From: Candidatus Tumulicola sp.
GTDB lineage: Bacteria > Vulcanimicrobiota > Vulcanimicrobiia > Vulcanimicrobiales > Vulcanimicrobiaceae
NCBI GenBank assembly: GCA_036490475.1
Contig: DASXDT010000006.1
Span: 806,001 to 870,000, forward strand
Reading direction: 5' to 3'
Length of the DNA stretch: 64,000 nt
Positions 1 through 64,000 of the stretch are shown here, piece by piece. How positions within the stretch are numbered: position 1 is the stretch's first letter; each line of letters begins with the position of its first letter. The translations under genes were made by a program, and so were the position numbers. The notes beneath the pieces were generated by a model. That model was not told the origin of the DNA, ran no database searches, and worked only from the letters and a program-made list of their open reading frames with translations.

Positions 1-266
1 CCGTCGGGCGAATCGCGGCCCAGCCGGTAGCGCTGCGCCTTCGGCCGGTGAAAGTCGTCCACACTTGCGCGAACTATAACGCGCCCGCCCGATTGCAATT
101 GCACTGCCAACTCGTGGGCAAAGGTCGATTTGCCGGCACCGGATATGCCGTCGATGGCGACGCGCACGATCGGTTCGACCCGCGCCAGCACGATATCGGC
201 CACGGATGCGATCAGTCGCCGCCGTTCGACGCTAATTGCGGTCGTCACGAATGGGGTCTCACCCAT
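1..266 (-). CDS. Uridine kinase-like P-loop kinase, N-terminal part (runs off the left edge)
   Basis: The minus strand reads a P-loop kinase from about residue 1 to the window edge. The Walker A motif is GISGAGKST at about residues 36-44, followed by a segment with SVDDFHRP and then RYRLGRDSPDG. The DDF...RYRLG..SP order is that of uridine kinases, which phosphorylate uridine/cytidine in nucleotide salvage; related P-loop kinases such as pantothenate kinase are possible because the C-terminal half is outside the window. I chose ATG at 266; an in-frame GTG at 248 is an alternative and would leave more promoter room. The gene is divergent from the hypothetical at 286, with almost no intergenic space if the ATG is used. 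The family call rests on motifs recalled from memory. Confidence 0.72.
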   Translation of the reverse strand, partial: MGETPFVTTAISVERRRLIASVADIVLARVEPIVRVAIDGISGAGKSTFAHELAVQLQSGGRVIVRASVDDFHRPKAQRYRLGRDSPD

Positions 267-285
267 GCATGCTGAATACGCGGGC

Positions 286-870
286 ATGGATGAGAAACGC
301 TTTCGAGTCGATCTCTACATCGCCTCACTAGCACTGATATTCAGCGGATTGGCCGCCGCGGCCGCGGCCTACCAGACCTACGTCATCCGGCAACAGTTTA
401 GCGCGACCGTATGGCCGTACTTGACCTTTATTAGCTCGACGTCGGGCAAAGGATGGTTCGAACTCGACCTCAACAACGCCGGAATCGGGCCCGCGCTCAT
501 TCGTACGGCCGTTATCTCTCGCGACGGCAAACCGGTGAAAGAAGGCCTCGGACCGACTTCGCTAACCGCGTTGGGAACGGCGATCGCTCCCGAACGCGCG
601 GAGGCCAGCGGGGACGAGGCGCGCGCGAACTCGCACATTCATAACGACCTAACCGTCACCTCGCTCACTCGCGGCGACGTGATCCCGGCCGGCAGCAGAA
701 TCCAACTCATCCGCATCGTTGGATCGTTCCTGACGAAGCGCGTGGTTGCCGACGCACATCACATCGATATCTCTGTGTGCTACTGTTCGCTGCTCGGTGA
801 TTGCTGGACGAAGCGCTTATGGGATCCGGCGGCCGAACCGCATTCTATTCGGGCCTGCCCGACTACGTAG
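286..870 (+). CDS. Membrane-anchored hypothetical protein
   Basis: A protein of about 194 residues starting MDEKRFRVDLY. Residues about 8-30 form one hydrophobic segment rich in Ala and Leu (IASLALIFSGLAAAAAAYQT), followed by a soluble domain of about 160 residues with alternating beta-like stretches and one Cys-rich patch near the C terminus (VCYCSLLGDC). This suggests an N-terminally anchored protein with the bulk on one side of the inner membrane. I do not recognise the family. ATG at 286 was chosen because upstream in-frame codons (265 and 130) lie inside the divergent kinase gene. The 3' end overlaps the convergent P450 gene by 8 bases. Confidence 0.6.
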   Translation: MDEKRFRVDLYIASLALIFSGLAAAAAAYQTYVIRQQFSATVWPYLTFISSTSGKGWFELDLNNAGIGPALIRTAVISRDGKPVKEGLGPTSLTALGTAIAPERAEASGDEARANSHIHNDLTVTSLTRGDVIPAGSRIQLIRIVGSFLTKRVVADAHHIDISVCYCSLLGDCWTKRLWDPAAEPHSIRACPTT

Positions 871-2185
871 TTACTGCAGACGTGGTACGAACGCGTTCGA
901 CGGCGCGCATCTCGACCGCACCGCCCGGGCGTAACGTCACCAACGGCGCTATTTTTACCGGTTCGCTCGAATCGCGCACGAACGAATAGTTGCGGCCTAC
1001 CGCTTCGAGTACGACGGCCGCTTCCGACAATGCAAACTCGGTGCCGATGCATTGCCGCGCGCCCGCGCCAAACGGCAGGTATGCGAACGGCGGCGCGTCC
1101 CAATCGATCCAGCGATCCGGGTCGAAGCGCAACGGATCGCGATACAACGACGGTAGGCGATGCAAGAAGAGCGGAGCAAACAGCACCGTCGTCCCCTTCG
1201 CTATGCGATACCCGCCGGTCAGCTCGACGTCTTCGAACGGTTCCCGGCCGATCACCCAAGCCGGCGGATAAAGCCGTAGACTTTCGCGGATAACGCGTTC
1301 CACGTACCCGCGGTCGCCGCGCGCCACCGCTTCGCCGAAGCGCCCATCGACGTCGGGATTTTGCGCTAAGAGATACAGCGTCCACGTCAGCAGGTTGGCG
1401 GTCGTTTCGTGTCCGGCTGTAAACAGCGTCATCACTTCGTCGCGAATCTGACGGTCGTCCGGACGATACCCGCTTTCAGCGTCGCGCGCATCCAACAGCA
1501 TCGAAAGCGCGTCATCGCCCGCATCGCTGGGCCGCTCGCGCCGGCGCGCGATGATTCCGTAAATGATATCGTCGAGCGTGCGTTCGGCCCGCTCGAACCG
1601 CTTCGTCGAAGGCAAAGGCAGTCGACGACGCAGCTGACCGAACGGCATCAACACGTACGGAAATTCTTGCATCATGTCGTGCAGCGCAGCACTCACCCGC
1701 TGGGTCGAATCGCTTTCGTCGCTACCGAAGAGCGTGGTCGAGGCGATCCGCAACGTCAACGCCGTTATCGATGCATGCACGTCGAACATCTTACCGGGTT
1801 CGATCGATGCTGCAAAATCGTCGGCCGCCTCGTGCATCATCTCGACGTAACGCGCGACACGAGCTCGGTGAAATGCCGGCTGCACGATGCGCCGCATCTG
1901 CCGGTGCAGCGGCTCTTCGCTCGTCAACAATCCGTCGCCGAGCAGATAGCGCAACATGCGCGTGCCCATCGACTTGCCGAACGAGTGCTGCTGGGTTACC
2001 AGTACGTCCTTGATCAGCGCGGGCTCGTTGATGAAGACGTAGTTGCGCCACGGCAGCGAAAACGCCGCGATGTCGCCGTAGTTCTCGACCAGCTCGGCCA
2101 GGAATGACGGAAAGTGCAGGAACGGAGTTGGAAACAGGCGCCGCAGGGTGGTCCACTGTGACGGCCCCGGCATACGTGCGTTCAT
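863..2185 (-). CDS. Cytochrome P450
   Basis: A 440-residue soluble bacterial-type cytochrome P450, a haem monooxygenase that inserts one oxygen atom into an organic substrate using electrons from partner proteins not seen here. The I-helix oxygen-activation motif (AGHETTANLL), the K-helix ExxR (ESLRLYPPAW) and the haem loop FGAGARQCIGTEFA are all present; the haem-ligand Cys is at about residue 379. Length is normal for the family and there is no membrane anchor, although MNARMPGPSQW followed by FPTPFLHFPSF resembles the proline-rich hinge of membrane P450s. The start at 2185 overlaps the stop of the upstream yciH-like gene (ATGA), so the two are probably translated together. A longer upstream frame is only the shadow of that gene. 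The substrate cannot be read from sequence; fatty acid or terpenoid hydroxylation are both possible. Confidence 0.93.
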   Translation of the reverse strand: MNARMPGPSQWTTLRRLFPTPFLHFPSFLAELVENYGDIAAFSLPWRNYVFINEPALIKDVLVTQQHSFGKSMGTRMLRYLLGDGLLTSEEPLHRQMRRIVQPAFHRARVARYVEMMHEAADDFAASIEPGKMFDVHASITALTLRIASTTLFGSDESDSTQRVSAALHDMMQEFPYVLMPFGQLRRRLPLPSTKRFERAERTLDDIIYGIIARRRERPSDAGDDALSMLLDARDAESGYRPDDRQIRDEVMTLFTAGHETTANLLTWTLYLLAQNPDVDGRFGEAVARGDRGYVERVIRESLRLYPPAWVIGREPFEDVELTGGYRIAKGTTVLFAPLFLHRLPSLYRDPLRFDPDRWIDWDAPPFAYLPFGAGARQCIGTEFALSEAAVVLEAVGRNYSFVRDSSEPVKIAPLVTLRPGGAVEMRAVERVRTTSAVTT

Positions 2186-2454
2186 CCGCCCGCGAGCTTG
2201 GCTTTCTTGCCGGCAGCGGAAAACCACGCGGCAATTTTTTCGCGATGATCGCCCTGGATCTCGATCGTTCCGTTCTTTGCCGTGCCGCCGCTGCCGCAAT
2301 GACGCTTGAGCGCCTTCGCGGTTTCATCCAGATCCGATTCCCGAACGCCGGTAACGATGCTCACGGTGCTGGCACGCCGTTTCGCTCGCGCGATGCGAAC
2401 GATGCCGTCGTCGGGAATTCCCGGCCGCACGCTCGGACGGCTTGTGTTCCGCAC
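2182..2454 (-). CDS. yciH: YciH/SUI1-family translation factor-like protein
   Basis: A small basic protein of about 90 residues. The segment GIVRIARAKRR...TVSIVTGV followed by LKRHCGSGGTAKNGTIEIQG is the eIF1/SUI1 fold signature; bacterial YciH is thought to act at the ribosome in start-codon fidelity or stress inhibition of translation. YciH proteins are usually slightly longer (about 105-110), the extra residues being a variable N-terminal tail. The start is not certain: GTG at 2454 and GTG at 2430 are both in frame and neither has a clear Shine-Dalgarno. The stop overlaps the P450 start by 4 bases. The gene is divergent from the LOG-family gene, with about 50 bases between starts. Coupling to a P450 is odd and has no obvious functional reason. 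Confidence 0.82.
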   Translation of the reverse strand: MRNTSRPSVRPGIPDDGIVRIARAKRRASTVSIVTGVRESDLDETAKALKRHCGSGGTAKNGTIEIQGDHREKIAAWFSAAGKKAKLAGG

Positions 2455-2503
2455 GCCGGCAACTTCGGCAGGCGCCGCGCACGCCACTGCCCAAGCCGCG
2501 AGC

Positions 2504-3052
2504 GTGCCACGCATCTGCGTTTTTCTCGGCAGCAGCTTCGGAAACGGCGACGAGTATCTTCGCCTCACCGAAGAGTGCGCGCGTGCGATCGTGCACGCCG
2601 GGTACGGAATCGTGTACGGCGGCGGCCGGATCGGTTTGATGGGCGCGTTAGCCGACGCTGCCTTGGCTGCCCGTGGCGAAGTAATCGGCATTATTCCGGA
2701 GTCGCTCGAACGACGCGAAGTCGCGCACCAGGAACTTTCTGAGCTGCACATCGTCGCCGGCATGCACGAGCGCAAGGCACTCATGGCCTCAATGAGCGAC
2801 GCCTTCGTTACGTTGCCGGGCGGCATCGGAACGCTCGACGAATTCTTCGACATCCTGAGCTGGAGCGTGCTCGGACTCCATGCAAAGCCGATCGGTCTAT
2901 TGAATTATCGCGGCTTCTTCGATCCGCTGCTCGCGCAACTGGACAGTATGGTTGCGCGGGGCTTCATTAAAGCGGAGCATCGAGGGTTGTTGGTAACTGC
3001 ATCAGATATGTCCGAGTTGCTAAAGCGCTTTCAGAACAGTCACCTTGGGTGA
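2504..3052 (+). CDS. LOG-family nucleoside 5'-monophosphate phosphoribohydrolase
   Basis: About 182 residues of a Rossmann-like LOG (lysine decarboxylase-like) protein. The family motif pair is present: GGGRIGLMG near residue 45 and PGGIGTLDEFFD near residue 108, the latter matching PGGxGTxxE. These enzymes release adenine-type bases from nucleoside monophosphates (cytokinin activation in plants, purine nucleotide turnover in bacteria). I place the start at GTG 2504, directly before the first strand (PRICVFLGSSFG), because the upstream 66 codons of the open frame are low-complexity and lie opposite yciH. The 3' end overlaps the doubtful frame on the other strand at 3040 by 13 bases. Confidence 0.85.
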   Translation: MPRICVFLGSSFGNGDEYLRLTEECARAIVHAGYGIVYGGGRIGLMGALADAALAARGEVIGIIPESLERREVAHQELSELHIVAGMHERKALMASMSDAFVTLPGGIGTLDEFFDILSWSVLGLHAKPIGLLNYRGFFDPLLAQLDSMVARGFIKAEHRGLLVTASDMSELLKRFQNSHLG

Positions 3053-3438
3053 ACGAACCACAAATTACGGCAGTTTTCGAACGTTAAATACGCTCGCCTG
3101 TAGCACGCATAATGCTCGGAAGCAAACATCGCCAGTATCTTCGGAAGGACCGAAGCCAGCATATCGACTGATTCGGCGGATGTTTGCGGAACGCGTTCCG
3201 GTTCGACCATCGCTATGAGGTAGTCCAAGGAGAACAAATCTTTTATGTGCTCGGTAGGGGCGATATACACGACCTCTTCACCGCGGTCTCGGACGAAATC
3301 TATCGCGATGCGGTCATTTCGATATCGGTCGATCTCGTTACCGAACGACAGACCGCCGAGATACTCGCGTGTGACAGAGAAAGACTCTCTAGCACCGCTC
3401 CGTAGTTGGAAGCGGTATGAAGGTCTAACCTCGCGGCT
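3040..3438 (-). pseudogene. Decayed or start-less open frame, unrecognised
   Basis: Bases 3053-3460 contain no convincing intact gene. The minus strand is open from a TAA at 3439-3441 down to a stop at 3040. It reads a plausible globular sequence (YLGGLSFGNEIDRY, AIDFVRDRGEEVVYIAPTEH, IKDLFSLDYLIAMVEPER), but the first 56 codons contain no ATG, GTG or TTG; the first usable start is GTG at 3270, in the middle of what looks like a continuous domain. The region is visibly richer in A/T than its neighbours. The simplest reading is a truncated, probably acquired gene that lost its 5' end. A short expressed protein of 76 residues from the GTG at 3270 is the alternative. I do not recognise the family. 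Confidence 0.4.
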
Positions 3439-3460
3439 TTATCAGTCATCTACGACGGAA

Positions 3461-5611
3461 TTACCAATCCGTAGGTAACGTAACGTCCAGACTCTTTACC
3501 AAGAACGAATAGATATCGGCGGTCGAATCGATGCTCTGCGACAGCATCGTGCCGCCGCCGTGACCGCCCTTTTGCTGGACGCGCAACAAGATCGGCGCCG
3601 GGCCGGCTTGTGCTGCCTGCATTCGCGCGGCGAACTTAAAGCTGTGTGCCGGGAAAACGCGGTCGTCATGATCGGACGTCATGATCAAGGTCGGCGGGTA
3701 GACAGTTCCCGCTTTGACGTTGGCGTACGGCGAATATTTGTACAGCCAGTTAAAGTTGTCTTGACCGCACGACGAGCAGCCGTATTCGGGAATCCACGCG
3801 TTGCCGATCGTGAACTTGTCAAAGCGCAGCATGTCTAAGACGCCGACGCCCGGCACGGCCGCGCCGAACAAGTCGGGGCGCTGCGTCTCGACCGCGCCGA
3901 TTAGCAAGCCGCCGTTCGATTCGCCCTTAACCGCCAACTTTGGCGTAGACGTGTACTTGTTAGCAATTAAATACTCGGCCGCTGCGATAAAGTCGTCGAA
4001 GACGTTCTGCTTGTTGCCCAGCATGCCGCCGTGATGCCATGCCTCGCCGTACTCGGAGCCACCGCGAATGTTCGCAACCGCATAGACGCCGCCCATTTTA
4101 AGCCATGCCGCGATAAACGCCGAAAAATACGGCGTCATCGGAATGTCGAAGCCGCCATAGGCATACAGAATCGTCGGTGCGCTCCCGTCGAACGCGGTGC
4201 CCTTGCGGTAGGAAATCATCATCGGCACGCGCGTGCCGTCTTTACTTGGGTAGAACACTTCCTTCGTTTCGTATTGCGACGGGTCGAACGACACGCGCGG
4301 TTTGCGATACACCGTGCTCGCTCCCGTCGTAATGTCGTACGAATAAATCGTCGGCGGCGTGGTCCAGCCGGCGTACGAATAAAACGTCGTATTGTCGTTG
4401 CGAAAACCGCCGAAACCGCTAGCGTCTCCCAGACCTGGTAAATCGACGTTACGTATGAGTTGGCCGTTGCGAGCGTACACGCGAACCGCCGAATGCGCGT
4501 CCTGAAGGTACGTGAGAATAAAGCGGCGCCCGACCGACGAGGCGTTCGACAATGCGAACTTCGACTCGGGGATGACCGTCCGCATCGTGCCGGGATGTCG
4601 CACGTCGATTGCGACCAGCCGGGTATTCGGTGCGTTCAGCGTGCTCGTAAAGTAGAAGAGCGGTCCGACGTTATCGACGTAGCTCCACTGGGCGTCGCTC
4701 TTCCACAATAGCTCGTGCATTTTGTGCCCGGCTTCGCGTAAATCGACGTAGCCGATGCGCGAGTTAATCGATGAATTATCCGAGACGCTCAACACCACGT
4801 AGCGTTTGTCTTCGGATACTTGCGCGCCGTAGAACCAGTTCTTGTGATCCGGGCGATAATAGAACTGCGTGTCGGAGCTCTGCGGAGTGCCCAAACGATG
4901 CAGCCAGACCGATTGCGCCGAGAGCGCCGCTTTGTACGTTTGTCCCGCGGCCGGTGCCGGATAGCGCTCGTAAAAGAACCCGGTGTCGTCGGGTAACCAC
5001 GAAGCCGCGGAAAATTTGCTCCACTGCAGGACGTCGGGCAGATCGTTGCCCGAAGCGACGTCGCGTACGTGCCACGTTTGCCAATCCGACCCGGACGTCT
5101 GCGTCGCATAAGCGAGCAAACGCGCGTTCCAGCTCGGCGTCTCGCCGCTAGCGGTGACCGAACCGTCTTTCGACAACGTGTTTGGATCGATCAATACGCG
5201 CGGCGTACCATCGAGGCCGTGGGTGGTATACAGCACGGCTTGGTTCTGTAAGCCAGAGTTATACGTGTAAAAATATTCGTTCCGCATGTGAAACGGCAAA
5301 CTGTACCGTTCGTAGTTCACCATCGACTGCAGGTGCGACTTGATCGTCTCGCGCTGCGGGATCGCGTCGAGGTACGAGCGCGTCAACGCGGCCTCGGCAC
5401 TCACCCAGGCCGTCGTCGCCGCCGAATCGATACTCTCGAGCGGCCGGTACGGATCGGAAACTTGCGTGCCGTAATACGTATCGACGGTGCCGTCCGAAGG
5501 CGGCGTGGGGTAGGTGAGACCACCGGAGGCTGCCAGCGACGGCGCGGCTGCAGCGACGGAAACGATCAGGCAGCCCGCTAAAGCGGCGCTCGCAATTCGA
5601 AGCAATGGCAT
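3461..5611 (-). CDS. Secreted prolyl oligopeptidase (S9A)
   Basis: A 716-residue prolyl oligopeptidase, which cleaves short peptides after proline. Residues 1-28 are a signal peptide (AALAGCLIVSVAAAAPSLA), so the enzyme is exported, probably to the periplasm. The N-terminal beta-propeller runs to about 420, and the alpha/beta hydrolase domain carries the catalytic triad: Ser565 in GESNGG, Asp in SDHDDRVFP near 647-650 and His684 in KGGHGGG. Length and triad spacing are normal for the family. It lies 13 bases downstream of the carboxymuconolactone-decarboxylase-fold gene and may be the last gene of that transcript. Start at 5611 is supported by the signal peptide. Confidence 0.94.
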   Translation of the reverse strand: MPLLRIASAALAGCLIVSVAAAAPSLAASGGLTYPTPPSDGTVDTYYGTQVSDPYRPLESIDSAATTAWVSAEAALTRSYLDAIPQRETIKSHLQSMVNYERYSLPFHMRNEYFYTYNSGLQNQAVLYTTHGLDGTPRVLIDPNTLSKDGSVTASGETPSWNARLLAYATQTSGSDWQTWHVRDVASGNDLPDVLQWSKFSAASWLPDDTGFFYERYPAPAAGQTYKAALSAQSVWLHRLGTPQSSDTQFYYRPDHKNWFYGAQVSEDKRYVVLSVSDNSSINSRIGYVDLREAGHKMHELLWKSDAQWSYVDNVGPLFYFTSTLNAPNTRLVAIDVRHPGTMRTVIPESKFALSNASSVGRRFILTYLQDAHSAVRVYARNGQLIRNVDLPGLGDASGFGGFRNDNTTFYSYAGWTTPPTIYSYDITTGASTVYRKPRVSFDPSQYETKEVFYPSKDGTRVPMMISYRKGTAFDGSAPTILYAYGGFDIPMTPYFSAFIAAWLKMGGVYAVANIRGGSEYGEAWHHGGMLGNKQNVFDDFIAAAEYLIANKYTSTPKLAVKGESNGGLLIGAVETQRPDLFGAAVPGVGVLDMLRFDKFTIGNAWIPEYGCSSCGQDNFNWLYKYSPYANVKAGTVYPPTLIMTSDHDDRVFPAHSFKFAARMQAAQAGPAPILLRVQQKGGHGGGTMLSQSIDSTADIYSFLVKSLDVTLPTDW

Positions 5612-5624
5612 AATCGCCCGGTTC

Positions 5625-6044
5625 CTAGGTGGTCGGGGCTGCTCCTCCGGACCGGCTCGGGCTGACGGAGCGTTTGTCGACCACGCGTTTCACGACGGCC
5701 AGCGCGTTGAGCGCTTTGGGAAATCCGACGTACGGGATGAGCGTCATCACGGCTTCGACGACGTCGGCCTGCGTCAGGCCGACGTTGAAGGCGCCATGCA
5801 CGTGCGTTTCGAGCTGGCGCTCGCAGTCGCCCATGGTGATCAGCGACGAGATCGCGATCAGCTCGCGTTGACGCAGGTCGCCCGCGCGCGAATAAATCGT
5901 ACCGAATGCAAATTCGGTAAGGTACGTAAGGAAGTCCGGCGCGAACTCGCCGTACGTCCGCAGCAAATTGTCGGCGACGGCATCGCCGTCGACCAAGCGC
6001 AGGAGCCGCTCGCCGCGCTCGCGCGGCGTTTGTGGCTCCGGCAC
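5625..6044 (-). CDS. Carboxymuconolactone decarboxylase/AhpD-fold protein
   Basis: A 139-residue all-helical CMD-family protein. The core motif is GDCERQLETHVHGA followed by VGLTQADVVEAVM, matching the C-xxx-(E)L-xx-H-xxx-A pattern of gamma-carboxymuconolactone decarboxylases. AhpD peroxidases of the same fold carry CxxC; here the second Cys is replaced (CERQ), so a disulfide-type AhpD reaction is not supported. The GTG start shares one base with the stop of the upstream 2-oxoglutarate dehydrogenase gene, so the two are very likely co-translated. No beta-ketoadipate pathway genes are nearby, which argues against a true role in aromatic catabolism. The last 20 residues are a Ser/Pro-rich tail. 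Function is unknown beyond fold. Confidence 0.85.
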   Translation of the reverse strand: MPEPQTPRERGERLLRLVDGDAVADNLLRTYGEFAPDFLTYLTEFAFGTIYSRAGDLRQRELIAISSLITMGDCERQLETHVHGAFNVGLTQADVVEAVMTLIPYVGFPKALNALAVVKRVVDKRSVSPSRSGGAAPTT

Positions 6045-9000
6045 TATTCGGCCAGCGCCGTTGCGACGATACGCTCCTGCTCGACGGCGTGTTGGCCCGC
6101 ATAGCCTTCGCTCGGGCTGGCGCGGTAGCCCCGGCCGATGTATTCGATGTCGAATCCGTCGCGCTTACTTTCCAGCAAGCGACGGCGGACGAACGCGCGC
6201 GCCCCCATATTCTTCGGCTCTTCCTGTACCCAAACGATCTTCTTGAGATTCGGATAGCCTGCGATGACTCTGTTAATGTCGGCCGCCGGAAGCGGAGCGA
6301 GCAACTCGATTCTCGCAACCGCGGTCTTGTGCAGCGCTGCGTAGGTCGCGTGCGCGGTGAGATCGTGATAGATTTTTCCGCTGCACAGAATCAGCCGTTC
6401 GATCGCGGCACGGTCGAGCGCTCGCGGATCGTCGATGACCGGACGGAATCCACCGTTGGCCATCTCGTCGAGCGAGCCCGACGCGCTTTCCGCGCGAAGC
6501 AACGATTTCGGCGTCATCACAACCAGCGGCACGGCGAGCGGCGAGCGGGCTTGCATGCGCAACAGATGATAGTAGTTCGCTGCGTTCGACGGATAGGCAA
6601 CGCGTAAGTTGCCCTCGGCGACCAACTGTAAGAACCGTTCGAGACGCGCGCTGGAATGTTCCGGGCCGCCGCCTTCGTAGCCGTGCGGCAGCAGCAGCGT
6701 GAGGCGCGTCGTCTGCCCCCACTTTGCTTGTCCGGCGGCAATGAATTGGTCGACGATAATCTGCGCACCGTTGAAGAAGTCGCCGTACTGCGCTTCCCAC
6801 AACACCAGCGCTTCGGGCTCTTGCGTGGAGTAACCGTACTCGAAGCCCATGCACGCGTACTCTGAAAGCGGACTGTTGTGCAGTTCGAACGACGCTTGGC
6901 GCTTGGCGATATGCTGTAGCGGGATCCACACGCCCGACTCTTTGGTATCGTGAAATACCGCGTGACGATGGCTATACGTGCCGCGTTCGGTGTCCTGGCC
7001 GGTGAGGCGGATCGGCGTTCCCGCCGTGAGCAGCGATGCGAACGACAACGCTTCGGCCGTACCCCAATCGACGATGCCGCGTTCCGCCACAGTGGTGCGG
7101 CGGCGTTCGAACTGCTGGGCCAGCTTGCGATGCATCGTGAAATCGGCCGGCGCTTCGGTCAGACGATCGTTCCACGCCACGAGCTGCGCGCGGTCGACCG
7201 GCACCACTTCGGTTCCGTCGAACGTGTTGCTGCCCGACATCTTGCGTCCGCTCAAATGCGTTGCTAAGACGCCCTTGACCGACTTGCGGACGTCCGCCAA
7301 GCGCGCGGAGGCTTCGTCGGCCATCGCCCGTGACTGATCGGCCGTCAGCAATCCTTGATTGACGAGTTTGTTCGCGAACAACTCGCGCACCGTCGGATGC
7401 GATTTGATCTTTTCGGCCATGTGCGGCTGCGTGTAAGCCGGCTCGTCCTGTTCGTTGTGGCCAAACCGGCGGTAGCCGATGAGATCGATCAGCACGTCTC
7501 GACCGAACGCACGACGGAAATCGACCGCGAAGTGCACGGCCGCAATGGATGCGTCGACGTCGTCGGCATTGACGTGCACGATCGGGACGTCGAAGCCCTT
7601 TGCGAGGTCCGACGCATAGCGCGTGGAGCGTGCGTCGGCGGCATCGGTCGTAAAACCAATTTGATTGTTGGCGATCAAATGCACGGTGCCGCCCGTCGCG
7701 TATCCGCGCAGCGACTGCAGGTTGAAGACTTCCGAAACGATACCTTGTCCGGTGAACGCGGCGTCGCCGTGGATGAGAATCGGAACTGCGCGGCGGACGT
7801 CGTGCGGCGCCTCGCCTTGACCGTGATCGGTTTGCAGCGCACGCGCGCTGCCTTCAACCACCGGATCGACCGCTTCGAGATGGCTCGGATTGTGGGCCAG
7901 CGTGACGGCGATCGACTTGCCTTTCGACGTGACGAACGTGCCGGTGGCGCCGTGATGATATTTTACGTCTCCCATCACATCGTCATCGCCGAGTTCGCCG
8001 CGATACTGCGCGGCCTCGAACTCGGTCATCACTTCTTCGTAAGGCGTATTGACGACGTGCGCGATCACGTTGAGACGGCCGCGATGTGCCATGCCGAGTA
8101 CCGCGTTGGCAACGCCGTCGTCGGCGAACATGTCGAGCATTTCCTCGAGCATCGGCACCATCACGTCGAGGCCTTCCCCCGAAAACGTTTTTTGGCCTAA
8201 GAACGTCTTGCGAACGTAGCGATCGAACGCTTCGACGCGCGTTAACCGCGCGAGCACTTCGATTTGCCGCTCGGGAGATAGCTTGATCTTGTTCTTGCCG
8301 GACTCGATGTAGTCGCGCAGCCACGCGCGCTGCGTCGCGTTCGAGATGTGTTCGATTTCGTATGCGATGCTCGAACTGTACGTTTCGCGCAGACGCGGCA
8401 GCACGTCGCCCAGCGTGTTGCCCGGAACCTTCACTTGCAAGACGGAGGCCGGGATGGCATTTTGCATCGCCGGGGTCAATCCGTAGGTTTGCGGATCGAG
8501 CGACGGATCGCCGACGGGTTCGGTGCCGAGCGGATCCAGATTGGCTGCTAAGTGGCCGTGACGGCGATATGCCGACACGATCGCCATGCCGGCCGCAACG
8601 GCGCGCAGCATCTCGTCGGACGGCGCCGGCGCAACTGCGTCGTGTGCCGCGCGCGGAACGCCCGGCGTTGCCGGAACGGACGCCGGCTGCAGATCGAACG
8701 ACGCGAACACGTGCTGGAAGAAATCGTGACGGCCTTGCAGCAGTTCGTCGATGTACCGCAAGTACTCACCGGATTGCGCACCCTGTACCACGCGATGATC
8801 GTACGTGTTCGTCATCTGCATGACTTTGGAAACACCGAGTTGCTGCAGCGACTGTACGTTTGCGCCGGCAAACCCAGGCGGATAGCCGATCGCTCCGGCC
8901 GCAACGATCGCACCTTGACCCGCCATCAATCGCGGAACCGACGCGACCGTTCCGATCCCGCCGGGATTGGTCAACGTAAACGACGCGCCTTGCAGATCGT

Positions 9001-10279
9001 CGGCGCCGAGCTTGTTGTCGCGCGCTTTTGCAACCAACTCTTCATACGCGCGGCGAAACTCCGCGAACCCAAGCGTTGCGGCGTTCTTAATGACCGGCAC
9101 CACCAGAAAGCGGCTACCGTCTTTGCGCTCGCTATCGACCGCCAAGCCTAAATGAATGCCCGGCTCGATGCGCTGCGGCGCGCCGTTTTCGTCGCGACGA
9201 AACGAATACGTAACGAACGGCATCGTCCGCGCTGCGGTAACCAGCGCGAATGCGATGACGTGCGTAAACGAGATCTTTTCGGTGCGTCCGGCCGCCCGTA
9301 ATGCGGCGTTAAGTTCCGCGCGACGAGCATCGAGCACGTCGACGTTGATCGTGCGGAAACTCGTGGCCGTCGGAATGGTCAAACTTTGATCCATGTAGGA
9401 CGTCAGCGCGGCCGCCGGTCCTTTAAGCTGCGTTACGATCGCGCCGGCGGGTACCGGCTGCACGATCGCAAGCGCACCACCGGCGGCGGGGCGTCGATGG
9501 GCCTGCCCGGCTTGCGTGACAACATCTTGGCGCAAGATCAACCCGTTTGGGCCGGAGCCCCGCACTAAGGACAGGTCGACCTCGAGTCGTTCGGCCATAC
9601 GCCGCGCTTGCGGATCGGCGGGGGCGCCCGGTCTGGCCGGAGCTTGTGCCGCCTGCAAAGCCGCTGGCGCCGGAGCTTTGGCTGACGCCGCCTTCGCGGG
9701 TGCCTTGGGCGGAGCCGATCCCGCGGAATCGAGCTGCATGAGGGCTGCGCCCACCGGCACCGTGTCCCCGGCCTTCACATCGATGCGGACGACGCGACCC
9801 GCGGCCGGCGCGGGAACTTCGACGTCGACCTTGTCGGTCGTCACTTCGACGAGGACTGCACCCTCTTCGACCCAGTCGCCGACCGCGCGACGAACCTCCA
9901 CGATCGAGCCTTCAGTTACCGACTCGCCCATCTCGGGCAGCGTTACCTCGACGAATACTGGCTCGGCCGGTGCGGCCGCGGCGGAACCGTTGCTCGCGGC
10001 GGCATTGCCTTGGCCTTCGGACTGCGACGTATCGATTTCGGCCAGCACGGCGCCGACGGCGACCGTGTCGCCCTCGCCTGCCATGATCTGCGCGATGACG
10101 CCTGAGGCGGTCGCCGGTACTTCCACATCGACCTTATCGGTCGTCACATCGACCAGAGGATCGCCTTCGGCGACAAAATCGCCGACGCGCTTGCGCCATT
10201 CGACAATGGAACCCTCGGCAACCGACTCGCCCATTTCGGGCAGCGTTACCTTGACCGTCGCTTCCGGCATGAACCTCAT
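6044..10279 (-). CDS. kgd: Fused E2-E1 2-oxoglutarate dehydrogenase (KGD/OdhA type) with two lipoyl domains
   Basis: A 1411-residue multidomain enzyme of the TCA cycle. Order: lipoyl domain 1 (about 8-84, lipoyl Lys49 in TTDKVDVE), lipoyl domain 2 (about 108-184, Lys150), an Ala/Pro linker, a peripheral-subunit-binding domain (about 223-256), an E2 acyltransferase-like domain (about 285-515), then a full thiamine-diphosphate E1 (about 545-1411, with GMAHRGRLNV and GDAAF...NNQIGFTT). The E2 motif reads YDHRVVQGAQSG, lacking the usual Asp of DHRxxDG, as I recall for actinobacterial KGD. KGD and OdhA lack lipoyl domains, so this version is more self-contained; it would still need E3. ATG at 10279 follows GAGGAG by a good distance. 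The 260 bases between this gene and the divergent hydrolase at 10540 presumably hold both promoters; I see no clear boxes. Confidence 0.94.
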   Translation of the reverse strand: MRFMPEATVKVTLPEMGESVAEGSIVEWRKRVGDFVAEGDPLVDVTTDKVDVEVPATASGVIAQIMAGEGDTVAVGAVLAEIDTSQSEGQGNAAASNGSAAAAPAEPVFVEVTLPEMGESVTEGSIVEVRRAVGDWVEEGAVLVEVTTDKVDVEVPAPAAGRVVRIDVKAGDTVPVGAALMQLDSAGSAPPKAPAKAASAKAPAPAALQAAQAPARPGAPADPQARRMAERLEVDLSLVRGSGPNGLILRQDVVTQAGQAHRRPAAGGALAIVQPVPAGAIVTQLKGPAAALTSYMDQSLTIPTATSFRTINVDVLDARRAELNAALRAAGRTEKISFTHVIAFALVTAARTMPFVTYSFRRDENGAPQRIEPGIHLGLAVDSERKDGSRFLVVPVIKNAATLGFAEFRRAYEELVAKARDNKLGADDLQGASFTLTNPGGIGTVASVPRLMAGQGAIVAAGAIGYPPGFAGANVQSLQQLGVSKVMQMTNTYDHRVVQGAQSGEYLRYIDELLQGRHDFFQHVFASFDLQPASVPATPGVPRAAHDAVAPAPSDEMLRAVAAGMAIVSAYRRHGHLAANLDPLGTEPVGDPSLDPQTYGLTPAMQNAIPASVLQVKVPGNTLGDVLPRLRETYSSSIAYEIEHISNATQRAWLRDYIESGKNKIKLSPERQIEVLARLTRVEAFDRYVRKTFLGQKTFSGEGLDVMVPMLEEMLDMFADDGVANAVLGMAHRGRLNVIAHVVNTPYEEVMTEFEAAQYRGELGDDDVMGDVKYHHGATGTFVTSKGKSIAVTLAHNPSHLEAVDPVVEGSARALQTDHGQGEAPHDVRRAVPILIHGDAAFTGQGIVSEVFNLQSLRGYATGGTVHLIANNQIGFTTDAADARSTRYASDLAKGFDVPIVHVNADDVDASIAAVHFAVDFRRAFGRDVLIDLIGYRRFGHNEQDEPAYTQPHMAEKIKSHPTVRELFANKLVNQGLLTADQSRAMADEASARLADVRKSVKGVLATHLSGRKMSGSNTFDGTEVVPVDRAQLVAWNDRLTEAPADFTMHRKLAQQFERRRTTVAERGIVDWGTAEALSFASLLTAGTPIRLTGQDTERGTYSHRHAVFHDTKESGVWIPLQHIAKRQASFELHNSPLSEYACMGFEYGYSTQEPEALVLWEAQYGDFFNGAQIIVDQFIAAGQAKWGQTTRLTLLLPHGYEGGGPEHSSARLERFLQLVAEGNLRVAYPSNAANYYHLLRMQARSPLAVPLVVMTPKSLLRAESASGSLDEMANGGFRPVIDDPRALDRAAIERLILCSGKIYHDLTAHATYAALHKTAVARIELLAPLPAADINRVIAGYPNLKKIVWVQEEPKNMGARAFVRRRLLESKRDGFDIEYIGRGYRASPSEGYAGQHAVEQERIVATALAE

Positions 10280-10539
10280 TTTATCGCTCTCCTCGAGCCG
10301 GGCCTACGACCTAGCCGAGACCGGCCGCAAGTAAGCGAACGTCATCGTCCGGCAAATCGGCCCTCGCGGCCCATGATACCGGTCGTCTTCGTCGCGTCGA
10401 TTGTGGATGCGATCGATGGCGCGCGCGACGACGTCGTGTCGATCGCGTGCACATCGTTATGCGCGCAAGGCTGAAATGAACGAAGCAACTTTGCAACGTC
10501 GAATCGAGGAGGGATAGGTTCGCCGTCAAACGGCATACT

Positions 10540-11385
10540 ATGACTTCGCCCGCAGATCCCAATCGCTCGACGTCGTTACAACTTCGTCGTGGTGCGTTCG
10601 TCGGGTTCGTCGCAGCTGCCGGTGCGGCGGCCGGGACGCTCCCGGCATTTGCCGCGACGTTGCCGCCGGTGCCCGAAGACGACCCGAGCATCGTCGTGCA
10701 GCACGTCGACCTTGCGAACGGGAAAGACGCGATTCCGGCCTACGCCGCGTGGCCGAAGAACGCGGCCGCCGGCGTGCCGTCAGTCGTCGTCGTGATGCAT
10801 ATCTGGGGCGTCGACACATCGATTCGAGAGGTCGTGCGCAGGCTCGCGGCGGCCGGCTACGCCGCGATCGCTCCCGATTTGTACGCTCGTTTCGGCGCCC
10901 CCAGCGGCGACGGCAACAACGATTTCACGACCTTTCGTCCGTATGCGAAAAAACTCGAACGTCCACAGTTTGTCGGCGACGTAGCGTCTGCGGCGGACTG
11001 GCTCTCGGCGAAGTTTGCGGGAACGAAGACGGCGGTGCTCGGTTTTTGCATGGGCGGACGTATGGCAATGCAAGCCGCTATCGATACGGGCCACCGATTC
11101 GTGGCCGTCGCTCCGTTCTACGGATCGTTCGACGACGTCGACCCGGCAACAATCGAAATGCCGTGGTGCGGTTCGTACGGTGCGCGCGACACCAGCATTC
11201 CGGCGGATAGCGTCGATGCGTTTGTGGCCAAACTCACGGTTCCGCACGACGTCAAAATCTACGACGACGCCGGCCACGCATTTATGGACGATCATCGCGC
11301 GTCGTACGTACCTTCGGCGGCGGCGGATGCCTGGCAACGCGTACTCGCCTTCTTCAAGCGATATATGACGGCAACCCAATCGTGA
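10540..11385 (+). CDS. Exported dienelactone hydrolase-family protein
   Basis: A 281-residue alpha/beta hydrolase of the dienelactone hydrolase family. The nucleophile is Cys170 in GFCMGG, with Asp217 (GARDTSI) and His246 (DAGHAF) completing a Cys-Asp-His triad. The N terminus contains LQLRRGAFVGFVAAAGAA, a hydrophobic stretch after a twin Arg, which suggests export, possibly by Tat, although the canonical SRRxFLK consensus is not met. A GGAGGG sequence near 10510 is too far from the ATG to be its ribosome site, so the start is moderately certain. The stop overlaps the rmuC start (GTGA). Substrate unknown; hydrolysis of cyclic or activated esters is expected from the family. Confidence 0.88.
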   Translation: MTSPADPNRSTSLQLRRGAFVGFVAAAGAAAGTLPAFAATLPPVPEDDPSIVVQHVDLANGKDAIPAYAAWPKNAAAGVPSVVVVMHIWGVDTSIREVVRRLAAAGYAAIAPDLYARFGAPSGDGNNDFTTFRPYAKKLERPQFVGDVASAADWLSAKFAGTKTAVLGFCMGGRMAMQAAIDTGHRFVAVAPFYGSFDDVDPATIEMPWCGSYGARDTSIPADSVDAFVAKLTVPHDVKIYDDAGHAFMDDHRASYVPSAAADAWQRVLAFFKRYMTATQS

Positions 11386-12578
11386 CCGGCTACGTTCTGA
11401 TCGCCTTCTTGATCGGCGGCGCGATCGGTGCCGCGATCGCCTGGTTGGCGGCGCGCGCCGAGACGGCGGGCCTCCGCGCGACGCTCGCTGCCTCCGGCGA
11501 CACCCAACGGCTAGCGGTCGAAGCGCTGATCGAGCGAGCGAAGAACGATCTGCGGGACGCGACCGCCCAACGAGCCGGCGAACGCGTCGACGCCGTCGTC
11601 GAACCGGTCGCACAAAAGCTGCAACAGATCGACCGTCTGATGACCGAATTGGAATCCAAGCGCCAACACGACGCCGGAAAATTGCACGCACACATCGAGC
11701 AATTACTGGGACGGGCCGACCGGCTCGAAACCGCGACATCGAGTCTCACGACGCAAACCTCGACGCTCGTTACGGCTCTGCGCAACCCCGCTTCGCGCGG
11801 CAAGTGGGGCGAGATGCAGTTGCGCAACGTCGTGGAGAAGGCCGGAATGTTGGAGCATTGCGACTTCACCGAGCAGCAGACCGTCGCGATCGCAGAAGCG
11901 CGGCTGCGCCCCGACATGACGGTTAATCTCCCGGGCGAACGCGTCGTGTTCGTCGACGCAAAGGCGCCGATCGACTCGATGCAGGCCGCACTCGAGGAAG
12001 CCGACGACGACAAGCGGCGTTTGCTCGTTCGCAAGCACGCGCGCGCCTTACGCGATCACATCGATGCGTTGGCACGCCGCGGCTACCAGACGGCGGCCGG
12101 ATCGGCCGACTATGTCGTGCTGTTCGTTCCGGGCGAAGCGTTTCTCGGCGCGGCCTGCAGCGACGATCCAGCGCTGATCGAATACGCACTCGACAAAGGC
12201 GTTCTGGTCGCCGGGCCGCTCTCGTTGATCGGACTGTTGCGTACGTTCGCCATGGGTTGGCAGGCGGTACGCCAAGAAGAAAACGCCAAGCGAATTGCAA
12301 CCATCGGCAAAGTACTGTACGAGCGCACGCTGAAATTTTCGGAACATCTTATCGAGCTCCGCAAGAGCCTCGAGAAGTCGGTCGGCGCGTTCAACAGCGC
12401 GATCGGTTCGTATGAGACGAAGTTGCTACCGCAAGGACGCCGGCTGAAGGACGAGGCGTCGCTGAGCGGAGACGAGATGCTCGACATTCCGCCGATCGAT
12501 ATCGTACCGCGCGATATCACCGCGCTCGACACGGGAACCGAACCGCGGCGAATACCGCGGTCGCAGCAACTGTTCTAG
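11382..12578 (+). CDS. rmuC: RmuC-family DNA recombination/nuclease-like protein
   Basis: A 398-residue RmuC homologue. Residues 5-24 are a membrane anchor (VLIAFLIGGAIGAAIAWLAA), about 30-130 a coiled-coil region rich in Gln, Glu, Lys and Arg, and about 140-340 the PD-(D/E)XK nuclease-like domain with GKWGEMQLRNVVEKAGM and VFVDAKAPID. RmuC limits inversions and is associated with DNA repair or defence against transferred DNA. The GTG start overlaps the stop of the preceding hydrolase by four bases, so the two genes are coupled although their functions look unrelated. Normal length for the family. A hairpin at 12585 lies just after the stop. Confidence 0.93.
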   Translation: MTGYVLIAFLIGGAIGAAIAWLAARAETAGLRATLAASGDTQRLAVEALIERAKNDLRDATAQRAGERVDAVVEPVAQKLQQIDRLMTELESKRQHDAGKLHAHIEQLLGRADRLETATSSLTTQTSTLVTALRNPASRGKWGEMQLRNVVEKAGMLEHCDFTEQQTVAIAEARLRPDMTVNLPGERVVFVDAKAPIDSMQAALEEADDDKRRLLVRKHARALRDHIDALARRGYQTAAGSADYVVLFVPGEAFLGAACSDDPALIEYALDKGVLVAGPLSLIGLLRTFAMGWQAVRQEENAKRIATIGKVLYERTLKFSEHLIELRKSLEKSVGAFNSAIGSYETKLLPQGRRLKDEASLSGDEMLDIPPIDIVPRDITALDTGTEPRRIPRSQQLF

Positions 12579-12584
12579 CGAGCG

Positions 12585-12599
12585 CGCCCGCTACGGGCG
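12585..12599. terminator. GC hairpin at a convergent gene junction, possible bidirectional terminator
   Basis: CGCCCG-CTA-CGGGCG, a perfect 6-bp stem with a 3-base loop, lies 7 bases after the rmuC stop and contains the stop codon of the convergent gene (12591) in its loop. There is no T-run on either side, so intrinsic termination is uncertain. Confidence 0.35.
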
Positions 12600-13130
12600 G
12601 CTGGTCCCATCGGTAAAATCGACGCGGACGACTTTATACGAGACGCCGGCCGCACGCAACAGCGGCGCTGCTGCAAAATTTTTCTTGAGTTGCGCGCAGT
12701 TGTCGTTGTATCCGCGGTGACCCATCCCGCCTTGCCAATCGCTCAGATTGTGCCAGCCTTCGATCCCGACGTTGGGTGAAAATTCGCCGGTGCGATCGAG
12801 TTGCATGGTTCCGAGATCGCCGCCGTTGCGGCCGGAGATCGAAAACTCGAACTGCACCCGGCTCATCGTCTTGTCCGTCACGTTTTTGAACGAGATGCAA
12901 GCGACGATCGCCGTCCCATCGCGCTTTACGGCCGCGAACCCGCGGGTAACGTCGACGCCGTACTCGGTTTCTTTGTCGAATGTCGGACTGGCGAACGTGA
13001 TGGAACGATACGGATTGGGCGTCGGGCTCGGAGACGGCGATGGGCTGGGTGTAGCGGCGCGCGATGCCGGCGCCGCAACGATTGCGATCGTTGCGACGGC
13101 GATCGCGGCGACGAGCTTATTGATGCGCAC
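12591..13130 (-). CDS. Secreted hypothetical protein with Ser/Pro linker
   Basis: A 179-residue protein with a signal peptide (KLVAAIAVATIAIVAAPASRA) followed by a Pro/Ser/Thr linker (TPSPSPSPSPTPNP) and a single compact domain of about 140 residues. Conserved-looking elements are VACISFKNVTDK and ISGRNGGDLG, with two Cys (in ACISF and DNCAQL) that could form a disulfide. The SFKN...FEFSI pattern resembles beta-sandwich domains of secreted hypotheticals, but I recognise no family. It overlaps the start region of its own operon partner: the first 14 bases lie inside the 3' end of the upstream peroxiredoxin gene, so the pair is probably co-transcribed and both products are exported. Confidence 0.75.
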   Translation of the reverse strand: MRINKLVAAIAVATIAIVAAPASRAATPSPSPSPSPTPNPYRSITFASPTFDKETEYGVDVTRGFAAVKRDGTAIVACISFKNVTDKTMSRVQFEFSISGRNGGDLGTMQLDRTGEFSPNVGIEGWHNLSDWQGGMGHRGYNDNCAQLKKNFAAAPLLRAAGVSYKVVRVDFTDGTSRP

Positions 13131-13671
13131 GGTCGGCTTGCCATGCTTTCAACGCATTCAGCGTGTTCGTTACGTGATTTACGGGATCCAGATCGGTGTA
13201 CGTGTAGATGATCGTGCCGTCCGGCGCGATGACGTACGACGTCCGATTAGCATATTGCGGATGCGAAGCGAGCACCGCGTCGTAGGACGTCTCGACGGTC
13301 TGTTTCGTATCGGCGGCGACCGCGAATTTACTACGGCAATCGCTAACGGAGAACTTTTGCAGTGTGGCGAGCGGATCGTGCGATACGCCGATGACCGTCG
13401 CTCCTAGCGCCTTATATTGGTCGATCGCGTCGGCGAACTCGTGCGCCTCGATCGTGCAGCCTTGGGTGAAGGCGGCGGGATAAAAATACAGGACGACCGG
13501 GCCCTTTTTGAGCGCGTCCGCCAGCGAAAACGTAAAAACGTTGCCGCCCTGCGTGGCTTGCAAGGTGAAGTCCGGGGCCTTCGAGCCGGTCGGGAGCGCG
13601 GCCGAAGCCGGTGCGGCGAGCGCCAGCACGGCGGCAACCGTCGCAAGAATAGATGAACGAATCAGCTTCAT
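13117..13671 (-). CDS. Exported Bcp/PrxQ-type peroxiredoxin
   Basis: A 184-residue thiol peroxidase of the AhpC/TSA superfamily. After a signal peptide (residues 1-24, TVAAVLALAAPASA), the thioredoxin fold shows the peroxidatic site PAAFTQGCTIEAHEF with Cys72 and a candidate resolving Cys112 (VSDCRSKF). PrxQ/Bcp proteins usually have the resolving Cys five residues after the first, so this spacing is that of the atypical long-spaced form. It would reduce hydroperoxides in the periplasm with electrons from an exported thioredoxin-like partner not present here. It is the first gene of a two-gene transcript with the secreted hypothetical at 12591. Confidence 0.9.
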   Translation of the reverse strand: MKLIRSSILATVAAVLALAAPASAALPTGSKAPDFTLQATQGGNVFTFSLADALKKGPVVLYFYPAAFTQGCTIEAHEFADAIDQYKALGATVIGVSHDPLATLQKFSVSDCRSKFAVAADTKQTVETSYDAVLASHPQYANRTSYVIAPDGTIIYTYTDLDPVNHVTNTLNALKAWQADRAHQ

Positions 13672-13749
13672 GGTTCCGTCTTCGCACGAAAAGGTTAAAT
13701 CTTCCTTGAGCGTGGAGGCCGACCCGGCGGGGGCCGAGTAGCCCGCTCT

Positions 13750-14607
13750 ATGGTTACGGCCGCGGCAACGCCGTCTCCCGACCCGTACGCTCTGTTTTCA
13801 CAGACGCGTTCGGCGGTGAGCGCGGCTCGATACCCGGGCCGGATCGATTATACGATCGACGTGAGCGGCTACGATGGGAGCGTCGCTAAAGCCAACCATT
13901 ATCAAGCAATCGACCGCGTCGCCGAGCAGTCGCTGAAGGTCGGCGCCATCAGCGCCGAAGAGAAGGCCGCACCGCCGATTCCGCAAGGTGTCAACGTCAA
14001 GTTCGTACTGGGAATTTGCTTTGGGGGCTGTGGCGGCATCGTCATCCCGATGGGCCGTCCGGTCGCGTCGCAAGATCTGCTCGGAGTTCCGCTGCTAACG
14101 CCCGCGTACACGTTCGGAATGCAATATCCACTAACGCGGCGCACCACGTCCCAAGCCGATGCCGACGTGGAAGGTCTGCCCGTCATCGCGGTCGTCGCAA
14201 CGCAGGCGCGCGATTACGCCATCGATTTTGTGGACGTGCAAACGATCGACGACACGCCGGTGTACCACCTCCGATTGACGCCGCTGCGAAATCCAAAAGA
14301 GAACCGGCTCCGTGAGCTATGGTCCGGAACCACCGACCATCTGCCACGCAGAGCGATCGTGGCCGGTAACTTTACCGTCGCACCGCTCGTCGACGTTCCA
14401 TGGACGATCGACTATACCGTGATCGACGGCGCGCCGTATATCCAACGCGAACGAGCCGACGCCGTGCTGTACATGCCGCATCGCCAAGTCGTGCGCGACG
14501 CACAAATCTCGTTCGAAGACATTCGCGAGGGTGCGGGATTTATGAACGAGCCGCTCATTCCGTCCGATGCAACCGATACTGCCCTAGAAGAGCCCGGCTC
14601 GCGCTAA
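13750..14607 (+). CDS. Hypothetical protein, possibly missing its signal peptide
   Basis: A 285-residue protein of predicted mixed beta structure. The N terminus (VTAAATPSPDPYALFSQTR) looks like the mature start of an exported protein just after a signal-peptide cut, yet the ATG at 13750 gives no hydrophobic leader. Upstream the frame stays open only about 17 codons, to a TAA, and contains no start codon or hydrophobic stretch. A Gly/Cys-rich hydrophobic loop (LGICFGGCGGIVIPMG) lies near residue 90. No family recognised. The gene ends one base before the convergent gene at 14609. Confidence 0.65.
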   Translation: MVTAAATPSPDPYALFSQTRSAVSAARYPGRIDYTIDVSGYDGSVAKANHYQAIDRVAEQSLKVGAISAEEKAAPPIPQGVNVKFVLGICFGGCGGIVIPMGRPVASQDLLGVPLLTPAYTFGMQYPLTRRTTSQADADVEGLPVIAVVATQARDYAIDFVDVQTIDDTPVYHLRLTPLRNPKENRLRELWSGTTDHLPRRAIVAGNFTVAPLVDVPWTIDYTVIDGAPYIQRERADAVLYMPHRQVVRDAQISFEDIREGAGFMNEPLIPSDATDTALEEPGSR

Positions 14608-14608
14608 C

Positions 14609-15151
14609 TTACAGCTTGAACTCGATGTCGCGGAACTGTGCCGGATCGTAATTTCGATCGCCGGTTGGACGCGGTTGTTCTTTCCACCAGACGCTATACA
14701 CCGCTAGCCATTCGAAGTTCTCGAATAAGTATTCGTTTTCGCGAACGCGGCGTAGGCGCTCGACGAACGGCAGAATCGTGCTCCAGCGATAGCGCAACAT
14801 AAAGCCGACCGCGTCGACGATCAACGACGCGTCCAGCACGCCCCGCCGCGCCAAACACGAAACGGTTTCGACGTATTGGGCCACGATCGTCAGCGCTTCG
14901 TCGTCGTCAGAGTCTTCAAATCGAGCTCGCACGGCTTCGTCGTCCGGATAGCGCGAACCGATGGCTTCTAACTGTTTGAAGGCGCGCACGATTTGGGGAT
15001 CGGTTAGCTGTCCGATCGCATCTAAAATGGCGAGTGCGTTACGCTCGTGCTCGAGGTGACGGTTTTGCCGCGAAAGGAAATAGGTCGAGAAGGCGAGCGT
15101 GCCTAGCGATATGACGACCGACGCGGCGCTAAACGCCTGCTCGGCGGTCAT
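14609..15151 (-). CDS. Membrane-anchored hypothetical, DUF4760-like
   Basis: A 180-residue protein with one N-terminal membrane segment (AASVVISLGTLAFSTYFLS) followed by a helical cytoplasmic domain beginning ERNALAILDAIGQLTDP. The layout (short anchor, RNALAIL.., then acidic helices) reminds me of DUF4760 proteins, but I cannot confirm it. The longer frame to 15391 runs through the end of the acyl-CoA dehydrogenase gene and is a shadow. The ATG at 15151 follows the dehydrogenase stop by 8 bases, so it is the second gene of that operon. Confidence 0.7.
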   Translation of the reverse strand: MTAEQAFSAASVVISLGTLAFSTYFLSRQNRHLEHERNALAILDAIGQLTDPQIVRAFKQLEAIGSRYPDDEAVRARFEDSDDDEALTIVAQYVETVSCLARRGVLDASLIVDAVGFMLRYRWSTILPFVERLRRVRENEYLFENFEWLAVYSVWWKEQPRPTGDRNYDPAQFRDIEFKL

Positions 15152-15159
15152 CTCAGATC

Positions 15160-16308
15160 TTAGAGGCCCATCAAGCGGGCGATGACCACGCGTTGTACTT
15201 CGTTGGTGCCTTCGCCGATCTCGTTGATCTTCTGGTCGCGATACATCCGTGAGATCGGATACTCGTCCATAAAGCCGTAGCCACCGTGGACTTGCAGTGC
15301 TTCGTTGACGACGCGGTGGGATAGTTCGCCGGCGAACAGTTTTGCAAAACATGCGCTCCGCACGTAGTCGCGGCCCTGGTCTTTCTCCCACGCCGCTCGC
15401 AGCATCATGAGCCGCGCATGCTCGATTTCGGTCAACATGTCGACCAGCTTGAACGAGATGGCCTGAAACTTGCTGATCGGCCGTCCGAACGCGTGGCGTT
15501 CTTTGGCATAAGCGAGCGCCTCGTCGTATGCGCCCATGGCCAAGCCGATCGATAAGGCGGCTACCGATATGCGTCCGCCATCGAGGATCGTCAGAAACTG
15601 CTTATAGCCCTCGCCACGTGGTCCGAGCAAGTTCTCTTCCGGTACGGACGCATCGGCGAACGAAAGCTCTCGCGTATCGGACGCGCGCCAGCCCATCTTG
15701 CCGTACTTCTTACTACGGGTGAAGCCGGGCGTATCTTGTGGCACGATAATGTTCGAAATCTCGGGCTTACCATCGGGGCGCTTTCCGGTGACCGCCGTGA
15801 TGGTCGTGCCGCCACTGATGTCAGTGCCCGAATTCGTGATGAAGGCCTTGGTGCCGTTCACGATCCAGTGCCCGTCGCGCAACTCCGCCTTGGTCGAAAC
15901 GTTGCCGGCATCGCTGCCCGCATTGGGTTCGGTTAGGCCGAAGCCCCACAGTCGCTCGCCCTGCGCCAACGGAACGAGGAACCGCTCCTTTTGCTCCTGC
16001 GTGCCGAACAGATAGAACGGCGTCGCCCCGAGCGAGACGTGCGCCGCCATCGTAATCGCGGTCGACGCGTCCGCGCGCGCGATTTCCATCACGGCGAGTG
16101 CATAACTGACCGTGTCGCCGCCAGCGCCGCCATATTCTTCGGGGAACGGGAGGCCCATGAACCCGAGCTGCGCCATCGTCTTCACCAGATCGTAGGGGAA
16201 CGCGGCTTCGCGGTCCATCTTCTCGGCGCGCGGCTTCACCTCGTCCTGCGCGAATTCGCGCGCCAGGCTTTGGATCGCCTTTTGCTCGTCGGTCAAGTCG
16301 AAGTTCAT
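15160..16308 (-). CDS. Acyl-CoA dehydrogenase
   Basis: A 382-residue FAD flavoenzyme that oxidises acyl-CoA to trans-2-enoyl-CoA in fatty-acid or branched amino-acid breakdown. N-terminal helical domain to about 120, central beta domain with WGFGLTEPNAGSDAG (FAD/substrate loop) and C-terminal helical domain. The catalytic base is Glu366 in GEGTNEVQ, the position used by short/medium-chain enzymes, and QVHGGYGFMDEYP precedes it. Normal length. It heads a two-gene operon with the membrane hypothetical at 14609 and is divergent from ftsE, with 45 bases between. Chain-length preference cannot be read; short-chain or isovaleryl-type are both plausible. Confidence 0.95.
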   Translation of the reverse strand: MNFDLTDEQKAIQSLAREFAQDEVKPRAEKMDREAAFPYDLVKTMAQLGFMGLPFPEEYGGAGGDTVSYALAVMEIARADASTAITMAAHVSLGATPFYLFGTQEQKERFLVPLAQGERLWGFGLTEPNAGSDAGNVSTKAELRDGHWIVNGTKAFITNSGTDISGGTTITAVTGKRPDGKPEISNIIVPQDTPGFTRSKKYGKMGWRASDTRELSFADASVPEENLLGPRGEGYKQFLTILDGGRISVAALSIGLAMGAYDEALAYAKERHAFGRPISKFQAISFKLVDMLTEIEHARLMMLRAAWEKDQGRDYVRSACFAKLFAGELSHRVVNEALQVHGGYGFMDEYPISRMYRDQKINEIGEGTNEVQRVVIARLMGL

Positions 16309-16353
16309 GGCGGAGGTATAGGCCGCACGTCTAGGAAAAGTCCTCTTGCAGCG

Positions 16354-17064
16354 ATGCTCTCACTGCGCAACGTCTCGCTTGTGTACCCGAACGGCGTGCA
16401 CGCTCTCGACAACGTGAACCTAGAAATCGCGAAAGGCGAGTTCGTGTTTCTCGTTGGCGACTCCGGGACCGGCAAATCCAGCCTGCTTCGTTTGCTCTAT
16501 CGCGAAGCGCGTCCGACATCCGGCGAGATTACGGTCGACGGAATCCGCGTCGATCGACTGCGCCGCAATCGCATACCGGCACTGCGCCGGCACCTCGGCG
16601 TCGTCTTTCAAGACTTCAAGCTGCTGGTCGACAAGACGGTCTGGGAAAACGTCGCCTTCGCCATGCAGGTCACCGGCGCGCACACGCGCGACGTCATGCG
16701 ACAGGTCCCGCGAGTGCTCGACCTGGTTGGGCTCGCCCACAAGAGCCGGATGTATCCCGGCGAACTTTCCGGTGGCGAGCAACAGCGGAGCGCGATCGCA
16801 CGCGCGCTCGTCAACAATCCGAAGATCCTGTTGTGCGACGAACCGACGGGAAATCTCGACCCGGACAACGGCAACGAAATCATGGAGTTGCTGTCTCGTA
16901 TCAATTTAAAAGGCACCACGGTCGTGGTGGCGACTCACAATCAATCCGTCGTCGATCGCATGCGCCGCCGCGTCGTCCGTCTCCAAGAAGGGCGCGTTGC
17001 AACCGACGAAGAGCGAGGCTACTATTACCTTGGACTGGGGCAAGGTCAAGTTCTTTCTGGGTGA
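16354..17064 (+). CDS. ftsE: Cell division ATPase FtsE
   Basis: A 236-residue ABC ATPase. Walker A is GDSGTGKSS, the Q-loop VVFQDFKLL, the signature LSGGEQQRSAIARAL and Walker B ILLCDEPTGNLD, all intact. FtsE with FtsX forms a divisome complex that transmits ATP hydrolysis across the membrane to activate peptidoglycan hydrolases. The Q-loop followed by FKLLVDKTVWENV is typical of FtsE rather than of other small ABC ATPases. The ATG at 16354 fits the family N terminus (LSLRNVSLVYPNGVHAL); the long upstream frame is antisense to the acyl-CoA dehydrogenase gene. Its 3' end overlaps ftsX by about 35 bases or more. Confidence 0.95.
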   Translation: MLSLRNVSLVYPNGVHALDNVNLEIAKGEFVFLVGDSGTGKSSLLRLLYREARPTSGEITVDGIRVDRLRRNRIPALRRHLGVVFQDFKLLVDKTVWENVAFAMQVTGAHTRDVMRQVPRVLDLVGLAHKSRMYPGELSGGEQQRSAIARALVNNPKILLCDEPTGNLDPDNGNEIMELLSRINLKGTTVVVATHNQSVVDRMRRRVVRLQEGRVATDEERGYYYLGLGQGQVLSG

Positions 17065-17911
17065 GGTGTTGCGCAACTTTACGCGCAACGCCGGGATGCA
17101 GGTGACGGCCATCGGGACCGTCGCCATTACCATCATCCTCCTCGGAACGTTTCTCTTCGTGCGTGCCGCGCTCGCCGGACTCGGCGGCCAGCTGCTCGAT
17201 CAAATAACGATTTCGGCAACGGTCGCTGGCAACGCTTCGGCCGCGCAGACGATCGCGCTACGGCGGTTGATCGCGACCGATCCGCGCGTCGCTTCGGTCG
17301 AATACATTCCAAAAGCAAAGGGTTGGGCCGATCTGCAACGCCGCTTGCGGGGGCAAATCGATACGTCGCTCATACCCGGCAATCCGCTGCCCGACGTCCT
17401 TCGCGTTCGTGCGCGGCATCCCGAACAGGTCCCGGCCGTCGCAGCAAACATCGGCCGGCTATCGGGAATTGGCACCGTCCGCTACGGGCATTCCGAGGTC
17501 GTCAAACTCTTACAGCTCGGCGACGTCCTGCGACGCATCGGCGTCGGAGTCATCATCTTGTTCTTTTGCGTGGCCGGTATCATCATCGCCAATACCATTC
17601 GCTTGACGGTGTTTGCAAGACGGCGTGAAATCTCGATCATGCAGCTCGTCGGTGCGACAAACTTTTACATCCGCGCGCCATTTATTTGCGAGGGGCTGTT
17701 GGACGGATTGGTCGGCACCCTGCTGGCGGTCGTCGTGCTCGGCATCGCTCGCGTAACCATTTGGCCAAAACTCGTTGCGGCGTTGTTGTTCATCCCGCTC
17801 AACTCGGTTTCGTTCGAACTCGGGCGGATGGTCGCCGAACTGTTCCTCGTCGGCGGTGCCGTCGGCATCGTCGCGTCGTGGATCGCCGTCGGACGGCATC
17901 TACGCGCGTAG
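17030..17911 (+). CDS. ftsX: Cell division permease-like protein FtsX
   Basis: About 293 residues with the FtsX layout: a cytoplasmic start (GEVLRNFTRNAGM), TM1 near residues 24-45, a large extracytoplasmic domain to about 170 (containing YIPKAKGWADLQRRL), then three more TM helices, the last ones flanking ARRREISIMQLVGAT. The extracytoplasmic loop is where FtsX contacts EnvC-type activators. There is no ATG near the expected N terminus; I chose TTG at 17030, which follows GAGCGAGG by about 11 bases, but TTG 16997 and GTG 17067 are alternatives. The gene overlaps ftsE and ends 4 bases before the M23 gene, so all three form one operon. Confidence 0.9.
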   Translation: MDWGKVKFFLGEVLRNFTRNAGMQVTAIGTVAITIILLGTFLFVRAALAGLGGQLLDQITISATVAGNASAAQTIALRRLIATDPRVASVEYIPKAKGWADLQRRLRGQIDTSLIPGNPLPDVLRVRARHPEQVPAVAANIGRLSGIGTVRYGHSEVVKLLQLGDVLRRIGVGVIILFFCVAGIIIANTIRLTVFARRREISIMQLVGATNFYIRAPFICEGLLDGLVGTLLAVVVLGIARVTIWPKLVAALLFIPLNSVSFELGRMVAELFLVGGAVGIVASWIAVGRHLRA

Positions 17912-17915
17912 CCGC

Positions 17916-19124
17916 ATGAGGGTTTTCCGCATGCAACGGCTGGTCGTCGCCGCAGCTCTCTTGGCATTGTGGTCGGCAGGCTCCGCCGCCGTTTGGGCGC
18001 AGCCGACGCTGCAGCAGCGTATCCAAAGTCAACGCTCGAAGGCCGAGCAAACGCAATCCCAGCTGCATGAGAAGCGCTCGCAGCTACACGTGGCGACGTT
18101 GCATTACAACGATCTCAGCCGCCAGCTCGGCGAAACCAACGATGCGATCGCAGGCGTCAACGCGCACCTCGACGGCCTGGCCGCCAGCGCGGCTTCGACA
18201 CAACGGCGCATCGACTGGAACACCGTGCAGTTGAACGCGGCGCGCAAGTCGCTTGCCTTACACGACACGATGCTCAAGCGTCGACTCGTCGACATGTACG
18301 AGAATGGCGACGTCAGTTACGTCTCCGTGCTGCTGGCCGCGCACTCGTTTAGTGACTTCGTCGAACGCTGGGACGATTTGCGGCTGCTCGTTGCCGCCAA
18401 CCAAAGCGTGGTGCGCGAACGCAAGAGAGCCGAAGCTCGCGTCGCTTCAGTCGAGCGCGACTTGGAGCGCACGCAGCTTGAGTTACAGCAAGAGCAGGCG
18501 GCGCAAGAACAAGCACGGACGCAACTGAACTCGTTGGCGTCGGAACGGCAAAACCTGGTCGTGCTCGCCTCGCAGCAGCGCCACCAAGTCGCCTCGCAAG
18601 TCGCTCAGATGGAAGACCTGTCGGCAGCCGAGGAAGCGCAGCTCGAGTCGTTGATTCAGGAACGCCAGCGTGAAATCGAGCAGCAGCGCCGTGCCAGCGG
18701 CATCGCTGAGGGCGGAACCGAGTCCAGCGGAGGCGGGACGGGAAGCTTTTCCTGGCCGGTAACCGGGCCGATCACATCCCCGTTCGGCTGGCGTTCGAGC
18801 CCGTTTACCGGTGCGCCCGACTTCCATCCGGGGTTAGATATTGCAGCCCCAACCGGCACTACCGTAACGGCGGCAGCCGGCGGCACCGTTATTATGGCAC
18901 AATGGTACGGGGGCTACGGCAACTATATTCTGATCGATCACGGCGGCGGCTACTCGACCGGCTATGGCCACCTTTCGGCCATGTACGTCTCAAACGGCCA
19001 AAGCGTCAAGCGCGGCCAGGCAATCGGCGCGATCGGCATGACGGGCGAAGCAACCGGGCCCCATCTGCATTTTGAAGTCAGAATTGATGGAAAACCGGTG
19101 GACCCGTCCCCCCGTCTGCATTAA
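17916..19124 (+). CDS. EnvC-like murein hydrolase (coiled coil plus M23/LytM)
   Basis: A 402-residue exported protein: signal peptide (residues 1-30, LVVAAALLALWSAGSAAVWA), a long coiled-coil region to about 265 rich in Gln, Arg, Glu and Leu, a Ser/Gly hinge, and a C-terminal LytM domain. The metal and catalytic residues are all there: His304 and Asp308 (HPGLDIA), His352 (GYGHLS), His383 and His385 (HLHFEV). E. coli EnvC has a degenerate site and only activates amidases, so this protein may cut peptidoglycan itself. It lies 4 bases after ftsX, which supports FtsEX control. Normal length. A hairpin follows before the next gene. Confidence 0.92.
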   Translation: MRVFRMQRLVVAAALLALWSAGSAAVWAQPTLQQRIQSQRSKAEQTQSQLHEKRSQLHVATLHYNDLSRQLGETNDAIAGVNAHLDGLAASAASTQRRIDWNTVQLNAARKSLALHDTMLKRRLVDMYENGDVSYVSVLLAAHSFSDFVERWDDLRLLVAANQSVVRERKRAEARVASVERDLERTQLELQQEQAAQEQARTQLNSLASERQNLVVLASQQRHQVASQVAQMEDLSAAEEAQLESLIQERQREIEQQRRASGIAEGGTESSGGGTGSFSWPVTGPITSPFGWRSSPFTGAPDFHPGLDIAAPTGTTVTAAAGGTVIMAQWYGGYGNYILIDHGGGYSTGYGHLSAMYVSNGQSVKRGQAIGAIGMTGEATGPHLHFEVRIDGKPVDPSPRLH

Positions 19125-19155
19125 GACTTAATCAGTAAACTGTTCCGGTAGAAAC

Positions 19156-19180
19156 CACTCACCCGGTTTTTCGGGTAGTG
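19156..19180 (+). other. Hairpin directly upstream of the first CTP protease ribosome site
   Basis: CACT-C-ACCCG, a 6-base loop GTTTTT, then CGGGT-AGTG: nine base pairs with one bulged C (bases 56-60 and 61-65 pair with 72-80 of the 191xx block). The hairpin ends immediately before AGAGGAG and the ATG at 19190. No T-run follows the stem, so it is not a standard terminator; it could be an RNA processing site or a translation-control element between the M23 gene and the proteases. Confidence 0.4.
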
Positions 19181-19189
19181 AGAGGAGAT

Positions 19190-20602
19190 ATGACGCTTCG
19201 TATTCGTGCGCTGATTGCGGCGCTTATCGTCGTCGCGGTTGCGGCCGCCGGCACGCTCTATATCCGCCAGCGCGCCGTCGCGAGCGCCGGTCCGAAAGGC
19301 GTAGACGTCGCCATGAACGGCGGCCTGGCCGACGTCTTGGGACAGCCGCCGCCCGATGGACCGCAATTAGCCCGGATGGCCGTACGCGATCTGCAAGAGG
19401 TGTATTACAAGCCGGTCGACGGCGCCGTCGTCGTCAAGGGCGAGTCGGATTCGCTGCGCGATTTTCTTCGCACGAAGCACGTCGCCAACGCGACGCTCGC
19501 CAACGACGCGGCCGGCTCCGATGAAGACCGGGCCGCCGAAACGCTGACCGGTGCGCAGGACCGCTACGCATCGTCACTCGGGCCTGACGGACGCAACCAA
19601 CTCAGCGAGGCCGCCCTGCGCGGCATCATGTCGTCGATGAACGACCCGTATACCGTGTTTCTTTCGGCGCGAGAGATTCAAGGTCTCAACGAGTCGCTGA
19701 GCGGCGGCAACTTCGGCGGGATCGGCGTCTACATCTATCAGCTCAAGGACGGGCGCGTGCTGGTGCAGCCGATCGAAGAACTGCCTGCCGCGCGTGCCGG
19801 AATGAAACCCGGCGAAGTGGTCGATACGGTCGACGGAACTCTCGTGCGCGGTTTGGCGCTCGACCGGGTCGAGCAGTTAATCCGTGGAGTAACGGGTTCG
19901 ACCGTCCGCATCACCGCTCACCAATATAACGCACCGAAAGCCGAGCGCACCTTTAACGTAACGCGCGAAATCATTCACGTTCCGTCGGTTCGCGCGAAGA
20001 TGGAAGACGGATACGATTACATCCGGCTGTCGGACTTCGGCCAAACTTCGGCCGAGGAAGTGCGCAAGGCGCTGGTAGACGGCGAACAACACCACGCAAA
20101 AGGTTACATCTTCGACCTGCGCGATAACGGCGGCGGTTTAGTCACGGCTGCCACGCAGATTTCAAGCTTGTTCGTTGCGCAAGGCCCGATCGTTTCGACC
20201 ATACAGCGCGACGGCCAGAAGACGACCGATTCGGCTCTCGGCGACCAACTGCCGGGTTTGCATCCGGTCGTCGTGCTGGTCAATAAATATACGGCAAGCG
20301 CGTCGGAGATTACGGCCGGAGCGCTCCAAGACTATCATTTAGCAACAATTCTTGGAACCAAAACCTTCGGCAAAGGCGTCGTGCAAACGATCATTCCGCT
20401 CGGGGGCGCAAACGCGCCGCTCGGCGCGTTCAAGATCACCACGGCGCGTTACGTGACGCCGCTGGGTCGCGACATCCAACATCGCGGCATCATGCCCGAT
20501 GTCGTCGTAAACCAAAGCGTCGATCCGGCTTTGATCGACACGCCTAACGATAAACAACTCGCCGCCGCAAAAGCCAAGCTGCGCGCGCTCTCGCAACGGT
20601 AA
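19190..20602 (+). CDS. ctpA: S41 C-terminal processing protease (first of two)
   Basis: A 470-residue membrane-anchored or exported CTP. Residues 5-25 form a signal anchor (IRALIAALIVVAVAAAGTLY). A PDZ domain lies near 170-250 (GGNFGGIGVYIYQL, then PAARAGMKPGEVVDTVDG) and the S41 protease core follows, with catalytic Ser370 in YTASASEI and Lys395 in TFGKGVVQ, the Ser-Lys dyad at the normal spacing of 25. CTPs trim or degrade exported proteins, including peptidoglycan hydrolases. The ATG at 19190 has AGAGGAG close upstream; GTG 19178 in the same frame is less likely. Twelve bases separate it from a second CTP gene. Confidence 0.93.
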   Translation: MTLRIRALIAALIVVAVAAAGTLYIRQRAVASAGPKGVDVAMNGGLADVLGQPPPDGPQLARMAVRDLQEVYYKPVDGAVVVKGESDSLRDFLRTKHVANATLANDAAGSDEDRAAETLTGAQDRYASSLGPDGRNQLSEAALRGIMSSMNDPYTVFLSAREIQGLNESLSGGNFGGIGVYIYQLKDGRVLVQPIEELPAARAGMKPGEVVDTVDGTLVRGLALDRVEQLIRGVTGSTVRITAHQYNAPKAERTFNVTREIIHVPSVRAKMEDGYDYIRLSDFGQTSAEEVRKALVDGEQHHAKGYIFDLRDNGGGLVTAATQISSLFVAQGPIVSTIQRDGQKTTDSALGDQLPGLHPVVVLVNKYTASASEITAGALQDYHLATILGTKTFGKGVVQTIIPLGGANAPLGAFKITTARYVTPLGRDIQHRGIMPDVVVNQSVDPALIDTPNDKQLAAAKAKLRALSQR

Positions 20603-20614
20603 GAACGAAATAGC

Positions 20615-21979
20615 ATGAAACGACTCTACAGCGCACTCGTCGTCGGCGTGTTTGCCGCGGCCGTCACCGCATTGCCGGCGGCATCGACGCTGGCCGCCTC
20701 CGGCGGCCTTTCGGCGGCGGACTCGACCGAAATTTCGACCGGTTATCAGCATCTGACGACCGATTTCTATAAGAAGGTCGACGACCAGACGGTTCTCAAC
20801 TCGGTTCGCGCAAAGTTGCTTTTCGCGCTCAAATCCTCCGGCGTCACGCACCCGTCGCTCGCTCCGATGCAATCGAACGAAGCGCCAGGGGCCAACGTTC
20901 GTACGATCGATCGAGCGATCGCGTCGGCGGCGGCCCAGAGCCACGGTAAGCTATCGGACCATCAAATGACGTATGCCGCGCTCGACGGGATGATGGGATC
21001 GGTCAACGATCGTTACACCGTGTTCTTAAATCCGAAGGAATATGCCGGGCTCAACGAAGATCTCGACGGGGGCGACTTCGGCGGCACCGGGATCGTTATT
21101 CAAATCGACGATAGTACGAAGTATATCTTGGTCGAAAATATCGTTCCCGATGGTCCGGCGGACAAGGCCGGCGTTCAACAAGACGATTTGATCACCGCGA
21201 TCGACGGCGTGTCGACGAAAGGCATCACCGTGCAACAAGCCAGCGCAAAGTTGCGCGGTAAAGAAGGCACGAACGTTTCGTTGACCCTCAGTCGCGACGG
21301 AGCGGCCCAACCTCCGCTCGCGATCACTCGCGCCAAGATTCACGAGTTGAGCGTCTACGAAAAAATGTTCCCCGGCAAAATCGGGTACGTCGAGCTCACC
21401 GTTTTCGGACGCGATACCGGTGCCGAACTCAACGCCGCGCTCACCCGCCTGCAACAACAAGGCGCTCGTGCGATCGTCATGGATCTACGCGACAACGGTG
21501 GCGGTTACTTAGACGCGGCCGTTGCGGTCAGCTCGAAGTTTATTTCCAGCGGGCCGATCGTGTCGGTCGAATCGCGGGCGTCGAACATCACGACGCTCGA
21601 TGCCGACGACACGGCCATCGATCCGCTGCCGTTAGTCGTTCTGGTAAATCAATACACCGCGTCGGCGTCGGAGATTACGTCGGGCGCGATTCAGGACAGC
21701 GGCGTCGGCACGATCATGGGGACCAAGACGTTCGGCAAAGGCGTCGTGCAGACGATCTTTCCGCTGGGCGCCGACGGATCGGCGATCAAGATCACCACGG
21801 CGCGCTACCTCACGCCGCATAACCGCGACATCAACCATCTCGGCATCAGCCCGGATGTCCCGGTTGCGGAAAACAAGCATCCGCAGTTCGGCGTTCCGGC
21901 CAAAGACGATCAGCTGGAGCACGCGCTGCAGTTTGTTACGCAAAAGATCGCACTGCTCAATAAAGAGAACGGCGTGTAA
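20615..21979 (+). CDS. S41 C-terminal processing protease (second of two)
   Basis: A 454-residue paralogue of the preceding protease. Signal peptide at residues 1-30 (ALVVGVFAAAVTALPAASTLAA), PDZ domain near 135-215 (GGDFGGTGIVIQID, DKAGVQQDDLITAIDG) and S41 core with Ser350 in YTASASEI and Lys375 in TFGKGVVQ. The two copies share the same motif strings around the active site, so they look like a tandem duplication, but the N-terminal 100 residues differ, suggesting distinct partners or localisation. The stop codon sits in the loop of a 12-bp hairpin (21964). It is the last gene of the ftsE operon. Confidence 0.93.
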   Translation: MKRLYSALVVGVFAAAVTALPAASTLAASGGLSAADSTEISTGYQHLTTDFYKKVDDQTVLNSVRAKLLFALKSSGVTHPSLAPMQSNEAPGANVRTIDRAIASAAAQSHGKLSDHQMTYAALDGMMGSVNDRYTVFLNPKEYAGLNEDLDGGDFGGTGIVIQIDDSTKYILVENIVPDGPADKAGVQQDDLITAIDGVSTKGITVQQASAKLRGKEGTNVSLTLSRDGAAQPPLAITRAKIHELSVYEKMFPGKIGYVELTVFGRDTGAELNAALTRLQQQGARAIVMDLRDNGGGYLDAAVAVSSKFISSGPIVSVESRASNITTLDADDTAIDPLPLVVLVNQYTASASEITSGAIQDSGVGTIMGTKTFGKGVVQTIFPLGADGSAIKITTARYLTPHNRDINHLGISPDVPVAENKHPQFGVPAKDDQLEHALQFVTQKIALLNKENGV

Positions 21980-21991
21980 ACGCCGTTCTCT
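21964..21991 (+). terminator. Perfect 12-bp hairpin enclosing the CTP stop codon
   Basis: AGAGAACGGCGT, loop GTAA, ACGCCGTTCTCT: the arms are exact reverse complements and the TAA stop of the second CTP gene lies across the loop/stem boundary. No T-run follows, so this alone may stabilise the 3' end; the classic terminator is 54 bases further on (22045). Confidence 0.6.
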
Positions 21992-22025
21992 CGGTTCCGC
22001 CGTGGGCGCGCGATGCGCTTGCGGA

Positions 22026-24680
22026 TTAGGCCTTTTTCTTCCGTGAAGACGCCGCAGCCGGCGTCTTCTTTTTCTTTGCGGCAGCCGGCTTTTTAGCGGT
22101 GGCCGATTTCTTGCGCTTGGGCGCGGCCGTCTTCGCCGGCGCGGCCTCGACCGGTTCGGCCGGAGCGGCGGCTTTGCGCGTGCGCTTCGGTTTCGCAGCG
22201 GGTTCCGGAGCCGGGAGCGCGGCAGGCGGGACGTCTTCGACCCGCGCCACCGCGGCGCGTGACGTGGACGCGCGCGGGCGGCGGGTAGGCTTTGCGGACG
22301 CAGGCTTTTCCTGGCGGGCCTTCAGGCTTGGAGGCGGGGGTTCGATGGCCGGCGGCGGCGATTTCGGGACGGGCGCGATAGCGCGAGACGGTTCGGCCGG
22401 TTCGGCCTTTCCATCTGACGCATTGCCGTGATCGGCATCCAACGGCGTCGCGCTACTACGACCGCCACGGCCGCGACGACGACGACGGCGTTTATGCCGG
22501 CCGTCGGCGTCGATTGCGGGCGTTTCGCGGTCCTGCGGCGGCGTCGCCGGCTCGGACGTACGCTCCGGACCGCTCTGCGCTTCGGGCGTTCCCGGCGTTT
22601 CGACGGTCCCGTTGCGACCACGTCCGCCGCGTCCACGGCGACGGCGGCGGCGACGGCGGCCGTCACCCTCGCCTTCGGTTTGTTCGGACGGCGCCGATCG
22701 TTCGGACGGGACCGATTGCTCGGGCAGCGCCGACACCTGTTCGGCGGCCACTTCGACCGAGCGGCGTTCGGCCATAGCGGCCTTATCTTGCCGTTCTTCC
22801 TCTTCGGTGACGGGGCTGATGCCGATCGGCGGGCGCGCACCGGCTTGGTGCGCCGCCTCTTCGGCTAGCTGGCGCAACTGCTTCGTTTCTTCGGCGGACG
22901 TCAGGTCGGCGCGGCTGCGACCGCGCCCGCGGCCACGACGGCGTTTTGCCGCCCCGCTGGCGGCCGTGACCAGTTCGGCCAATACGAAATCTTGTTCGTC
23001 GACATCGATAATGCGAATCCGGGCCGAGCCGCCGGCGTTGTTGGCCGCGTTCTCGACCTCGACGATGCGATTGCCGACGACCGCGGCAGCCGACGTCGGA
23101 TTAGGCAGGCGCCCCGCCAGCAATTCGACGTCTCGCTCGTCGCCGACTCGCACCGGTAGTTCGATGTCTTCGCGAATCGTTCGCGCGACGTCGATGCGTA
23201 TGTGCTCGGGATGGAGCATCGGGTCGACGCGGACTTTGATCGGGTGCGCCACCGACTGCGCCAACGTGCGACACTCTTCTTCGTACCAGAAGTCCATCTG
23301 TGCCGCGACCGTCGGAGCGACGTGCGCGACGACGTCGCCGGCGGCTGCGCCTTCGGCTCGATCGCGAATTTGGCGGAACGTTTCGATCGCCATCGATTGC
23401 GGCGACATCACGCTGCCCTGGCCGTAGCAGGTCGGACACGTGCCGCGCAGCTGCGCGCCGAGATCCTTACCGATTCGCTTACGCGTGAACTCGAGCAGAC
23501 CCAGATTCGAAAACGATTGAATGGTCGCGCGCGTGCGGTCGCGCCGCAATCCGTCTTCGAGCGTTTTGATGACCCGGCTGCGCGACGCTTCCGATGACAT
23601 GTCGATGAAGTCGACGACGATGATGCCGCCGATATCGCGCAAGCGCACTTGACGGGCCACCTCGGTGGCGGCTTCGATGTTGGTTTTGAGAATCGTGTCT
23701 TCGAGGTTACGGCCGCCGGTAAACTTTCCGGAGTTGACGTCGATGACGGTCAGCGCCTCGGTCGATTCGATGACGATCGATCCGCCGGACGGCAGATTGA
23801 TCTTGGGTCGCATGAGCTTCTCGATCTCTTCGTTAATCTTGAAGTCATCGAACAGCTTGCGGCCGCCTTCGTATTGCTCGATGCGCGCCAGATTTTGCGG
23901 ACCGAGCAGCTGTAGAAAGTCGCGCACCTTGCGAAACTCTTCTTCGTCGTCGATCAAGACCCGATCGACGTCGCCGGTGATGAAATCGCGCGCCGCCTTA
24001 AAGATCAAGTTCATGTCGCGGTGCAGCAGCGACGGGGATGCAGCGCGCTTGTAGGTCTCCAATATCCCGTGCCACATACGGATCAGCACGCCGAGATCGG
24101 CAATGAGTTCCGCCTCGCTCACGCCGGCGGCGGCGGTGCGTACGACCGTCGCCATGCCTTCGGGCCGAATGCGCTGCATTACGGTCTTGAGACGGTTGCG
24201 TTCTTGCGCCGATTCGATCTTGCGCGAAACGCCGGAGTATCGGCCGGTCGGCATTAGGATCAGATAGCGGCCGGGCAACGATATGTTGGTCGAGATGCGC
24301 GCGCCTTTGAGGCCGCGCGGCTCTTTAACGATCTGCACCAACACGTCGTCGCCGCGTTTGACTTTTTCGGAGATCGTGAAGCCGCTGTGGCCTTGCGTGA
24401 TCTCGACGTCGCCAATATTCAGCGGCTGCCGGTTGATGTCGTCGACGTAGAGGAACGCGTTGCGCCCCAAGCCGATATCGACGAACGCCGCGCCCATGCC
24501 GGGCAGAACGTTGTGTACTTTTCCTTTAAAGATCGAGCCGATAACTTTTTCTTCGCGCTCGACGTAGAGTTCGGCGAGTTGGCCGTCCTCAAGAATGGCG
24601 ACCCGGTTTTCCCAGGGGTCGCTCGAGATCAAAATCTCGCTCGACAAATTTTCCTCAACTCTTCGTGGCTGCGGTTGCAT
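22026..24680 (-). CDS. rng: Ribonuclease G/E with long basic C-terminal tail
   Basis: An 884-residue RNase E/G family endoribonuclease for rRNA maturation and mRNA decay. The S1 RNA-binding domain occupies about 40-130 (GSIFKGKVHNVLPGMGAAFVD), and the catalytic region contains VIDVNSGKFTGG and IVVDFIDMSSEA, the two Asp-bearing motifs. The zinc-link CPTC is near residue 416, so tetramer assembly of the RNase E type is likely. After about 570 the protein is a low-complexity tail with three Arg/Gly blocks (RRRGRGRGRSR and two RRRRRRGRGG-type blocks) and a Lys/Ala-rich end, suited to RNA binding or degradosome scaffolding. An intrinsic terminator of the opposite strand lies in the final codons. 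ATG at 24680 is the only good start; no clear Shine-Dalgarno. Confidence 0.94.
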   Translation of the reverse strand: MQPQPRRVEENLSSEILISSDPWENRVAILEDGQLAELYVEREEKVIGSIFKGKVHNVLPGMGAAFVDIGLGRNAFLYVDDINRQPLNIGDVEITQGHSGFTISEKVKRGDDVLVQIVKEPRGLKGARISTNISLPGRYLILMPTGRYSGVSRKIESAQERNRLKTVMQRIRPEGMATVVRTAAAGVSEAELIADLGVLIRMWHGILETYKRAASPSLLHRDMNLIFKAARDFITGDVDRVLIDDEEEFRKVRDFLQLLGPQNLARIEQYEGGRKLFDDFKINEEIEKLMRPKINLPSGGSIVIESTEALTVIDVNSGKFTGGRNLEDTILKTNIEAATEVARQVRLRDIGGIIVVDFIDMSSEASRSRVIKTLEDGLRRDRTRATIQSFSNLGLLEFTRKRIGKDLGAQLRGTCPTCYGQGSVMSPQSMAIETFRQIRDRAEGAAAGDVVAHVAPTVAAQMDFWYEEECRTLAQSVAHPIKVRVDPMLHPEHIRIDVARTIREDIELPVRVGDERDVELLAGRLPNPTSAAAVVGNRIVEVENAANNAGGSARIRIIDVDEQDFVLAELVTAASGAAKRRRGRGRGRSRADLTSAEETKQLRQLAEEAAHQAGARPPIGISPVTEEEERQDKAAMAERRSVEVAAEQVSALPEQSVPSERSAPSEQTEGEGDGRRRRRRRRGRGGRGRNGTVETPGTPEAQSGPERTSEPATPPQDRETPAIDADGRHKRRRRRRGRGGRSSATPLDADHGNASDGKAEPAEPSRAIAPVPKSPPPAIEPPPPSLKARQEKPASAKPTRRPRASTSRAAVARVEDVPPAALPAPEPAAKPKRTRKAAAPAEPVEAAPAKTAAPKRKKSATAKKPAAAKKKKTPAAASSRKKKA
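22045..22073 (+). terminator. Intrinsic terminator for the ftsE-CTP operon, inside the convergent RNase gene
   Basis: GAAGACGCCG, loop CAGC, CGGCGTCTTC, then TTTTT: a perfect 10-bp stem, tetraloop and T-run on the plus strand. It lies 66 bases past the last CTP stop and within the last codons of the minus-strand RNase gene, where it spells the Lys/Ala/Ser tail. This is the clearest terminator in the window. Confidence 0.85.
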
Positions 24681-24836
24681 GCGGGCGCTCGCGTTGTATT
24701 GCGAACGGCACTCGGCCTCGCGACCTACAGCTCAGGTCTAATTTCTAAATTTCTCCCGGCGGGTCTCGCGCGATACGCGCAGCCTCCGGCCGGTCGAAGG
24801 GGCCATTCCCGCCTGCCCGAAAGCGGACCTCCCATC

Positions 24837-25241
24837 ATGGTACCCACCTCCGCGCGCACAGCCGCCGCCGTTTGCATGGCAATTGTCGCACTCGCCGCCT
24901 GCGCTCGCACGGCGGCCCCGTCGCACGTCGGCGGCAACTACCGCGGCCGCCTGGAGGACGACACGTTGGTCGAAGCCTCGACGACGGTGATCGTCACCAA
25001 TAAGCCGGTGGTGATCGCGTTACGCTGCAACATCGTCGACGGGGCAATCGCCGCGGGCGACGATGCGACCATCGACCGAGCGGTCGCCGCTGGAGTGGCG
25101 GCCCGCATTCCGAGCGGTGTCACGCTCTACTCACCGCCCTTCTCGGCGCAAAACCCGAAGGGCAGTCCGCTCGTGGTGACCGACGACAAACGCGCCGGAA
25201 CCCTCTGCACGCCGCAATCCTACGACGTCGTTAAGTCGTAA
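24837..25241 (+). CDS. Small putative lipoprotein, unknown function
   Basis: A 134-residue protein with a lipoprotein signal: the hydrophobic stretch AAAVCMAIVALAACAR ends in a lipobox-like LAAC, giving Cys at about residue 21. The mature part is about 110 residues with TTVIVTNKPVVIALRCN and a second Cys near the C terminus (GTLCTPQS). No family recognised. The frame extends upstream to 24387, but that part is antisense to the RNase gene; ATG at 24837 gives the signal peptide directly. Divergent from the RNase gene (156 bases between starts), convergent with and overlapping the next gene by 22 bases. Confidence 0.7.
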   Translation: MVPTSARTAAAVCMAIVALAACARTAAPSHVGGNYRGRLEDDTLVEASTTVIVTNKPVVIALRCNIVDGAIAAGDDATIDRAVAAGVAARIPSGVTLYSPPFSAQNPKGSPLVVTDDKRAGTLCTPQSYDVVKS

Positions 25242-26062
25242 CCGTTTCCGCCCGGTTTCGCCGGCGACGCCTCGCGCTCCAAACAGAATGGCGCGGCCGC
25301 CGGTAGTCGCAGCCGCTTGTTGATCTCGACGTTCTTGCGTCGTCCACCGATGTCGATACTGGCGCGTGCGAGGCGCGGCAACGAATAGAGCACCTCCGCC
25401 TCGAGCATGCCGAACTGCCACAGCTCTGCCAGTTCTAGTGATTCGAGCGACGGAAGTGCGAGCAGACCGGAAAGCCGTTCCAGATGCGGCAGTCGCTGCA
25501 GCCAGATCGAACGCAATCGTGCGTGCCCGCTGAGACCCGACAACGACCGCACGCGCTCGACGGCGCTCGCGCGCAGCGCGCCCAGTTGCGGCAGCGCTCC
25601 CACCTCGTCGAAACAGTCGACCGCAACGTCGCGCAATTCCAACGCACGTAGGCCGGTTGCTTCCAGTGCTCGCAAGTTCGCGACCGATCCTTCGACGATT
25701 GATAGTCCGTCCAGTGGCACGTCCGCCGCTTGCGTTGCGTCGAACCGCGTCCCACGCAAGGCGATGCGAACGATGCGCGCGTTGGGAAGCCGGCGCAACC
25801 ACCCGGCGATGCCCTCGCTTGCGGAGAACGTGACGCACTCGACGCGCTGCAACGCCGGCAATCCGGTGGGCGGCGGCCCGGCGCCGAGAACGAGCCGCCG
25901 CGGTGCCGCAGCCCCGAGCCGTCGCAGCAGTTGGAACGCGAGCGCGTCCAAACGAAGCGTTGCATCGGGACGCTCTTGGAGCCATTCGACGACCTCGCGC
26001 GACACCGTTTCCGGCAACGATTCCCGCACGTGCAGGCATGCGTCCGGCGGCAGGGTACGCAT
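25220..26062 (-). CDS. Leucine-rich-repeat-like hypothetical protein
   Basis: About 280 residues with repeating L-x-x-L-x-L units of 22-24 residues from about residue 90 on, for example ATGLRALELRDVAV, LPQLGALRASAVERV, HARLRSIWLQRLPHL and LPSLESLELAELWQ. The pattern predicts a curved LRR-type solenoid for protein binding. There is no signal peptide, so it is probably cytoplasmic. I place the start at ATG 26062 (MRTLPPDACLHV); GTG at 26101 is the longer option. Large frames on both strands here (25131-26084 and 25407-26612) are high-GC shadows. No specific family recognised. Confidence 0.62.
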   Translation of the reverse strand: MRTLPPDACLHVRESLPETVSREVVEWLQERPDATLRLDALAFQLLRRLGAAAPRRLVLGAGPPPTGLPALQRVECVTFSASEGIAGWLRRLPNARIVRIALRGTRFDATQAADVPLDGLSIVEGSVANLRALEATGLRALELRDVAVDCFDEVGALPQLGALRASAVERVRSLSGLSGHARLRSIWLQRLPHLERLSGLLALPSLESLELAELWQFGMLEAEVLYSLPRLARASIDIGGRRKNVEINKRLRLPAAAPFCLEREASPAKPGGNGYDLTTS

Positions 26063-26138
26063 TCGCGCCGGCGCCGCTCGACACGACGAGTATACGTACA
26101 CTGCTATGAAGCCCGGTCGTTTCTACGACGATCGCGTA

Positions 26139-27485
26139 TTAGTCGTCCGCATCCGACCCGCTGCCCGAACCTTTCGAAGGTTTAAATTTCGGCGCTTTAA
26201 TCTTCACGAACACGATCGGCGTTTGCGTAAAGTCGAACGCGTCCATCAAGTCATCGGCGCGAACGTCGGTCGTGCCGAGCGATCCTTTCGGAATCCCGAA
26301 GGTTTCTTCCGAAAACGCCAGCAGGCTGCCGAACTCGTGCTGGTCGTGCGAAACGTATCCGGCTCGCGCATACGGCGAAATGATGAGCAGTGGCACGCGG
26401 AAGCCGAGTTCGTAATAGTTATTAAACTGCGGTGGTGCGACGTGGTCGTACCATCCGCCCCAGTCGTCCCACGTTACGAAGATTGCGGTGCTATTCCAGT
26501 AGTGGCTCGCGCCGACCGCGTTGACGACCGCAGCGATCCACGACGGGCCGCTCGCACTATCGCTTCCTGGATGGTCCGAATGCGGAAGATCGGCCGGCAT
26601 CACCCACGATAGTCCCGGCAGTTGGTTGTTGGAGATGTCGGAAAGAACGGTTTCCGGTGGCGTGATAACGTTGCTGTAATCCTGTCCGTACCGTACGTGT
26701 TTGATCGCGTCCATCGCGTGCCACAATCCGGTGCCGAGCTTATTCTGATAGTATCGCCACGATACGCCTTGCTGGTCGAGCAAATCCGAGAGCACGGGGC
26801 GCTCGAAACACGGGAAGGGCGTCGGCCCCGGTCCGCCGTCGTACGGACTAACCGTGTCGACCACGCTGTATTTGTTCGCGTCACATCCGGCGCCGGAGCC
26901 TTTTCCATTTTGGCTGTCGTATGGATTTCCAGCGGCCGGCCAGGACGTCGTGGGTAACGCAGAAGCGGTACCGCTTACGAGATATTGATGCGACGGAAAG
27001 CTGTCGGATTGGTTGCTTTGAAACATCCGGTCCGCGAACGCGTATTGCTTAGCCATCGCGAGATACGGAGCGGTTTCGCTTTTCGGCGCGTAGTGGAATA
27101 CTCCGTATTTTTGCTGCTGGTGCGTTAAGCCGGTATCGAACCCATCCATCTTCCCGCCGTCGTAGTCGCGCTCGAAGCCGACATGGTTGTGGTTGAGATC
27201 GTATGGGGCGGCCAACGAAATCGGCGTGAGTTTGACGGTTTTACCGGTATGGTCCAAACCGGTTTTGGAAATGTCCGCGCCCGGAACGCCTTGAAACAGA
27301 TAATCGGGCGTTCGATTCTCTTGCACGAGGATGATGACGTGTTGGATCGGCGATGTATAGTGGACGGCAGAGTGTGTCGTTCGTGACGTGCCGAATTCCG
27401 AGCCGGGCATGGAAGCGCCAGGTTGCGGCGCTCCACAAGCGGCAGGTAGCAACGCGAGGACGCATAGCCAATAACGTAAACGCAC
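26139..27485 (-). CDS. Phosphoesterase family lipoprotein (phospholipase C/acid phosphatase type)
   Basis: A 448-residue protein of the phosphoesterase family that includes phospholipases C and AcpA-type acid phosphatases. A lipoprotein signal (LCVLALLPAACGAPQPG, Cys at about 17) tethers it outside the inner membrane. The family N-terminal metal motif reads HVIILVQENRTPDYLFQ (usual ENRSFDHYFG), and the C-terminal half has FVTWDDWGGWYDHVAPP and SPYARAGYVSHDQHEFGS, both metal-binding regions of the family. GTG at 27485 follows AAGGGG by a good spacing. Substrate could be a phospholipid, phosphate ester or polar head group; a role in phosphate scavenging is likely but not shown. Confidence 0.88.
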   Translation of the reverse strand: MRLRYWLCVLALLPAACGAPQPGASMPGSEFGTSRTTHSAVHYTSPIQHVIILVQENRTPDYLFQGVPGADISKTGLDHTGKTVKLTPISLAAPYDLNHNHVGFERDYDGGKMDGFDTGLTHQQQKYGVFHYAPKSETAPYLAMAKQYAFADRMFQSNQSDSFPSHQYLVSGTASALPTTSWPAAGNPYDSQNGKGSGAGCDANKYSVVDTVSPYDGGPGPTPFPCFERPVLSDLLDQQGVSWRYYQNKLGTGLWHAMDAIKHVRYGQDYSNVITPPETVLSDISNNQLPGLSWVMPADLPHSDHPGSDSASGPSWIAAVVNAVGASHYWNSTAIFVTWDDWGGWYDHVAPPQFNNYYELGFRVPLLIISPYARAGYVSHDQHEFGSLLAFSEETFGIPKGSLGTTDVRADDLMDAFDFTQTPIVFVKIKAPKFKPSKGSGSGSDADD

Positions 27486-27513
27486 GATAGTAACCCCTTT
27501 CTTCGCGCAGGCA

Positions 27514-28359
27514 TTGTTCGCGACGACGGCTGAAAATGCTGCGGTGCCGCCATCTCCCGAACGATCTGCAGGACGCCGGTTCGACCGCGAGCGCGGCGTT
27601 ACGACGCACGCCGTTTTGTTCTTACGAGACTTGGATCCGGAAGCGGTCGGCGACGCGGGCGCCCACGCGACGCATTACGAGGCCGTTCCCGTCGAAGGAT
27701 TTCGCAGCTTGCTGCGGGCGCTTCCGGACGACGCAGTGCGGCGTTCCACCTTCGTCGACGCCGGCGCCGGCATGGGTCGCGCGGTACTTTTAGCGCTCGA
27801 ATATCCGTTCGCACAGATCGTCGGCATAGAGATCTCGCCCGGACTGCACGGGATCGCGACCGACAATCTTGCAAAGGCGCATTTGCCGGTACGGCGTTGC
27901 GCCGACGTGCGACTCGTTCGCGCCGATGCGCGCCGCTATCGCTTTCCACCGGGCGACCTGGTCGTGTTCCTCTACAATCCGTTCGACGGCGAGGCGCTCG
28001 ACGCGATGCTCGATCGCTTAGCCGTACGGCGTAAGCGCGGCACCGAATATATCCTGTATCACACGCCGGTGCATTCGGACCGGCTAACGGAGCGCGGATA
28101 CACCCAAGTGTACGCCGGCAACGACATGCTTGCGGTGTTCAGGCCAACCGATTCAAGCGTTGCCGAGAACGTCGCGGTCGCGCTGCCCATAGATATTCAA
28201 CAAGATGCCGACGGCGGCGAATTCGGTAAGAATGGCCGAACCGCCGAACGACACGAACGGCAGCGGAATTCCGGTGATCGGCATGATCCCGATCGTCATA
28301 CCGACGTTCACGAGCACGTGAAAGAACAAGATGCCGACGATGCCGGAGGCGAGCAGTAA
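27514..28359 (+). CDS. Class I SAM-dependent methyltransferase with antisense-encoded tail
   Basis: The first about 210 residues are a class I methyltransferase: motif I FVDAGAGMGRAVLLA, an acidic end to the next strand (IVGIEIS), and LVVFLYNPFD as motif IV. After FRPTDSSVAENV the frame continues for about 70 residues that are almost all Asp, His, Arg, Glu and Gly, and these bases (28153-28359) are the 3' end of rodA on the other strand. The tail therefore looks like a lost stop codon that now reads through antisense sequence. There is no ATG near the start: TTG 27514 is the longest option, GTG 27544 an alternative. Methyl acceptor unknown. Confidence 0.8.
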   Translation: MFATTAENAAVPPSPERSAGRRFDRERGVTTHAVLFLRDLDPEAVGDAGAHATHYEAVPVEGFRSLLRALPDDAVRRSTFVDAGAGMGRAVLLALEYPFAQIVGIEISPGLHGIATDNLAKAHLPVRRCADVRLVRADARRYRFPPGDLVVFLYNPFDGEALDAMLDRLAVRRKRGTEYILYHTPVHSDRLTERGYTQVYAGNDMLAVFRPTDSSVAENVAVALPIDIQQDADGGEFGKNGRTAERHERQRNSGDRHDPDRHTDVHEHVKEQDADDAGGEQ

Positions 28360-29295
28360 CCCAAAGCGATCGCGCGCCGCGAGCATCGAGCGAATTCCGC
28401 CGTACAACAGCATGGCGTAGATCGCCAGCAAGGCTGCGGCGCCGGCGAATCCCCACTCTTCGGCCAACACGGTAAAGATAAAGTCCGTCGAGTTTTCGGG
28501 AACGAAATGCAGTTGCGTTTGGGTACCGTGAAATAGGCCGCGCCCCAACCATTCGCCGCTTCCCACCGCAATTTTCGATTGATTGAGGTTGTACCCGGCG
28601 CCGAGCGGATCGAGTTTTGGATTGAGAAAGACGAATAAGCGAGTCTTCTGAAACGGTTTGAGGACGACCGACGTCCCCACCGCAACCGCACCGACCAACA
28701 GGACGCCCAGCGCATAGATTGCAAAATCGCCTAACTTCGGCAGGCCCATGAAGAGCTGAACCGAGAGCAGTGCCAGCAACACCAATGCGGTACCGAGGTC
28801 GGGCTGCTTTAAGATCAAGAGCGCGGGTACGCCGACGACCAGCAACGGCTTCCATAAATCTTGTAGTTTGTCGTACGATCCGCGACACAGCGTGGAGGCA
28901 AGCGCGATGGCGACGATGAGTTTTGCCGGTTCCGACGGTTGAAACGTTCCTAACGGTCCCAGCGACAACCAGCGCTGTGCCCCGAGCGCGCTGTGGCCCC
29001 CGCGTAAAATGAACAACAGTAACACGAGATTGACAACGTATAAGCCGATCGCCCATCGTTGCCAGTTGCGATAGTCCACGAACGATAAGCCGGTCATGAC
29101 GCCGACTCCGAGCACGACGTACAACACTTGACGGCGTACCTCAGCGGCAACCTGTTCGTCGTGTAGCCCGGCCGAATCGATGCAGACCAGGCCCACGACG
29201 GTGGCCGCGACGGCTGCCACCGCGAGCGGCCAGTTGAAGTTGCGGAAGAAGCGTCTGACGTCGCCGCGTAATGCGACGCTCGCCACCGCGCTCAC
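28153..29295 (-). CDS. rodA: Rod shape-determining SEDS glycosyltransferase RodA
   Basis: A 380-residue SEDS-family membrane protein that polymerises lipid II glycan strands for side-wall growth. About ten TM helices; the family motifs are LGAQRWLSLGPLGTFQPSE, PDLGTALVLLALL and IPLPFVSFGGSA. The long loop with NQSKIAVGSGEWLGRGLFHGTQTQLHFVPEN matches RodA rather than FtsW. No MreB, MreC or PBP2 gene is in the window. The GTG start overlaps the minE stop (GTGA), so it is the last gene of the min operon. The 3' 207 bases are overlapped by the antisense methyltransferase frame. Confidence 0.96.
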   Translation of the reverse strand: MSAVASVALRGDVRRFFRNFNWPLAVAAVAATVVGLVCIDSAGLHDEQVAAEVRRQVLYVVLGVGVMTGLSFVDYRNWQRWAIGLYVVNLVLLLFILRGGHSALGAQRWLSLGPLGTFQPSEPAKLIVAIALASTLCRGSYDKLQDLWKPLLVVGVPALLILKQPDLGTALVLLALLSVQLFMGLPKLGDFAIYALGVLLVGAVAVGTSVVLKPFQKTRLFVFLNPKLDPLGAGYNLNQSKIAVGSGEWLGRGLFHGTQTQLHFVPENSTDFIFTVLAEEWGFAGAAALLAIYAMLLYGGIRSMLAARDRFGLLLASGIVGILFFHVLVNVGMTIGIMPITGIPLPFVSFGGSAILTEFAAVGILLNIYGQRDRDVLGNA

Positions 29296-29837
29296 GGTGC
29301 CGGCGCGGCTTCCGGCGACTGTGGCGCTCCCGCCATTTTTCGCTTGCGCCGGCGGCGGCGCCGTTTCGGATCGGCGACGGAAGCGTCGGGTGTTGGCACG
29401 TCGACCGGCGTGTCGCCGACTGGCATTGCTTCGTCCGGCGTCTCCGCGACGACGGGCGTTTTGGAACCGGATGTTTCCCCATCGAGCGTTTCGCCTGCGG
29501 GCGCGTCGGGATCGATATCGGCCGGCGCGGCCGCGACGATTGGAGCCGCCGCGACGATCGGTGCCGCCGCGTGCCCGTTGCCGGAGCGGTTGACCGCGAG
29601 AATCGGAATGTTGGCCAGCATCGCCAGCGATTTATCTTGCTGTTCGAACGTGACGTCGATCTTCTCGCGGTCGACTTCGACGTAGCGCGAAATCACGTCG
29701 ACCAAATCGCGCTTCATCGCCTCGACCATGTCGGGCGCCAACTCGAGATGATCGGTCATCAATACGAGTCGAAGCCGTTCCTTAGCGGTCGAGCTCGAAC
29801 CCGACTGGCCGAACAGCTTGCGGAAGAAATCGATCAC
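29292..29837 (-). CDS. minE: MinE with long C-terminal extension
   Basis: The first about 90 residues are MinE: IDFFRKLFGQSGSS, then AKERLRLVLMTDHLEL, KRDLVDVISRYVEVD and a C-terminal dimerisation strand. MinE drives MinD off the membrane and sets the division-site oscillation. Typical MinE is about 85-90 residues; this one is 181. The extra 90 residues are low complexity: a repeat of AAPIVA units, an acidic Pro/Thr/Asp stretch, and a final RRRRRRKRK block before an Ala/Pro end. The GTG start at 29837 overlaps the second minD stop by four bases (GTGA). The tail could bind membrane or nucleic acid through its basic end; that is inference. Confidence 0.92.
   Translation of the reverse strand: MIDFFRKLFGQSGSSSTAKERLRLVLMTDHLELAPDMVEAMKRDLVDVISRYVEVDREKIDVTFEQQDKSLAMLANIPILAVNRSGNGHAAAPIVAAAPIVAAAPADIDPDAPAGETLDGETSGSKTPVVAETPDEAMPVGDTPVDVPTPDASVADPKRRRRRRKRKMAGAPQSPEAAPAP
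29526..29571. repeat. 18-base in-frame repeat in the minE extension
   Basis: The 14-base core GCCGCGACGATyGG occurs at 29530-29543 and 29548-29561, a period of 18 bases, with a third partial unit after it. On the minus strand each unit encodes AAPIVA. The in-frame period suggests expansion by slippage within the low-complexity MinE tail. Confidence 0.7.
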
Positions 29838-30682
29838 GCGCGCCGGCCTCCGAACCACGCGCCGACGCGCGACAGTAGCGATTCTTTTTGTAGCGGCATC
29901 GGTGCCGGTACGTCTTCGCCCGCGACCCGCGCGGCGATCGCACGGTACGCAGCGGCCGTCGGCAGATCGGTACGCAACGCCACCGGTTCGCCGCGATTGG
30001 TCGAAACGATAATTTCCGGTTCGTCCGCAATCACACCCAGCAGCGGCAATCGCAGGATCGCGTTGACGTCGTCCACCGACAACATCTTGCCCTTTCGAAC
30101 GAGGTGCGGACGAATGCGATTGACGATCAACTGCGGGCGAAAGCGGTTGCCGAGCAAGCCGACGACGCGATCGACGTCGCGCACGGCCGACACCTCGGGG
30201 GTGCAGACGACGATCGCTTCTTCGGCGCCGGCAACGGCATTTTTGAAACCTGTTTCGATGCCCGCGGGACAATCGATCAGCACGTACTCGAAGCGTTCGC
30301 GAAGCGCGCGCACCAAGTCGCGCATTTTATCGATATCGACGTCTTCTTTTTCGCGCGACTGCGCCGCGGCCAAAAGAAACAGCGTCGGGCTGCGTTTGTC
30401 GGCCACCAACGCATCGTCGAGCGTCGCGCGCTCCTCGATGACGTCCAGCACGTGATGCTGCACGCGGCTCTCGAGCCCGAGCACGATGTCGAGATTACGC
30501 AACCCGACGTCGGCATCGATTAACACCACGCGCGCTCCGCGCTGAGCCAGCGCCGTTCCGAGGTTGGCGGTCGTCGTCGTTTTACCGACGCCGCCCTTGC
30601 CCGACGTTACGACGATCGCGCGACCGAGTTTGGGCGCGCCGTCCGTAGCCTGCGCTTCGGCGGTTTCGCTCAAGACATGCAT
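29834..30682 (-). CDS. minD: Septum-site determining ATPase MinD (second copy)
   Basis: A 282-residue MinD/ParA-type ATPase. Deviant Walker A KGGVGKTTTTANLG, switch region IDADVGLRNLDIVLG and LIDCPAGIETGF are all intact. The C terminus (KESLLSRVGAWFGGRRA) is a clear membrane-targeting amphipathic helix. The N terminus carries about 20 extra residues (HVLSETAEAQATDGAPKLG) compared with the neighbouring copy. MinD recruits MinC to the membrane and is released by MinE. It lies 3 bases after the other minD gene and overlaps minE by 4 bases. Identity to its neighbour is high in the motifs but low elsewhere, so this is an old duplication rather than an assembly artefact. Confidence 0.95.
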   Translation of the reverse strand: MHVLSETAEAQATDGAPKLGRAIVVTSGKGGVGKTTTTANLGTALAQRGARVVLIDADVGLRNLDIVLGLESRVQHHVLDVIEERATLDDALVADKRSPTLFLLAAAQSREKEDVDIDKMRDLVRALRERFEYVLIDCPAGIETGFKNAVAGAEEAIVVCTPEVSAVRDVDRVVGLLGNRFRPQLIVNRIRPHLVRKGKMLSVDDVNAILRLPLLGVIADEPEIIVSTNRGEPVALRTDLPTAAAYRAIAARVAGEDVPAPMPLQKESLLSRVGAWFGGRRA

Positions 30683-30685
30683 CGT

Positions 30686-31477
30686 TTACCCTGCTTTCTT
30701 TCCACCGAATAACCGGCCTAGCAGACCCTGTTGGTCGAAACGCGTAAACGGAACGATCTCGCCTTCCAAGCGGCGCGCGATATTATCGTACACGCCGCGC
30801 AGGCGGCTGTTCTCTTCGAGCACCACCGGCGTGCCGCGATTCGTCGTATCGATAATCTCTTCGTCGTCCGGAACGATGCCGAGCAGTTCCAGCGCCAAAA
30901 TTTCGCAGACGTCGTCGACCGACAACATGTCGCCGCTGCGGACCATTTCGGGGCGCAAGCGATTGACGATCAGCCGGGCCGGCATCTCTCGATCTTGCAG
31001 CTTCCCGACGACGCGGTCGGCGTCTCGAATCGCGCTCACTTCCGGCGTCGTTACCACGATCGCTTCGGCCGCACCAGCGACGGCATTGCGAAATCCGTTT
31101 TCGATGCCGGCCGGGCAGTCGATGAATACGTAATCGGCTTGTTCGGCAGCTTTTGCGACCACGCAAGCAAACTGCTCTTGCGTGATCGCGTCTTTCTCGC
31201 GGGTCTGCGCGGCCGGCAAGATGGACAACGATTCAAATCGCTTATCTTTGATCAACGCTTGGCGCAGTTGGCAGCGTCCTTCGACGACTTCAACCAAGTC
31301 GAAAACGATGCGCTTCTCGAGACCCATCACGAGGTCGAGATTGCGCAATCCGATGTCGGCGTCGATCAAGATGACGCTTCGGCCGCGCTTGGCCAGTGCC
31401 GCGCCGAGATTGGCAGTGGTCGTGGTTTTTCCGACGCCACCTTTACCCGACGTCACGACGATTCGGCGTCCGTTCAT
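30686..31477 (-). CDS. minD: Septum-site determining ATPase MinD (first copy)
   Basis: A 263-residue MinD of standard length. Deviant Walker A KGGVGKTTTTANLG, IDADIGLRNLDLVMGLEKR and FIDCPAGIENGFRNAV are present, and the C terminus (QQGLLGRLFGGKKAG) is a membrane-targeting helix. This copy aligns best with MinD of other bacteria over its full length: no N-terminal extension, and the PDDEEIIDTTNRGTPVV stretch is typical. It overlaps the minC stop by 4 bases (ATGA), so minC and minD are coupled. Having two MinD ATPases side by side in one operon is unusual. Confidence 0.96.
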   Translation of the reverse strand: MNGRRIVVTSGKGGVGKTTTTANLGAALAKRGRSVILIDADIGLRNLDLVMGLEKRIVFDLVEVVEGRCQLRQALIKDKRFESLSILPAAQTREKDAITQEQFACVVAKAAEQADYVFIDCPAGIENGFRNAVAGAAEAIVVTTPEVSAIRDADRVVGKLQDREMPARLIVNRLRPEMVRSGDMLSVDDVCEILALELLGIVPDDEEIIDTTNRGTPVVLEENSRLRGVYDNIARRLEGEIVPFTRFDQQGLLGRLFGGKKAG

Positions 31478-32331
31478 CGCGACGCGTCCTCGACGACTGC
31501 CGGAAGACGGTCGAGCGGCACGACCGCGATCTTGCCATCTAGAACGAAGGCCGCCTCGGGCTGGTGCGAACGGCGTTGCGGCCGCTCCAACTCGGCTCCG
31601 ATGAAGGAAGCGATGCGCAGCTGGGTCGGGTCGAGGTCGAAGGCCATTACCCGGGCCGCGGCATTGCCGCCGGCGCCGGCATGCGCAACGCCCGCCAACC
31701 GGCCGAAGACGGCGATATCGCCGAACGCGACAATTTCCGCTCCGGGGTTAACATCTCCGACGATCACGACGTTTCCTGAGTGATGCACGCTTTGACCCCC
31801 GCGCAGCGTGGCGTCGTGGTACAGCGTCGACGGCCGGTCCTCGACGGCTCGCAACCCGGTCTGAACGGGACCGCCCGTTGCCGCGCGCTGCGGCAACCGC
31901 GGCACGCTGCCCTCACCGCGCCGCCGTCGCGCCGCGATATCGGCCCGCGCGCCGGCGAAGTCGGCGATCAGCGATCGCGCCGACGCCGAAAGCTCGCTGT
32001 CGCTCGCTTCGCGCGCCGGACGCAACCGCAGTTCGGCCGGCGCCGTTTGGGCCGGTTCGAAGCGCAATCCAGCTTCTGCGGCAAGACGTTCGGCCGCCGG
32101 TCCCCCCAAGATACCCTCCAGAACAATCCCGGCGTTCTCGAGAACCGCTCGCAAGCGATTCCACTCTTCGGGTTGCGGAAGGACGTCGCCCAAACGCGCC
32201 ACAGCCGGCGTGCCGCGATAAAAACCGGGGCGTTGCGCCAGCACGTCTTCCAACTCGCCGAGGGCTTCCTCAAACGCCCGCCCTGCGAGAGCTATTTCGA
32301 GCCCGCGCCGGCGGCCGCGCAAAATCGTCAC
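31474..32331 (-). CDS. minC: Septum formation inhibitor MinC
   Basis: A 285-residue MinC, the FtsZ inhibitor positioned by MinD. The C-terminal beta-helix domain is easy to see: TLRGGQSVHHSGNVVIVGDV, then NPGAEIVAFGDIAVFGRL and AGAGGNAAARVMAFDLDP. The N-terminal FtsZ-binding domain (about 1-110) is divergent, as usual, and an Ala/Arg-rich linker joins them. It is somewhat longer than E. coli MinC (231). The GTG start at 32331 follows GGAG by a good spacing. This is the first gene of the minC-minD-minD-minE-rodA operon, divergent from the M48 protease gene. Confidence 0.92.
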   Translation of the reverse strand: MTILRGRRRGLEIALAGRAFEEALGELEDVLAQRPGFYRGTPAVARLGDVLPQPEEWNRLRAVLENAGIVLEGILGGPAAERLAAEAGLRFEPAQTAPAELRLRPAREASDSELSASARSLIADFAGARADIAARRRRGEGSVPRLPQRAATGGPVQTGLRAVEDRPSTLYHDATLRGGQSVHHSGNVVIVGDVNPGAEIVAFGDIAVFGRLAGVAHAGAGGNAAARVMAFDLDPTQLRIASFIGAELERPQRRSHQPEAAFVLDGKIAVVPLDRLPAVVEDASR

Positions 32332-32418
32332 GTCGTTCTCCGAATACTATGACCGGGTCGAAGCGGTTATGAGAGCAGTCCGCGTCAGTTCACGCTTGCT
32401 GCCACCCGGTCCCCGTCG

Positions 32419-32458
32419 CCATCCACACAGGATTCGCAAGTTCTTGCTATTATCCACA
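32419..32458 (+). promoter_or_regulatory. DnaA-box pair between minC and the M48 gene
   Basis: TTATCCACA at 32450-32458 is an exact consensus DnaA box. CCATCCACA at 32419-32427 is a second site with two mismatches, same orientation, 31 bases (about three helical turns) away. The area is locally rich in A/T and lies in the 193-base divergent promoter region. A lone exact match could occur by chance in 64 kb; the phased pair is more suggestive. Confidence 0.35.
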
Positions 32459-32524
32459 ACTCGTACACAAGCCCCGGCGCGAATGCCGGACTCCTACGAA
32501 CTCCCAAAGAAAGCCGCTAGTGCT

Positions 32525-34573
32525 ATGCGCCGTCTTCTTCCCGCGCTCGTCGCGTTGTCGCTTTTATGCAGCCTGTGTCCCGCCCCGGCCGTCGCGATGT
32601 CGACCGCGGCCGAGATTCAACTCGGCCAGTCGGAAGACCAAGAGATCGTCGCCGGCAGCGTGATCGAAACAGATCCGCTGATGAACGCGTACGTTCAGGG
32701 CATTGCCGAAAATCTTTGGAACCAGGTCGCGCGCAAAGACGTGCCCTACTCGATCAAAGTCATCAAGGACGATAGCATCAACTCTTTCGCGACGATGGGC
32801 GGCTTCGTGTACATCGACGAGGGCCTCATCGACTTCGTGCAGTCCGACGATGAGTTTGCCAGCGTCATCGGCCACGAAACCGGTCACATCGAGCGGCGCC
32901 ACGTCATTACCACGCAATCGAAAGCGCAGATTCTCGACATCCTGTTCGGATTGGCATCGATGTTCTCGCCGCTGATCTATAACTTCGGCGGCCTGGCGGA
33001 AGCCGGCATCATGGCGAAAATCTCCCGCGAGGACGAGTTGCAAGCCGACCGCTACGGATTGCAATTGATGTCGCGCGCCGGCTACGACCCCGAGTCGATG
33101 GTCACGATGATGGCGCACCTCGGCGTGCTGCAAGACGAGCACAGCGATCTGTTGACCAAGTATCTGCAAGACCATCCGGATCCCAAAAACCGCGTTTCGC
33201 ATCTGATGGGCTATCCCGAGCTGGATCCCAAAAACGTGACGACCGCGCAGCAACTCGTTCAATCGTCGAGTGACGAAGAGCGCGCTCGCTACTCTTTTTC
33301 GGAGTACCGGTTGCACCAAGTGCTTGCCAAAGAGCCGCAGAATCCCGAAGCGCTCCTCGAGCTGGGCCAATCCGAACTGGCCGAAGGCCAAACCAGCAAG
33401 AGCGAACAGACGCTAGCCGAGGCGGCGCAACTCGGATCCGCCCAGACGCGCGCGACCGCCAACCAGCGCATCGCCGCGCTCCGGCAGATGGAAGTACAGC
33501 GCGTTAATCTTACGCATCCCAACTTGCCGAAGCTGCAGGCGGCCGTTCAATCGGCCAAAACCGCACAACTGGCTGCTGCGACCCAAATTCAAGCGCGCGC
33601 ATCCGAGGGCAAAGATCAGATCAAAGCGGTGAACAACCGCATGAACTCGTTGCAATACGAGATTCCGGACCTCAGCCGCATCAATATCAAGCGCGGCTCC
33701 AAAGTCGAAGCGATCGTCAAGAATTTAAACTTGATGTCGCGCTCGATTAATAGCGCGCTGCAAGACGCTGGAGACGCCATCGGCGGTGTCGGATCGTTAG
33801 AAGTCAACAAGCAAAGCGGCTTGCTCAAAGAAGGCTCGACGATCTACGACGAGATGCTCGCGCCGTTTTCTTCGTCGCCGATTCCCAGCGATTCGTTGGC
33901 GATCTTGCCGAGCTATCCCCAAATGCTAACCGCCATGTCGACGGCTAACGAAGAAATGTTGCGTTCCGTCGATGCGTCGCGCGCGTCGCTGACGCTGCTG
34001 GATCAATCGCTCGGCGACTTGGACGATTTTCTCAAACAGCTCGACCAAGTTCGCATGGGGTATAACGGCGATATCGGCCAAGAATCGTATGCCGGCATCG
34101 AGCCGCTGATGAAAAAGAACGTGGCCGAATTCGACGCGGCCGCCAGCGAAGCGTCGCAGGCCTCGCAACTGTATAATATGGCGCGCACGCGGCAACTCTC
34201 GACGCGCATCACGCTGCTGGGATTGGGCACTTCGCCCCAACGCTATTCTTCGTTGCAATACGCGTTACAACAGCGATTCGGTTCGACGGGTCTGGACTAT
34301 CGCTCGATGCTGCGCGGCGGACTGACGCCGGGCGACGTGACGGTTGCGACGATCGTCGCGGCCGATATCAAGAGCACGCCCGAGGCGATCGTCGCCGAAG
34401 CCCGTAGCTCGAACGAAACGGTCGTCGACGTCGCTAACGCCCACGGGATGCACGCTTGGCCGTTGGAAATCTTCACCGGTTTGGTGTATCTCGACTTCAC
34501 CGACGATCCGTTCAAAGAACTGCGCAAAGCCGACGGCACTGAGTCCGTCGAGCTGTCGCAGTTAGGTCTGTAA
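32525..34573 (+). CDS. Exported M48 metalloprotease with TPR-like C-terminal region
   Basis: A 682-residue exported zinc protease, related to BepA/YfgC-type periplasmic chaperone-proteases. Signal peptide at residues 1-24 (LLPALVALSLLCSLCPAPAVA), active site HETGH (His117, Glu118, His121) and third ligand Glu171 in EDELQADRYG. After about 280, helical regions rich in Ala, Gln and Leu suggest TPR repeats (NPEALLELGQSELAEGQ), and the final third (about 400-682) is a long helical extension of unknown fold. BepA-type proteins act in outer-membrane protein assembly, which suits the LPS/Skp genes elsewhere in the window. ATG at 32525 was chosen over the longer frame because it begins the signal peptide. 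Confidence 0.9.
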   Translation: MRRLLPALVALSLLCSLCPAPAVAMSTAAEIQLGQSEDQEIVAGSVIETDPLMNAYVQGIAENLWNQVARKDVPYSIKVIKDDSINSFATMGGFVYIDEGLIDFVQSDDEFASVIGHETGHIERRHVITTQSKAQILDILFGLASMFSPLIYNFGGLAEAGIMAKISREDELQADRYGLQLMSRAGYDPESMVTMMAHLGVLQDEHSDLLTKYLQDHPDPKNRVSHLMGYPELDPKNVTTAQQLVQSSSDEERARYSFSEYRLHQVLAKEPQNPEALLELGQSELAEGQTSKSEQTLAEAAQLGSAQTRATANQRIAALRQMEVQRVNLTHPNLPKLQAAVQSAKTAQLAAATQIQARASEGKDQIKAVNNRMNSLQYEIPDLSRINIKRGSKVEAIVKNLNLMSRSINSALQDAGDAIGGVGSLEVNKQSGLLKEGSTIYDEMLAPFSSSPIPSDSLAILPSYPQMLTAMSTANEEMLRSVDASRASLTLLDQSLGDLDDFLKQLDQVRMGYNGDIGQESYAGIEPLMKKNVAEFDAAASEASQASQLYNMARTRQLSTRITLLGLGTSPQRYSSLQYALQQRFGSTGLDYRSMLRGGLTPGDVTVATIVAADIKSTPEAIVAEARSSNETVVDVANAHGMHAWPLEIFTGLVYLDFTDDPFKELRKADGTESVELSQLGL

Positions 34574-34589
34574 AGGCGGTCGACTCCTC

Positions 34590-35594
34590 ATGGCATCCGT
34601 GATCCAGGTACGCAATATCTTCCGGCTGGTACGCCGCGGTATCGACGTTCGCACCATTCAAGCCCACGTGCAACGGCCGTTCCGCTTTCTATTAAGCGGA
34701 GATCCGGCACTCGTCGGACAGTTGCGCGGTCTATTGCTCTCCGGGCATGCAGACGGCGTACCGCTCGACGCTGCCGCCTGTCTCGAGACGTTCGTACCGG
34801 GTAACGTGCAGAACGCTACGGGCGACATTCGCGCCGCCATCTTCGTCGGCCGGCCCGGCGATGCGGCGGGCGCCGATCTCAGCGGACTGCGCCGGTTGAA
34901 CGTTCCGTTATTCTTGTTGACGATCGACGACGCAGTCGCTGTTTCGTCGGGACCGCCGTCGGCGCCGGCACCGGGGATCCCGGCCGAGTACGTCGCGCCG
35001 GAGATCTCGCGCGACGCGCTGCGTCACTCGTTTTTCACGCACTTGATCGATAGTTCGCGCGGCGTCGAAGTCGCCGTCGGCCGCCGGTTGCCGCCGCTGC
35101 GCGAAACCGTCGGTTCTAAACTCACTCGCGAAGCCGGTAAGAACGCGTTGAAGGTCTCGGTCGCCAGCGCCGTCGTCGACCACGTACCGGTGCTTGGCGC
35201 CGTGCTGGGTGCGTTCGCGTCGGCCGGCGATATGATCGCGATCACCGGCATTCAAATGATGCTGCTGCTCAACATCGAGGCGGCGTACGGTCACGATCCC
35301 GACTTGCAGCGCATGTGGCAGTTGCTACCTGTCGTCGGCGGCGGATTCGGCTGGCGCACGCTAGCGCGCGAACTGAGCGGATTCATACCGGTGGCCGGAA
35401 TCGCGATCAAAGGAGCGATCGCCTATGCCGGAACGATCGTCGTCGGCGAAAGCGTCACGTTCTTACTCGAGAATGGCCGCCACATGAGCGGCGAGCAGGC
35501 CAAGAAGATTTTTGACCGCACGAAGAGCGACGCGATGACGACGGCGCGCGACCTCGTTACGAAGTTCCGAAACCGAACCTCCGGCGATTCATAG
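34590..35594 (+). CDS. DUF697-like membrane-associated protein
   Basis: A 334-residue protein. The C-terminal half resembles DUF697/YcjF-type domains: VDHVPVLGAVLGAFASAGDM, then ITGIQMMLLLNIEAAYGHD and GFIPVAGIAIKGAIAYAGT, i.e. Gly/Pro-kinked hydrophobic helices. The N-terminal half (about 1-130) looks like a Rossmann-type fold remnant (PFRFLLSGDP, IFVGRPGDAAGAD) but has no intact P-loop. In other bacteria DUF697 is often joined to an Era-like GTPase, so this may be a version that lost the nucleotide site. It follows the M48 gene by 16 bases and is probably co-transcribed. Function unknown. Confidence 0.68.
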   Translation: MASVIQVRNIFRLVRRGIDVRTIQAHVQRPFRFLLSGDPALVGQLRGLLLSGHADGVPLDAAACLETFVPGNVQNATGDIRAAIFVGRPGDAAGADLSGLRRLNVPLFLLTIDDAVAVSSGPPSAPAPGIPAEYVAPEISRDALRHSFFTHLIDSSRGVEVAVGRRLPPLRETVGSKLTREAGKNALKVSVASAVVDHVPVLGAVLGAFASAGDMIAITGIQMMLLLNIEAAYGHDPDLQRMWQLLPVVGGGFGWRTLARELSGFIPVAGIAIKGAIAYAGTIVVGESVTFLLENGRHMSGEQAKKIFDRTKSDAMTTARDLVTKFRNRTSGDS

Positions 35595-35644
35595 TCGCTC
35601 GAGTAACGCCTCGGGCGACTTACAGTCGCTCGAGTAACGCCTCG
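35583..35644. repeat. 31-base tandem repeat across two gene ends
   Basis: Two abutting copies (35583-35613 and 35614-35644), 28 of 31 bases identical. Copy 1 includes the stop of the DUF697-like gene. Copy 2 includes the last seven codons and stop of the RDD gene. On the minus strand both copies encode EALLERL followed by a stop, so the RDD gene end appears to have been duplicated. Confidence 0.85.
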
Positions 35645-36348
35645 TCCTCGTATGCCTGCATTTCCGGGGGCAGGCGGTCGCGAACGCGTGCCGCGATTTG
35701 CGCTGCAAGTTCGACCCTGCGCACCTCGGAGAGCGCATCGCGCCGCTCTAAGAATCGCGCGACTAACGATCGCTCGTCGCCCGACAGATATCGCGTCGCA
35801 CCATAGACCGGTTCGCCGGCCGCGCGTTCGGCCGGAAGACCGAGTGCCGCGTCGCGCACCACGAGCGTTCCAGCCGCAAAATCTCCTAAACGCTTGTTCT
35901 CGTTTGAGAGAATCGTGCTGACCGCGGCGATCGCGTAATATCCCAACAACAATTCGCCGACTCGAACGAGATTACGAACGACTGCAGCACCGATGTCGAG
36001 CGGAAACCCGCCGTCGCGCACGACGCGAATCCCGAGCAGTCGTTTTCCGGGCGTCTGACCGTTCCAGAACGCCTCGAATACGATGAAATAGCCGAACAGC
36101 ACGGCGAAGAGTACGAACACCACGATCGCGGTTGCGATGGCGGCAACGAGCTTGCCGCTAGCGGCTTCGTGACGAGCCGCCGCCGGCGCGTGCGACCCCG
36201 CTAGAGCTATCCCCGCAAAAATCGCAATGAGGATCGCGATTTGGATCGACTGGTCGACCAAGACGGCCAAAAACCGGCTCCCCAATCCGGCCAAATGATA
36301 CGTCAGCTCCACGCTTTCCGGCGTTCTGACGTCGAGGTTGCGGTCCAT
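35620..36348 (-). CDS. RDD-family membrane protein
   Basis: A 242-residue protein of the RDD family, named for conserved Arg and Asp residues in its TM region. TM1 (FLAVLVDQSIQIAILIAIFAG) carries the Asp, TM2 (AIVVFVLFAVLFGYFIVFEA) is followed by FWNGQTPGKRLLGIRVV, the diagnostic loop of the family, and a third segment follows. RDD proteins are often encoded beside MoxR/DUF58 or SpoIIM-type genes and may act in transport. Here it is divergent from the SpoIIM-like gene (58 bases) and next to a MoxR cluster. A C-terminal soluble region follows (RSLVARFLERRDALSEV). Its 3' end lies in a tandem repeat. Confidence 0.88.
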   Translation of the reverse strand: MDRNLDVRTPESVELTYHLAGLGSRFLAVLVDQSIQIAILIAIFAGIALAGSHAPAAARHEAASGKLVAAIATAIVVFVLFAVLFGYFIVFEAFWNGQTPGKRLLGIRVVRDGGFPLDIGAAVVRNLVRVGELLLGYYAIAAVSTILSNENKRLGDFAAGTLVVRDAALGLPAERAAGEPVYGATRYLSGDERSLVARFLERRDALSEVRRVELAAQIAARVRDRLPPEMQAYEDEALLERL

Positions 36349-36406
36349 GACGCGCGGCTTCGCCTCCGGGAACCCGTCGGCCCCGGTCGAATCGCCCGTT
36401 TCATCG

Positions 36407-37420
36407 ATGCGATCGCAAACGCAGTTTCGAAACGCGCGCCAAGCGTCGTGGCAACGACTCGATGCGCTGGTTATGCAAGCGGGCCGCCGCGGCGTGCGTT
36501 CGTTGCGCGGCGGTGCAGCGGCCGAAGCCGGCAGGCTCTATCGTTCGACCGCCGCCGACCTGGCCTACGCGCGCGGGCGGGAGTTCGATTCGGCGCTCGT
36601 TGAGTATCTCAATCGCCTAACGGCGCGCGCGCACGCCGTCGTCTACGGGGCGTCGGTAGACAGCGGAACGGCTCGCGTTCGCACGTTCTTCTTCGAAACG
36701 TTTCCATGCGAGTTTCGACGCTCGATCGCAGCGATCGCCATATGCACCGCCATTACGGTCGCCACGTCCGTTGGTTCGTACGCGGTCGTGCGAGCCCACC
36801 CCGACCGCGCCGCGGCACTGCTGCCGCGCCAGTTGGTTCCGGACCGAATTCAAAAGAGTTTGCACGATTCCAACTTCGGCTTCGACCGCAGCTACTCGCC
36901 GGCGGTGTCGGCGCAGATCATCACCAACAACGTGCAAGTCGCCATCGTCGCATTTGCCGGATCGATCACGTTGGGCATTCTGACGCTGTGGATCTTGGCG
37001 TTTAACGGATTGATGCTCGGCGGGTTGGCCGGGCTCTACACCAACGCCGGATACGGGCTCGATTTCTGGGCTACCATCGCGCCGCACGGCGTCATCGAAC
37101 TGACCGCGATTCAAATCGCCGGCGCGGCCGGCCTGACGATCGCCGCCGGCGTGCTCTATCCCGGACGTCTATCTCGTCGCGATGCGGTGCGCGCCAACGC
37201 ACGCCGGGCCGGAACGCTCATCGCCGGAGTCGCTGCGATGCTCGTCGTTGCCGGGACGATCGAAGGGTTTCTCTCGCCGCAACGCTGGCCACCGAACGTT
37301 CGCATCGGCATCGGGGCCGTAACCGCGCTCGTCCTCGTCTGCTATTTCGGATTCTGCGGGCGCGCTACAGCAAGCCGCGTTGCTTCACCCGCAGATAGCG
37401 GTCGACCAACGCCACCGTAA
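36407..37420 (+). CDS. SpoIIM/DUF95-type membrane protein
   Basis: A 337-residue membrane protein resembling stage II sporulation protein M/DUF95. An N-terminal helical cytoplasmic domain (WQRLDALVMQAGRRGVRSL) is followed by about five TM helices; ITNNVQVAIVAFAGSITLG and PHGVIELTAIQIAGAAGL are the family hallmarks (NN.qva..af..G and HG..EL). In non-sporulating bacteria such genes cluster with RDD, MoxR and DUF58 genes, exactly as here. No sporulation genes are visible, so a sporulation role is not implied. I chose ATG 36407; the ORF is open to 36338 but that part overlaps the RDD start. The 3' end overlaps the DUF58 gene by 56 bases. Confidence 0.85.
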   Translation: MRSQTQFRNARQASWQRLDALVMQAGRRGVRSLRGGAAAEAGRLYRSTAADLAYARGREFDSALVEYLNRLTARAHAVVYGASVDSGTARVRTFFFETFPCEFRRSIAAIAICTAITVATSVGSYAVVRAHPDRAAALLPRQLVPDRIQKSLHDSNFGFDRSYSPAVSAQIITNNVQVAIVAFAGSITLGILTLWILAFNGLMLGGLAGLYTNAGYGLDFWATIAPHGVIELTAIQIAGAAGLTIAAGVLYPGRLSRRDAVRANARRAGTLIAGVAAMLVVAGTIEGFLSPQRWPPNVRIGIGAVTALVLVCYFGFCGRATASRVASPADSGRPTPP

Positions 37421-38708
37421 GCTCGTTGGCCGGCACGTCGACGACGATCGCGCCGGCATGTGTGAGACGAGCCGCGGCCGCCCGGCGTTCTTCACGCACG
37501 TCGAGCGCGACGGCCACGCGGTAGGCGTCGGTGACGCTGGACGGTGCGATCGCTAATGCGCGATCGATCGCGGCATCGCTCGTGAACGCGCAGACCACGA
37601 CGTGCCGCCGCGACATCGCGGCGAGTTCGGCCGTCAATCCGGGCTGCGAAAGCGGGTCGACCGCGTCGGTAAGAAGCACGATCAGCGAACGCTTGCGCAA
37701 GTGCCGCCGCACGTATGCGAACGCGGCCGAATAGTTGGCTTCCTCGAATCGCGGCTCGAGATCGTACAACAGCTCGGTCAGCCGCGCGATCGACGCGCGC
37801 GTCGAGCGCGGCGCGCTTGCAGCGACGATCGTTCCTGCGAACGCCACCGCTCCGACGCGATCGCCTGCCGTCCCGGCGACGCCGGCCAGCGACAGCGCGG
37901 CGGTAACCGCATAATCCAGCTTGCGCAGTTCGCCGACGCGCGGCGTCATCAACCGTCCGCAGTCGATCAGCAACAGCACGTTTTGGCTGCGTTCGATCTC
38001 GTGCTGCATCGCCATCAGTTTGCCGCGTCGGGCAGTCGCCTTCCAATCGATCGTGCGAAATTCGTCGCCGGCCGTCCATTCGCGCAACGATTCGAACTCG
38101 GTTCCGGCGCCGCGAGCTCGTAGTTTACGCAAACCCGCGTCGATACTCCGTTTACGAGCGCTGAGGTGTCCGTACCGTTCGAGCGCCGACAGATCCGGAA
38201 AGACGCGAAACGGTTCGGTCGCTTCGACACGCATTCGCCGGCGCAACAATCCAAAGCGATTCTCGTACCATACGTACAGGGCTCCGAACGTATCGCCACC
38301 GCGCGCGACCGGCAATATCGGTCGTTCGATCGACGTGCGCGAATGCGGCAGCACGATCGCGACGGTTTCGTCTTCCACGAAGCGTAACGTTCGGACGGGC
38401 GATTCGACCACGCCGGCGCGAATCGCACGTGCCGAACGATTCTCGATTTCGTAGGCGATCGACGACGTCGTACGTAACGCCAGGTGCGGCTGCGAGCGCC
38501 GTGCGATGGCGATGTCGCGTGCGCGCGGTCCGGTCGCGGCGTCGGCGACCGTCGCGAGCGCGATTCCGGCCGCCAGCGCGATGGCCGCCACTCCGAGTGC
38601 CGGGACCGCGGAAGCGCACGCATACAACAACGCGGCCGCGCCGAACGCATATAACAATCGCGGCGTCACCCAAACGGGCAGCCACAAGCGAAGACGTTTA
38701 GGCTTCAC
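37365..38708 (-). CDS. DUF58 protein, VWA-like, partner of MoxR
   Basis: A 447-residue protein: one or two N-terminal TM helices (LYAFGAAALLYACASAVPALG), a beta region, then the DUF58 signature GAGTEFESLREWTAGDEFRTIDWKATARRGKL, split here by position at about 195-225, and a von Willebrand A-like fold (LLLIDCGRLMTP as the MIDAS-like strand). DUF58 proteins work with MoxR AAA+ ATPases in assembling or activating other factors. GTG at 38708 overlaps the moxR stop by 11 bases; the longer frame start at 38777 lies wholly within moxR and is less likely. The MIDAS motif reads DCGRLM rather than DxSxS, so metal binding is uncertain. Confidence 0.84.
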   Translation of the reverse strand: MKPKRLRLWLPVWVTPRLLYAFGAAALLYACASAVPALGVAAIALAAGIALATVADAATGPRARDIAIARRSQPHLALRTTSSIAYEIENRSARAIRAGVVESPVRTLRFVEDETVAIVLPHSRTSIERPILPVARGGDTFGALYVWYENRFGLLRRRMRVEATEPFRVFPDLSALERYGHLSARKRSIDAGLRKLRARGAGTEFESLREWTAGDEFRTIDWKATARRGKLMAMQHEIERSQNVLLLIDCGRLMTPRVGELRKLDYAVTAALSLAGVAGTAGDRVGAVAFAGTIVAASAPRSTRASIARLTELLYDLEPRFEEANYSAAFAYVRRHLRKRSLIVLLTDAVDPLSQPGLTAELAAMSRRHVVVCAFTSDAAIDRALAIAPSSVTDAYRVAVALDVREERRAAAARLTHAGAIVVDVPANELTVALVDRYLRVKQRGLL

Positions 38709-39657
38709 GCGGTACGGCGGTCGATCCGAGAATCTCGCCAACGACCGATGCCGCGTCGACGCCTTCGATCTCCGCATCCGGTGCGACGATCAATCGATGG
38801 ACGAGTACGAAGGGCGCGACGTCTTTGACGTCGTCGGGCGTCACGTAGTTGCGACCGTCAATTGCGGCTGCAGCCTGCGCTCCCGTTAGCAACGCGATGC
38901 CGGCGCGAGGTGACGCTCCTAACGTCAAGGCCGCGCGTTCGCGCGTCGCGACCACGATGCGGTAGACGTATTCGCGTACAGCCTGCGAACAATGCACCGC
39001 GCGAACGGTTGCGCGCGCCTGCATGATTTCCTCACCGGCAGCCACCGGCCGGACGCCGGCCGCGGCTAGATCGCGCGCGTCGAATCCGGCGGCAACGCGT
39101 TCGAGCAACTCGAGCTCGCTCTCGCGCCTGGGATATGCTGCAGCGATTTTTACGGCAAACCGATCCAGCTGTGCTTCGGGCAACGGGTACGTTCCCTCGT
39201 ACTCGATCGGATTCTGCGTCGCGCACAGCAAGAACGGTTGTGGCAGCGGATGCGACTGCCCGTCGATCGTGATCTGCCCCTCTTCCATCGCTTCGAGGAG
39301 CGCCGCTTGCGTTTTCGGTGGCGTGCGATTGATTTCGTCCGCTAAAACAACGTTAGCCAAGAGCGGACCCCAGCGCGTAGAAAACTCAACCGTTTGCGGA
39401 TTGAAGACGGTGGTGCCGACCACGTCTGCCGGCATCAGATCGGGCGTAAACTGAATGCGCCGGAACTCCAGACCGAGTAACGCCGCAAGCGTGCGCACGA
39501 TTAACGTTTTGCCGGTGCCGGGCACGCCTTCGATCAGCGCGTGACCGCCGGTCAACAGCGCGACGGTTAGCGCGAATGCCGTACGATCGGCATCCACCAC
39601 GGCCCGGCCGATGCCCTCCGAAAGGCGGCTGGCCAGTTCGCGGACGTCGACGTTCAT
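38698..39657 (-). CDS. MoxR-family AAA+ ATPase
   Basis: A 319-residue AAA+ ATPase of the MoxR subfamily. Walker A GVPGTGKTL, Walker B VVLADEINRTPPKTQ, sensor 1 LLCATQNPIEYEG and the pre-sensor loop YPLPEAQLDRF are intact, which is the MoxR set. MoxR proteins are thought to act as chaperones that insert metal or assemble complexes with VWA-containing partners such as the DUF58 protein encoded just downstream. ATG at 39657 overlaps the stop of the DUF4350 gene (ATGA); the longer frame start at 39978 is inside that gene. Normal length. Confidence 0.94.
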   Translation of the reverse strand: MNVDVRELASRLSEGIGRAVVDADRTAFALTVALLTGGHALIEGVPGTGKTLIVRTLAALLGLEFRRIQFTPDLMPADVVGTTVFNPQTVEFSTRWGPLLANVVLADEINRTPPKTQAALLEAMEEGQITIDGQSHPLPQPFLLCATQNPIEYEGTYPLPEAQLDRFAVKIAAAYPRRESELELLERVAAGFDARDLAAAGVRPVAAGEEIMQARATVRAVHCSQAVREYVYRIVVATRERAALTLGASPRAGIALLTGAQAAAAIDGRNYVTPDDVKDVAPFVLVHRLIVAPDAEIEGVDAASVVGEILGSTAVPREA

Positions 39658-40712
39658 ATGCGATCCTTTCGTAGTTGAAATTCGAGCCAGGCTGCGCGCC
39701 GCAGCACCGCATCGGAGGGTGTAGAAGCGAGCAACTCGTCCAGTTCGCGCACGGTCCCATCGCGTTGCGTCGAACGCGCCGCGCGCCGCACGTTGCGAGC
39801 CAGCGACGCAAGTGCATCCGCGCGCGCGCGGGCGCGCCGAAGAAGCGACGCCATCGCGTCGACGTATGCCGCGCTGGTGCGCTCGTCCGGAGCGTCGAGC
39901 GGGACCGGCGGAGCGAACGGCACGTTCGCACCGATCAGTCCCACGAGTAGAATGACCATCGTCGCGCCGAGCGCCCACCTGATCTCAATGGGAATTGCTT
40001 GCCAGAACGTAGCGTCATCGTTGTAACCGTGCGCGTACTCGTCGAAAACCACCGGTCCGTGACCGGCCAGGACGGCGTACGCAAACCGCACGTTGTCGCG
40101 TTTCGTCAGGCGTTCGTTGCCGAACGCTTCGGGCGACGTGACTGCAATCACCGAGCCCTTCCCGATGCGATACGCGATGGCGACGCGATCGCCGCCGGGC
40201 GAGACGAGAAGCGGCATGGCACCGGAGGAGCGTGCGAACGCCGACTCCGACGGTGTGTCGACGGTTCGAACTCCGGCGGCGGTCCGCAAGACGGTCGCAG
40301 CAATGGCGACTTTAACGTCGGCAGTGCTCGTCGCCGGAACGTGCGGGACGATATCGCGAAGCCCGTCGAAATCACCGGACAGAACGACGAGCCGGCCGCC
40401 GCCGGAAACGAACCGCGACAGTGCGGCTCGATCCGTCCGATCGAAGGCGATGCGAGCCGGGTCTCCGCTATCGTCGGACAACACCAGCGTGCCACCCGGC
40501 GTTATCGTCGTCAGCGAGCGGCGAAGTTGGCGCACGGGAACGTGCGCGGATTCCAGCACGCGGTACAACGCTCGGTACCCGTTGCGCCCAGCGTCGTAGG
40601 TCGAGGGTCTCGACGACGTTTGCGCCTCCTTGGCGTGACCACCCAGCGCAAGCGCGACCAGCACGATCCCCGCGACGGCGAGTGCGACGGTGTCGCGCGC
40701 GGTCGCGTTCAT
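39654..40712 (-). CDS. DUF4350 membrane protein
   Basis: A 352-residue protein with an N-terminal TM helix (LAVAGIVLVALALGGHA), an extracytoplasmic DUF4350-like domain, and a second TM helix near 240 (LGATMVILLVGLIGANVPF) followed by a cytoplasmic helical tail. The motif YDAGRNGYRALYRVLE and later GPVVFDEYAHGYN (usual DE.hhG) are typical of DUF4350. Such proteins sit between DUF4129 and MoxR genes in many genomes and are suspected partners of the ATPase. It overlaps the moxR gene by 4 bases (ATGA) and the DUF4129 gene by 4 bases at its start. Confidence 0.86.
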   Translation of the reverse strand: MNATARDTVALAVAGIVLVALALGGHAKEAQTSSRPSTYDAGRNGYRALYRVLESAHVPVRQLRRSLTTITPGGTLVLSDDSGDPARIAFDRTDRAALSRFVSGGGRLVVLSGDFDGLRDIVPHVPATSTADVKVAIAATVLRTAAGVRTVDTPSESAFARSSGAMPLLVSPGGDRVAIAYRIGKGSVIAVTSPEAFGNERLTKRDNVRFAYAVLAGHGPVVFDEYAHGYNDDATFWQAIPIEIRWALGATMVILLVGLIGANVPFAPPVPLDAPDERTSAAYVDAMASLLRRARARADALASLARNVRRAARSTQRDGTVRELDELLASTPSDAVLRRAAWLEFQLRKDRI

Positions 40713-41350
40713 GCCTCACCCGCGATCGCGCGATAGGCGCCGATGGCGCGTTCGAATTCGGCTAGTTCGAGCGGACGTTCGGCATACACGCCGATAGCGA
40801 ACGAGCGCGCTACCGTTGAGAACGGCCGTGCGTATTGCGGTGCGCGTACGGCCAGCGCTCGCTCCAGTTCACCGATCGTCGCGCCGGCCGCCGGTTCGAT
40901 CGCTCCGCGCTCGGCTAATGCGGTGACCGCTGCGGCCAGAATGCAGCGGCTTGCGCTCGTGAGATCGCCACCCGCCGCGGTCGCGAGCGCGCGCCGATAC
41001 CATTCTCCTGCGCTCACTGGGTCTTCGAGCCGTTCGGAGGCCGCGGCGCGGCGCCGGTCGATCGTGACCGTCGACAGCAAACGCAGTCCAAAGAAGATCA
41101 CGCCCAACACCGCCACGACGAGCAAAACGTCGCCGACCGCCGCCGGAGCGTGGCCGGCATGGGCGCGGCCGAAGACCGACTGCACGACGTATCGCCAAAA
41201 TTTTCCGACCCAGGACGCGATCCACTCCAGCCACGACCAGTGCTGCGCCGACGCCGACGGGAGCGCGATGCGATACTCCGGTAAAGCCAGTTCGCGAACC
41301 GCCAGCGAGTGTAGATCGGCGGGCGGTTGCGCGAACTGGACGGCGTTCAC
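40709..41350 (-). CDS. DUF4129 domain protein
   Basis: A 213-residue protein: an N-terminal soluble part, one TM helix near residue 75 (VGDVLLVVAVLGVIFFGLRLL) and a C-terminal DUF4129-like domain with GEWYRRALATAAGGDLTSA and ALAERGAIEPAAGATIGELE. DUF4129 is frequently encoded beside MoxR and transglutaminase-like genes; no transglutaminase domain is present here. The long frame start at 41926 is a shadow of the next upstream gene. I chose GTG at 41350, which overlaps that gene by 4 bases. Confidence 0.82.
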   Translation of the reverse strand: MNAVQFAQPPADLHSLAVRELALPEYRIALPSASAQHWSWLEWIASWVGKFWRYVVQSVFGRAHAGHAPAAVGDVLLVVAVLGVIFFGLRLLSTVTIDRRRAAASERLEDPVSAGEWYRRALATAAGGDLTSASRCILAAAVTALAERGAIEPAAGATIGELERALAVRAPQYARPFSTVARSFAIGVYAERPLELAEFERAIGAYRAIAGEA

Positions 41351-42276
41351 GCAGGCGAAGCGGCGACGCGTTCGAGTTCGGCTTCTAAATCGAACCCTTC
41401 GTGACGGATACGCAGATCGAAATAATAGACCGCGAGCAGCACGATCGAAAACGGCTGGATGACGGCGTTGCCAAGCGTCGATAGTATGACGGCGGCAGCG
41501 ATCCAATGCATGAAGAGGAAAATCGTCGACACGACGCCCACGATCATCGATCCGGCGACCGCGGCGGCCATCGCGGCCAGCGCGAACAGCGTCGCACGCC
41601 AGAACTCTCCGCCCGAAAAAACGCGGGCAAACCCTTTGCCGATGGCTCCGATGGCGCCGAGCCTTTCGATCGGCACCGCGAACATCGCGCACGTCATCGC
41701 GACGAATACGGGCAATGCGGTCGCGAACGACGCAATCACCACGACGATCGCCACGATGAAGGCGACGACTCCAATGACGACCGATGCTTTCGCAACGAGC
41801 GCCGCGATCAAAAACGTCGTTATCGTTACGACGAGGACCATCGCGTACCATAAAACGAGAAGAACGATTTCGCAAAACAAGACGCCCAACAGCGCGGGCC
41901 AGCGAGATAATGCCACGCGATAACACGCCGCGAATTCAACCGTGCGTCCTCGGTAGAGCCGCGCCACGCCGACCGAAACGGCGGCGACGGTCACGATCCA
42001 AAACGCGTAAAAGACTACCGCGATTGCAAGGATCGCAGCGATGATTCCGGGTTGTTGCGGGACCAGCATTGCAGGCGGCGGCTGCGCGCCGGGATGCTGG
42101 ATCAGCCACGGGATCGCGGCCAATTGCGAAGCCTGATTGAGATCGATCCAATACTGTGCGAACGCATACGGAACCAGCACGACCAGCACGATCGCAAAAA
42201 ACGCTTTGAAGTTTTTTATATAGAGCGTAATCGCCCGGTCGAAAATCTCGCCGAAGCCAAGGGGCCGGAGGTCCAT
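41347..42276 (-). CDS. Multi-pass membrane protein, unknown
   Basis: A 309-residue protein with about six TM helices, Gly/Val/Ala-rich (for example FAIVLVVLVPYAFA, VVFYAFWIVTVAAVSVGVA, VIGVVAFIVAIVVVIASFA). The N terminus MDLRPLGFGEIFDRAITLY is a recurrent start of membrane proteins related to the glycerophosphodiester phosphodiesterase membrane domain, which commonly precede DUF4129 genes. No catalytic domain is visible. ATG at 42276 is preferred to the longer frame at 42408, whose extra 44 residues are basic low complexity and antisense to the prepilin gene. First gene of the moxR cluster. Confidence 0.8.
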   Translation of the reverse strand: MDLRPLGFGEIFDRAITLYIKNFKAFFAIVLVVLVPYAFAQYWIDLNQASQLAAIPWLIQHPGAQPPPAMLVPQQPGIIAAILAIAVVFYAFWIVTVAAVSVGVARLYRGRTVEFAACYRVALSRWPALLGVLFCEIVLLVLWYAMVLVVTITTFLIAALVAKASVVIGVVAFIVAIVVVIASFATALPVFVAMTCAMFAVPIERLGAIGAIGKGFARVFSGGEFWRATLFALAAMAAAVAGSMIVGVVSTIFLFMHWIAAAVILSTLGNAVIQPFSIVLLAVYYFDLRIRHEGFDLEAELERVAASPA

Positions 42277-42355
42277 CGCTGCGCCGTTCTTGCAGAGCGG
42301 CGCGGAACCCCCCAGCCGGGACCGGTTAGGACGCCGTACGGGCACTACACGATGC

Positions 42356-43009
42356 GTGCGCGGACAACGCGGTTTTTCGTTGCTCGAAGTGCTGATCGCA
42401 TCCGCCATCGCCGTCGTCTTGGCGTGTCAATCGATTGCGGCGATCCACGCGTTCGCGCTCGAAGCGGCGTCGACCGGGCGGCGCGTCCGGGCGGCGTCGG
42501 CGTGGGCCGGCCTCCGCGAACGGCTAGCGGGAAGCGCCGCGACGGCGTGGTCGGTTTTCGTGCCGCAACGCGACGTCCTCGGGAATGCCAACGCCGATGG
42601 CCACGAAGTCGACTTCGTAACGCAAGACGCGACCCGCCGTTCCTTTTGGTGGGCGTACGCATTCGATCGTTCGAAACGCCGCATCACGCAGTATGCGTAT
42701 TCTCCGGGCGGGGACATGCGCGCCGGCGCAACGTACGACGACATCGACGGTTTTGCGGCCATCGCCTATCCGATTTCGGCGGTCGCGTTACCATCGAGTC
42801 CGGCGTACGATGCGTTGTTTGCCGGAGCGACCGCACCCGATGTAACCGTTCCGTTCGCTTGGACGCCGGCGGCGGCCGGTGGTAACGGAATCGTGCGCGC
42901 GACGATCGATGCACCCGGCGTACACGCTCTCGAAATACTGGCGCCGGCGACGGCACCGACCAGGTTTACCGTGGTGCTGACGTACACGCCGGCACCGCCG
43001 GGATTATAG
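42356..43009 (+). CDS. Type IV prepilin-like protein (PilW/GspJ style), orphan
   Basis: A 217-residue protein with a class III prepilin leader: RGQRGFSLLEVLIASAIAVVL, where the peptidase would cut after Gly and methylate Phe; Glu at +5 is present. The rest has YPISAVALPSSPAYDALF and Gly/Ala/Pro-rich beta stretches as in minor pseudopilins (PilW/GspJ). No other pilin, PilT, PilB, GspE or peptidase gene is in the window, so it may feed a machine encoded elsewhere. There is no ATG in frame; GTG 42356 places the leader at normal length. It overlaps the recR stop by 6 bases in convergent orientation. Confidence 0.85.
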   Translation: MRGQRGFSLLEVLIASAIAVVLACQSIAAIHAFALEAASTGRRVRAASAWAGLRERLAGSAATAWSVFVPQRDVLGNANADGHEVDFVTQDATRRSFWWAYAFDRSKRRITQYAYSPGGDMRAGATYDDIDGFAAIAYPISAVALPSSPAYDALFAGATAPDVTVPFAWTPAAAGGNGIVRATIDAPGVHALEILAPATAPTRFTVVLTYTPAPPGL

Positions 43010-43612
43010 CGCGGTGCGGCCCTCGAGCGCTTTGGTGAGCGTGACCTCATCGGCGTAGTCGAGGTCCCCGCCGATTGGAAGCCCGTATGCCAACCGAGTG
43101 ACGATTATGCCGAGCGGATGGATTAGCCGCGAAACATAGAGCGCCGTCGCTTCGCCTTCGGCGTTCGGGTTGGTCGCTAAAATGATTTCGCGCGAATCTT
43201 CCTGACCGATTCGTTCGACGAGTTCTTTGACGCGAAGTTGCGAAGGGCCGATTCCGTCCATCGGCGATATCAAACCGCCCAGCACGTGATAGCGGCCTTT
43301 GAACGCGCCGGTGCGTTCGATCGCATAGACATCTTTCGCTTCTGCAACGACGCACACCGTGCGCGCGTCGCGGCGTTCGTCCGCGCAGATCGAACACGGA
43401 TCGCCTTCGGTCAACGAAAAGCACGTCGAACAGAATCGCACGCGATCCTTCACGGCGACGATGGCTTCCGCCAACGCCTGCGCTTCATGACGCGGACGGT
43501 TGAGTAAGTGGAAGACGAGCCGCGCAGCAGTTTTCGGCCCGATGGTCGGCAGCTTACTGAATTCGTTGATCAGTGCTGCGACCGGCCCCGCGACGGAGCC
43601 GGAATTCGGCAT
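43004..43612 (-). CDS. recR: Recombination mediator RecR
   Basis: A 202-residue RecR of standard length. The helix-hairpin-helix (LPTIGPKTAARLVFHLL), the C4 zinc finger (FCSTCFSLTEGDPCSIC) and the Toprim domain (TVCVVAEAKDVYAIERTG, then TNPNAEGEATALY) are all intact. RecR loads RecA on gapped DNA with RecF/RecO. The ATG at 43612 follows the ybaB stop at 43615 by 2 bases. Gene order dnaX-ybaB-recR is the classic bacterial arrangement. The longer frame to 44065 is a shadow of ybaB and dnaX. Confidence 0.96.
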   Translation of the reverse strand: MPNSGSVAGPVAALINEFSKLPTIGPKTAARLVFHLLNRPRHEAQALAEAIVAVKDRVRFCSTCFSLTEGDPCSICADERRDARTVCVVAEAKDVYAIERTGAFKGRYHVLGGLISPMDGIGPSQLRVKELVERIGQEDSREIILATNPNAEGEATALYVSRLIHPLGIIVTRLAYGLPIGGDLDYADEVTLTKALEGRTAL

Positions 43613-43614
43613 CC

Positions 43615-43923
43615 TTACATCAAGCCGGGAATACGCATCCCGCCGGTGACCGATGACATACGTTGTTGTGACACTTCGAGCGATTTGGCGAGCGCGTCGT
43701 TGATCGCGACCGCGATAAGATCTTCGAGGGTCTCTATGTCCTCGGGATCGACCGCTTCTTTCGCAATGGTAACGCGCTTCACGCGCTGATCGCAGGTGAG
43801 CTCGACGCCGACCGCGCCGCCGCCGGCCGAGCCGGAGACCACCGTCGCGGCGAGCTCTTCTTGGGCCTTCACCATGTCGGCTTGCATTTTTTTGACTTGC
43901 TGCATGAGCTGTACTTGTTTCAT
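43615..43923 (-). CDS. ybaB: YbaB/EbfC-family nucleoid protein
   Basis: A 102-residue YbaB/EbfC protein: helical ends with a Gly-rich central strand (GSAGGGAVGVELTCDQRVKR) and the tail SSVTGGMRIPGLM. These DNA-binding proteins sit between dnaX and recR in many bacteria. The ATG at 43923 overlaps the dnaX stop by 4 bases (ATGA). Normal length and no odd features; the larger frame starting at 44247 is an out-of-phase shadow. Confidence 0.95.
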   Translation of the reverse strand: MKQVQLMQQVKKMQADMVKAQEELAATVVSGSAGGGAVGVELTCDQRVKRVTIAKEAVDPEDIETLEDLIAVAINDALAKSLEVSQQRMSSVTGGMRIPGLM

Positions 43924-45608
43924 CGTTCCGGTATCCGTTCGCTGAGGTAGTTGAATAAGGCCTCGGGGTCGTCCCCGCTTTGCTCGGCCGGGGCCGATCG
44001 TGCCTGCGGCTTTTCGGCTGCGGAGGCGGGCGCGCCGATTCGTAGCCTGATGGCGACCGGCACACTCAAAACATCGCTCGCCGCCGCTTCGAGCAAGGCG
44101 ACGCGCTGGCGCACGATAGAGGCGTCGAGTTCGGTCCGGACCTGAACGAAGACGACGTTGCCTTCGACGCCGGCTATCCGCGCGCCGGAGAGCGGACCTT
44201 TCAGCGGCATATGTTCGCTCTCGACCTTGGCGCGGACGCTCGGCCAAGCCGCGTTCGCCCGTTGCAACGTCAGCGGTCCGGCGGGTTCGCGTAGCTCGGG
44301 CGGGGACTCCTCGACCGGCTCAGGACGCGGCTCGGGCGCGGGCTGCCGGACTGGTTCGGCATGGCGTGCTGTTGGGGCCGGTTCGGGGCGGACGGGCTCG
44401 GGACGCGTTCGCGCCGGCGGTGACGACGGTCGAGCAGCGGCCGGGGCCGTCGTTGGAGCAGGCGGTGGCCCGCCGGATCGACCCTCGAGTGCCGCTAGCC
44501 GCGCCGACAGCGCCTCGATGTTGGGATCTTCGCCGACCAGCACGACCCGCAAAATCGCCGTCTCGAGCTCCAATCGAGCATTGCCGCCGGACCGCGCCAG
44601 CGCGATCGCGTCGGTCAGCACCCGCAAGGCCCGGACTAACTGCGACTGCGTCACCGACCCGGCTCGCTGCGTGGCATGCGCTGCGTCGTCGGGAGCCAGA
44701 TCGCGCTCCAACAGCGCGGGATCGATACGCGCCACCAGCACGTTTCGCAGGGCGGCCACCAGTAGGCGCATGAGTACCAGCATGTCGATCCCGGCGTCGG
44801 CAGCGGCTTCGATCGCGTTCAGCGCACCTGCCGCGTCGCGCTCGGCCAGAGCATCGACCAACGATTGCGCGATGTCGCGCGCGCTGGTACCGAAGGCTGC
44901 GTCCAACGACTCGGCCGTGATTCGCCGGCCATCGGCAAAGGCGGCGGCTTGCTCGAGCATCGTCAGCGCGTCGCGTAAACCGCCTTCAGACCGATAGGCG
45001 ATCGCGGCCAAAGCGGCATCGTCGACTTCCATGTTTTCGGCCGACGCGATCTCGCGCAAACGCTCGATAATGACGGGCACCGGAATTCGCCGGAACGCGT
45101 AGCGTTGACAACGCGAAAGAATCGTAACGGGCAGCTTTTCCGGTTCGGTGGTCGCGAGGATGAAGACCGCCCACTCCGGCGGCTCTTCCAGCGTCTTCAG
45201 GAATGCGTTAGCGCCCTCTTTGGTGAGCATGTGGGCTTCGTCGATGATGTACACTTTGGATCGCATGCTGGCCGGTGCAAACTTAACCGCGTCGCGGATT
45301 TCGCGAATGCCGTCTATGCCGCGATAGCTAGCTGCGTCGATCTCCAATACATCCAATGCCGTTCCCGCGAGCATGGCACGACAATTCTCGCAGGTGTTAT
45401 CGGGCGTCGGCGTGGGACCGTGAACGCAGTTGATGCAGCGCGCCAAGATCTTGGCGGCCGACGTTTTCCCCGAGCCGCGCGGTCCGGAAAACAAATACGC
45501 GTGCGCCAATTTTCCGCTCGTTAGCGCTGCCGAAAGCGTGCGCACGACCGCGTCTTGACCCACCAGGTCTGCGAACGAACGCGGGCGCCAGGTACGGTAG
45601 AGGGACAC
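43920..45608 (-). CDS. dnaX: DNA polymerase III subunits gamma/tau
   Basis: A 562-residue DnaX clamp-loader ATPase. Walker A is GPRGSGKTS (Ser for the usual Val), the zinc module C-INCVHGPTPTPDNTCENC, Walker B VYIIDEAHML and the SRC motif SRCQRYAF are present. Domains I-II to about 230, domain III to about 365, then a Pro/Ala/Arg-rich linker (PEPVRPEPAPTARHAEPV) and a short C-terminal domain (about 470-562) like tau domain V. I see no obvious slippery AAAAAAG heptamer for a frameshift. GTG at 45608 follows AGAGG by about 7 bases. Heads the dnaX-ybaB-recR operon. Confidence 0.96.
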   Translation of the reverse strand: MSLYRTWRPRSFADLVGQDAVVRTLSAALTSGKLAHAYLFSGPRGSGKTSAAKILARCINCVHGPTPTPDNTCENCRAMLAGTALDVLEIDAASYRGIDGIREIRDAVKFAPASMRSKVYIIDEAHMLTKEGANAFLKTLEEPPEWAVFILATTEPEKLPVTILSRCQRYAFRRIPVPVIIERLREIASAENMEVDDAALAAIAYRSEGGLRDALTMLEQAAAFADGRRITAESLDAAFGTSARDIAQSLVDALAERDAAGALNAIEAAADAGIDMLVLMRLLVAALRNVLVARIDPALLERDLAPDDAAHATQRAGSVTQSQLVRALRVLTDAIALARSGGNARLELETAILRVVLVGEDPNIEALSARLAALEGRSGGPPPAPTTAPAAARPSSPPARTRPEPVRPEPAPTARHAEPVRQPAPEPRPEPVEESPPELREPAGPLTLQRANAAWPSVRAKVESEHMPLKGPLSGARIAGVEGNVVFVQVRTELDASIVRQRVALLEAAASDVLSVPVAIRLRIGAPASAAEKPQARSAPAEQSGDDPEALFNYLSERIPER

Positions 45609-45767
45609 GCAGCATCCTCTTACGGAGGGCGTTTGGGGGTGCCTGCCGTCGGGTAGACTGAAACGGCGCAGGGGCCGAACGGTGTTAAGCGATCGAGGGC
45701 TATCGCAATAAGAGCGCCCGCAGTTCCCATTCTAAATCGATTACGAGAGAGCGAGCCTGAGGCTTCG
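45609..45767. other. Divergent dnaX/recQ intergenic region with one hairpin
   Basis: 159 bases. A hairpin with arms CCTGC..CGT (45642-45649) and ACGG..GCAGG (45663-45672) and a 13-base loop lies on both strands. In some bacteria the SRP RNA gene sits here, but the conserved GGTCAGGyCCGGAAGG tetraloop region is absent on both strands, so I do not call it. Good ribosome sites precede both divergent GTG starts. Confidence 0.4.
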
Positions 45768-47405
45768 GTGGACGTATATTCCGCGCTCAGCGCGCATTTT
45801 GGATTTCAAACCTTTTACCCGGGTCAAGAAGAAGTCGTGTCGCGCGTTTTAAGCGGGCAGGACACGCTGGCGATTCTCGCCACAGGTGCCGGCAAGAGCC
45901 TGACCTATCAGTTACCGGCACTGATGATGCCGGGAACGACCGTCGTCGTCAGCCCGCTGATCGCGTTGATGAAAGATCAGCTCGACATGCTGAAAGAACG
46001 CGGCATCACCAACGTCATCGCGCTCAACTCGACGCTGTCGGAAGATCAAGAAATGCGGGCGCGCGCACGCATCGCCACCGGCTCGGTCAAAATCGTCTAC
46101 ACGACCCCCGAAAAGCTGGAGGATCAAAGCTTTTTAAAGATCCTTCAGAAGTTGGACATTCCGCTCTTCGTCGTCGATGAAGCGCACTGCATTAGCCAAT
46201 GGGGCCACGACTTTCGCCCCGCCTACCTCGCCCTCGGCGCGGCCGTTCGCCAACTCGGCAATCCCACGATTCTGGCCTTGACGGCTACGGCCACGCCGTC
46301 GGTGCGTGAAGATATTCTGCGCCAACTGGACATCGAAACGGTGCGCCCGCTAGTGCGCGGCTTCGATCGTCCCAATCTCGTGTACGAAGCCCGCCGCGCC
46401 GATAAAGAAGCCGACAAGCTCAAAATTCTCAACGCGCTATTCGTCGGTGACGACGCGCTACAAGGCACCGGCATCGTCTACACCGCGACGATCAAGAACG
46501 CGCTCGAGGTGCAAGAGCATCTGACGCAAGCACTGGGCATTCCGGCCGCCGTGTATCATTCGAAACTGCATAAAGAAGAACGCACCGCGGTGCAAAACGC
46601 ATTCATGGGTGAGACGATCCGCGCCGTCGTCGCGACCAACGCATTCGGCCTCGGCATCGATAAACCGAACATTCGTTTCGTCGTTCACTACGATTTACCG
46701 GGCTCGGTGGAAGCCTACACGCAGGAAGCCGGACGCGCCGGCCGCGACGGCCTAACCTCGCGTTGCATCCTCATCTATCGCATGAGTGACACGCGCGTGC
46801 AGAACTATTTCTTGACCGGTAAGTATCCCGACGTCGAAGAGGTGCAGCGCGTTTTCGGCACCATCGAAGTATTCGGCGATCAAGACGGCGGCGTAACGAT
46901 GACGGACCTGCGCAAGATCTTGCAATTGCCGCTAACCAAGTTGCGCGTCATCTTGGCGCTGCTCAAGAAATCGGGACACATCGAAGTAATCGGGAAATCG
47001 GCCTATCGGCTGACGCAGGCGGTTCGGGCGAACCGCGACCTGGTACTCAGCCTGGCGAATTACGAAACAAAAAAGTCGTACGACCAAAGCAAACTTGCAA
47101 TGATGTTGCAATACGCCGAATCCGCTTCGTGCCGCCGCCGGTTCATCCTAAACTATTTCGGCGAGGATTTCGAATCGGACAACTGCGGCGCGTGCGACAA
47201 CTGTCTCCTGGCGCTCGCCCGGGGGACGGACAGGGACGCTTCGACCAGCGGGTTCAGAATCTCGGAGGCGGTCGATCATCCCAAATTCGGACCGGGCACG
47301 ATCGAACGGGTGGAGCGTGACTTAGTGACGGTGCTCTTTCCGAACGTGGGCTACAAGACGTTGCTGGCCTCCGCCGTGCATCGGGCCGAAGCAACAATCG
47401 CGTAG
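45768..47405 (+). CDS. recQ: ATP-dependent DNA helicase RecQ
   Basis: A 545-residue superfamily 2 helicase. Motif [16 protein letters not shown], motif [19 protein letters not shown], motif V/VI region [15 protein letters not shown] and [10 protein letters not shown] are intact, followed by the RecQ zinc module (CRRR...CGACDNC, about 450-480) and a winged-helix region. There is no HRDC domain. Instead the C terminus (about 495-545) reads [20 protein letters not shown].. with [13 protein letters not shown], a small beta fold also seen at the end of some UvrD-type helicases. The GTG start follows GAGG. RecQ processes stalled forks and recombination intermediates. Confidence 0.96.
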
Positions 47406-47541
47406 CGCCGGCAGGTACTGGAACGAGGCAAGGGAGCATACTCAACCAGTCTGTGACCGAGCCTTCGACGCCGCAAAGAGTAGCTTTGCGAACGCACCTT
47501 TCGGGCAGCGGCTTTTTGGCCGCGCGGCTTCGTTGCGTCCC

Positions 47542-49203
47542 GTGAGACTTCGTCCGCGAGCCGCCCGCGGCGCGGCCGTGTTAGCGGCGCTCGCGTTGGT
47601 GGCTTTCGCACGTCCGGCGGTTAGCGCCCAGACCCCACCGGCCACACCTCAGCCGGCGGCCTCGCCGTCCGGCGTCGCCTCTCCAGCGGTCTCCGCCGTG
47701 CCGTCTCCGCCGGCCGCACAACCGCCGCCGGCCAACGGTGCCACGCCACCCCCAATCGTCGTCACGCCCGACAACGCGCAAGTCGCCGTTGGAGCGTCGG
47801 TACGCCTGGCCGTGGGTTCCGTCATCGGACAAATTTCTGCGACGGTCGCCGATCAGACGATCGCCCAAGTCTCGGTCGATCAGACGAGTCAGGCAGTGGT
47901 CGTCTTCGGAAAACAACCCGGTTCGACGGTCGTTACCATCGTCGACGGCCGCGGACTACGCCGCGACGTCCCAATTCGCGTCGCCTATTATGCGGGCAGC
48001 GTTCCGTCCGACATCTCGCTCGCGATCACCGGCGATCCCGCGTCACCCGATTTCGTGCGCGATCAAGTCGTGGGCGCGATCCGGCGTGCCGCGCAACTGC
48101 GTCCGGGGGCACAGATCGTCGTCGGTTCCGACGACGTGCCGTTCAATCAAACGCTGGGACAGGATCGCGATGCGTCGGTCAACGTTTCCGTTTTGATGCA
48201 AGGCACGCAGTACTTCGAAGTCGATTCCACCGTACACATTCAGATCCGTAACGTTGCGGCGCCACGTATTTCTCCCGACTCGCTGATGGTCAGCGACTAT
48301 CCAGAACGTCTCGAAGAAAATGGAACGCTCTTCACCGCCGATTTGCGCGGCGAACAGCCGTCGCGCTTTTTGTATTTTCATTACAATCCGCCGGGCCAGC
48401 CCGATCGTCGGATCGTGCTGCACGCCGACAATCCGTCGAGCGAACCGATGACGCTGCAGTTTATCAGCGGACGCGGCGGCCCGTCGCAAAACGAAATGGC
48501 CGCCGGACACGTCGCGACCAAAGCCTTCTTGGTAAACGCCCTGCAAAATCAGGGCCGCTTGATCGAAGTTCCGGCCGGCACCTCGATGGCCATCGTCACG
48601 CAAGATATTCCGGCCGGCGCCGTGGTCTGCAACATTTTGCAGTTGCGCGTGTTGTCGGGTGGCGGAAGCGTCCACCTGACGCTAGCGGCCGAATCGGCCG
48701 ACGGCAGCGCGGTTCCCGCACCGTCGTCGACGCTGCTGGAAGGCGCGCATAAGCACGCACGCGGCATCTACCCGATTCCGGAGTTTCACTATGCCACGCA
48801 GTGGAACGTGAACGACGAGTACCTAGAACTGCCGATCGGCCACATTCCATTGCCGAACGACTTGCAGGGACAAGCGCTGGCCGGCGATTACGGCGTTCTG
48901 CAATCCTTCGTCGTGACGGTTCAGAACCCGAACGGTTCGCCGGCATCGATCGCGATCTACGAAAATCCGCGCGGTGGACGCGCTACCGGCACGTTTCTGA
49001 TCGATGGCGTCTTAGTACAGTCGCATCAAACGCCGGCGTATTCGCGCTACAAAATCCGGCAATACGTCGTACCGGCGCGTGGCTTCGTGCGCGTGACGAT
49101 CGTTACCATGCCCGAGGCCGGGTCGAGCTATCCGCTCAAATTGATTTTTGCTCCCGACGACGGGAGCGTCGCACCCGGCGCACCGGGTTCCCCGGCCTTC
49201 TAG
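47542..49203 (+). CDS. Secreted hypothetical protein with Ig-like N-terminal domain
   Basis: About 553 residues. A signal peptide (RGAAVLAALALVAFARPAVSA) is followed by a Pro/Ala/Ser-rich linker of about 40 residues and an Ig-like/BIG2-type domain (IVVTPDNAQVAVGASVRL, then VVVFGKQPGSTVVTIVDGRG). The remaining 400 residues are beta-rich with motifs HYNPPGQPDRRIVLHADNPS and FHYATQWNVNDEYLELPIG; no enzyme signature is visible. The layout suggests an exported binding or surface protein. Start is uncertain: GTG 47542 or TTG 47533. It follows recQ by 136 bases and converges on the envelope operon, overlapping the glycosyltransferase gene by 4 bases. Family not recognised. Confidence 0.75.
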   Translation: MRLRPRAARGAAVLAALALVAFARPAVSAQTPPATPQPAASPSGVASPAVSAVPSPPAAQPPPANGATPPPIVVTPDNAQVAVGASVRLAVGSVIGQISATVADQTIAQVSVDQTSQAVVVFGKQPGSTVVTIVDGRGLRRDVPIRVAYYAGSVPSDISLAITGDPASPDFVRDQVVGAIRRAAQLRPGAQIVVGSDDVPFNQTLGQDRDASVNVSVLMQGTQYFEVDSTVHIQIRNVAAPRISPDSLMVSDYPERLEENGTLFTADLRGEQPSRFLYFHYNPPGQPDRRIVLHADNPSSEPMTLQFISGRGGPSQNEMAAGHVATKAFLVNALQNQGRLIEVPAGTSMAIVTQDIPAGAVVCNILQLRVLSGGGSVHLTLAAESADGSAVPAPSSTLLEGAHKHARGIYPIPEFHYATQWNVNDEYLELPIGHIPLPNDLQGQALAGDYGVLQSFVVTVQNPNGSPASIAIYENPRGGRATGTFLIDGVLVQSHQTPAYSRYKIRQYVVPARGFVRVTIVTMPEAGSSYPLKLIFAPDDGSVAPGAPGSPAF

Positions 49204-50243
49204 CTTCTCGAAATCCCGTTGCTCGACGCCGCAGCGTAGAGCCTTTCCATGGCGCCGGCGGCGGCGTCCCACGAGAATCGTTCGATCGCGATCGCCCGCG
49301 CACTCGCAGCGCTCACGTCGTACGCGCCGGCGAGCGCCGCCTGCAGCGTTTCGGTCCACGCCCGCTCGTCATCCAGGGAGATTACCGGCACGCCGGGGCC
49401 CGCAATTTCGGGGAGGGAACCGCCCTCGGACACGACGCACGGAACGCCCGCGCACATCGCCTGCGCGGCAGCATAACCGAAGCCTTCGTAAGTCGATGGC
49501 ACGGCGACGACGCCGCAGCGCGCATACAGATCGAGCACGTCTTGGCGCGAAACGTATCCGCGCATCTCGAGGCGGTCCGAAATCCCCAGCGATGCCGCGA
49601 GTGCGGCGCATTCGTCGAGGTACGGGGTCGGCGGCCCGATCGATACGATGCGCGCGCCGTCGAGTTCCGGCAACAGCCGGATCAGCGCCGCTAGATTCTT
49701 TCGCCGTTCGACGGTTCCGACGACGAGGATCGTCGAGCGGTCCGCCGTCCCGCGTTCGAGCTCGCACATGTCGGCGGCTACGCCGGGATAGACGACCGTA
49801 ACGCGCTGCGGGTCCAATCCCGGACAAACCTCGAGTAGTTCGCGCCGTGAAAACTCGGAGTCGACCGCGATCTGGCGCGCCGACGCGTATCTTCGCAGGG
49901 ACAACGCTCCGAAATACCAGCGCGCGTACCAACGCGTATGCGCCTGCACCCGCAACCACGCGACGTCGTGCACCGTGACGACGACCGGAATGCTTCCGAC
50001 CAACGGCATCGTACCGGACGCGCAATGTAATACCGGAGCGCCGGATGCACGCGCGCGACGAGGTAGCAACAACTGGTCCCACAGTACGCGCCGGTCGAAC
50101 CGCCATGGATCGAGACGCGGTTCGGACAACTCGACCACGTCGACGCGCTTGCGCCGGCGTAACGCGGCGGCCAATCCGTTCGCGTACTCGCCGATACCGG
50201 TCGGCGTTCCGACCGTGAGTTGCGCGTCGAACGCAACCTTCAT
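49200..50243 (-). CDS. GT-B glycosyltransferase, family 1 type
   Basis: A 347-residue glycosyltransferase of the GT1/GT4-like GT-B fold. The N-terminal acceptor domain has FDAQLTVGTPTGIGEYANGL; the C-terminal donor domain shows STILVVGTVERRKNLAAL and VVAVPSTYEGFGYAAAQAMCAG with the E-x7-E-like pattern. Such enzymes transfer a sugar from a nucleotide donor in LPS core, O-antigen or glycolipid synthesis. Its place as the last gene of the envelope operon suggests LPS decoration. ATG at 50243 overlaps the stop of the TPR gene (ATGA). Confidence 0.92.
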   Translation of the reverse strand: MKVAFDAQLTVGTPTGIGEYANGLAAALRRRKRVDVVELSEPRLDPWRFDRRVLWDQLLLPRRARASGAPVLHCASGTMPLVGSIPVVVTVHDVAWLRVQAHTRWYARWYFGALSLRRYASARQIAVDSEFSRRELLEVCPGLDPQRVTVVYPGVAADMCELERGTADRSTILVVGTVERRKNLAALIRLLPELDGARIVSIGPPTPYLDECAALAASLGISDRLEMRGYVSRQDVLDLYARCGVVAVPSTYEGFGYAAAQAMCAGVPCVVSEGGSLPEIAGPGVPVISLDDERAWTETLQAALAGAYDVSAASARAIAIERFSWDAAAGAMERLYAAASSNGISRS

Positions 50244-51112
50244 TGCGAAAGATATCGCGCCAGTGCGCGCACCATCAGTGCGTTCGGATCGAAACGCCGC
50301 GCCTGCCGCAATTGTTCGGCGGCGGTTCGCACGTCGCCGCGTTCGTAGGCGGCGACTCCTAACCCGGCGATCGCATCGGCACTTCCCGGATTTGATCGCG
50401 CGGCTTGCGCGAACAACGCGCGCGCGCGCTCGACATCGCCCAGCAGCATGGCTTGATTGGCGGCCGCAATGGCGTACCGATCGGATAGCGGAGCCGCAGC
50501 GACGGCGCGCGCGAATGCGTCCATGGCACGGCGCAGCCACGAGCCTTGCGCCGGACTAGCCGGTATTTCACGCCACGCTCGCCTATTTGCCAACAGGCCC
50601 ATATGCCATTGCGCTTCGGCAACCGCGTCGGGATGCGTCGCAGTCGACGCTAGCCGTTGCGCTAGCGTGCGCTCGAGCGCGTACGCGGCTGCCGGGTCGT
50701 GCGCCGCGACGCCTTCCACGTAGTGCTCGACCGCGTCGACATCCGGCGCGGCTAAGAAATACTCGAACGCCAGCGCCTGGTCGCCACCTGCCGCTGCGGC
50801 TCGTCCGAGCAAATCGTCACGAACCGGCGAGGGGGGCAACGCGATCGCGTAGCGATGCGCCGCGAGGGAATCGCCACGCTCGAGTGCGTATGCGGCGAGC
50901 GTCGCTTCGACATATGGAGCGGGCGCGATTCGGTCGAGTAGGCCGTAGGTAGCCACCGCAAAGCGCAACGGCACGAGCCGGGCCGGCGAGTACGGCGCGG
51001 CGGCCGTTGCAGCAAATGCGTCGGATGCGGCTTGTATGCAAGCGAACGATGCCAGCAGCGCAATGACGACGGCGCCGGCGATCGCGCGAAACGGACCGTA
51101 GCGCCGGTTCAC
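50240..51112 (-). CDS. TPR-repeat membrane-anchored protein
   Basis: A 290-residue protein with one N-terminal TM helix (AIAGAVVIALLASFACIQAA) and an Ala-rich helical region containing TPR-like units, for example SADAIAGLGVAAYERGDVRTA followed by RQARRFDP, and earlier YAIAAANQAMLLGDVERARA. TPR proteins act as scaffolds; the anchor suggests the bulk is periplasmic. It may help assemble or link the glycosyltransferase and the barrel-like protein encoded on either side. Start GTG 51112 lies 7 bases after the previous stop; the frame to 51283 would be inside that gene. Confidence 0.78.
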   Translation of the reverse strand: MNRRYGPFRAIAGAVVIALLASFACIQAASDAFAATAAAPYSPARLVPLRFAVATYGLLDRIAPAPYVEATLAAYALERGDSLAAHRYAIALPPSPVRDDLLGRAAAAGGDQALAFEYFLAAPDVDAVEHYVEGVAAHDPAAAYALERTLAQRLASTATHPDAVAEAQWHMGLLANRRAWREIPASPAQGSWLRRAMDAFARAVAAAPLSDRYAIAAANQAMLLGDVERARALFAQAARSNPGSADAIAGLGVAAYERGDVRTAAEQLRQARRFDPNALMVRALARYLSQ

Positions 51113-51119
51113 GCCGCGG

Positions 51120-52265
51120 CTAGAATTTGACGGTAAAGTTGACGTCCTCACGCGTCTGCGTGTACGTATCGGACGGCAGCAAGTTGTCTTGATAGTGCAA
51201 CTGTCGCGCCGAAATCGAAAGGGAGCCGGCCGAATGCGGAATGGCGAACGTGAGACGTCCACCGTACGAGTTATCGGTCGCATCCAAATTGTTCACGCCT
51301 GGCAACCCGTAGGCGCCGAGCATGCGATCCGAAGCGACGTTCAGATTCAGCGTTAGATTGTTGACGACCGGAACGGCAAGCGCGGCTCCCAAAGAGATGC
51401 GGCTCATGTCGGCATAGTTGGGCACGACCAACGGGACGTCGCCGCCCGGCAACTGCCAGTTCGACGACGGCGAAAAGGCGGCCGAACCGGACGGGTCGTC
51501 GCGCATCAAGCGCTCGTAATCGCTCGAGACTGCAAAGTTGAGATTGCGGTGCAAGGCGCGAACGTTCACGGCCGCACCGGCGCCGTAACCGCCATCGGTC
51601 AGCGCCGATTGCTGTTGCGTCAACTGCGACGAATCGAAGTGCGTGCTCACGTGGACCGGGCCGAAGGCGGTTCCGCCGGTTGCGGCCGACGTCCATGTGC
51701 TGGTCGACGGTGACTGCGAAAACGCTAATCGTCCCGTTTCGGACGTGCCGGTCGAAGTAGAGCCGATAGCGCTCTCGGTGGTCGTCACCGATGGCGCGGG
51801 AGCGTCGGGGCGGTACTCGCCGGAAATGAACGACGTCCCACCCGGCGACGCTACAAAATCGGTTTGGCTTGAGTATGCGGGCGTCGACGCCACATATTGC
51901 GCAGCGCGCGCCGGCGCAAATGCAGCATCATACTGTTCGGATGTGTCGATGAGTGGAACGTCGTCGCTCACCGCCGGATCGACGATCGCAAAGGTCGGCG
52001 CGACGGTGGCGACGTCCCACGCGGCCATCTGCGGCTGCACCCGAACCGCGCTCAGCGCCAGATTGCGGAGCGGCGATTCGCTCTGCGCGTTTCCGTAGGC
52101 CGCCTCGAGCGACGCGCGAGCATCGGTCGTTTCGCCGAAGAAACGCAGCAACAGCTGCTGTCCGAGATCGGCCGCCGGGACGGCGGTAGCGAGCGTTCGG
52201 GCATGAGCAAAACCTGGCATCATCGTCAGTACCGAGAGAAGAACGACGCTAAGCACCCGCCGCAC
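51120..52265 (-). CDS. Outer-membrane beta-barrel-like protein, unrecognised
   Basis: A 381-residue exported protein. Signal peptide at 1-22 (VLLSVLTMMPGFAHA). The first 150 residues are Ala/Ser/Thr-rich, then strands of alternating hydrophobic and polar residues dominate to the end (LNFAVSSDYERLM, LTLNLNVASDRML, AGSLSISARQLHYQ). The last residue is Phe (NFTVKF), as usual for outer-membrane barrels recognised by BamA. I recognise no family, but a barrel of about 10-12 strands fits the length. The GTG start has a strong GGAGG 8 bases upstream. Being in the LPS operon supports an envelope role. Confidence 0.72.
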   Translation of the reverse strand: MRRVLSVVLLSVLTMMPGFAHARTLATAVPAADLGQQLLLRFFGETTDARASLEAAYGNAQSESPLRNLALSAVRVQPQMAAWDVATVAPTFAIVDPAVSDDVPLIDTSEQYDAAFAPARAAQYVASTPAYSSQTDFVASPGGTSFISGEYRPDAPAPSVTTTESAIGSTSTGTSETGRLAFSQSPSTSTWTSAATGGTAFGPVHVSTHFDSSQLTQQQSALTDGGYGAGAAVNVRALHRNLNFAVSSDYERLMRDDPSGSAAFSPSSNWQLPGGDVPLVVPNYADMSRISLGAALAVPVVNNLTLNLNVASDRMLGAYGLPGVNNLDATDNSYGGRLTFAIPHSAGSLSISARQLHYQDNLLPSDTYTQTREDVNFTVKF

Positions 52266-52356
52266 GAAAAAGCCCTCCGGTTACACCGTATACCCGCCAA
52301 AAGGCGCGCGATATCTCATATCGCTCCATCGGGCGGGAGTTTCATGTTGGAGGTGG

Positions 52357-52812
52357 CTAGGCGTCTCCCCTTGCTGGGGGAGCGTCTGTGGTACCAAGAT
52401 ACCGCCGGCCGATCAAAATCGCGGCGTAGTCGTCGATCGGGCGGTCCGGCACCTGGAGCCCGCGGGGCAGCAGCCGGCGCCATCCGCGCGGTGGATGATC
52501 CGTAAAGAAGAGATCCCGAGCACGCCGGGTCGTCTCGTACTCGTCCACCCAGCGGATCGGCAATCCGAGCGCGGCGAGCGCCTCGGCGACGGGCTTCGCG
52601 TTCGTCCCTCGACCCAGCGCGACGACTGCCGGCGTATGCGTCGCGACGACCGTCCGCAACCGCTGCGCCAACGATTCTACCGGACAAATTCCCGAGTCGA
52701 GCGGATCGCCGGCCGAATCGAGCACCGCGTAGCCGGCTTTGATGCGACCGGGGTCGACGGCGATGACGGCGCCGCCAGTCAGGGCCCCGCCGATGACGGC
52801 GCCGCCGCTCAC
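52357..52812 (-). CDS. YqgF/RuvX-type RNase H-fold nuclease
   Basis: A 151-residue RNase H-like protein of the YqgF (RuvX) group, which trims pre-16S rRNA or cuts branched DNA. The catalytic carboxylates are in AVDPGRIKAGYAV, VDEYETTRRAR and DRPIDDYAAILIG, in the right order; VVALGRGTNAKPV matches the second strand. Motif I reads DPGRIKAGYA rather than DxGxxRIGxA, so it is a divergent member. The first 16 residues (GGAVIGGALTGGAVI) come from a 30-base in-frame duplication. The GTG start overlaps the DUF3084 stop by four bases. A DUF3084-YqgF pairing is, as I recall, also found in Cyanobacteria. Confidence 0.82.
   Translation of the reverse strand: MSGGAVIGGALTGGAVIAVDPGRIKAGYAVLDSAGDPLDSGICPVESLAQRLRTVVATHTPAVVALGRGTNAKPVAEALAALGLPIRWVDEYETTRRARDLFFTDHPPRGWRRLLPRGLQVPDRPIDDYAAILIGRRYLGTTDAPPARGDA
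52761..52806. repeat. 16-base direct repeat, 30-base period, at the yqgF start
   Basis: CGATGACGGCGCCGCC occurs at 52761-52776 and 52791-52806. The 30-base period keeps the frame and produces the repeated GGAVI in the YqgF N terminus just before its first strand. Confidence 0.85.
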
Positions 52813-53750
52813 GACCCGGCCGCCGCCGTCAGGACGATCACGATCGGAATCTGGCCCAGATGTGGATAGTAGTCGGCCGCGGCAAATGCCGTAAGCGAAT
52901 AATTGCCGGGCTTGTTGATTCGCTGCTGCATCTGCCGGATGTCCGGTATCAGCTCCTCGGTTTTAATGCTCTCAGCCATGAACGGTAAAAGTCCGCGGCG
53001 TCTCGCGTTCAACGAAACGTACGTCTGCAACTGATTCAGCGCGAAGGCGATGTTCGCGTCGCTCTTCCCGGAAATCGACACTTGGGCGATCACTTGCCCT
53101 TTGACGAAGTAACGCGCATCGGGCGTGCCGGTGATACCGAAGTGCGCCTGGTCATTCTCGAAGAGATTTTGGTCGGCCGTCGCCGTCAACATGACGCGCG
53201 CTTGTGATTGCAATGCAGCTACCGTCAAGTCGTATGCTGCTAACCGTTTTTCTATGTCGGGCGGATTGACGTACTGGCGGAGGCCCAGGCGCGGATACGT
53301 CGCGTTGATAAACTTGACGCAATCGTAGTAGAACGCACGAATCGCCGCCAGTCGTTGGGCCGGCGTCGCAGATTGCTCGATGAAGCGTTCGAACGGTACC
53401 ATCGGAACGTCGACCGGCACGACCAGTCGCCCGGTGTTGACCTTCGTTTCGAGCGCTCGTTCGCGGCTTTGCAATTCGCCGATCTGTTGGTTGATCGAAT
53501 TGAGCTTGAAAAAGGCCGTTTTGACCTGCTGCGACGCGAAGATCGCGACGAGCGTGACCACCAGCGCGATGGTCATGCCCGTTGCGATGGCGATGATCGT
53601 CGACGTGTACCGCGGACGAATCCCGAACAGCGTGAGGCGGCGCCGGCCGACTTGATGGCCGACCCGGTCGCCCACGTAGGCGACCGCTCCGGCGATGGCC
53701 ATCACCACCAGGACGTTGCCGATTCCGCGGACGATCTCGACGAGGTTCAT
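52809..53750 (-). CDS. DUF3084 membrane protein
   Basis: A 313-residue protein of the DUF3084 family. Two N-terminal TM helices surround the diagnostic AYVGDRVGHQVGRRRLTLFGIRPRYTSTI. A coiled coil (INQQIGELQSRERALE) and a soluble extracytoplasmic-type domain follow, ending near SGKSDANIAFALNQLQTYV. The family is widespread in Cyanobacteria and Firmicutes with no known function. Its position between lptF and yqgF, and overlap with yqgF, suggest a housekeeping envelope or RNA role. ATG 53750 lies 6 bases after the lptF stop. Confidence 0.88.
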   Translation of the reverse strand: MNLVEIVRGIGNVLVVMAIAGAVAYVGDRVGHQVGRRRLTLFGIRPRYTSTIIAIATGMTIALVVTLVAIFASQQVKTAFFKLNSINQQIGELQSRERALETKVNTGRLVVPVDVPMVPFERFIEQSATPAQRLAAIRAFYYDCVKFINATYPRLGLRQYVNPPDIEKRLAAYDLTVAALQSQARVMLTATADQNLFENDQAHFGITGTPDARYFVKGQVIAQVSISGKSDANIAFALNQLQTYVSLNARRRGLLPFMAESIKTEELIPDIRQMQQRINKPGNYSLTAFAAADYYPHLGQIPIVIVLTAAAGS

Positions 53751-53756
53751 CGCGCG

Positions 53757-54866
53757 CTACACCGCGGCCGCGCGCCGCAGACGCGACAAGCCGATGACGG
53801 TGAAGATGATGTTCGGCATCCACGCCCATAGTATCGCCAAGTTAAGAAACGCTTCGCCGAGGAACGAGCACACCGTCATCACGACGTAGTAGACGAAAAC
53901 GATCGCCAGCGAGAGGCCGAAACCGAGGCTGGCACTGCGGCCACCGCTACGGACGGAGCGCACGCCAAACGGCAACGCGATCAAAATAAAGACGAAACAC
54001 GCGAACGGCCGAGCCAGCTTTTCCTGATAGGTCGTGACGTATTTGCGCAATTCACTCTCCGTCAGTTGACCGGAGCGAACGACGTCGGCAATTTGCGCGC
54101 GGCTCATGCTGTCCGGGTCGTCGTTCTTGATGCGTTTGACCAGTTCGGTTGGACTTTCGCCAATTTCGACCTGCTGCGTCGGCACGTTGGGCTCGGCCAA
54201 CACCGACCCGTCGCGCTCGAAACGATAGACGCTGGAGTCTTGCAGGGTCCAACGGTCGATCTCGAACTCGGCCCGTTGCGCGAACACGATCTGCCGCGGC
54301 TGGTTATACTTGTCGTATTGAATCAGCGTCACGTGCAGCAGCGCGCGCGTGATGGGTTCGTAGGCCGTGGCAGTCGTGATCTGGCGGCCGCCGCCGGGCA
54401 GCGGGGCGAACACGGTAAGATCGCGGCTGAACGGACTGCTATGATTGATGACCGCGTCCTCGATTTCGGTACGCTGGTCGGAGGCATACGGAACCAGGCC
54501 TTCTTGTAAGTACAACGTCGCGAACGACAAGACGATGCCGACGGCGAGCAGCGGCAGAACGATTCGTCCGAACGTAATTCCGGCCGCTTTCATTGCCGTC
54601 AATTCGCTATCGCTGGAAAGACGCTGCACCGCTAAGAGCGTGCCGAGCAGCAGCGCCATCGGGATCACCAGCACGATGTAGCTGGGCAACGACCATAAAA
54701 AGACCGAGACCGCCGCCCAAAGCGGCGCGTGGTCGCTGCTCACCAGCTTGCCGATGGCTAAAATTTCGGTGGCCGCGAAGATCAGCGTAAATGCGGCGAG
54801 GCCAAATCCAAACGGACCGGATAGTTCGGCCAGCATGTAGCGGTCGAGAATCGTAAATCGCGGCAT
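53757..54866 (-). CDS. lptF: LPS export permease LptF/LptG
   Basis: A 369-residue YjgP/YjgQ-family permease: three N-terminal TM helices (FGFGLAAFTLIFAATEIL), a periplasmic beta-jellyroll-type domain (about 125-260) and three C-terminal TM helices (FACFVFILIALPFGVRSV and beyond). The family coupling motif SDSELTAMKAAGI is present near residue 86. LptF and LptG with LptB2 pull LPS from the inner membrane. Only one such gene lies in the window, so either the second is elsewhere or this one acts as a homodimer. It follows lptB by 17 bases. Confidence 0.93.
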   Translation of the reverse strand: MPRFTILDRYMLAELSGPFGFGLAAFTLIFAATEILAIGKLVSSDHAPLWAAVSVFLWSLPSYIVLVIPMALLLGTLLAVQRLSSDSELTAMKAAGITFGRIVLPLLAVGIVLSFATLYLQEGLVPYASDQRTEIEDAVINHSSPFSRDLTVFAPLPGGGRQITTATAYEPITRALLHVTLIQYDKYNQPRQIVFAQRAEFEIDRWTLQDSSVYRFERDGSVLAEPNVPTQQVEIGESPTELVKRIKNDDPDSMSRAQIADVVRSGQLTESELRKYVTTYQEKLARPFACFVFILIALPFGVRSVRSGGRSASLGFGLSLAIVFVYYVVMTVCSFLGEAFLNLAILWAWMPNIIFTVIGLSRLRRAAAV

Positions 54867-54883
54867 GCGCCGATTGCCGTGCG

Positions 54884-55627
54884 CTAGAGCCGGAAGCCTT
54901 CGCCCAAATAAAATGTTCGGGCGATCGGCGAGTCCATGACTTCTTGCGCCGAACCCGAGACTTCGATTCGGCCGTTGTTCATGATGTACGCACGGTCGAC
55001 GATCGCCAGCGTTTCACGAACTTGGTGGTCGGTGATCAGAACGCCCAACCCGCGATCGCGCAGCTGACGGATCATCGTTTGAATGTCCGCCACGGCGATC
55101 GGGTCGATGCCCGTAAACGGCTCGTCGAGCAGTAAAAATGACGGTTCGATCGCTAGCGCTCGCGCAATTTCTACCCGCCGGCGTTCTCCGCCGGATAAAC
55201 TGTCGCCGCGAGCGTCGATGAATGCGCGCAGGCCGAACTCTTCGAGCAAGCCGGGCAGCCGCCGCTCGCGTTCTTCGTGCGGGATGCCGTTTTGCTGCCA
55301 GATCAAGCGAATGTTGTCACCGACCGATAACTTGCGGAAGATCGAGTTTTCTTGCGCCAAATATCCGACGCCGTTGCGAGCGCGTGCGTACATCGGGGCG
55401 CCGGTCAAGTCGATCTGGCGGTCGACCATATCGAGCAGCACGGTGCCGCCATCCGGACGAACCAATCCGACGACCATATAGAACGTCGTCGTTTTCCCAG
55501 CACCGTTGGGACCGAGCAGACCGACGACTTCGCCGATGCCGACCTCCGCCGACACGCCGTTCACGACGGTACGCTCGCCGTATCGTTTGACGAGACCGCG
55601 TAGTTTGATCGAAGCTCCGTTATTCAT
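54884..55627 (-). CDS. lptB: LPS export ATPase LptB
   Basis: A 247-residue ABC ATPase of the LptB type. Walker [11 protein letters not shown]-loop [12 protein letters not shown], signature [15 protein letters not shown] and Walker [14 protein letters not shown] are intact; [14 protein letters not shown] and the C-terminal [17 protein letters not shown] are typical of LptB. It powers LPS extraction through LptFG. The ATG at 55627 overlaps the lptC stop by 4 bases. Normal length. Confidence 0.95.
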
Positions 55628-56166
55628 TGCATCCGTACGTGAGAGAGCGAAATGTCCGAGTCGAACTTCGAACCCGTTCCGCGAAAGCCGTTTGCGTTTA
55701 TGATGACCACGTTACCGTATCCGTGGAAGAGTTGCTCGTTTCGGTCGTACACCAGCCGGTCACACGTCAGCGTTATACCGCTGCTGGTTCGCGCGTGCAC
55801 GTCGTCGATTAACGTCAACGTGTTGGCGCGCTCGTCCAGCACCGCTTGCGGAGAGCGCGCCGTCAGCGTTACCCCCTTGCGATCGTGAAACGTAATGGTG
55901 GCATCGCGTGCGACCGCTCGCTCGCGACCCTGGGCGCCCCTGCTCTCATACGACTTCGTTACCAATTCGTACTCGATACGGTTTTGATTTTGCTGAATGA
56001 TCCGCACCGGACGGCCCTGCGTGCCCTGGCCGGTGATATGCAGCGGCGGCGGGGTGGCCGGGTGGGCGTGCGCCGGAGCGGGCGTTTTGACCGATTTCGG
56101 CGCCTGCGGATTGCAGCCGGCAAGCATCGTGACGCACGCGCCCAGCGCGTAGACGCGACGACTCAA
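55624..56166 (-). CDS. lptC: LptC-like LPS export protein, predicted lipoprotein
   Basis: A 180-residue protein with an LptC/OstA-type beta-jellyroll: [21 protein letters not shown], then [18 protein letters not shown] and [15 protein letters not shown]. The N terminus from TTG 56166 ([17 protein letters not shown]) is a lipoprotein signal with lipobox LAGC, unlike E. coli LptC, which is a single-TM protein. The TTG overlaps the stop of the O-antigen-ligase gene by four bases, fitting the coupling seen throughout. It overlaps lptB at its own stop. A very short ORF start further in (ATG at Met14) would remove the signal. Confidence 0.86.
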
Positions 56167-57377
56167 TCCGGTTCGGATGCGGCCATATCGCCGGTGCCGG
56201 CCGCGGCCAGCGCCAGTCCCATCGTTGGAAACAGCAGTCCGAATATGACGATGCTCATCGTATCGATCAGGCCTTGCACGGCGACGCCGGTGAGTCCCGC
56301 CGCGGCCGCCAGCGCCAATTGACAGTTCGACACGCCCATGCGCGCGACTCGGCGCCGCAACTCGAGCGCGAACGACCACATCATCCATGCAAATGCAGCT
56401 ACGCCGGTAACGCCCAATTCCGCGAAAAACGTGAGATACAAATTATGCGCGTGAAAGGCGGAAGCATCGGCGTCCGGCACGTGCACCGACGGGTAAATAC
56501 GCGGGAAATCCAGCGGCCCCACGCCGGTCAAGGGAAAGCGATCGATGACTTGCACGGCGGCGTGCCATATCGCCAAGCGCGTGTAGTCCTCGCTGGGATC
56601 GTGGTGGTTGTTGAACAGTGCGACGACGACCAGCAGCGCCACTCCGATTACTGCAGCCGCCGGGGCGGCTCCGCGCGGCGCCCCACGACGCGTTAGGATC
56701 ACGAACGCGGCGGCGGCGGCGGCACCCATCCAGCCGGCGCGCGAGTACGACAGAACCAATGCTAGCGCTCCAACGCCGAGTGCGACCCAGGCCGTGGCCC
56801 GCAGGGCCGTGCTCGACCGTATGCGCGTTACGGCGTACGCGATCGGCAAAAGGACGATAAAATACGCAGCCAACTCACCGGGCAACACGAACGTGCCGGT
56901 CGCTCGCCCGTGTCCGGTGGCGTACAGCGCCGCCGGCCACCGCGTAAGCACGGTCAGGACGGCGATCCCGGCCGCGGCCGTCGCGGAAAGTAAATACGAC
57001 CAGAGAATCGCTCGCGCCACGCCGCGATCGCCAAAAAATCGCAGTAGACTGCAGTGCCATACCGCGCCCAGCAAAGCGACCCCGAGAAAAACCACGCCGC
57101 GCAACGGGTCCAACCCTAGGACGGCCGAGAGAATACCCGCAGCGATCCAGAGCGCGATCGGCGTCAGCAGCGGCTGCGAATCCGGTTTCGGATAGCGCGA
57201 GAGTGTGATGCCGGCGTAAATCGCGATCGCGACCACGAGCAGCAGCACCCCGACGGCGGCCGCGCGCGGCACTAACGAAACGCCCGGAAACGCAACCGCC
57301 GTTAACACGATAAACGACGGGAACAGCGGCAGCACCGCGTAGACGGCCGCGAACGCGGCCGGCATCAGCCGGCGCAC
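56163..57377 (-). CDS. O-antigen ligase/polymerase-like membrane protein
   Basis: A 404-residue protein with about 10-12 TM helices and a periplasmic loop near 270-310 (LAIWHAAVQVIDRFPLTGVGPLDF, then HAHNLYLTFFAELGVTG). The RFPLTGVGP and H-x-HNLYL motifs mark the Wzy_C/WaaL superfamily, which joins O-antigen to lipid A core or polymerises O units. The specific activity cannot be told apart from sequence. GTG 57377 gives the longest frame; ATG 57365 directly at the previous stop (TGATG) is an equally good start. Confidence 0.87.
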   Translation of the reverse strand: MRRLMPAAFAAVYAVLPLFPSFIVLTAVAFPGVSLVPRAAAVGVLLLVVAIAIYAGITLSRYPKPDSQPLLTPIALWIAAGILSAVLGLDPLRGVVFLGVALLGAVWHCSLLRFFGDRGVARAILWSYLLSATAAAGIAVLTVLTRWPAALYATGHGRATGTFVLPGELAAYFIVLLPIAYAVTRIRSSTALRATAWVALGVGALALVLSYSRAGWMGAAAAAAFVILTRRGAPRGAAPAAAVIGVALLVVVALFNNHHDPSEDYTRLAIWHAAVQVIDRFPLTGVGPLDFPRIYPSVHVPDADASAFHAHNLYLTFFAELGVTGVAAFAWMMWSFALELRRRVARMGVSNCQLALAAAAGLTGVAVQGLIDTMSIVIFGLLFPTMGLALAAAGTGDMAASEPD

Positions 57378-58534
57378 GACGACACTCCCACCACTGCGAG
57401 AATGCGCGCGGCGATCGTCAGCGCGCCGCCGGGCGGCCCCATGCGGAGTTTGCCGGCATCCGCCATGCGGGTGCGGCGATGCGGATCTTCGAGCAGCGCA
57501 TCGATACCACGCTCGGCTTCACCCGGATCGTCTGGGAGCACCGCGAGCGCATCCCCCAACAACCGTCGCTGGCGATGACGATACCACGAGCTACGCGTTC
57601 CCGCGCCGCGTTCCAGCGCAACGACGGGCACGCCGGCAGCGGCGGCCTCTTCGTTCGCAGTTCCGGCTTGTCCCAAAGCCAACGTCGCGTGACGCAACAG
57701 CGGTGCGAGCGCGCCCGTCCATCCACGAAGCACGGGCCGGCCGCCGCGCGATGCGACGAACGCGACCGGCCCGGGTCCGTCGGCGACGTCCCAGCCGTCG
57801 GCACGCACCTGGGCCGAAAAACGCCGTGCGTCCATTCCGGGCGCTACCGACAGCACGGCTCCCAACGATGGACGGTCGGTTTGTAACCGTCCGACGATGT
57901 CGATCAAGCGACGGGCGTCACCGTACGCGCTTTCGCGGCTACCCGGCAGCAGCACCAACACCGGCGCGAAACCTTCGAGCGCATCGCTCGCGTCGGTTTC
58001 CGGCGCGCTTGCAAACAAATCCACGATCGCGTTGGCCGCGTCGGCGCGAAGGCCGTGCGAACGTAACCGCTCCGCCGTCGGCTCGTCGCGCACGAAACAC
58101 GCCGCTGCGCCGCGCAGCAATCGTTCCTCGAACGGCCCGTACGGTGCGACGCTCACGCTTTTGGCCGTCCCGACGAAAACGATCGGCGAGCGCGCCGAGC
58201 GCGCCATCGCATAAGCATACGTATCGCCTACCGCGACGACGGCCCCATAACGCCCGTGCGCCCGACGCAAAAACGCACGCTGCGCGAGGACCAGTCCGAT
58301 CAATCCTGCGCCGATATCGCGCGCGATGTTCCCCAGATTGCCCATCGCGATCAAACCGCCGCTGGGCAACACGCGCTGCGGGCCGACGTCAGACATGCTA
58401 TGCGAACGCGCCCGTCCGACCAGCGCGAGATGGTCGCAGACGATCGACGGATCGAACGCTCGTACGGCCGCCGCAATTGCGTCGGCGATGGCGGCTTCAC
58501 CGTGACCGTTAGAAACGAAGAGTAGCGGCTTCAC
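57365..58534 (-). CDS. LpxB-related glycosyltransferase (TIGR03492-like)
   Basis: A 389-residue GT-B-like protein: LFVSNGHGEAAIADAIAAAV at the N terminus, VLLPGSRESAYGDARRLID in the middle and ATLALGQAGTANEEAAAAGVP in the donor domain. The pattern is that of a family related to lipid A disaccharide synthase, best known to me from Cyanobacteria and Deinococcus, with no proven substrate. LpxB itself is encoded two genes upstream, so this copy probably has another lipid or sugar substrate. GTG at 58534 overlaps the metallophosphoesterase stop (GTGA). Confidence 0.82.
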   Translation of the reverse strand: MKPLLFVSNGHGEAAIADAIAAAVRAFDPSIVCDHLALVGRARSHSMSDVGPQRVLPSGGLIAMGNLGNIARDIGAGLIGLVLAQRAFLRRAHGRYGAVVAVGDTYAYAMARSARSPIVFVGTAKSVSVAPYGPFEERLLRGAAACFVRDEPTAERLRSHGLRADAANAIVDLFASAPETDASDALEGFAPVLVLLPGSRESAYGDARRLIDIVGRLQTDRPSLGAVLSVAPGMDARRFSAQVRADGWDVADGPGPVAFVASRGGRPVLRGWTGALAPLLRHATLALGQAGTANEEAAAAGVPVVALERGAGTRSSWYRHRQRRLLGDALAVLPDDPGEAERGIDALLEDPHRRTRMADAGKLRMGPPGGALTIAARILAVVGVSSCAG

Positions 58535-59265
58535 GCCGCCGCGCCGGCCATCAACGGAACGAGTTCGAAATCGCGCAATTCGAAGCGCCGGCGTGCGGCG
58601 TCGTACTCGAGCTCGCTCCGCGAGACGTACCGTCCGTACGCGCCGGTGTGCACGATCGGAACGCCGGCGACGACTTCGGGCACCGGCAACGTGTCGTGGC
58701 TGTGCCCCCCCAGCACGATGTCGATGCGCGGAATGCGTCGCGCCAGCTCGCGATCCAGCGACAAACCGACGTGCGACAGTACCACCAACGCGTCGCCGTC
58801 GGGGATTTGGCGCGCGTACGGTTCGATCGCATCCCACGGGTCGAGAAACCGCCAGCCGAAGATGTGCTCCCAGACGCTCTCGACGGGATATTGCATGATC
58901 AACAAGCCGAGAACGTGTATGCGCGTTGCTCCGTCGTCGAATACCAGCGAGCGTTGAAACGGCAACTCGCGGCCTCTGGTGTCGAGCAAATTCGTACACA
59001 CGAGCGGATGGTGCATGCGTTGCGCGCGCGCCCGCAACAGGTTGAAAAAGTAATGAAATTCGCGGTTGCCGATGGCTTGGGCGTCGTAACCGGCCGCGTC
59101 CAAGTCGGCCATCATCGGTTCGTGGCGATGATACACCGTCTGACTGCCGCGCAGCGAGTCGCCGCAATCGAATAGCAATCCCGGATTGGCGGCGCGCAAC
59201 TCGCGTAGCCGCTCTACGAAACCGCGATGATCGTGGAGATCGGAGGTGTGGTACAGGCGAATCAC
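58531..59265 (-). CDS. Metallophosphoesterase (5'-nucleotidase-like), candidate LpxH substitute
   Basis: A 244-residue calcineurin-type metallophosphoesterase. Metal motifs: HTSDLHDH (D-x-H), FDCGDSL (GD), GNREFHYF in place of GNHE, VVLSHVG (H) and GGHSHD (GHxH). The replacement of the usual catalytic His of GNHE by Arg is unusual; an extra His is close by (FHYF). No signal peptide, so it acts in the cytoplasm. Its gene is fused by GTGA overlaps to lpxB on one side and an LpxB-like gene on the other. Since no LpxH, LpxI or LpxG is otherwise present in this lipid A operon, it is a candidate UDP-2,3-diacylglucosamine hydrolase; a nucleotidase is the alternative. Confidence 0.85.
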   Translation of the reverse strand: MIRLYHTSDLHDHRGFVERLRELRAANPGLLFDCGDSLRGSQTVYHRHEPMMADLDAAGYDAQAIGNREFHYFFNLLRARAQRMHHPLVCTNLLDTRGRELPFQRSLVFDDGATRIHVLGLLIMQYPVESVWEHIFGWRFLDPWDAIEPYARQIPDGDALVVLSHVGLSLDRELARRIPRIDIVLGGHSHDTLPVPEVVAGVPIVHTGAYGRYVSRSELEYDAARRRFELRDFELVPLMAGAAA

Positions 59266-60386
59266 GACGTTGACGTCGCGTTCTGGCGCGCCAGCGAAAC
59301 GGCAAACTCGGCGCAGCGCTCCAACGCGTCGGCCGGTCCCAGGGCCGCGCGCAATCCGGACAGCCGCTGCATCTGCTGCGACGGGTCGCGTAAAATCGCT
59401 TCCATTTCATCGCTCAGACGTTGGGGTGACGCTTCTTCCTGCAACAACTCCGGAATGATGGCTTCCCCGAGCACCAGATTCGGCAACGTGATGAAACGAT
59501 GTTTGATCATCCCGCGAGCATGTTTGACCAAGATTGGCTTGACCACATACAGCGCGACCGCGGGAACGCCGCTTAACGCAGCTTCGAGCACGGCCGTTCC
59601 CGATGCGACCCAGGCGGCATCGGCATTCGAGAGCGCCTCTTGCGCGCCGATGACAACCGCAACGCCCTCGATCCCGTCGCGAGCTACGTCGCGTTCGAGC
59701 CGGACGCGCGACGCAGGACTCGACGCACCGATCGTGCCCAGCACGTTCGGGCGCGTGCGGCGCACGATGCGCAACGCGGCGAGCAACAATGGCAAATGGC
59801 GGTCGACTTCGCCGTCGCGGCTTCCTGGTAGCAGTGCGATGGTACCGCCGTCCGGCGGCGGCGCCGGACGGGGCGGGCGCGCCGCGTAGCGATTGGCTAG
59901 CGGATGGCCGAAGTACGCGATGCGCAGGCCGAGTCCACGATAGAAATCGCGTTGATGCTCGAACGCCGTCAGCGGCATCGCTACATCGCTGACGATGCGC
60001 GCTTTGGCTTCGTTATCCAGCCAGGTTCCAGGCGGAAACACGTCGAGCACCGGTCCGGCGTAGTGCAGCCGGCGCAACGTCATCGCCAAGCGCAAGTTGA
60101 ACACGCCGAAATCGACCAACACGACGAGGTCGGGCTTTGTGTTGCGCAAATGAAATGCGGTGAGCCACATGATCGCGAGCAGTTTGGGGATGCGTGGAAT
60201 CGCGGCTAAGGGACCCATACTGGCCCAGCCTCGATGGTCGCGCCATATCGTAAAGCCGAAGTCGCGCATGCGGTCGCCGCCGATGCCTTCGAACGTTGCG
60301 TCCGGATCGGTATCGCGAATCGCGGCCGCCAGCAGCAGCGCTACCGATTCGCCGGAGGGCTCACCGCTCGAAAAAAAATAGCGCAA
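59262..60386 (-). CDS. lpxB: Lipid A disaccharide synthase LpxB
   Basis: A 374-residue GT19 enzyme that joins UDP-2,3-diacylglucosamine and lipid X. N terminus RYFFSSGEPSGES, then VLVDFGVFN-type acceptor motif (VVLVDFGVFNLRLA), and donor-site IALLPGSRDGEVDRHLP and AWVASGTAVLEAALSGVP. Normal length. The start is TTG 60386 by my reading; however an ATG overlapping the lpxA stop (60399) reads SAAIALFF into a run of eight T (60371-60378 on the plus strand as A8) and would join this frame with a one-base slip. The stop overlaps the metallophosphoesterase start by 4 bases. Confidence 0.93.
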   Translation of the reverse strand: MRYFFSSGEPSGESVALLLAAAIRDTDPDATFEGIGGDRMRDFGFTIWRDHRGWASMGPLAAIPRIPKLLAIMWLTAFHLRNTKPDLVVLVDFGVFNLRLAMTLRRLHYAGPVLDVFPPGTWLDNEAKARIVSDVAMPLTAFEHQRDFYRGLGLRIAYFGHPLANRYAARPPRPAPPPDGGTIALLPGSRDGEVDRHLPLLLAALRIVRRTRPNVLGTIGASSPASRVRLERDVARDGIEGVAVVIGAQEALSNADAAWVASGTAVLEAALSGVPAVALYVVKPILVKHARGMIKHRFITLPNLVLGEAIIPELLQEEASPQRLSDEMEAILRDPSQQMQRLSGLRAALGPADALERCAEFAVSLARQNATSTS

Positions 60387-60395
60387 TTGCCGCGC

Positions 60396-61163
60396 TCATT
60401 TCAGGACGCCGCGCTGCGAGCGCGATTCCAAGAACTCGACGATTTCTTTGCCGGGAGCCGTCGCCGCTTGATCCTTCATGACGGCCAGCGCCTGCGAAAC
60501 GTTCATCTTCGGGTTGTACAACGTCTTGTAAAACCGTTTGATTTCGGTACGCTCTTCGGCCGTAAAGTTTGCGCGCCGCAAACCGACGCTGTTCAATCCG
60601 TACGGACGCGCGGGGTTTCCTTCGATCAGAAAAAACGGTGGAACATCCTTGGTGATCTTGCTCGCACCACCGACCATGGCATAGCGCCCGATTCGGGTGA
60701 ATTGATGCACGCCGGCCTGACCGCCGATGGTCGCAAAATCGCCGACTTCGACGTGCCCGGCCAACTGCGCCAAATTACTCATGGTCACGCCGTTTCCCAG
60801 CATGCAGTTGTGCGCGATGTGCGTGTAGGCCAGCAGCAGACAATCGTCGCCCACGGCCGTCACCTCTTCTTCGCCGGTCGCGCGCTGGATGCTGACGTAC
60901 TCCCGTAGCACGGTTCGACTACCGATTCGCGTGTACGCACGCTCGCCGACGTATTTACGATCTTGCGAAGCGGCCCCGATGGTCGCAAACGGATAGATCT
61001 GGCAGTCTTCGCCGATCTCGGTCCAGCCGTTGACGACGATATGCGCTTGCAGCACGCTGCCGGCACCAATTTTGACGTGCTCGCCGACGACGCAATACGG
61101 ACCGACCTCGGTCGTCCTCGCGATGACCGCGCTGGGATGAACGATCGCGGTAGGATGGATCAC
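60396..61163 (-). CDS. lpxA: UDP-N-acetylglucosamine acyltransferase LpxA
   Basis: A 255-residue left-handed beta-helix acyltransferase, the first step of lipid A synthesis. Hexapeptide repeats fill residues about 1-190. The catalytic His lies in LAYTHIAHNCMLGNG, and DVPPFFLIEGNPARPYGLN marks the family. C-terminal helical domain (about 195-255) is present. GTG 61163 overlaps the fabZ stop (GTGA); the frame to 61277 lies inside fabZ. The acyl chain preference cannot be read. Followed 9 bases later by lpxB. Confidence 0.95.
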   Translation of the reverse strand: MIHPTAIVHPSAVIARTTEVGPYCVVGEHVKIGAGSVLQAHIVVNGWTEIGEDCQIYPFATIGAASQDRKYVGERAYTRIGSRTVLREYVSIQRATGEEEVTAVGDDCLLLAYTHIAHNCMLGNGVTMSNLAQLAGHVEVGDFATIGGQAGVHQFTRIGRYAMVGGASKITKDVPPFFLIEGNPARPYGLNSVGLRRANFTAEERTEIKRFYKTLYNPKMNVSQALAVMKDQAATAPGKEIVEFLESRSQRGVLK

Positions 61164-61633
61164 GGATGCAACACCGTCGCATCCGCGCCGTACATATTTT
61201 GATTGGTGACGATCGAAAACATCAACTCGGCGGCGCACACCAATTGACCGTCGACGCTGGCGTTGGCGGCGCACCATCCGATGTTGCGCTTGTGCCGGAG
61301 AATCGTTACTTCCATATCGAGGCGGTCTCCGGGAATAACCGGCCGTCGAAACTTGGCCTTATCGATACCGGCGAGATATGGCGTCTTGCGTGAAAATTCG
61401 CCCGGCTCGAGTACTACCGCTCCGCCCAATTGCGCCATCGCTTCGAGCATGTACACGCCCGGAAACAACGGGTTGCCCGGAAAGTGTCCGGTGAACACGG
61501 GCTCGTTGTAGGTGATGTTTTTATAACCGCGCACCCGCACCATCGGTTCGAGTTCGGTAATTCTGTCGATCAACAGAATCGGGAACCGGTGCGGCAGCAC
61601 ATCGAGAATCTGCCGTATATCTAACTCCGACAC
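61160..61633 (-). CDS. fabZ: 3-hydroxyacyl-[ACP] dehydratase FabZ
   Basis: A 157-residue hot-dog dehydratase. The catalytic His is in GHFPGNPLFPGVYMLEAMAQ, with Glu in the following helix, and HRFPILLIDRI is the family start. It dehydrates beta-hydroxyacyl-ACP in fatty-acid synthesis; sitting between lpxC and lpxA it balances acyl supply for lipid A, as in many diderms. The GTG at 61633 has AGGAGG directly upstream. It overlaps lpxA by 4 bases. Standalone, not fused to LpxC. Confidence 0.96.
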   Translation of the reverse strand: MSELDIRQILDVLPHRFPILLIDRITELEPMVRVRGYKNITYNEPVFTGHFPGNPLFPGVYMLEAMAQLGGAVVLEPGEFSRKTPYLAGIDKAKFRRPVIPGDRLDMEVTILRHKRNIGWCAANASVDGQLVCAAELMFSIVTNQNMYGADATVLHP

Positions 61634-61648
61634 ACGCCTCCTCCTGGC

Positions 61649-62482
61649 TTATGACGCCATGCGCGCGCGCAATGCGCGCGTAGCTGCGGCATGTAGTTCG
61701 TGTCCGCTCTTGATCGCCACGATGTCGCAACGCGGCCACGCGCCGAGCAGTGCGAAATCGCCGATCAGATCCAACACTTTATGGCGAACGACTTCGTTGG
61801 ACCAGCGCAACGGCTGCATCGGTCCATCCACCGCGAACACGATTGCGGTTTCGAGACTTCCACCCAAGGCCAACCCGCGCTCGCGAAGCGCTTCGACTTC
61901 ATGCAAATATCCGAACGTTCGCGCGCCCGCGATCTCGTCGCGATAGCTCGCGGCGTCGATTTCGCCTTCGTAATACTCGGCGCCGATCGGCGGCGGAAAA
62001 TCGGCGACGAACCGAACGCGAAACGCCGGTGCCGGCAATGCCGCGATCGTACGGTCTCCAACGGTCAACACGAACGGTTTCTCCAGGTCGAGCGTGGCTC
62101 GTTCGGCGTCCTGGGATTCGACGCCGGCGGACGCGATGGCGTCGACGAACGCTCGTGCGCTTCCGTCGGCGATCGGAATCTCGCGGCCGTCGACCCGGAT
62201 GTCGGCGTTCGACACGCCCATTGCAAACAATGCCGATAGGAGATGCTCGGTGGTGGAAACGCTGGCGCCGTCGCGGCCGATGACGGTGGCGCGCGACGTA
62301 TCGATCACGTTTTCGGCTAACGCCGGCACGCGCACCCGTCTCCCGGGCGTATGCGGATGTGCGAGGTCGAATGCGAGCCCGGCATTGGCCGCTGCGGGAA
62401 GTACCTCCACAGCACAATGCGCGCCGGTGTGCAGGCCGACACCTTCGAAATGCAGTGGCGCGCCGAGCGTTGCTTGCGTCAT
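61649..62482 (-). CDS. lpxC: UDP-3-O-acyl-GlcNAc deacetylase LpxC
   Basis: A 277-residue zinc deacetylase, the committed step of lipid A synthesis. FEGVGLHTGAH opens the fold, His of STTEHLLSALFAMG and His/Asp of VVRHKVLDLIGDFALLG provide the zinc ligands, and ARTFGYLHEVEALRERGLALGGS is the typical insert. Slightly shorter than E. coli LpxC (305). Start uncertain: ATG 62482 (TQATLGAPLHFEGVG) is my choice; GTG 62509 overlapping the lpxD stop is possible. Fifteen bases separate it from fabZ. Confidence 0.94.
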   Translation of the reverse strand: MTQATLGAPLHFEGVGLHTGAHCAVEVLPAAANAGLAFDLAHPHTPGRRVRVPALAENVIDTSRATVIGRDGASVSTTEHLLSALFAMGVSNADIRVDGREIPIADGSARAFVDAIASAGVESQDAERATLDLEKPFVLTVGDRTIAALPAPAFRVRFVADFPPPIGAEYYEGEIDAASYRDEIAGARTFGYLHEVEALRERGLALGGSLETAIVFAVDGPMQPLRWSNEVVRHKVLDLIGDFALLGAWPRCDIVAIKSGHELHAAATRALRARMAS

Positions 62483-62501
62483 CGGGCGATACGTCGCGCC
62501 G

Positions 62502-63527
62502 TTACTCACGGTCTCGTTCGAGCGCGCGCTCCAAAACGTCGACACGAGCGACGAGCTTTGGCAGGTTACGAATCATGACCTCTCGCCGCAAATCTTCGCG
62601 GTGATTGCGCGCCGGATTACCGGAAACCGTCGTACCGGGCGGCACATCGCCCCAAACGCCCGATTGACCGGCGACGCTCGCGCCGGAACCAATCGTCATG
62701 TGCCCTCTGGTGCCGACTTGTCCCGCGATTTGCACGCCATCGCCGACGACGGTCGATCCGGCCAGACCGGTGAGTGCGGCGAGCACGCAGTTCTTACCGA
62801 TGCGGCAGTTGTGACCGATCTGCACGAGGTTGTCGATCTTGGTTCCGGCGCCGATCTGCGTGCTTCCGGTCTGCGCGCGATCCACGCACGTATTGGCGCC
62901 GATCTCGACGTCGTCGTCCAAGACCACGTTGCCGATTTGCGGAATACGTTCGAGCCGGCCATCTAGAAACGCCCAGCCGAAACCTTCGCTGCCGATCACG
63001 CACCCGGCATGCAGCACGACGCGATTTCCCACCACGCAGCCCGCCATGACGCGCGCGCCCGGGTGCAGCCACACGTCATCGCCGATCCTCGCACCGTCGC
63101 CGACGTACGCACCGGCGCTCAAAGCTGTTCCCCGGCCGATGCTGGCGCCCGAACCGACGTAAACGTGCGCGGCGACGTAGGCGTCAGCCGCAACGTCGGC
63201 ATCGGGAGCGATGGCCGCCAACGGATGGCGATGGGGGCCGAGTGGCCTGGGCGCGCGCAAGCCCGCCAGCAGGCTTGCCAGCGCGTGCCGCACGTGATCC
63301 ACGATCAAGAGGGGCTTGGTGGAACGTTCCGGCGCGATCGCCGCGTCTACCAAAACGGCTTCCGCAGTGCCGGCGAGGGCCTTTGCTAAATAGCGTGCGT
63401 CGGTCGCAAACGTTAGGGCGCCGGGCCCGGCTTCGTCGACGGCGGCGATCCGCGTAATCGCAACGTCTCCATCGCCGGCCACGCGGCCGCCGACGCGCTC
63501 CGACAGTTGACGAAGCGTTCCGAGCAA
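62502..63527 (-). CDS. lpxD: UDP-3-O-acylglucosamine N-acyltransferase LpxD
   Basis: A 341-residue LpxD: an N-terminal nucleotide-binding domain (about 1-95, including DEAGPGALTFATDARYL), then a beta-helix of hexapeptides with VVLHAGCVIGSEGFGWAF and NCRIGKNCVLAALTGLAGS, and a short C-terminal helix. The catalytic His lies in the IGHNCRIG turn. Adds the second acyl chain in lipid A synthesis. TTG 63527 follows the Skp stop by one base and gives the family N terminus (LGTLRQLSERVGG); no ATG is available nearby. Confidence 0.95.
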   Translation of the reverse strand: MLGTLRQLSERVGGRVAGDGDVAITRIAAVDEAGPGALTFATDARYLAKALAGTAEAVLVDAAIAPERSTKPLLIVDHVRHALASLLAGLRAPRPLGPHRHPLAAIAPDADVAADAYVAAHVYVGSGASIGRGTALSAGAYVGDGARIGDDVWLHPGARVMAGCVVGNRVVLHAGCVIGSEGFGWAFLDGRLERIPQIGNVVLDDDVEIGANTCVDRAQTGSTQIGAGTKIDNLVQIGHNCRIGKNCVLAALTGLAGSTVVGDGVQIAGQVGTRGHMTIGSGASVAGQSGVWGDVPPGTTVSGNPARNHREDLRREVMIRNLPKLVARVDVLERALERDRE

Positions 63528-63528
63528 A

Positions 63529-63939
63529 CTACGTTCCGGGCGAAGGGGTCGCTTTTTCCGTAATGTTGAGCGACTTCTCGACGTCGGGGGTGATGTCGAC
63601 GCCGCCGTAGCCGATACCCTCGCGCGTCAACACGAGCTTCAGCTGCTTCTGCTGCGCAATTTTGGTGGCCGCGACGCGGATCTGCTGCGTCAACTGCTCG
63701 GTGATCTTGCTGTACTTTTGTTCCAACACGAACGCTGCGCGTTGCTTCTGACGAGCGTTTCCGCGCTGCGATTGGATCGACTTTTCGTCCGCTAGCAGTT
63801 GATTTTGATAGCCTTGATATTCCGGCCAGTTCGTAACGATGCGCTGCACGTCGACCAGCCCGATCGGGCTGGACGTGCCGCAACCGGTCATACCGGCAAG
63901 GGTGGCGGCGCAAAAGACTGCGTAAAGATGCTTTTTCAC
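63529..63939 (-). CDS. skp: Skp/OmpH-like chaperone, predicted lipoprotein
   Basis: A 136-residue OmpH/Skp-family protein: IGLVDVQRIVTNWPEYQGYQ start, a helical hairpin rich in Gln/Lys (KSIQSQRGNARQKQRAAF) and the closing VLTREGIGYGGVDITPDV. Skp binds unfolded outer-membrane proteins in the periplasm. The signal (AVFCAATLAGMTGC) ends in a lipobox-like MTGC, so it is predicted to be lipid-anchored, whereas classical Skp is soluble. The family usually runs about 160 residues; this is short. GTG start overlaps the stop of another Skp-like gene. Confidence 0.85.
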   Translation of the reverse strand: MKKHLYAVFCAATLAGMTGCGTSSPIGLVDVQRIVTNWPEYQGYQNQLLADEKSIQSQRGNARQKQRAAFVLEQKYSKITEQLTQQIRVAATKIAQQKQLKLVLTREGIGYGGVDITPDVEKSLNITEKATPSPGT

Positions 63940-64000
63940 TCGTGTTGGCTTTCGACGTCCTTGATGATGTCGTTCGTCAGGTCGTAGCCGCCCGGGGCGG
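63936..64000 (-). CDS. C-terminal end of a second Skp/OmpH-like gene
   Basis: The minus strand enters the window in frame with APGGYDLTNDIIKDVESQHE then a stop at 63936. The end of OmpH/Skp proteins (GY.DVT.d.i) is recognisable, so this is probably a second, upstream Skp-like gene. Its stop overlaps the start of the next gene by 4 bases. Only 20 codons are visible, so the call is tentative. Confidence 0.55.
   Translation of the reverse strand, partial: APGGYDLTNDIIKDVESQHE

Follow-up and report, generated by a model that had tools for sequence, protein, structure and literature searches.

Gene order at the junction

The window, a 64,000-nucleotide stretch of DNA (G000:C6:806001-870000) within a 3.3-Mb genome that also encodes Rho, contains a plus-strand run of genes, ftsE-ftsX-M23-ctp-ctp, convergent with a minus-strand gene for RNase E/G. 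The last gene of the run, a ctp, ends at 21979, leaving a gap of 46 nt to the RNase E/G stop codon (22026-22028 in the ORF reading of the window). Genes and hairpins referred to below are as follows (coordinates in the window, strand, identity):

16354-17064, plus: ftsE, start approximate (TIGR02673 above cut-off)
16997-17911, plus: ftsX (best NCBIfam score 2 bits below cut-off)
17931-19124, plus: M23 peptidase with coiled coil, EnvC-like (profile search)
19178-20602, plus: S41 ctp, upstream of the next (profile search)
20615-21979, plus: C-terminal processing peptidase (S41, ctp; TIGR00225 above cut-off)
21964-21991, minus: hairpin H1, perfect 12-bp stem with 4-nt loop, across the ctp stop codon
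21993-22032, plus: H2, a weaker tandem candidate, imperfect, covering the intergenic gap and the RNase stop codon
22045-22068, plus: putative terminator hairpin H3, perfect 10-bp stem with 4-nt loop, within RNase E/G codons
22069-22077, plus: U-tract TTTTTCTTT of H3, complementary to Lys codons (tail score 4.55)
22026-24680, minus: RNase E/G gene (TIGR00757, 479 bits against a cut-off of 326; PF10150, E 1.5e-100)

These profile matches support the gene names used in the original prediction, RNase E/G (TIGR00757, PF10150) and the ftsE operon (TIGR02673). The coiled coil of the M23 peptidase is of the PcsB type, and the C-terminal tail of RNase E/G is rich in Lys, Ala and Arg, with final residues ...AKKKKTPAAASSRKKKA.

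A hairpin and U-tract in the RNase E/G coding tail

H3 reads GAAGACGCCG-CAGC-CGGCGTCTTC at 22045-22068 and is followed by TTTTT at 22069-22073, exactly the stem-loop and T-run originally predicted. It was also correctly placed inside the last codons of the minus-strand RNase gene: in the ORF at 22026-24680 it occupies part of the final 16 codons, its first base being the 17th coding base from the end, and the codons beneath it, read backwards on the plus strand, are K-K-T-P-A-A-A-S-S, with the T-run on its 3' side the complement of RNase E/G Lys codons. H3 starts 65 nt past the ctp stop on the same strand as ctp, and thus presents three features of an intrinsic terminator: a stable GC-rich hairpin, a U-tract at its base and a position downstream of a same-strand gene. 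Evidence for selection beyond coding need appears at family level only, this single locus having about a 10% chance of carrying such a structure.

Folded alone, H3 has a predicted energy of -16.6 kcal/mol, and its outer pair is predicted with a probability of 0.945-0.995 in 21 of 21 combinations of context and length, regardless of where the 5' end was set. A fold of 22010-22090 preferred another structure; that piece cut the upstream hairpin H2 in half, and the fold z-scores of such 81-nt pieces are uninformative for this reason. The sense (minus-strand) reading of H3 also folds, and is then followed by ACGGAAG, which is not a U-tract. A single bidirectional hairpin is thereby ruled out, the minus-strand bases after H3 being ACGGAAGAAA, so that the same hairpin does not have a U-tract on both strands. 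A dispersed palindromic repeat or uptake-type element was rejected as well: a search of the genome allowing up to 3 mismatches returned the site itself and 4 others, each with 3 mismatches. Rfam scans rule out a known structured RNA, with no match above threshold in 17500-25000 (the sole sub-threshold match, E 0.56, lies elsewhere) and 0 matches at gathering scores in 124 kb.

Tandem hairpins across the junction

In the plus transcript from 21960 to 22080, H1 (21964-21991), H2 (21993-22032) and H3 (22045-22068) are predicted to form in tandem, with a total energy of -60.3 kcal/mol. H2 (-19.2 kcal/mol, with an internal loop) has its own TTTTTCTT at 22033-22040. On the minus strand, the bases past H1 are TTTATT (21964-21959), with a tail score of 3.2, barely below the cut-off of 3.3 used here. 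The original prediction described one hairpin; H3 is indeed there, but that account missed H1, which covers the ctp stop codon at 21964-21991 and leads into TTTATT. H1 could be a terminator, or the 3'-end hairpin, of the RNase E/G transcript, and it probably marks the end of that transcript as H3 would for the ctp run, with less certainty than H3. The ctp and RNase E/G genes may thus each carry the other's terminator.

Expected frequency at one site and across 464 kb

When synonymous codons in the last 80 codons of RNase E/G were permuted, 42 of 400 permutations produced a compact hairpin of 9 bp or more followed by a T-tract, and a codon-order shuffle of the RNase tail gave a comparable hairpin in 19 of 400. 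As a single locus, H3 is therefore near chance, at most mildly and weakly surprising.

The wider genome was sampled over 464 kb (G000:C6:606001-1070000), with 427 called genes and 60 convergent pairs. Compact hairpins with T-tracts numbered 39, compared with a mean of 35 in 12 runs of a Markov null, and H3 ranked 5th among the 39 by score. Stems of 10 bp or longer that pair perfectly around a 3-6 nt loop occurred 11 times, H3 and H1 (the longest) among them, and 5, 6 and 5 times in three Markov-shuffled versions. Because several of the top candidates are intergenic and lie about 40 nt 3' of a same-strand gene, some intrinsic terminators in the sample are probably real. Candidates within 120 nt after a gene end number 12 (among the 427 called genes), and 2 of the 60 convergent junctions have a hairpin with T-tract by our criterion; given this low count and the absence of an overall excess, the genome probably ends most transcripts by a mode other than intrinsic termination, and intrinsic terminators seem to be few in this GC-rich genome. 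When every gene end in the 464 kb was searched for an embedded terminator, the 277 codirectional ends had 0 and the 112 convergent ends had 1 (null 0.42; 73/200). That one hit is the H3 locus, whose RNase tail is also the most Lys-rich among gene ends with a convergent neighbour in the 464 kb.

The top-scoring hairpin of the sample, followed by T7, lies on the minus strand at G000:C6:964258-964285 (14258-14285 of region L216; -20.2 kcal/mol, TTTTTTTGT). It has no called same-strand gene for about 9 kb upstream and may end an unannotated RNA; L216 contains no Rfam or tRNA match.

Synonymous choice in RNase tails across the family

The family was represented by 99 genomes, 93 of them with a match. 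A first pass covered 61 of the 99. The first set contained 59 regions, 52 of which were usable (in the other 7 the contig ended ahead of the stop; L160 and L179, among the usable ones, are without a called neighbour). The second set contained 31 regions, 28 usable (L250 was excluded for a short tail, L251 and L252 for lack of a stop), for a total of 80 usable RNase 3' ends; three family genomes present as fragments only (G088, G098, G109) were left out. A hairpin was scored as embedded if its stem had at least 6 bp, its loop at most 8 nt, no more than 3 unpaired stem bases, dG of -9 or lower and a U-tail score of at least 3.3, with its centre no more than 100 nt inside the RNase stop. The null permuted synonymous codons among the last 42 RNase codons, and the criterion was fixed before the second set was read.

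Beside convergent neighbours, embedded hairpins number 22 in the pooled 47 loci, where the null gives 6.51 +- 2.20 (0/1000 permutations); with genus weighting the count is 4.93 and the null 1.88 (1/1000). Positives occur in 17 of the 47 loci and in 7 of 17 genera, and by the same criterion 30 of the 47 have none. Beside codirectional neighbours, 31 loci contain 4 against 3.14 (397/1000), in 4 loci and 3 of 17 genera. Compared by locus, 17/47 and 4/31 differ with a Fisher p of 0.020 that ignores relatedness, and many of the positives are closely related (genera g32 and g44). Lys content in the last 33 residues is similar, 8.0 for convergent and 8.5 for codirectional loci, so the difference cannot be put down to composition.

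In the first set, 26 convergent loci have 12 hairpins against 3.33 +- 1.60 (0/2000) and 24 codirectional loci have 4 against 2.25 (377/2000); the convergent count becomes 11 against 3.11 (0/2000) when the window's own locus is removed, and 10 against 2.98 (0/2000; genus-weighted 13/2000) when its genus is removed. In the second, 21 convergent loci have 10 against 3.16 (0/1000), from four genera only (genus-weighted 22/1000), and 7 codirectional loci have 0 against 0.88. Over the 52 loci of the first set, the excess is confined to the first 100 nt from the stop (16 against 5.8 expected), with none at 100-550 nt (6 against 4.8); the main threshold gave 16 in this count and 12 in the comparison of thresholds, because overlapping candidates were merged in different ways. 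Other thresholds applied to all 52 loci gave 10 against 2.6 (0/400), 8 against 3.75 (9/400) and 20 against 8.2 (0/400). A mirror control, in which the T-tract precedes the hairpin instead of following it, showed no enrichment (8 against 6.6; 135/400).

Outside the family, RNase tails in f3 are not Lys-rich. The class set comprised 16 regions, 15 usable (L255 is without a called neighbour). The neighbour is codirectional in 11 of the other 14 class/order loci; embedded hairpins were found in 0 of the 3 convergent and 0 of the 11 codirectional loci, a result that weighs neither way. The comparison within the family supports the view that synonymous choice in the RNase tails of this family favours a plus-strand hairpin with U-tract only beside a convergent neighbour. 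The prediction that the same bases are under two constraints gains from this family-wide bias the backing that one locus could not give it.

Close relatives and genus g32

A comparison of RNase tails in relatives for the same palindrome, the check originally proposed, bore out the position and form of H3 but not its sequence. In genus-mate G001 (region L142) the same place is taken by another stem, AGCGGCCGAAGCGGCCGCT, with TTTTTCTT after it, and the exact palindrome is not common to the relatives; inheritance of one palindrome in common with them is ruled out.

Genus g32 is represented by seven loci. Its RNase tail carries two plus-strand hairpins, and a further hairpin, of 15 bp, lies in the ctp tail. 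The RNase-tail stem GCCCCGC/GCGGGGC is kept in the seven, and the loop bases, mostly third positions of two codons, vary. For both RNase-tail hairpins together, third positions vary at 1 of 8 stem sites compared with 21 of 34 in the rest of the tail (one-sided Fisher 0.016); in L236 the stem of the second hairpin has one broken pair.

Hairpins in ctp coding ends

The 15-bp stem occupies the ctp coding end in the five g32 loci whose convergent ctp is intact, and H1 in the window is its counterpart. All 15 pairs form on the minus strand and 13 on the plus, two pairs being G-U on the minus strand. One of the five loci, L246, has two compensatory pair changes, with both sides altered; the covariation score of the stem, from five sequences only, was matched by 15 of 500 shuffles. 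The U-tract is weak in 4 of the 5 (TTCTAT...) and better in L235 (TTTATT). Across 46 loci, minus-strand stems of at least 10 bp in ctp ends number 17 against 11.1 (0/300) under a null that keeps stems lying in the intergenic part; genus-weighted, the figures are 6.4 against 4.13 (2/300), and the excess comes mostly from g32.

Where the gap is wider, some relatives (L163, L187, L189, L223, L240) have an ordinary intergenic terminator instead, which in L189, L223 and L240 is a single hairpin with a T-tract on each strand. It seems from these sequences that the junction calls for terminators and that, with little space, the coding ends can hold them.

Interpretation and alternatives

We consider it likely that 22045-22077 is an intrinsic (Rho-independent) terminator for plus-strand transcripts from ftsE-ftsX-M23-ctp-ctp, embedded in the coding tail of RNase E/G. 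RNA polymerase would run beyond the ctp stop codon, the 10-bp stem of H3 would form while the RNA exits the polymerase, and the U-tract complementary to the RNase Lys codons would free the RNA; we infer this release, its efficiency and its benefit. Antisense transcription of RNase E/G would thereby be confined to the final ~50 nt of the gene. Its Lys-rich tail would be the source of the U-tract, and the stem would be built by synonymous (and tolerated amino-acid) choices in Ala, Ser, Thr and Pro codons. The suggestion that a low-complexity tail was free to host a terminator is plausible, with the addition that the tail also supplies the U-tract through its Lys codons.

More tentatively, and with some doubt on our part, the embedding could be reciprocal: the ctp and RNase E/G tails would each hold the other's terminator by synonymous selection, the Lys-rich tail of RNase E/G being a ready source of U-tracts in a genome that is GC-rich and has few intrinsic terminators. 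The best case for this is genus g32.

A Lys/Ala tail in a GC-rich genome might instead yield an antisense hairpin and T-run by chance, as a by-product that terminates nothing. Such an origin would be in keeping with the 42 of 400 synonymous permutations that produce a comparable structure, with a 464-kb count that equals the Markov null and with the absence of the exact palindrome from relatives, but it does not account for a threefold family excess over the synonymous null that is found beside convergent neighbours only, at similar Lys content, nor for the unenriched mirror orientation and the conserved g32 stem, and we regard it as rather unlikely. The same enrichment bears on the idea that H3 acts in the sense RNase mRNA, for instance by blocking the 3' end or as a site through which RNase E/G regulates itself. 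The sense strand does fold, and enterobacterial RNase E autoregulates through its own mRNA, at a site in the 5' UTR; against this, the enrichment is tied to the direction of the neighbour and to a T-tract 3' of the antisense hairpin, and the sense reading continues into ACGGAAG in place of a U-tract, which together make a sense function very improbable.

Termination at the junction could also depend on Rho, with H1-H3 merely stopping 3' exonucleases and setting processed 3' ends. Rho is encoded in the genome, the sampled portion has few intrinsic terminators, and several junction hairpins in the family (including most g32 ctp copies) are without a good U-tract. Since a correctly oriented U-tract is part of the feature that is enriched, and that of H3 is strong, we judge this improbable and favour intrinsic termination at H3.

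Relation to known systems

Bidirectional termination has reportedly been observed genome-wide in E. coli by full-length RNA profiling. H3 resembles a standard intrinsic terminator in that, downstream of an operon's last gene, a GC-rich hairpin leads directly into a U-tract; it differs in lying wholly within the coding sequence of the opposite gene, where stem and U-tract double as codons. The putative terminator is of a known kind, and its placement is unusual, being double-coded in the tail of the facing gene and perhaps reciprocally so.

Bidirectional terminators between convergent genes are described in the excerpts drawn on here from work on TransTermHP (PMC1852404), Zymomonas (PMC7566282) and B. 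cereus (PMC5381666). The tail-to-tail genes and putative junction termination of the present locus are similar, as are the T-tracts on two strands in L189, L223 and L240; unlike the terminators in those excerpts, the window has two separate hairpins in or across both coding ends, neither serving both strands. In a rewritten Caulobacter genome, terminators inside neighbouring genes were noticed once those genes had been omitted, with 4 stem-loop and 7 Rho-dependent elements counted in the omitted genes according to the sections cited (PMC8144410). There, too, termination elements reach into a neighbour's coding sequence, but those sections contain no test of synonymous selection or of neighbour orientation. 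The convergent transcripts of the window, predicted from hairpin positions to overlap by ~115 nt, also recall overlapping 3' UTRs and the excludon (PMC7154746, PMC7821165) and convergent read-through in Rickettsia (PMC3027695). As those sources present them in the parts cited, such overlaps are long and arise from missing or leaky terminators, whereas the predicted overlap here is short and bounded by hairpins. Among the open-access papers searched, and at the level of search listings, none appeared to test whether synonymous selection maintains a terminator in the tail of an opposite gene.

If the preferred reading of H3 as an embedded terminator is true, coding and termination information would occupy the same bases on opposite strands, with codirectional relatives as a built-in control. 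It would then bear on how convergent transcripts are ended in compact genomes where only a few bases separate the genes, and on why 'silent' codons may carry information when they fall in a low-complexity tail. Annotation and recoding would be affected as well, in that terminator finders restricted to non-coding DNA would overlook such elements and synonymous recoding would erase them.

Other neighbours of RNase E/G in the family

A codirectional gene lies beside the RNase stop in 31 of the 78 family loci with a called neighbour (L144-L249), and many of these neighbours are 570-690 nt ORFs between RNase and ctp, indicating insertion or loss. In two g32 loci, L171 and L173, the plus-strand neighbour is a short ORF, and the ctp beside RNase looks broken, so that the ORF may be its remnant; that of L173 still has a long minus-strand hairpin of 14 pairs. 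In L193, the coding sequence of the convergent neighbour contains an unbroken 15-bp stem ~2-35 nt from its end, with no U-tract after the stem.
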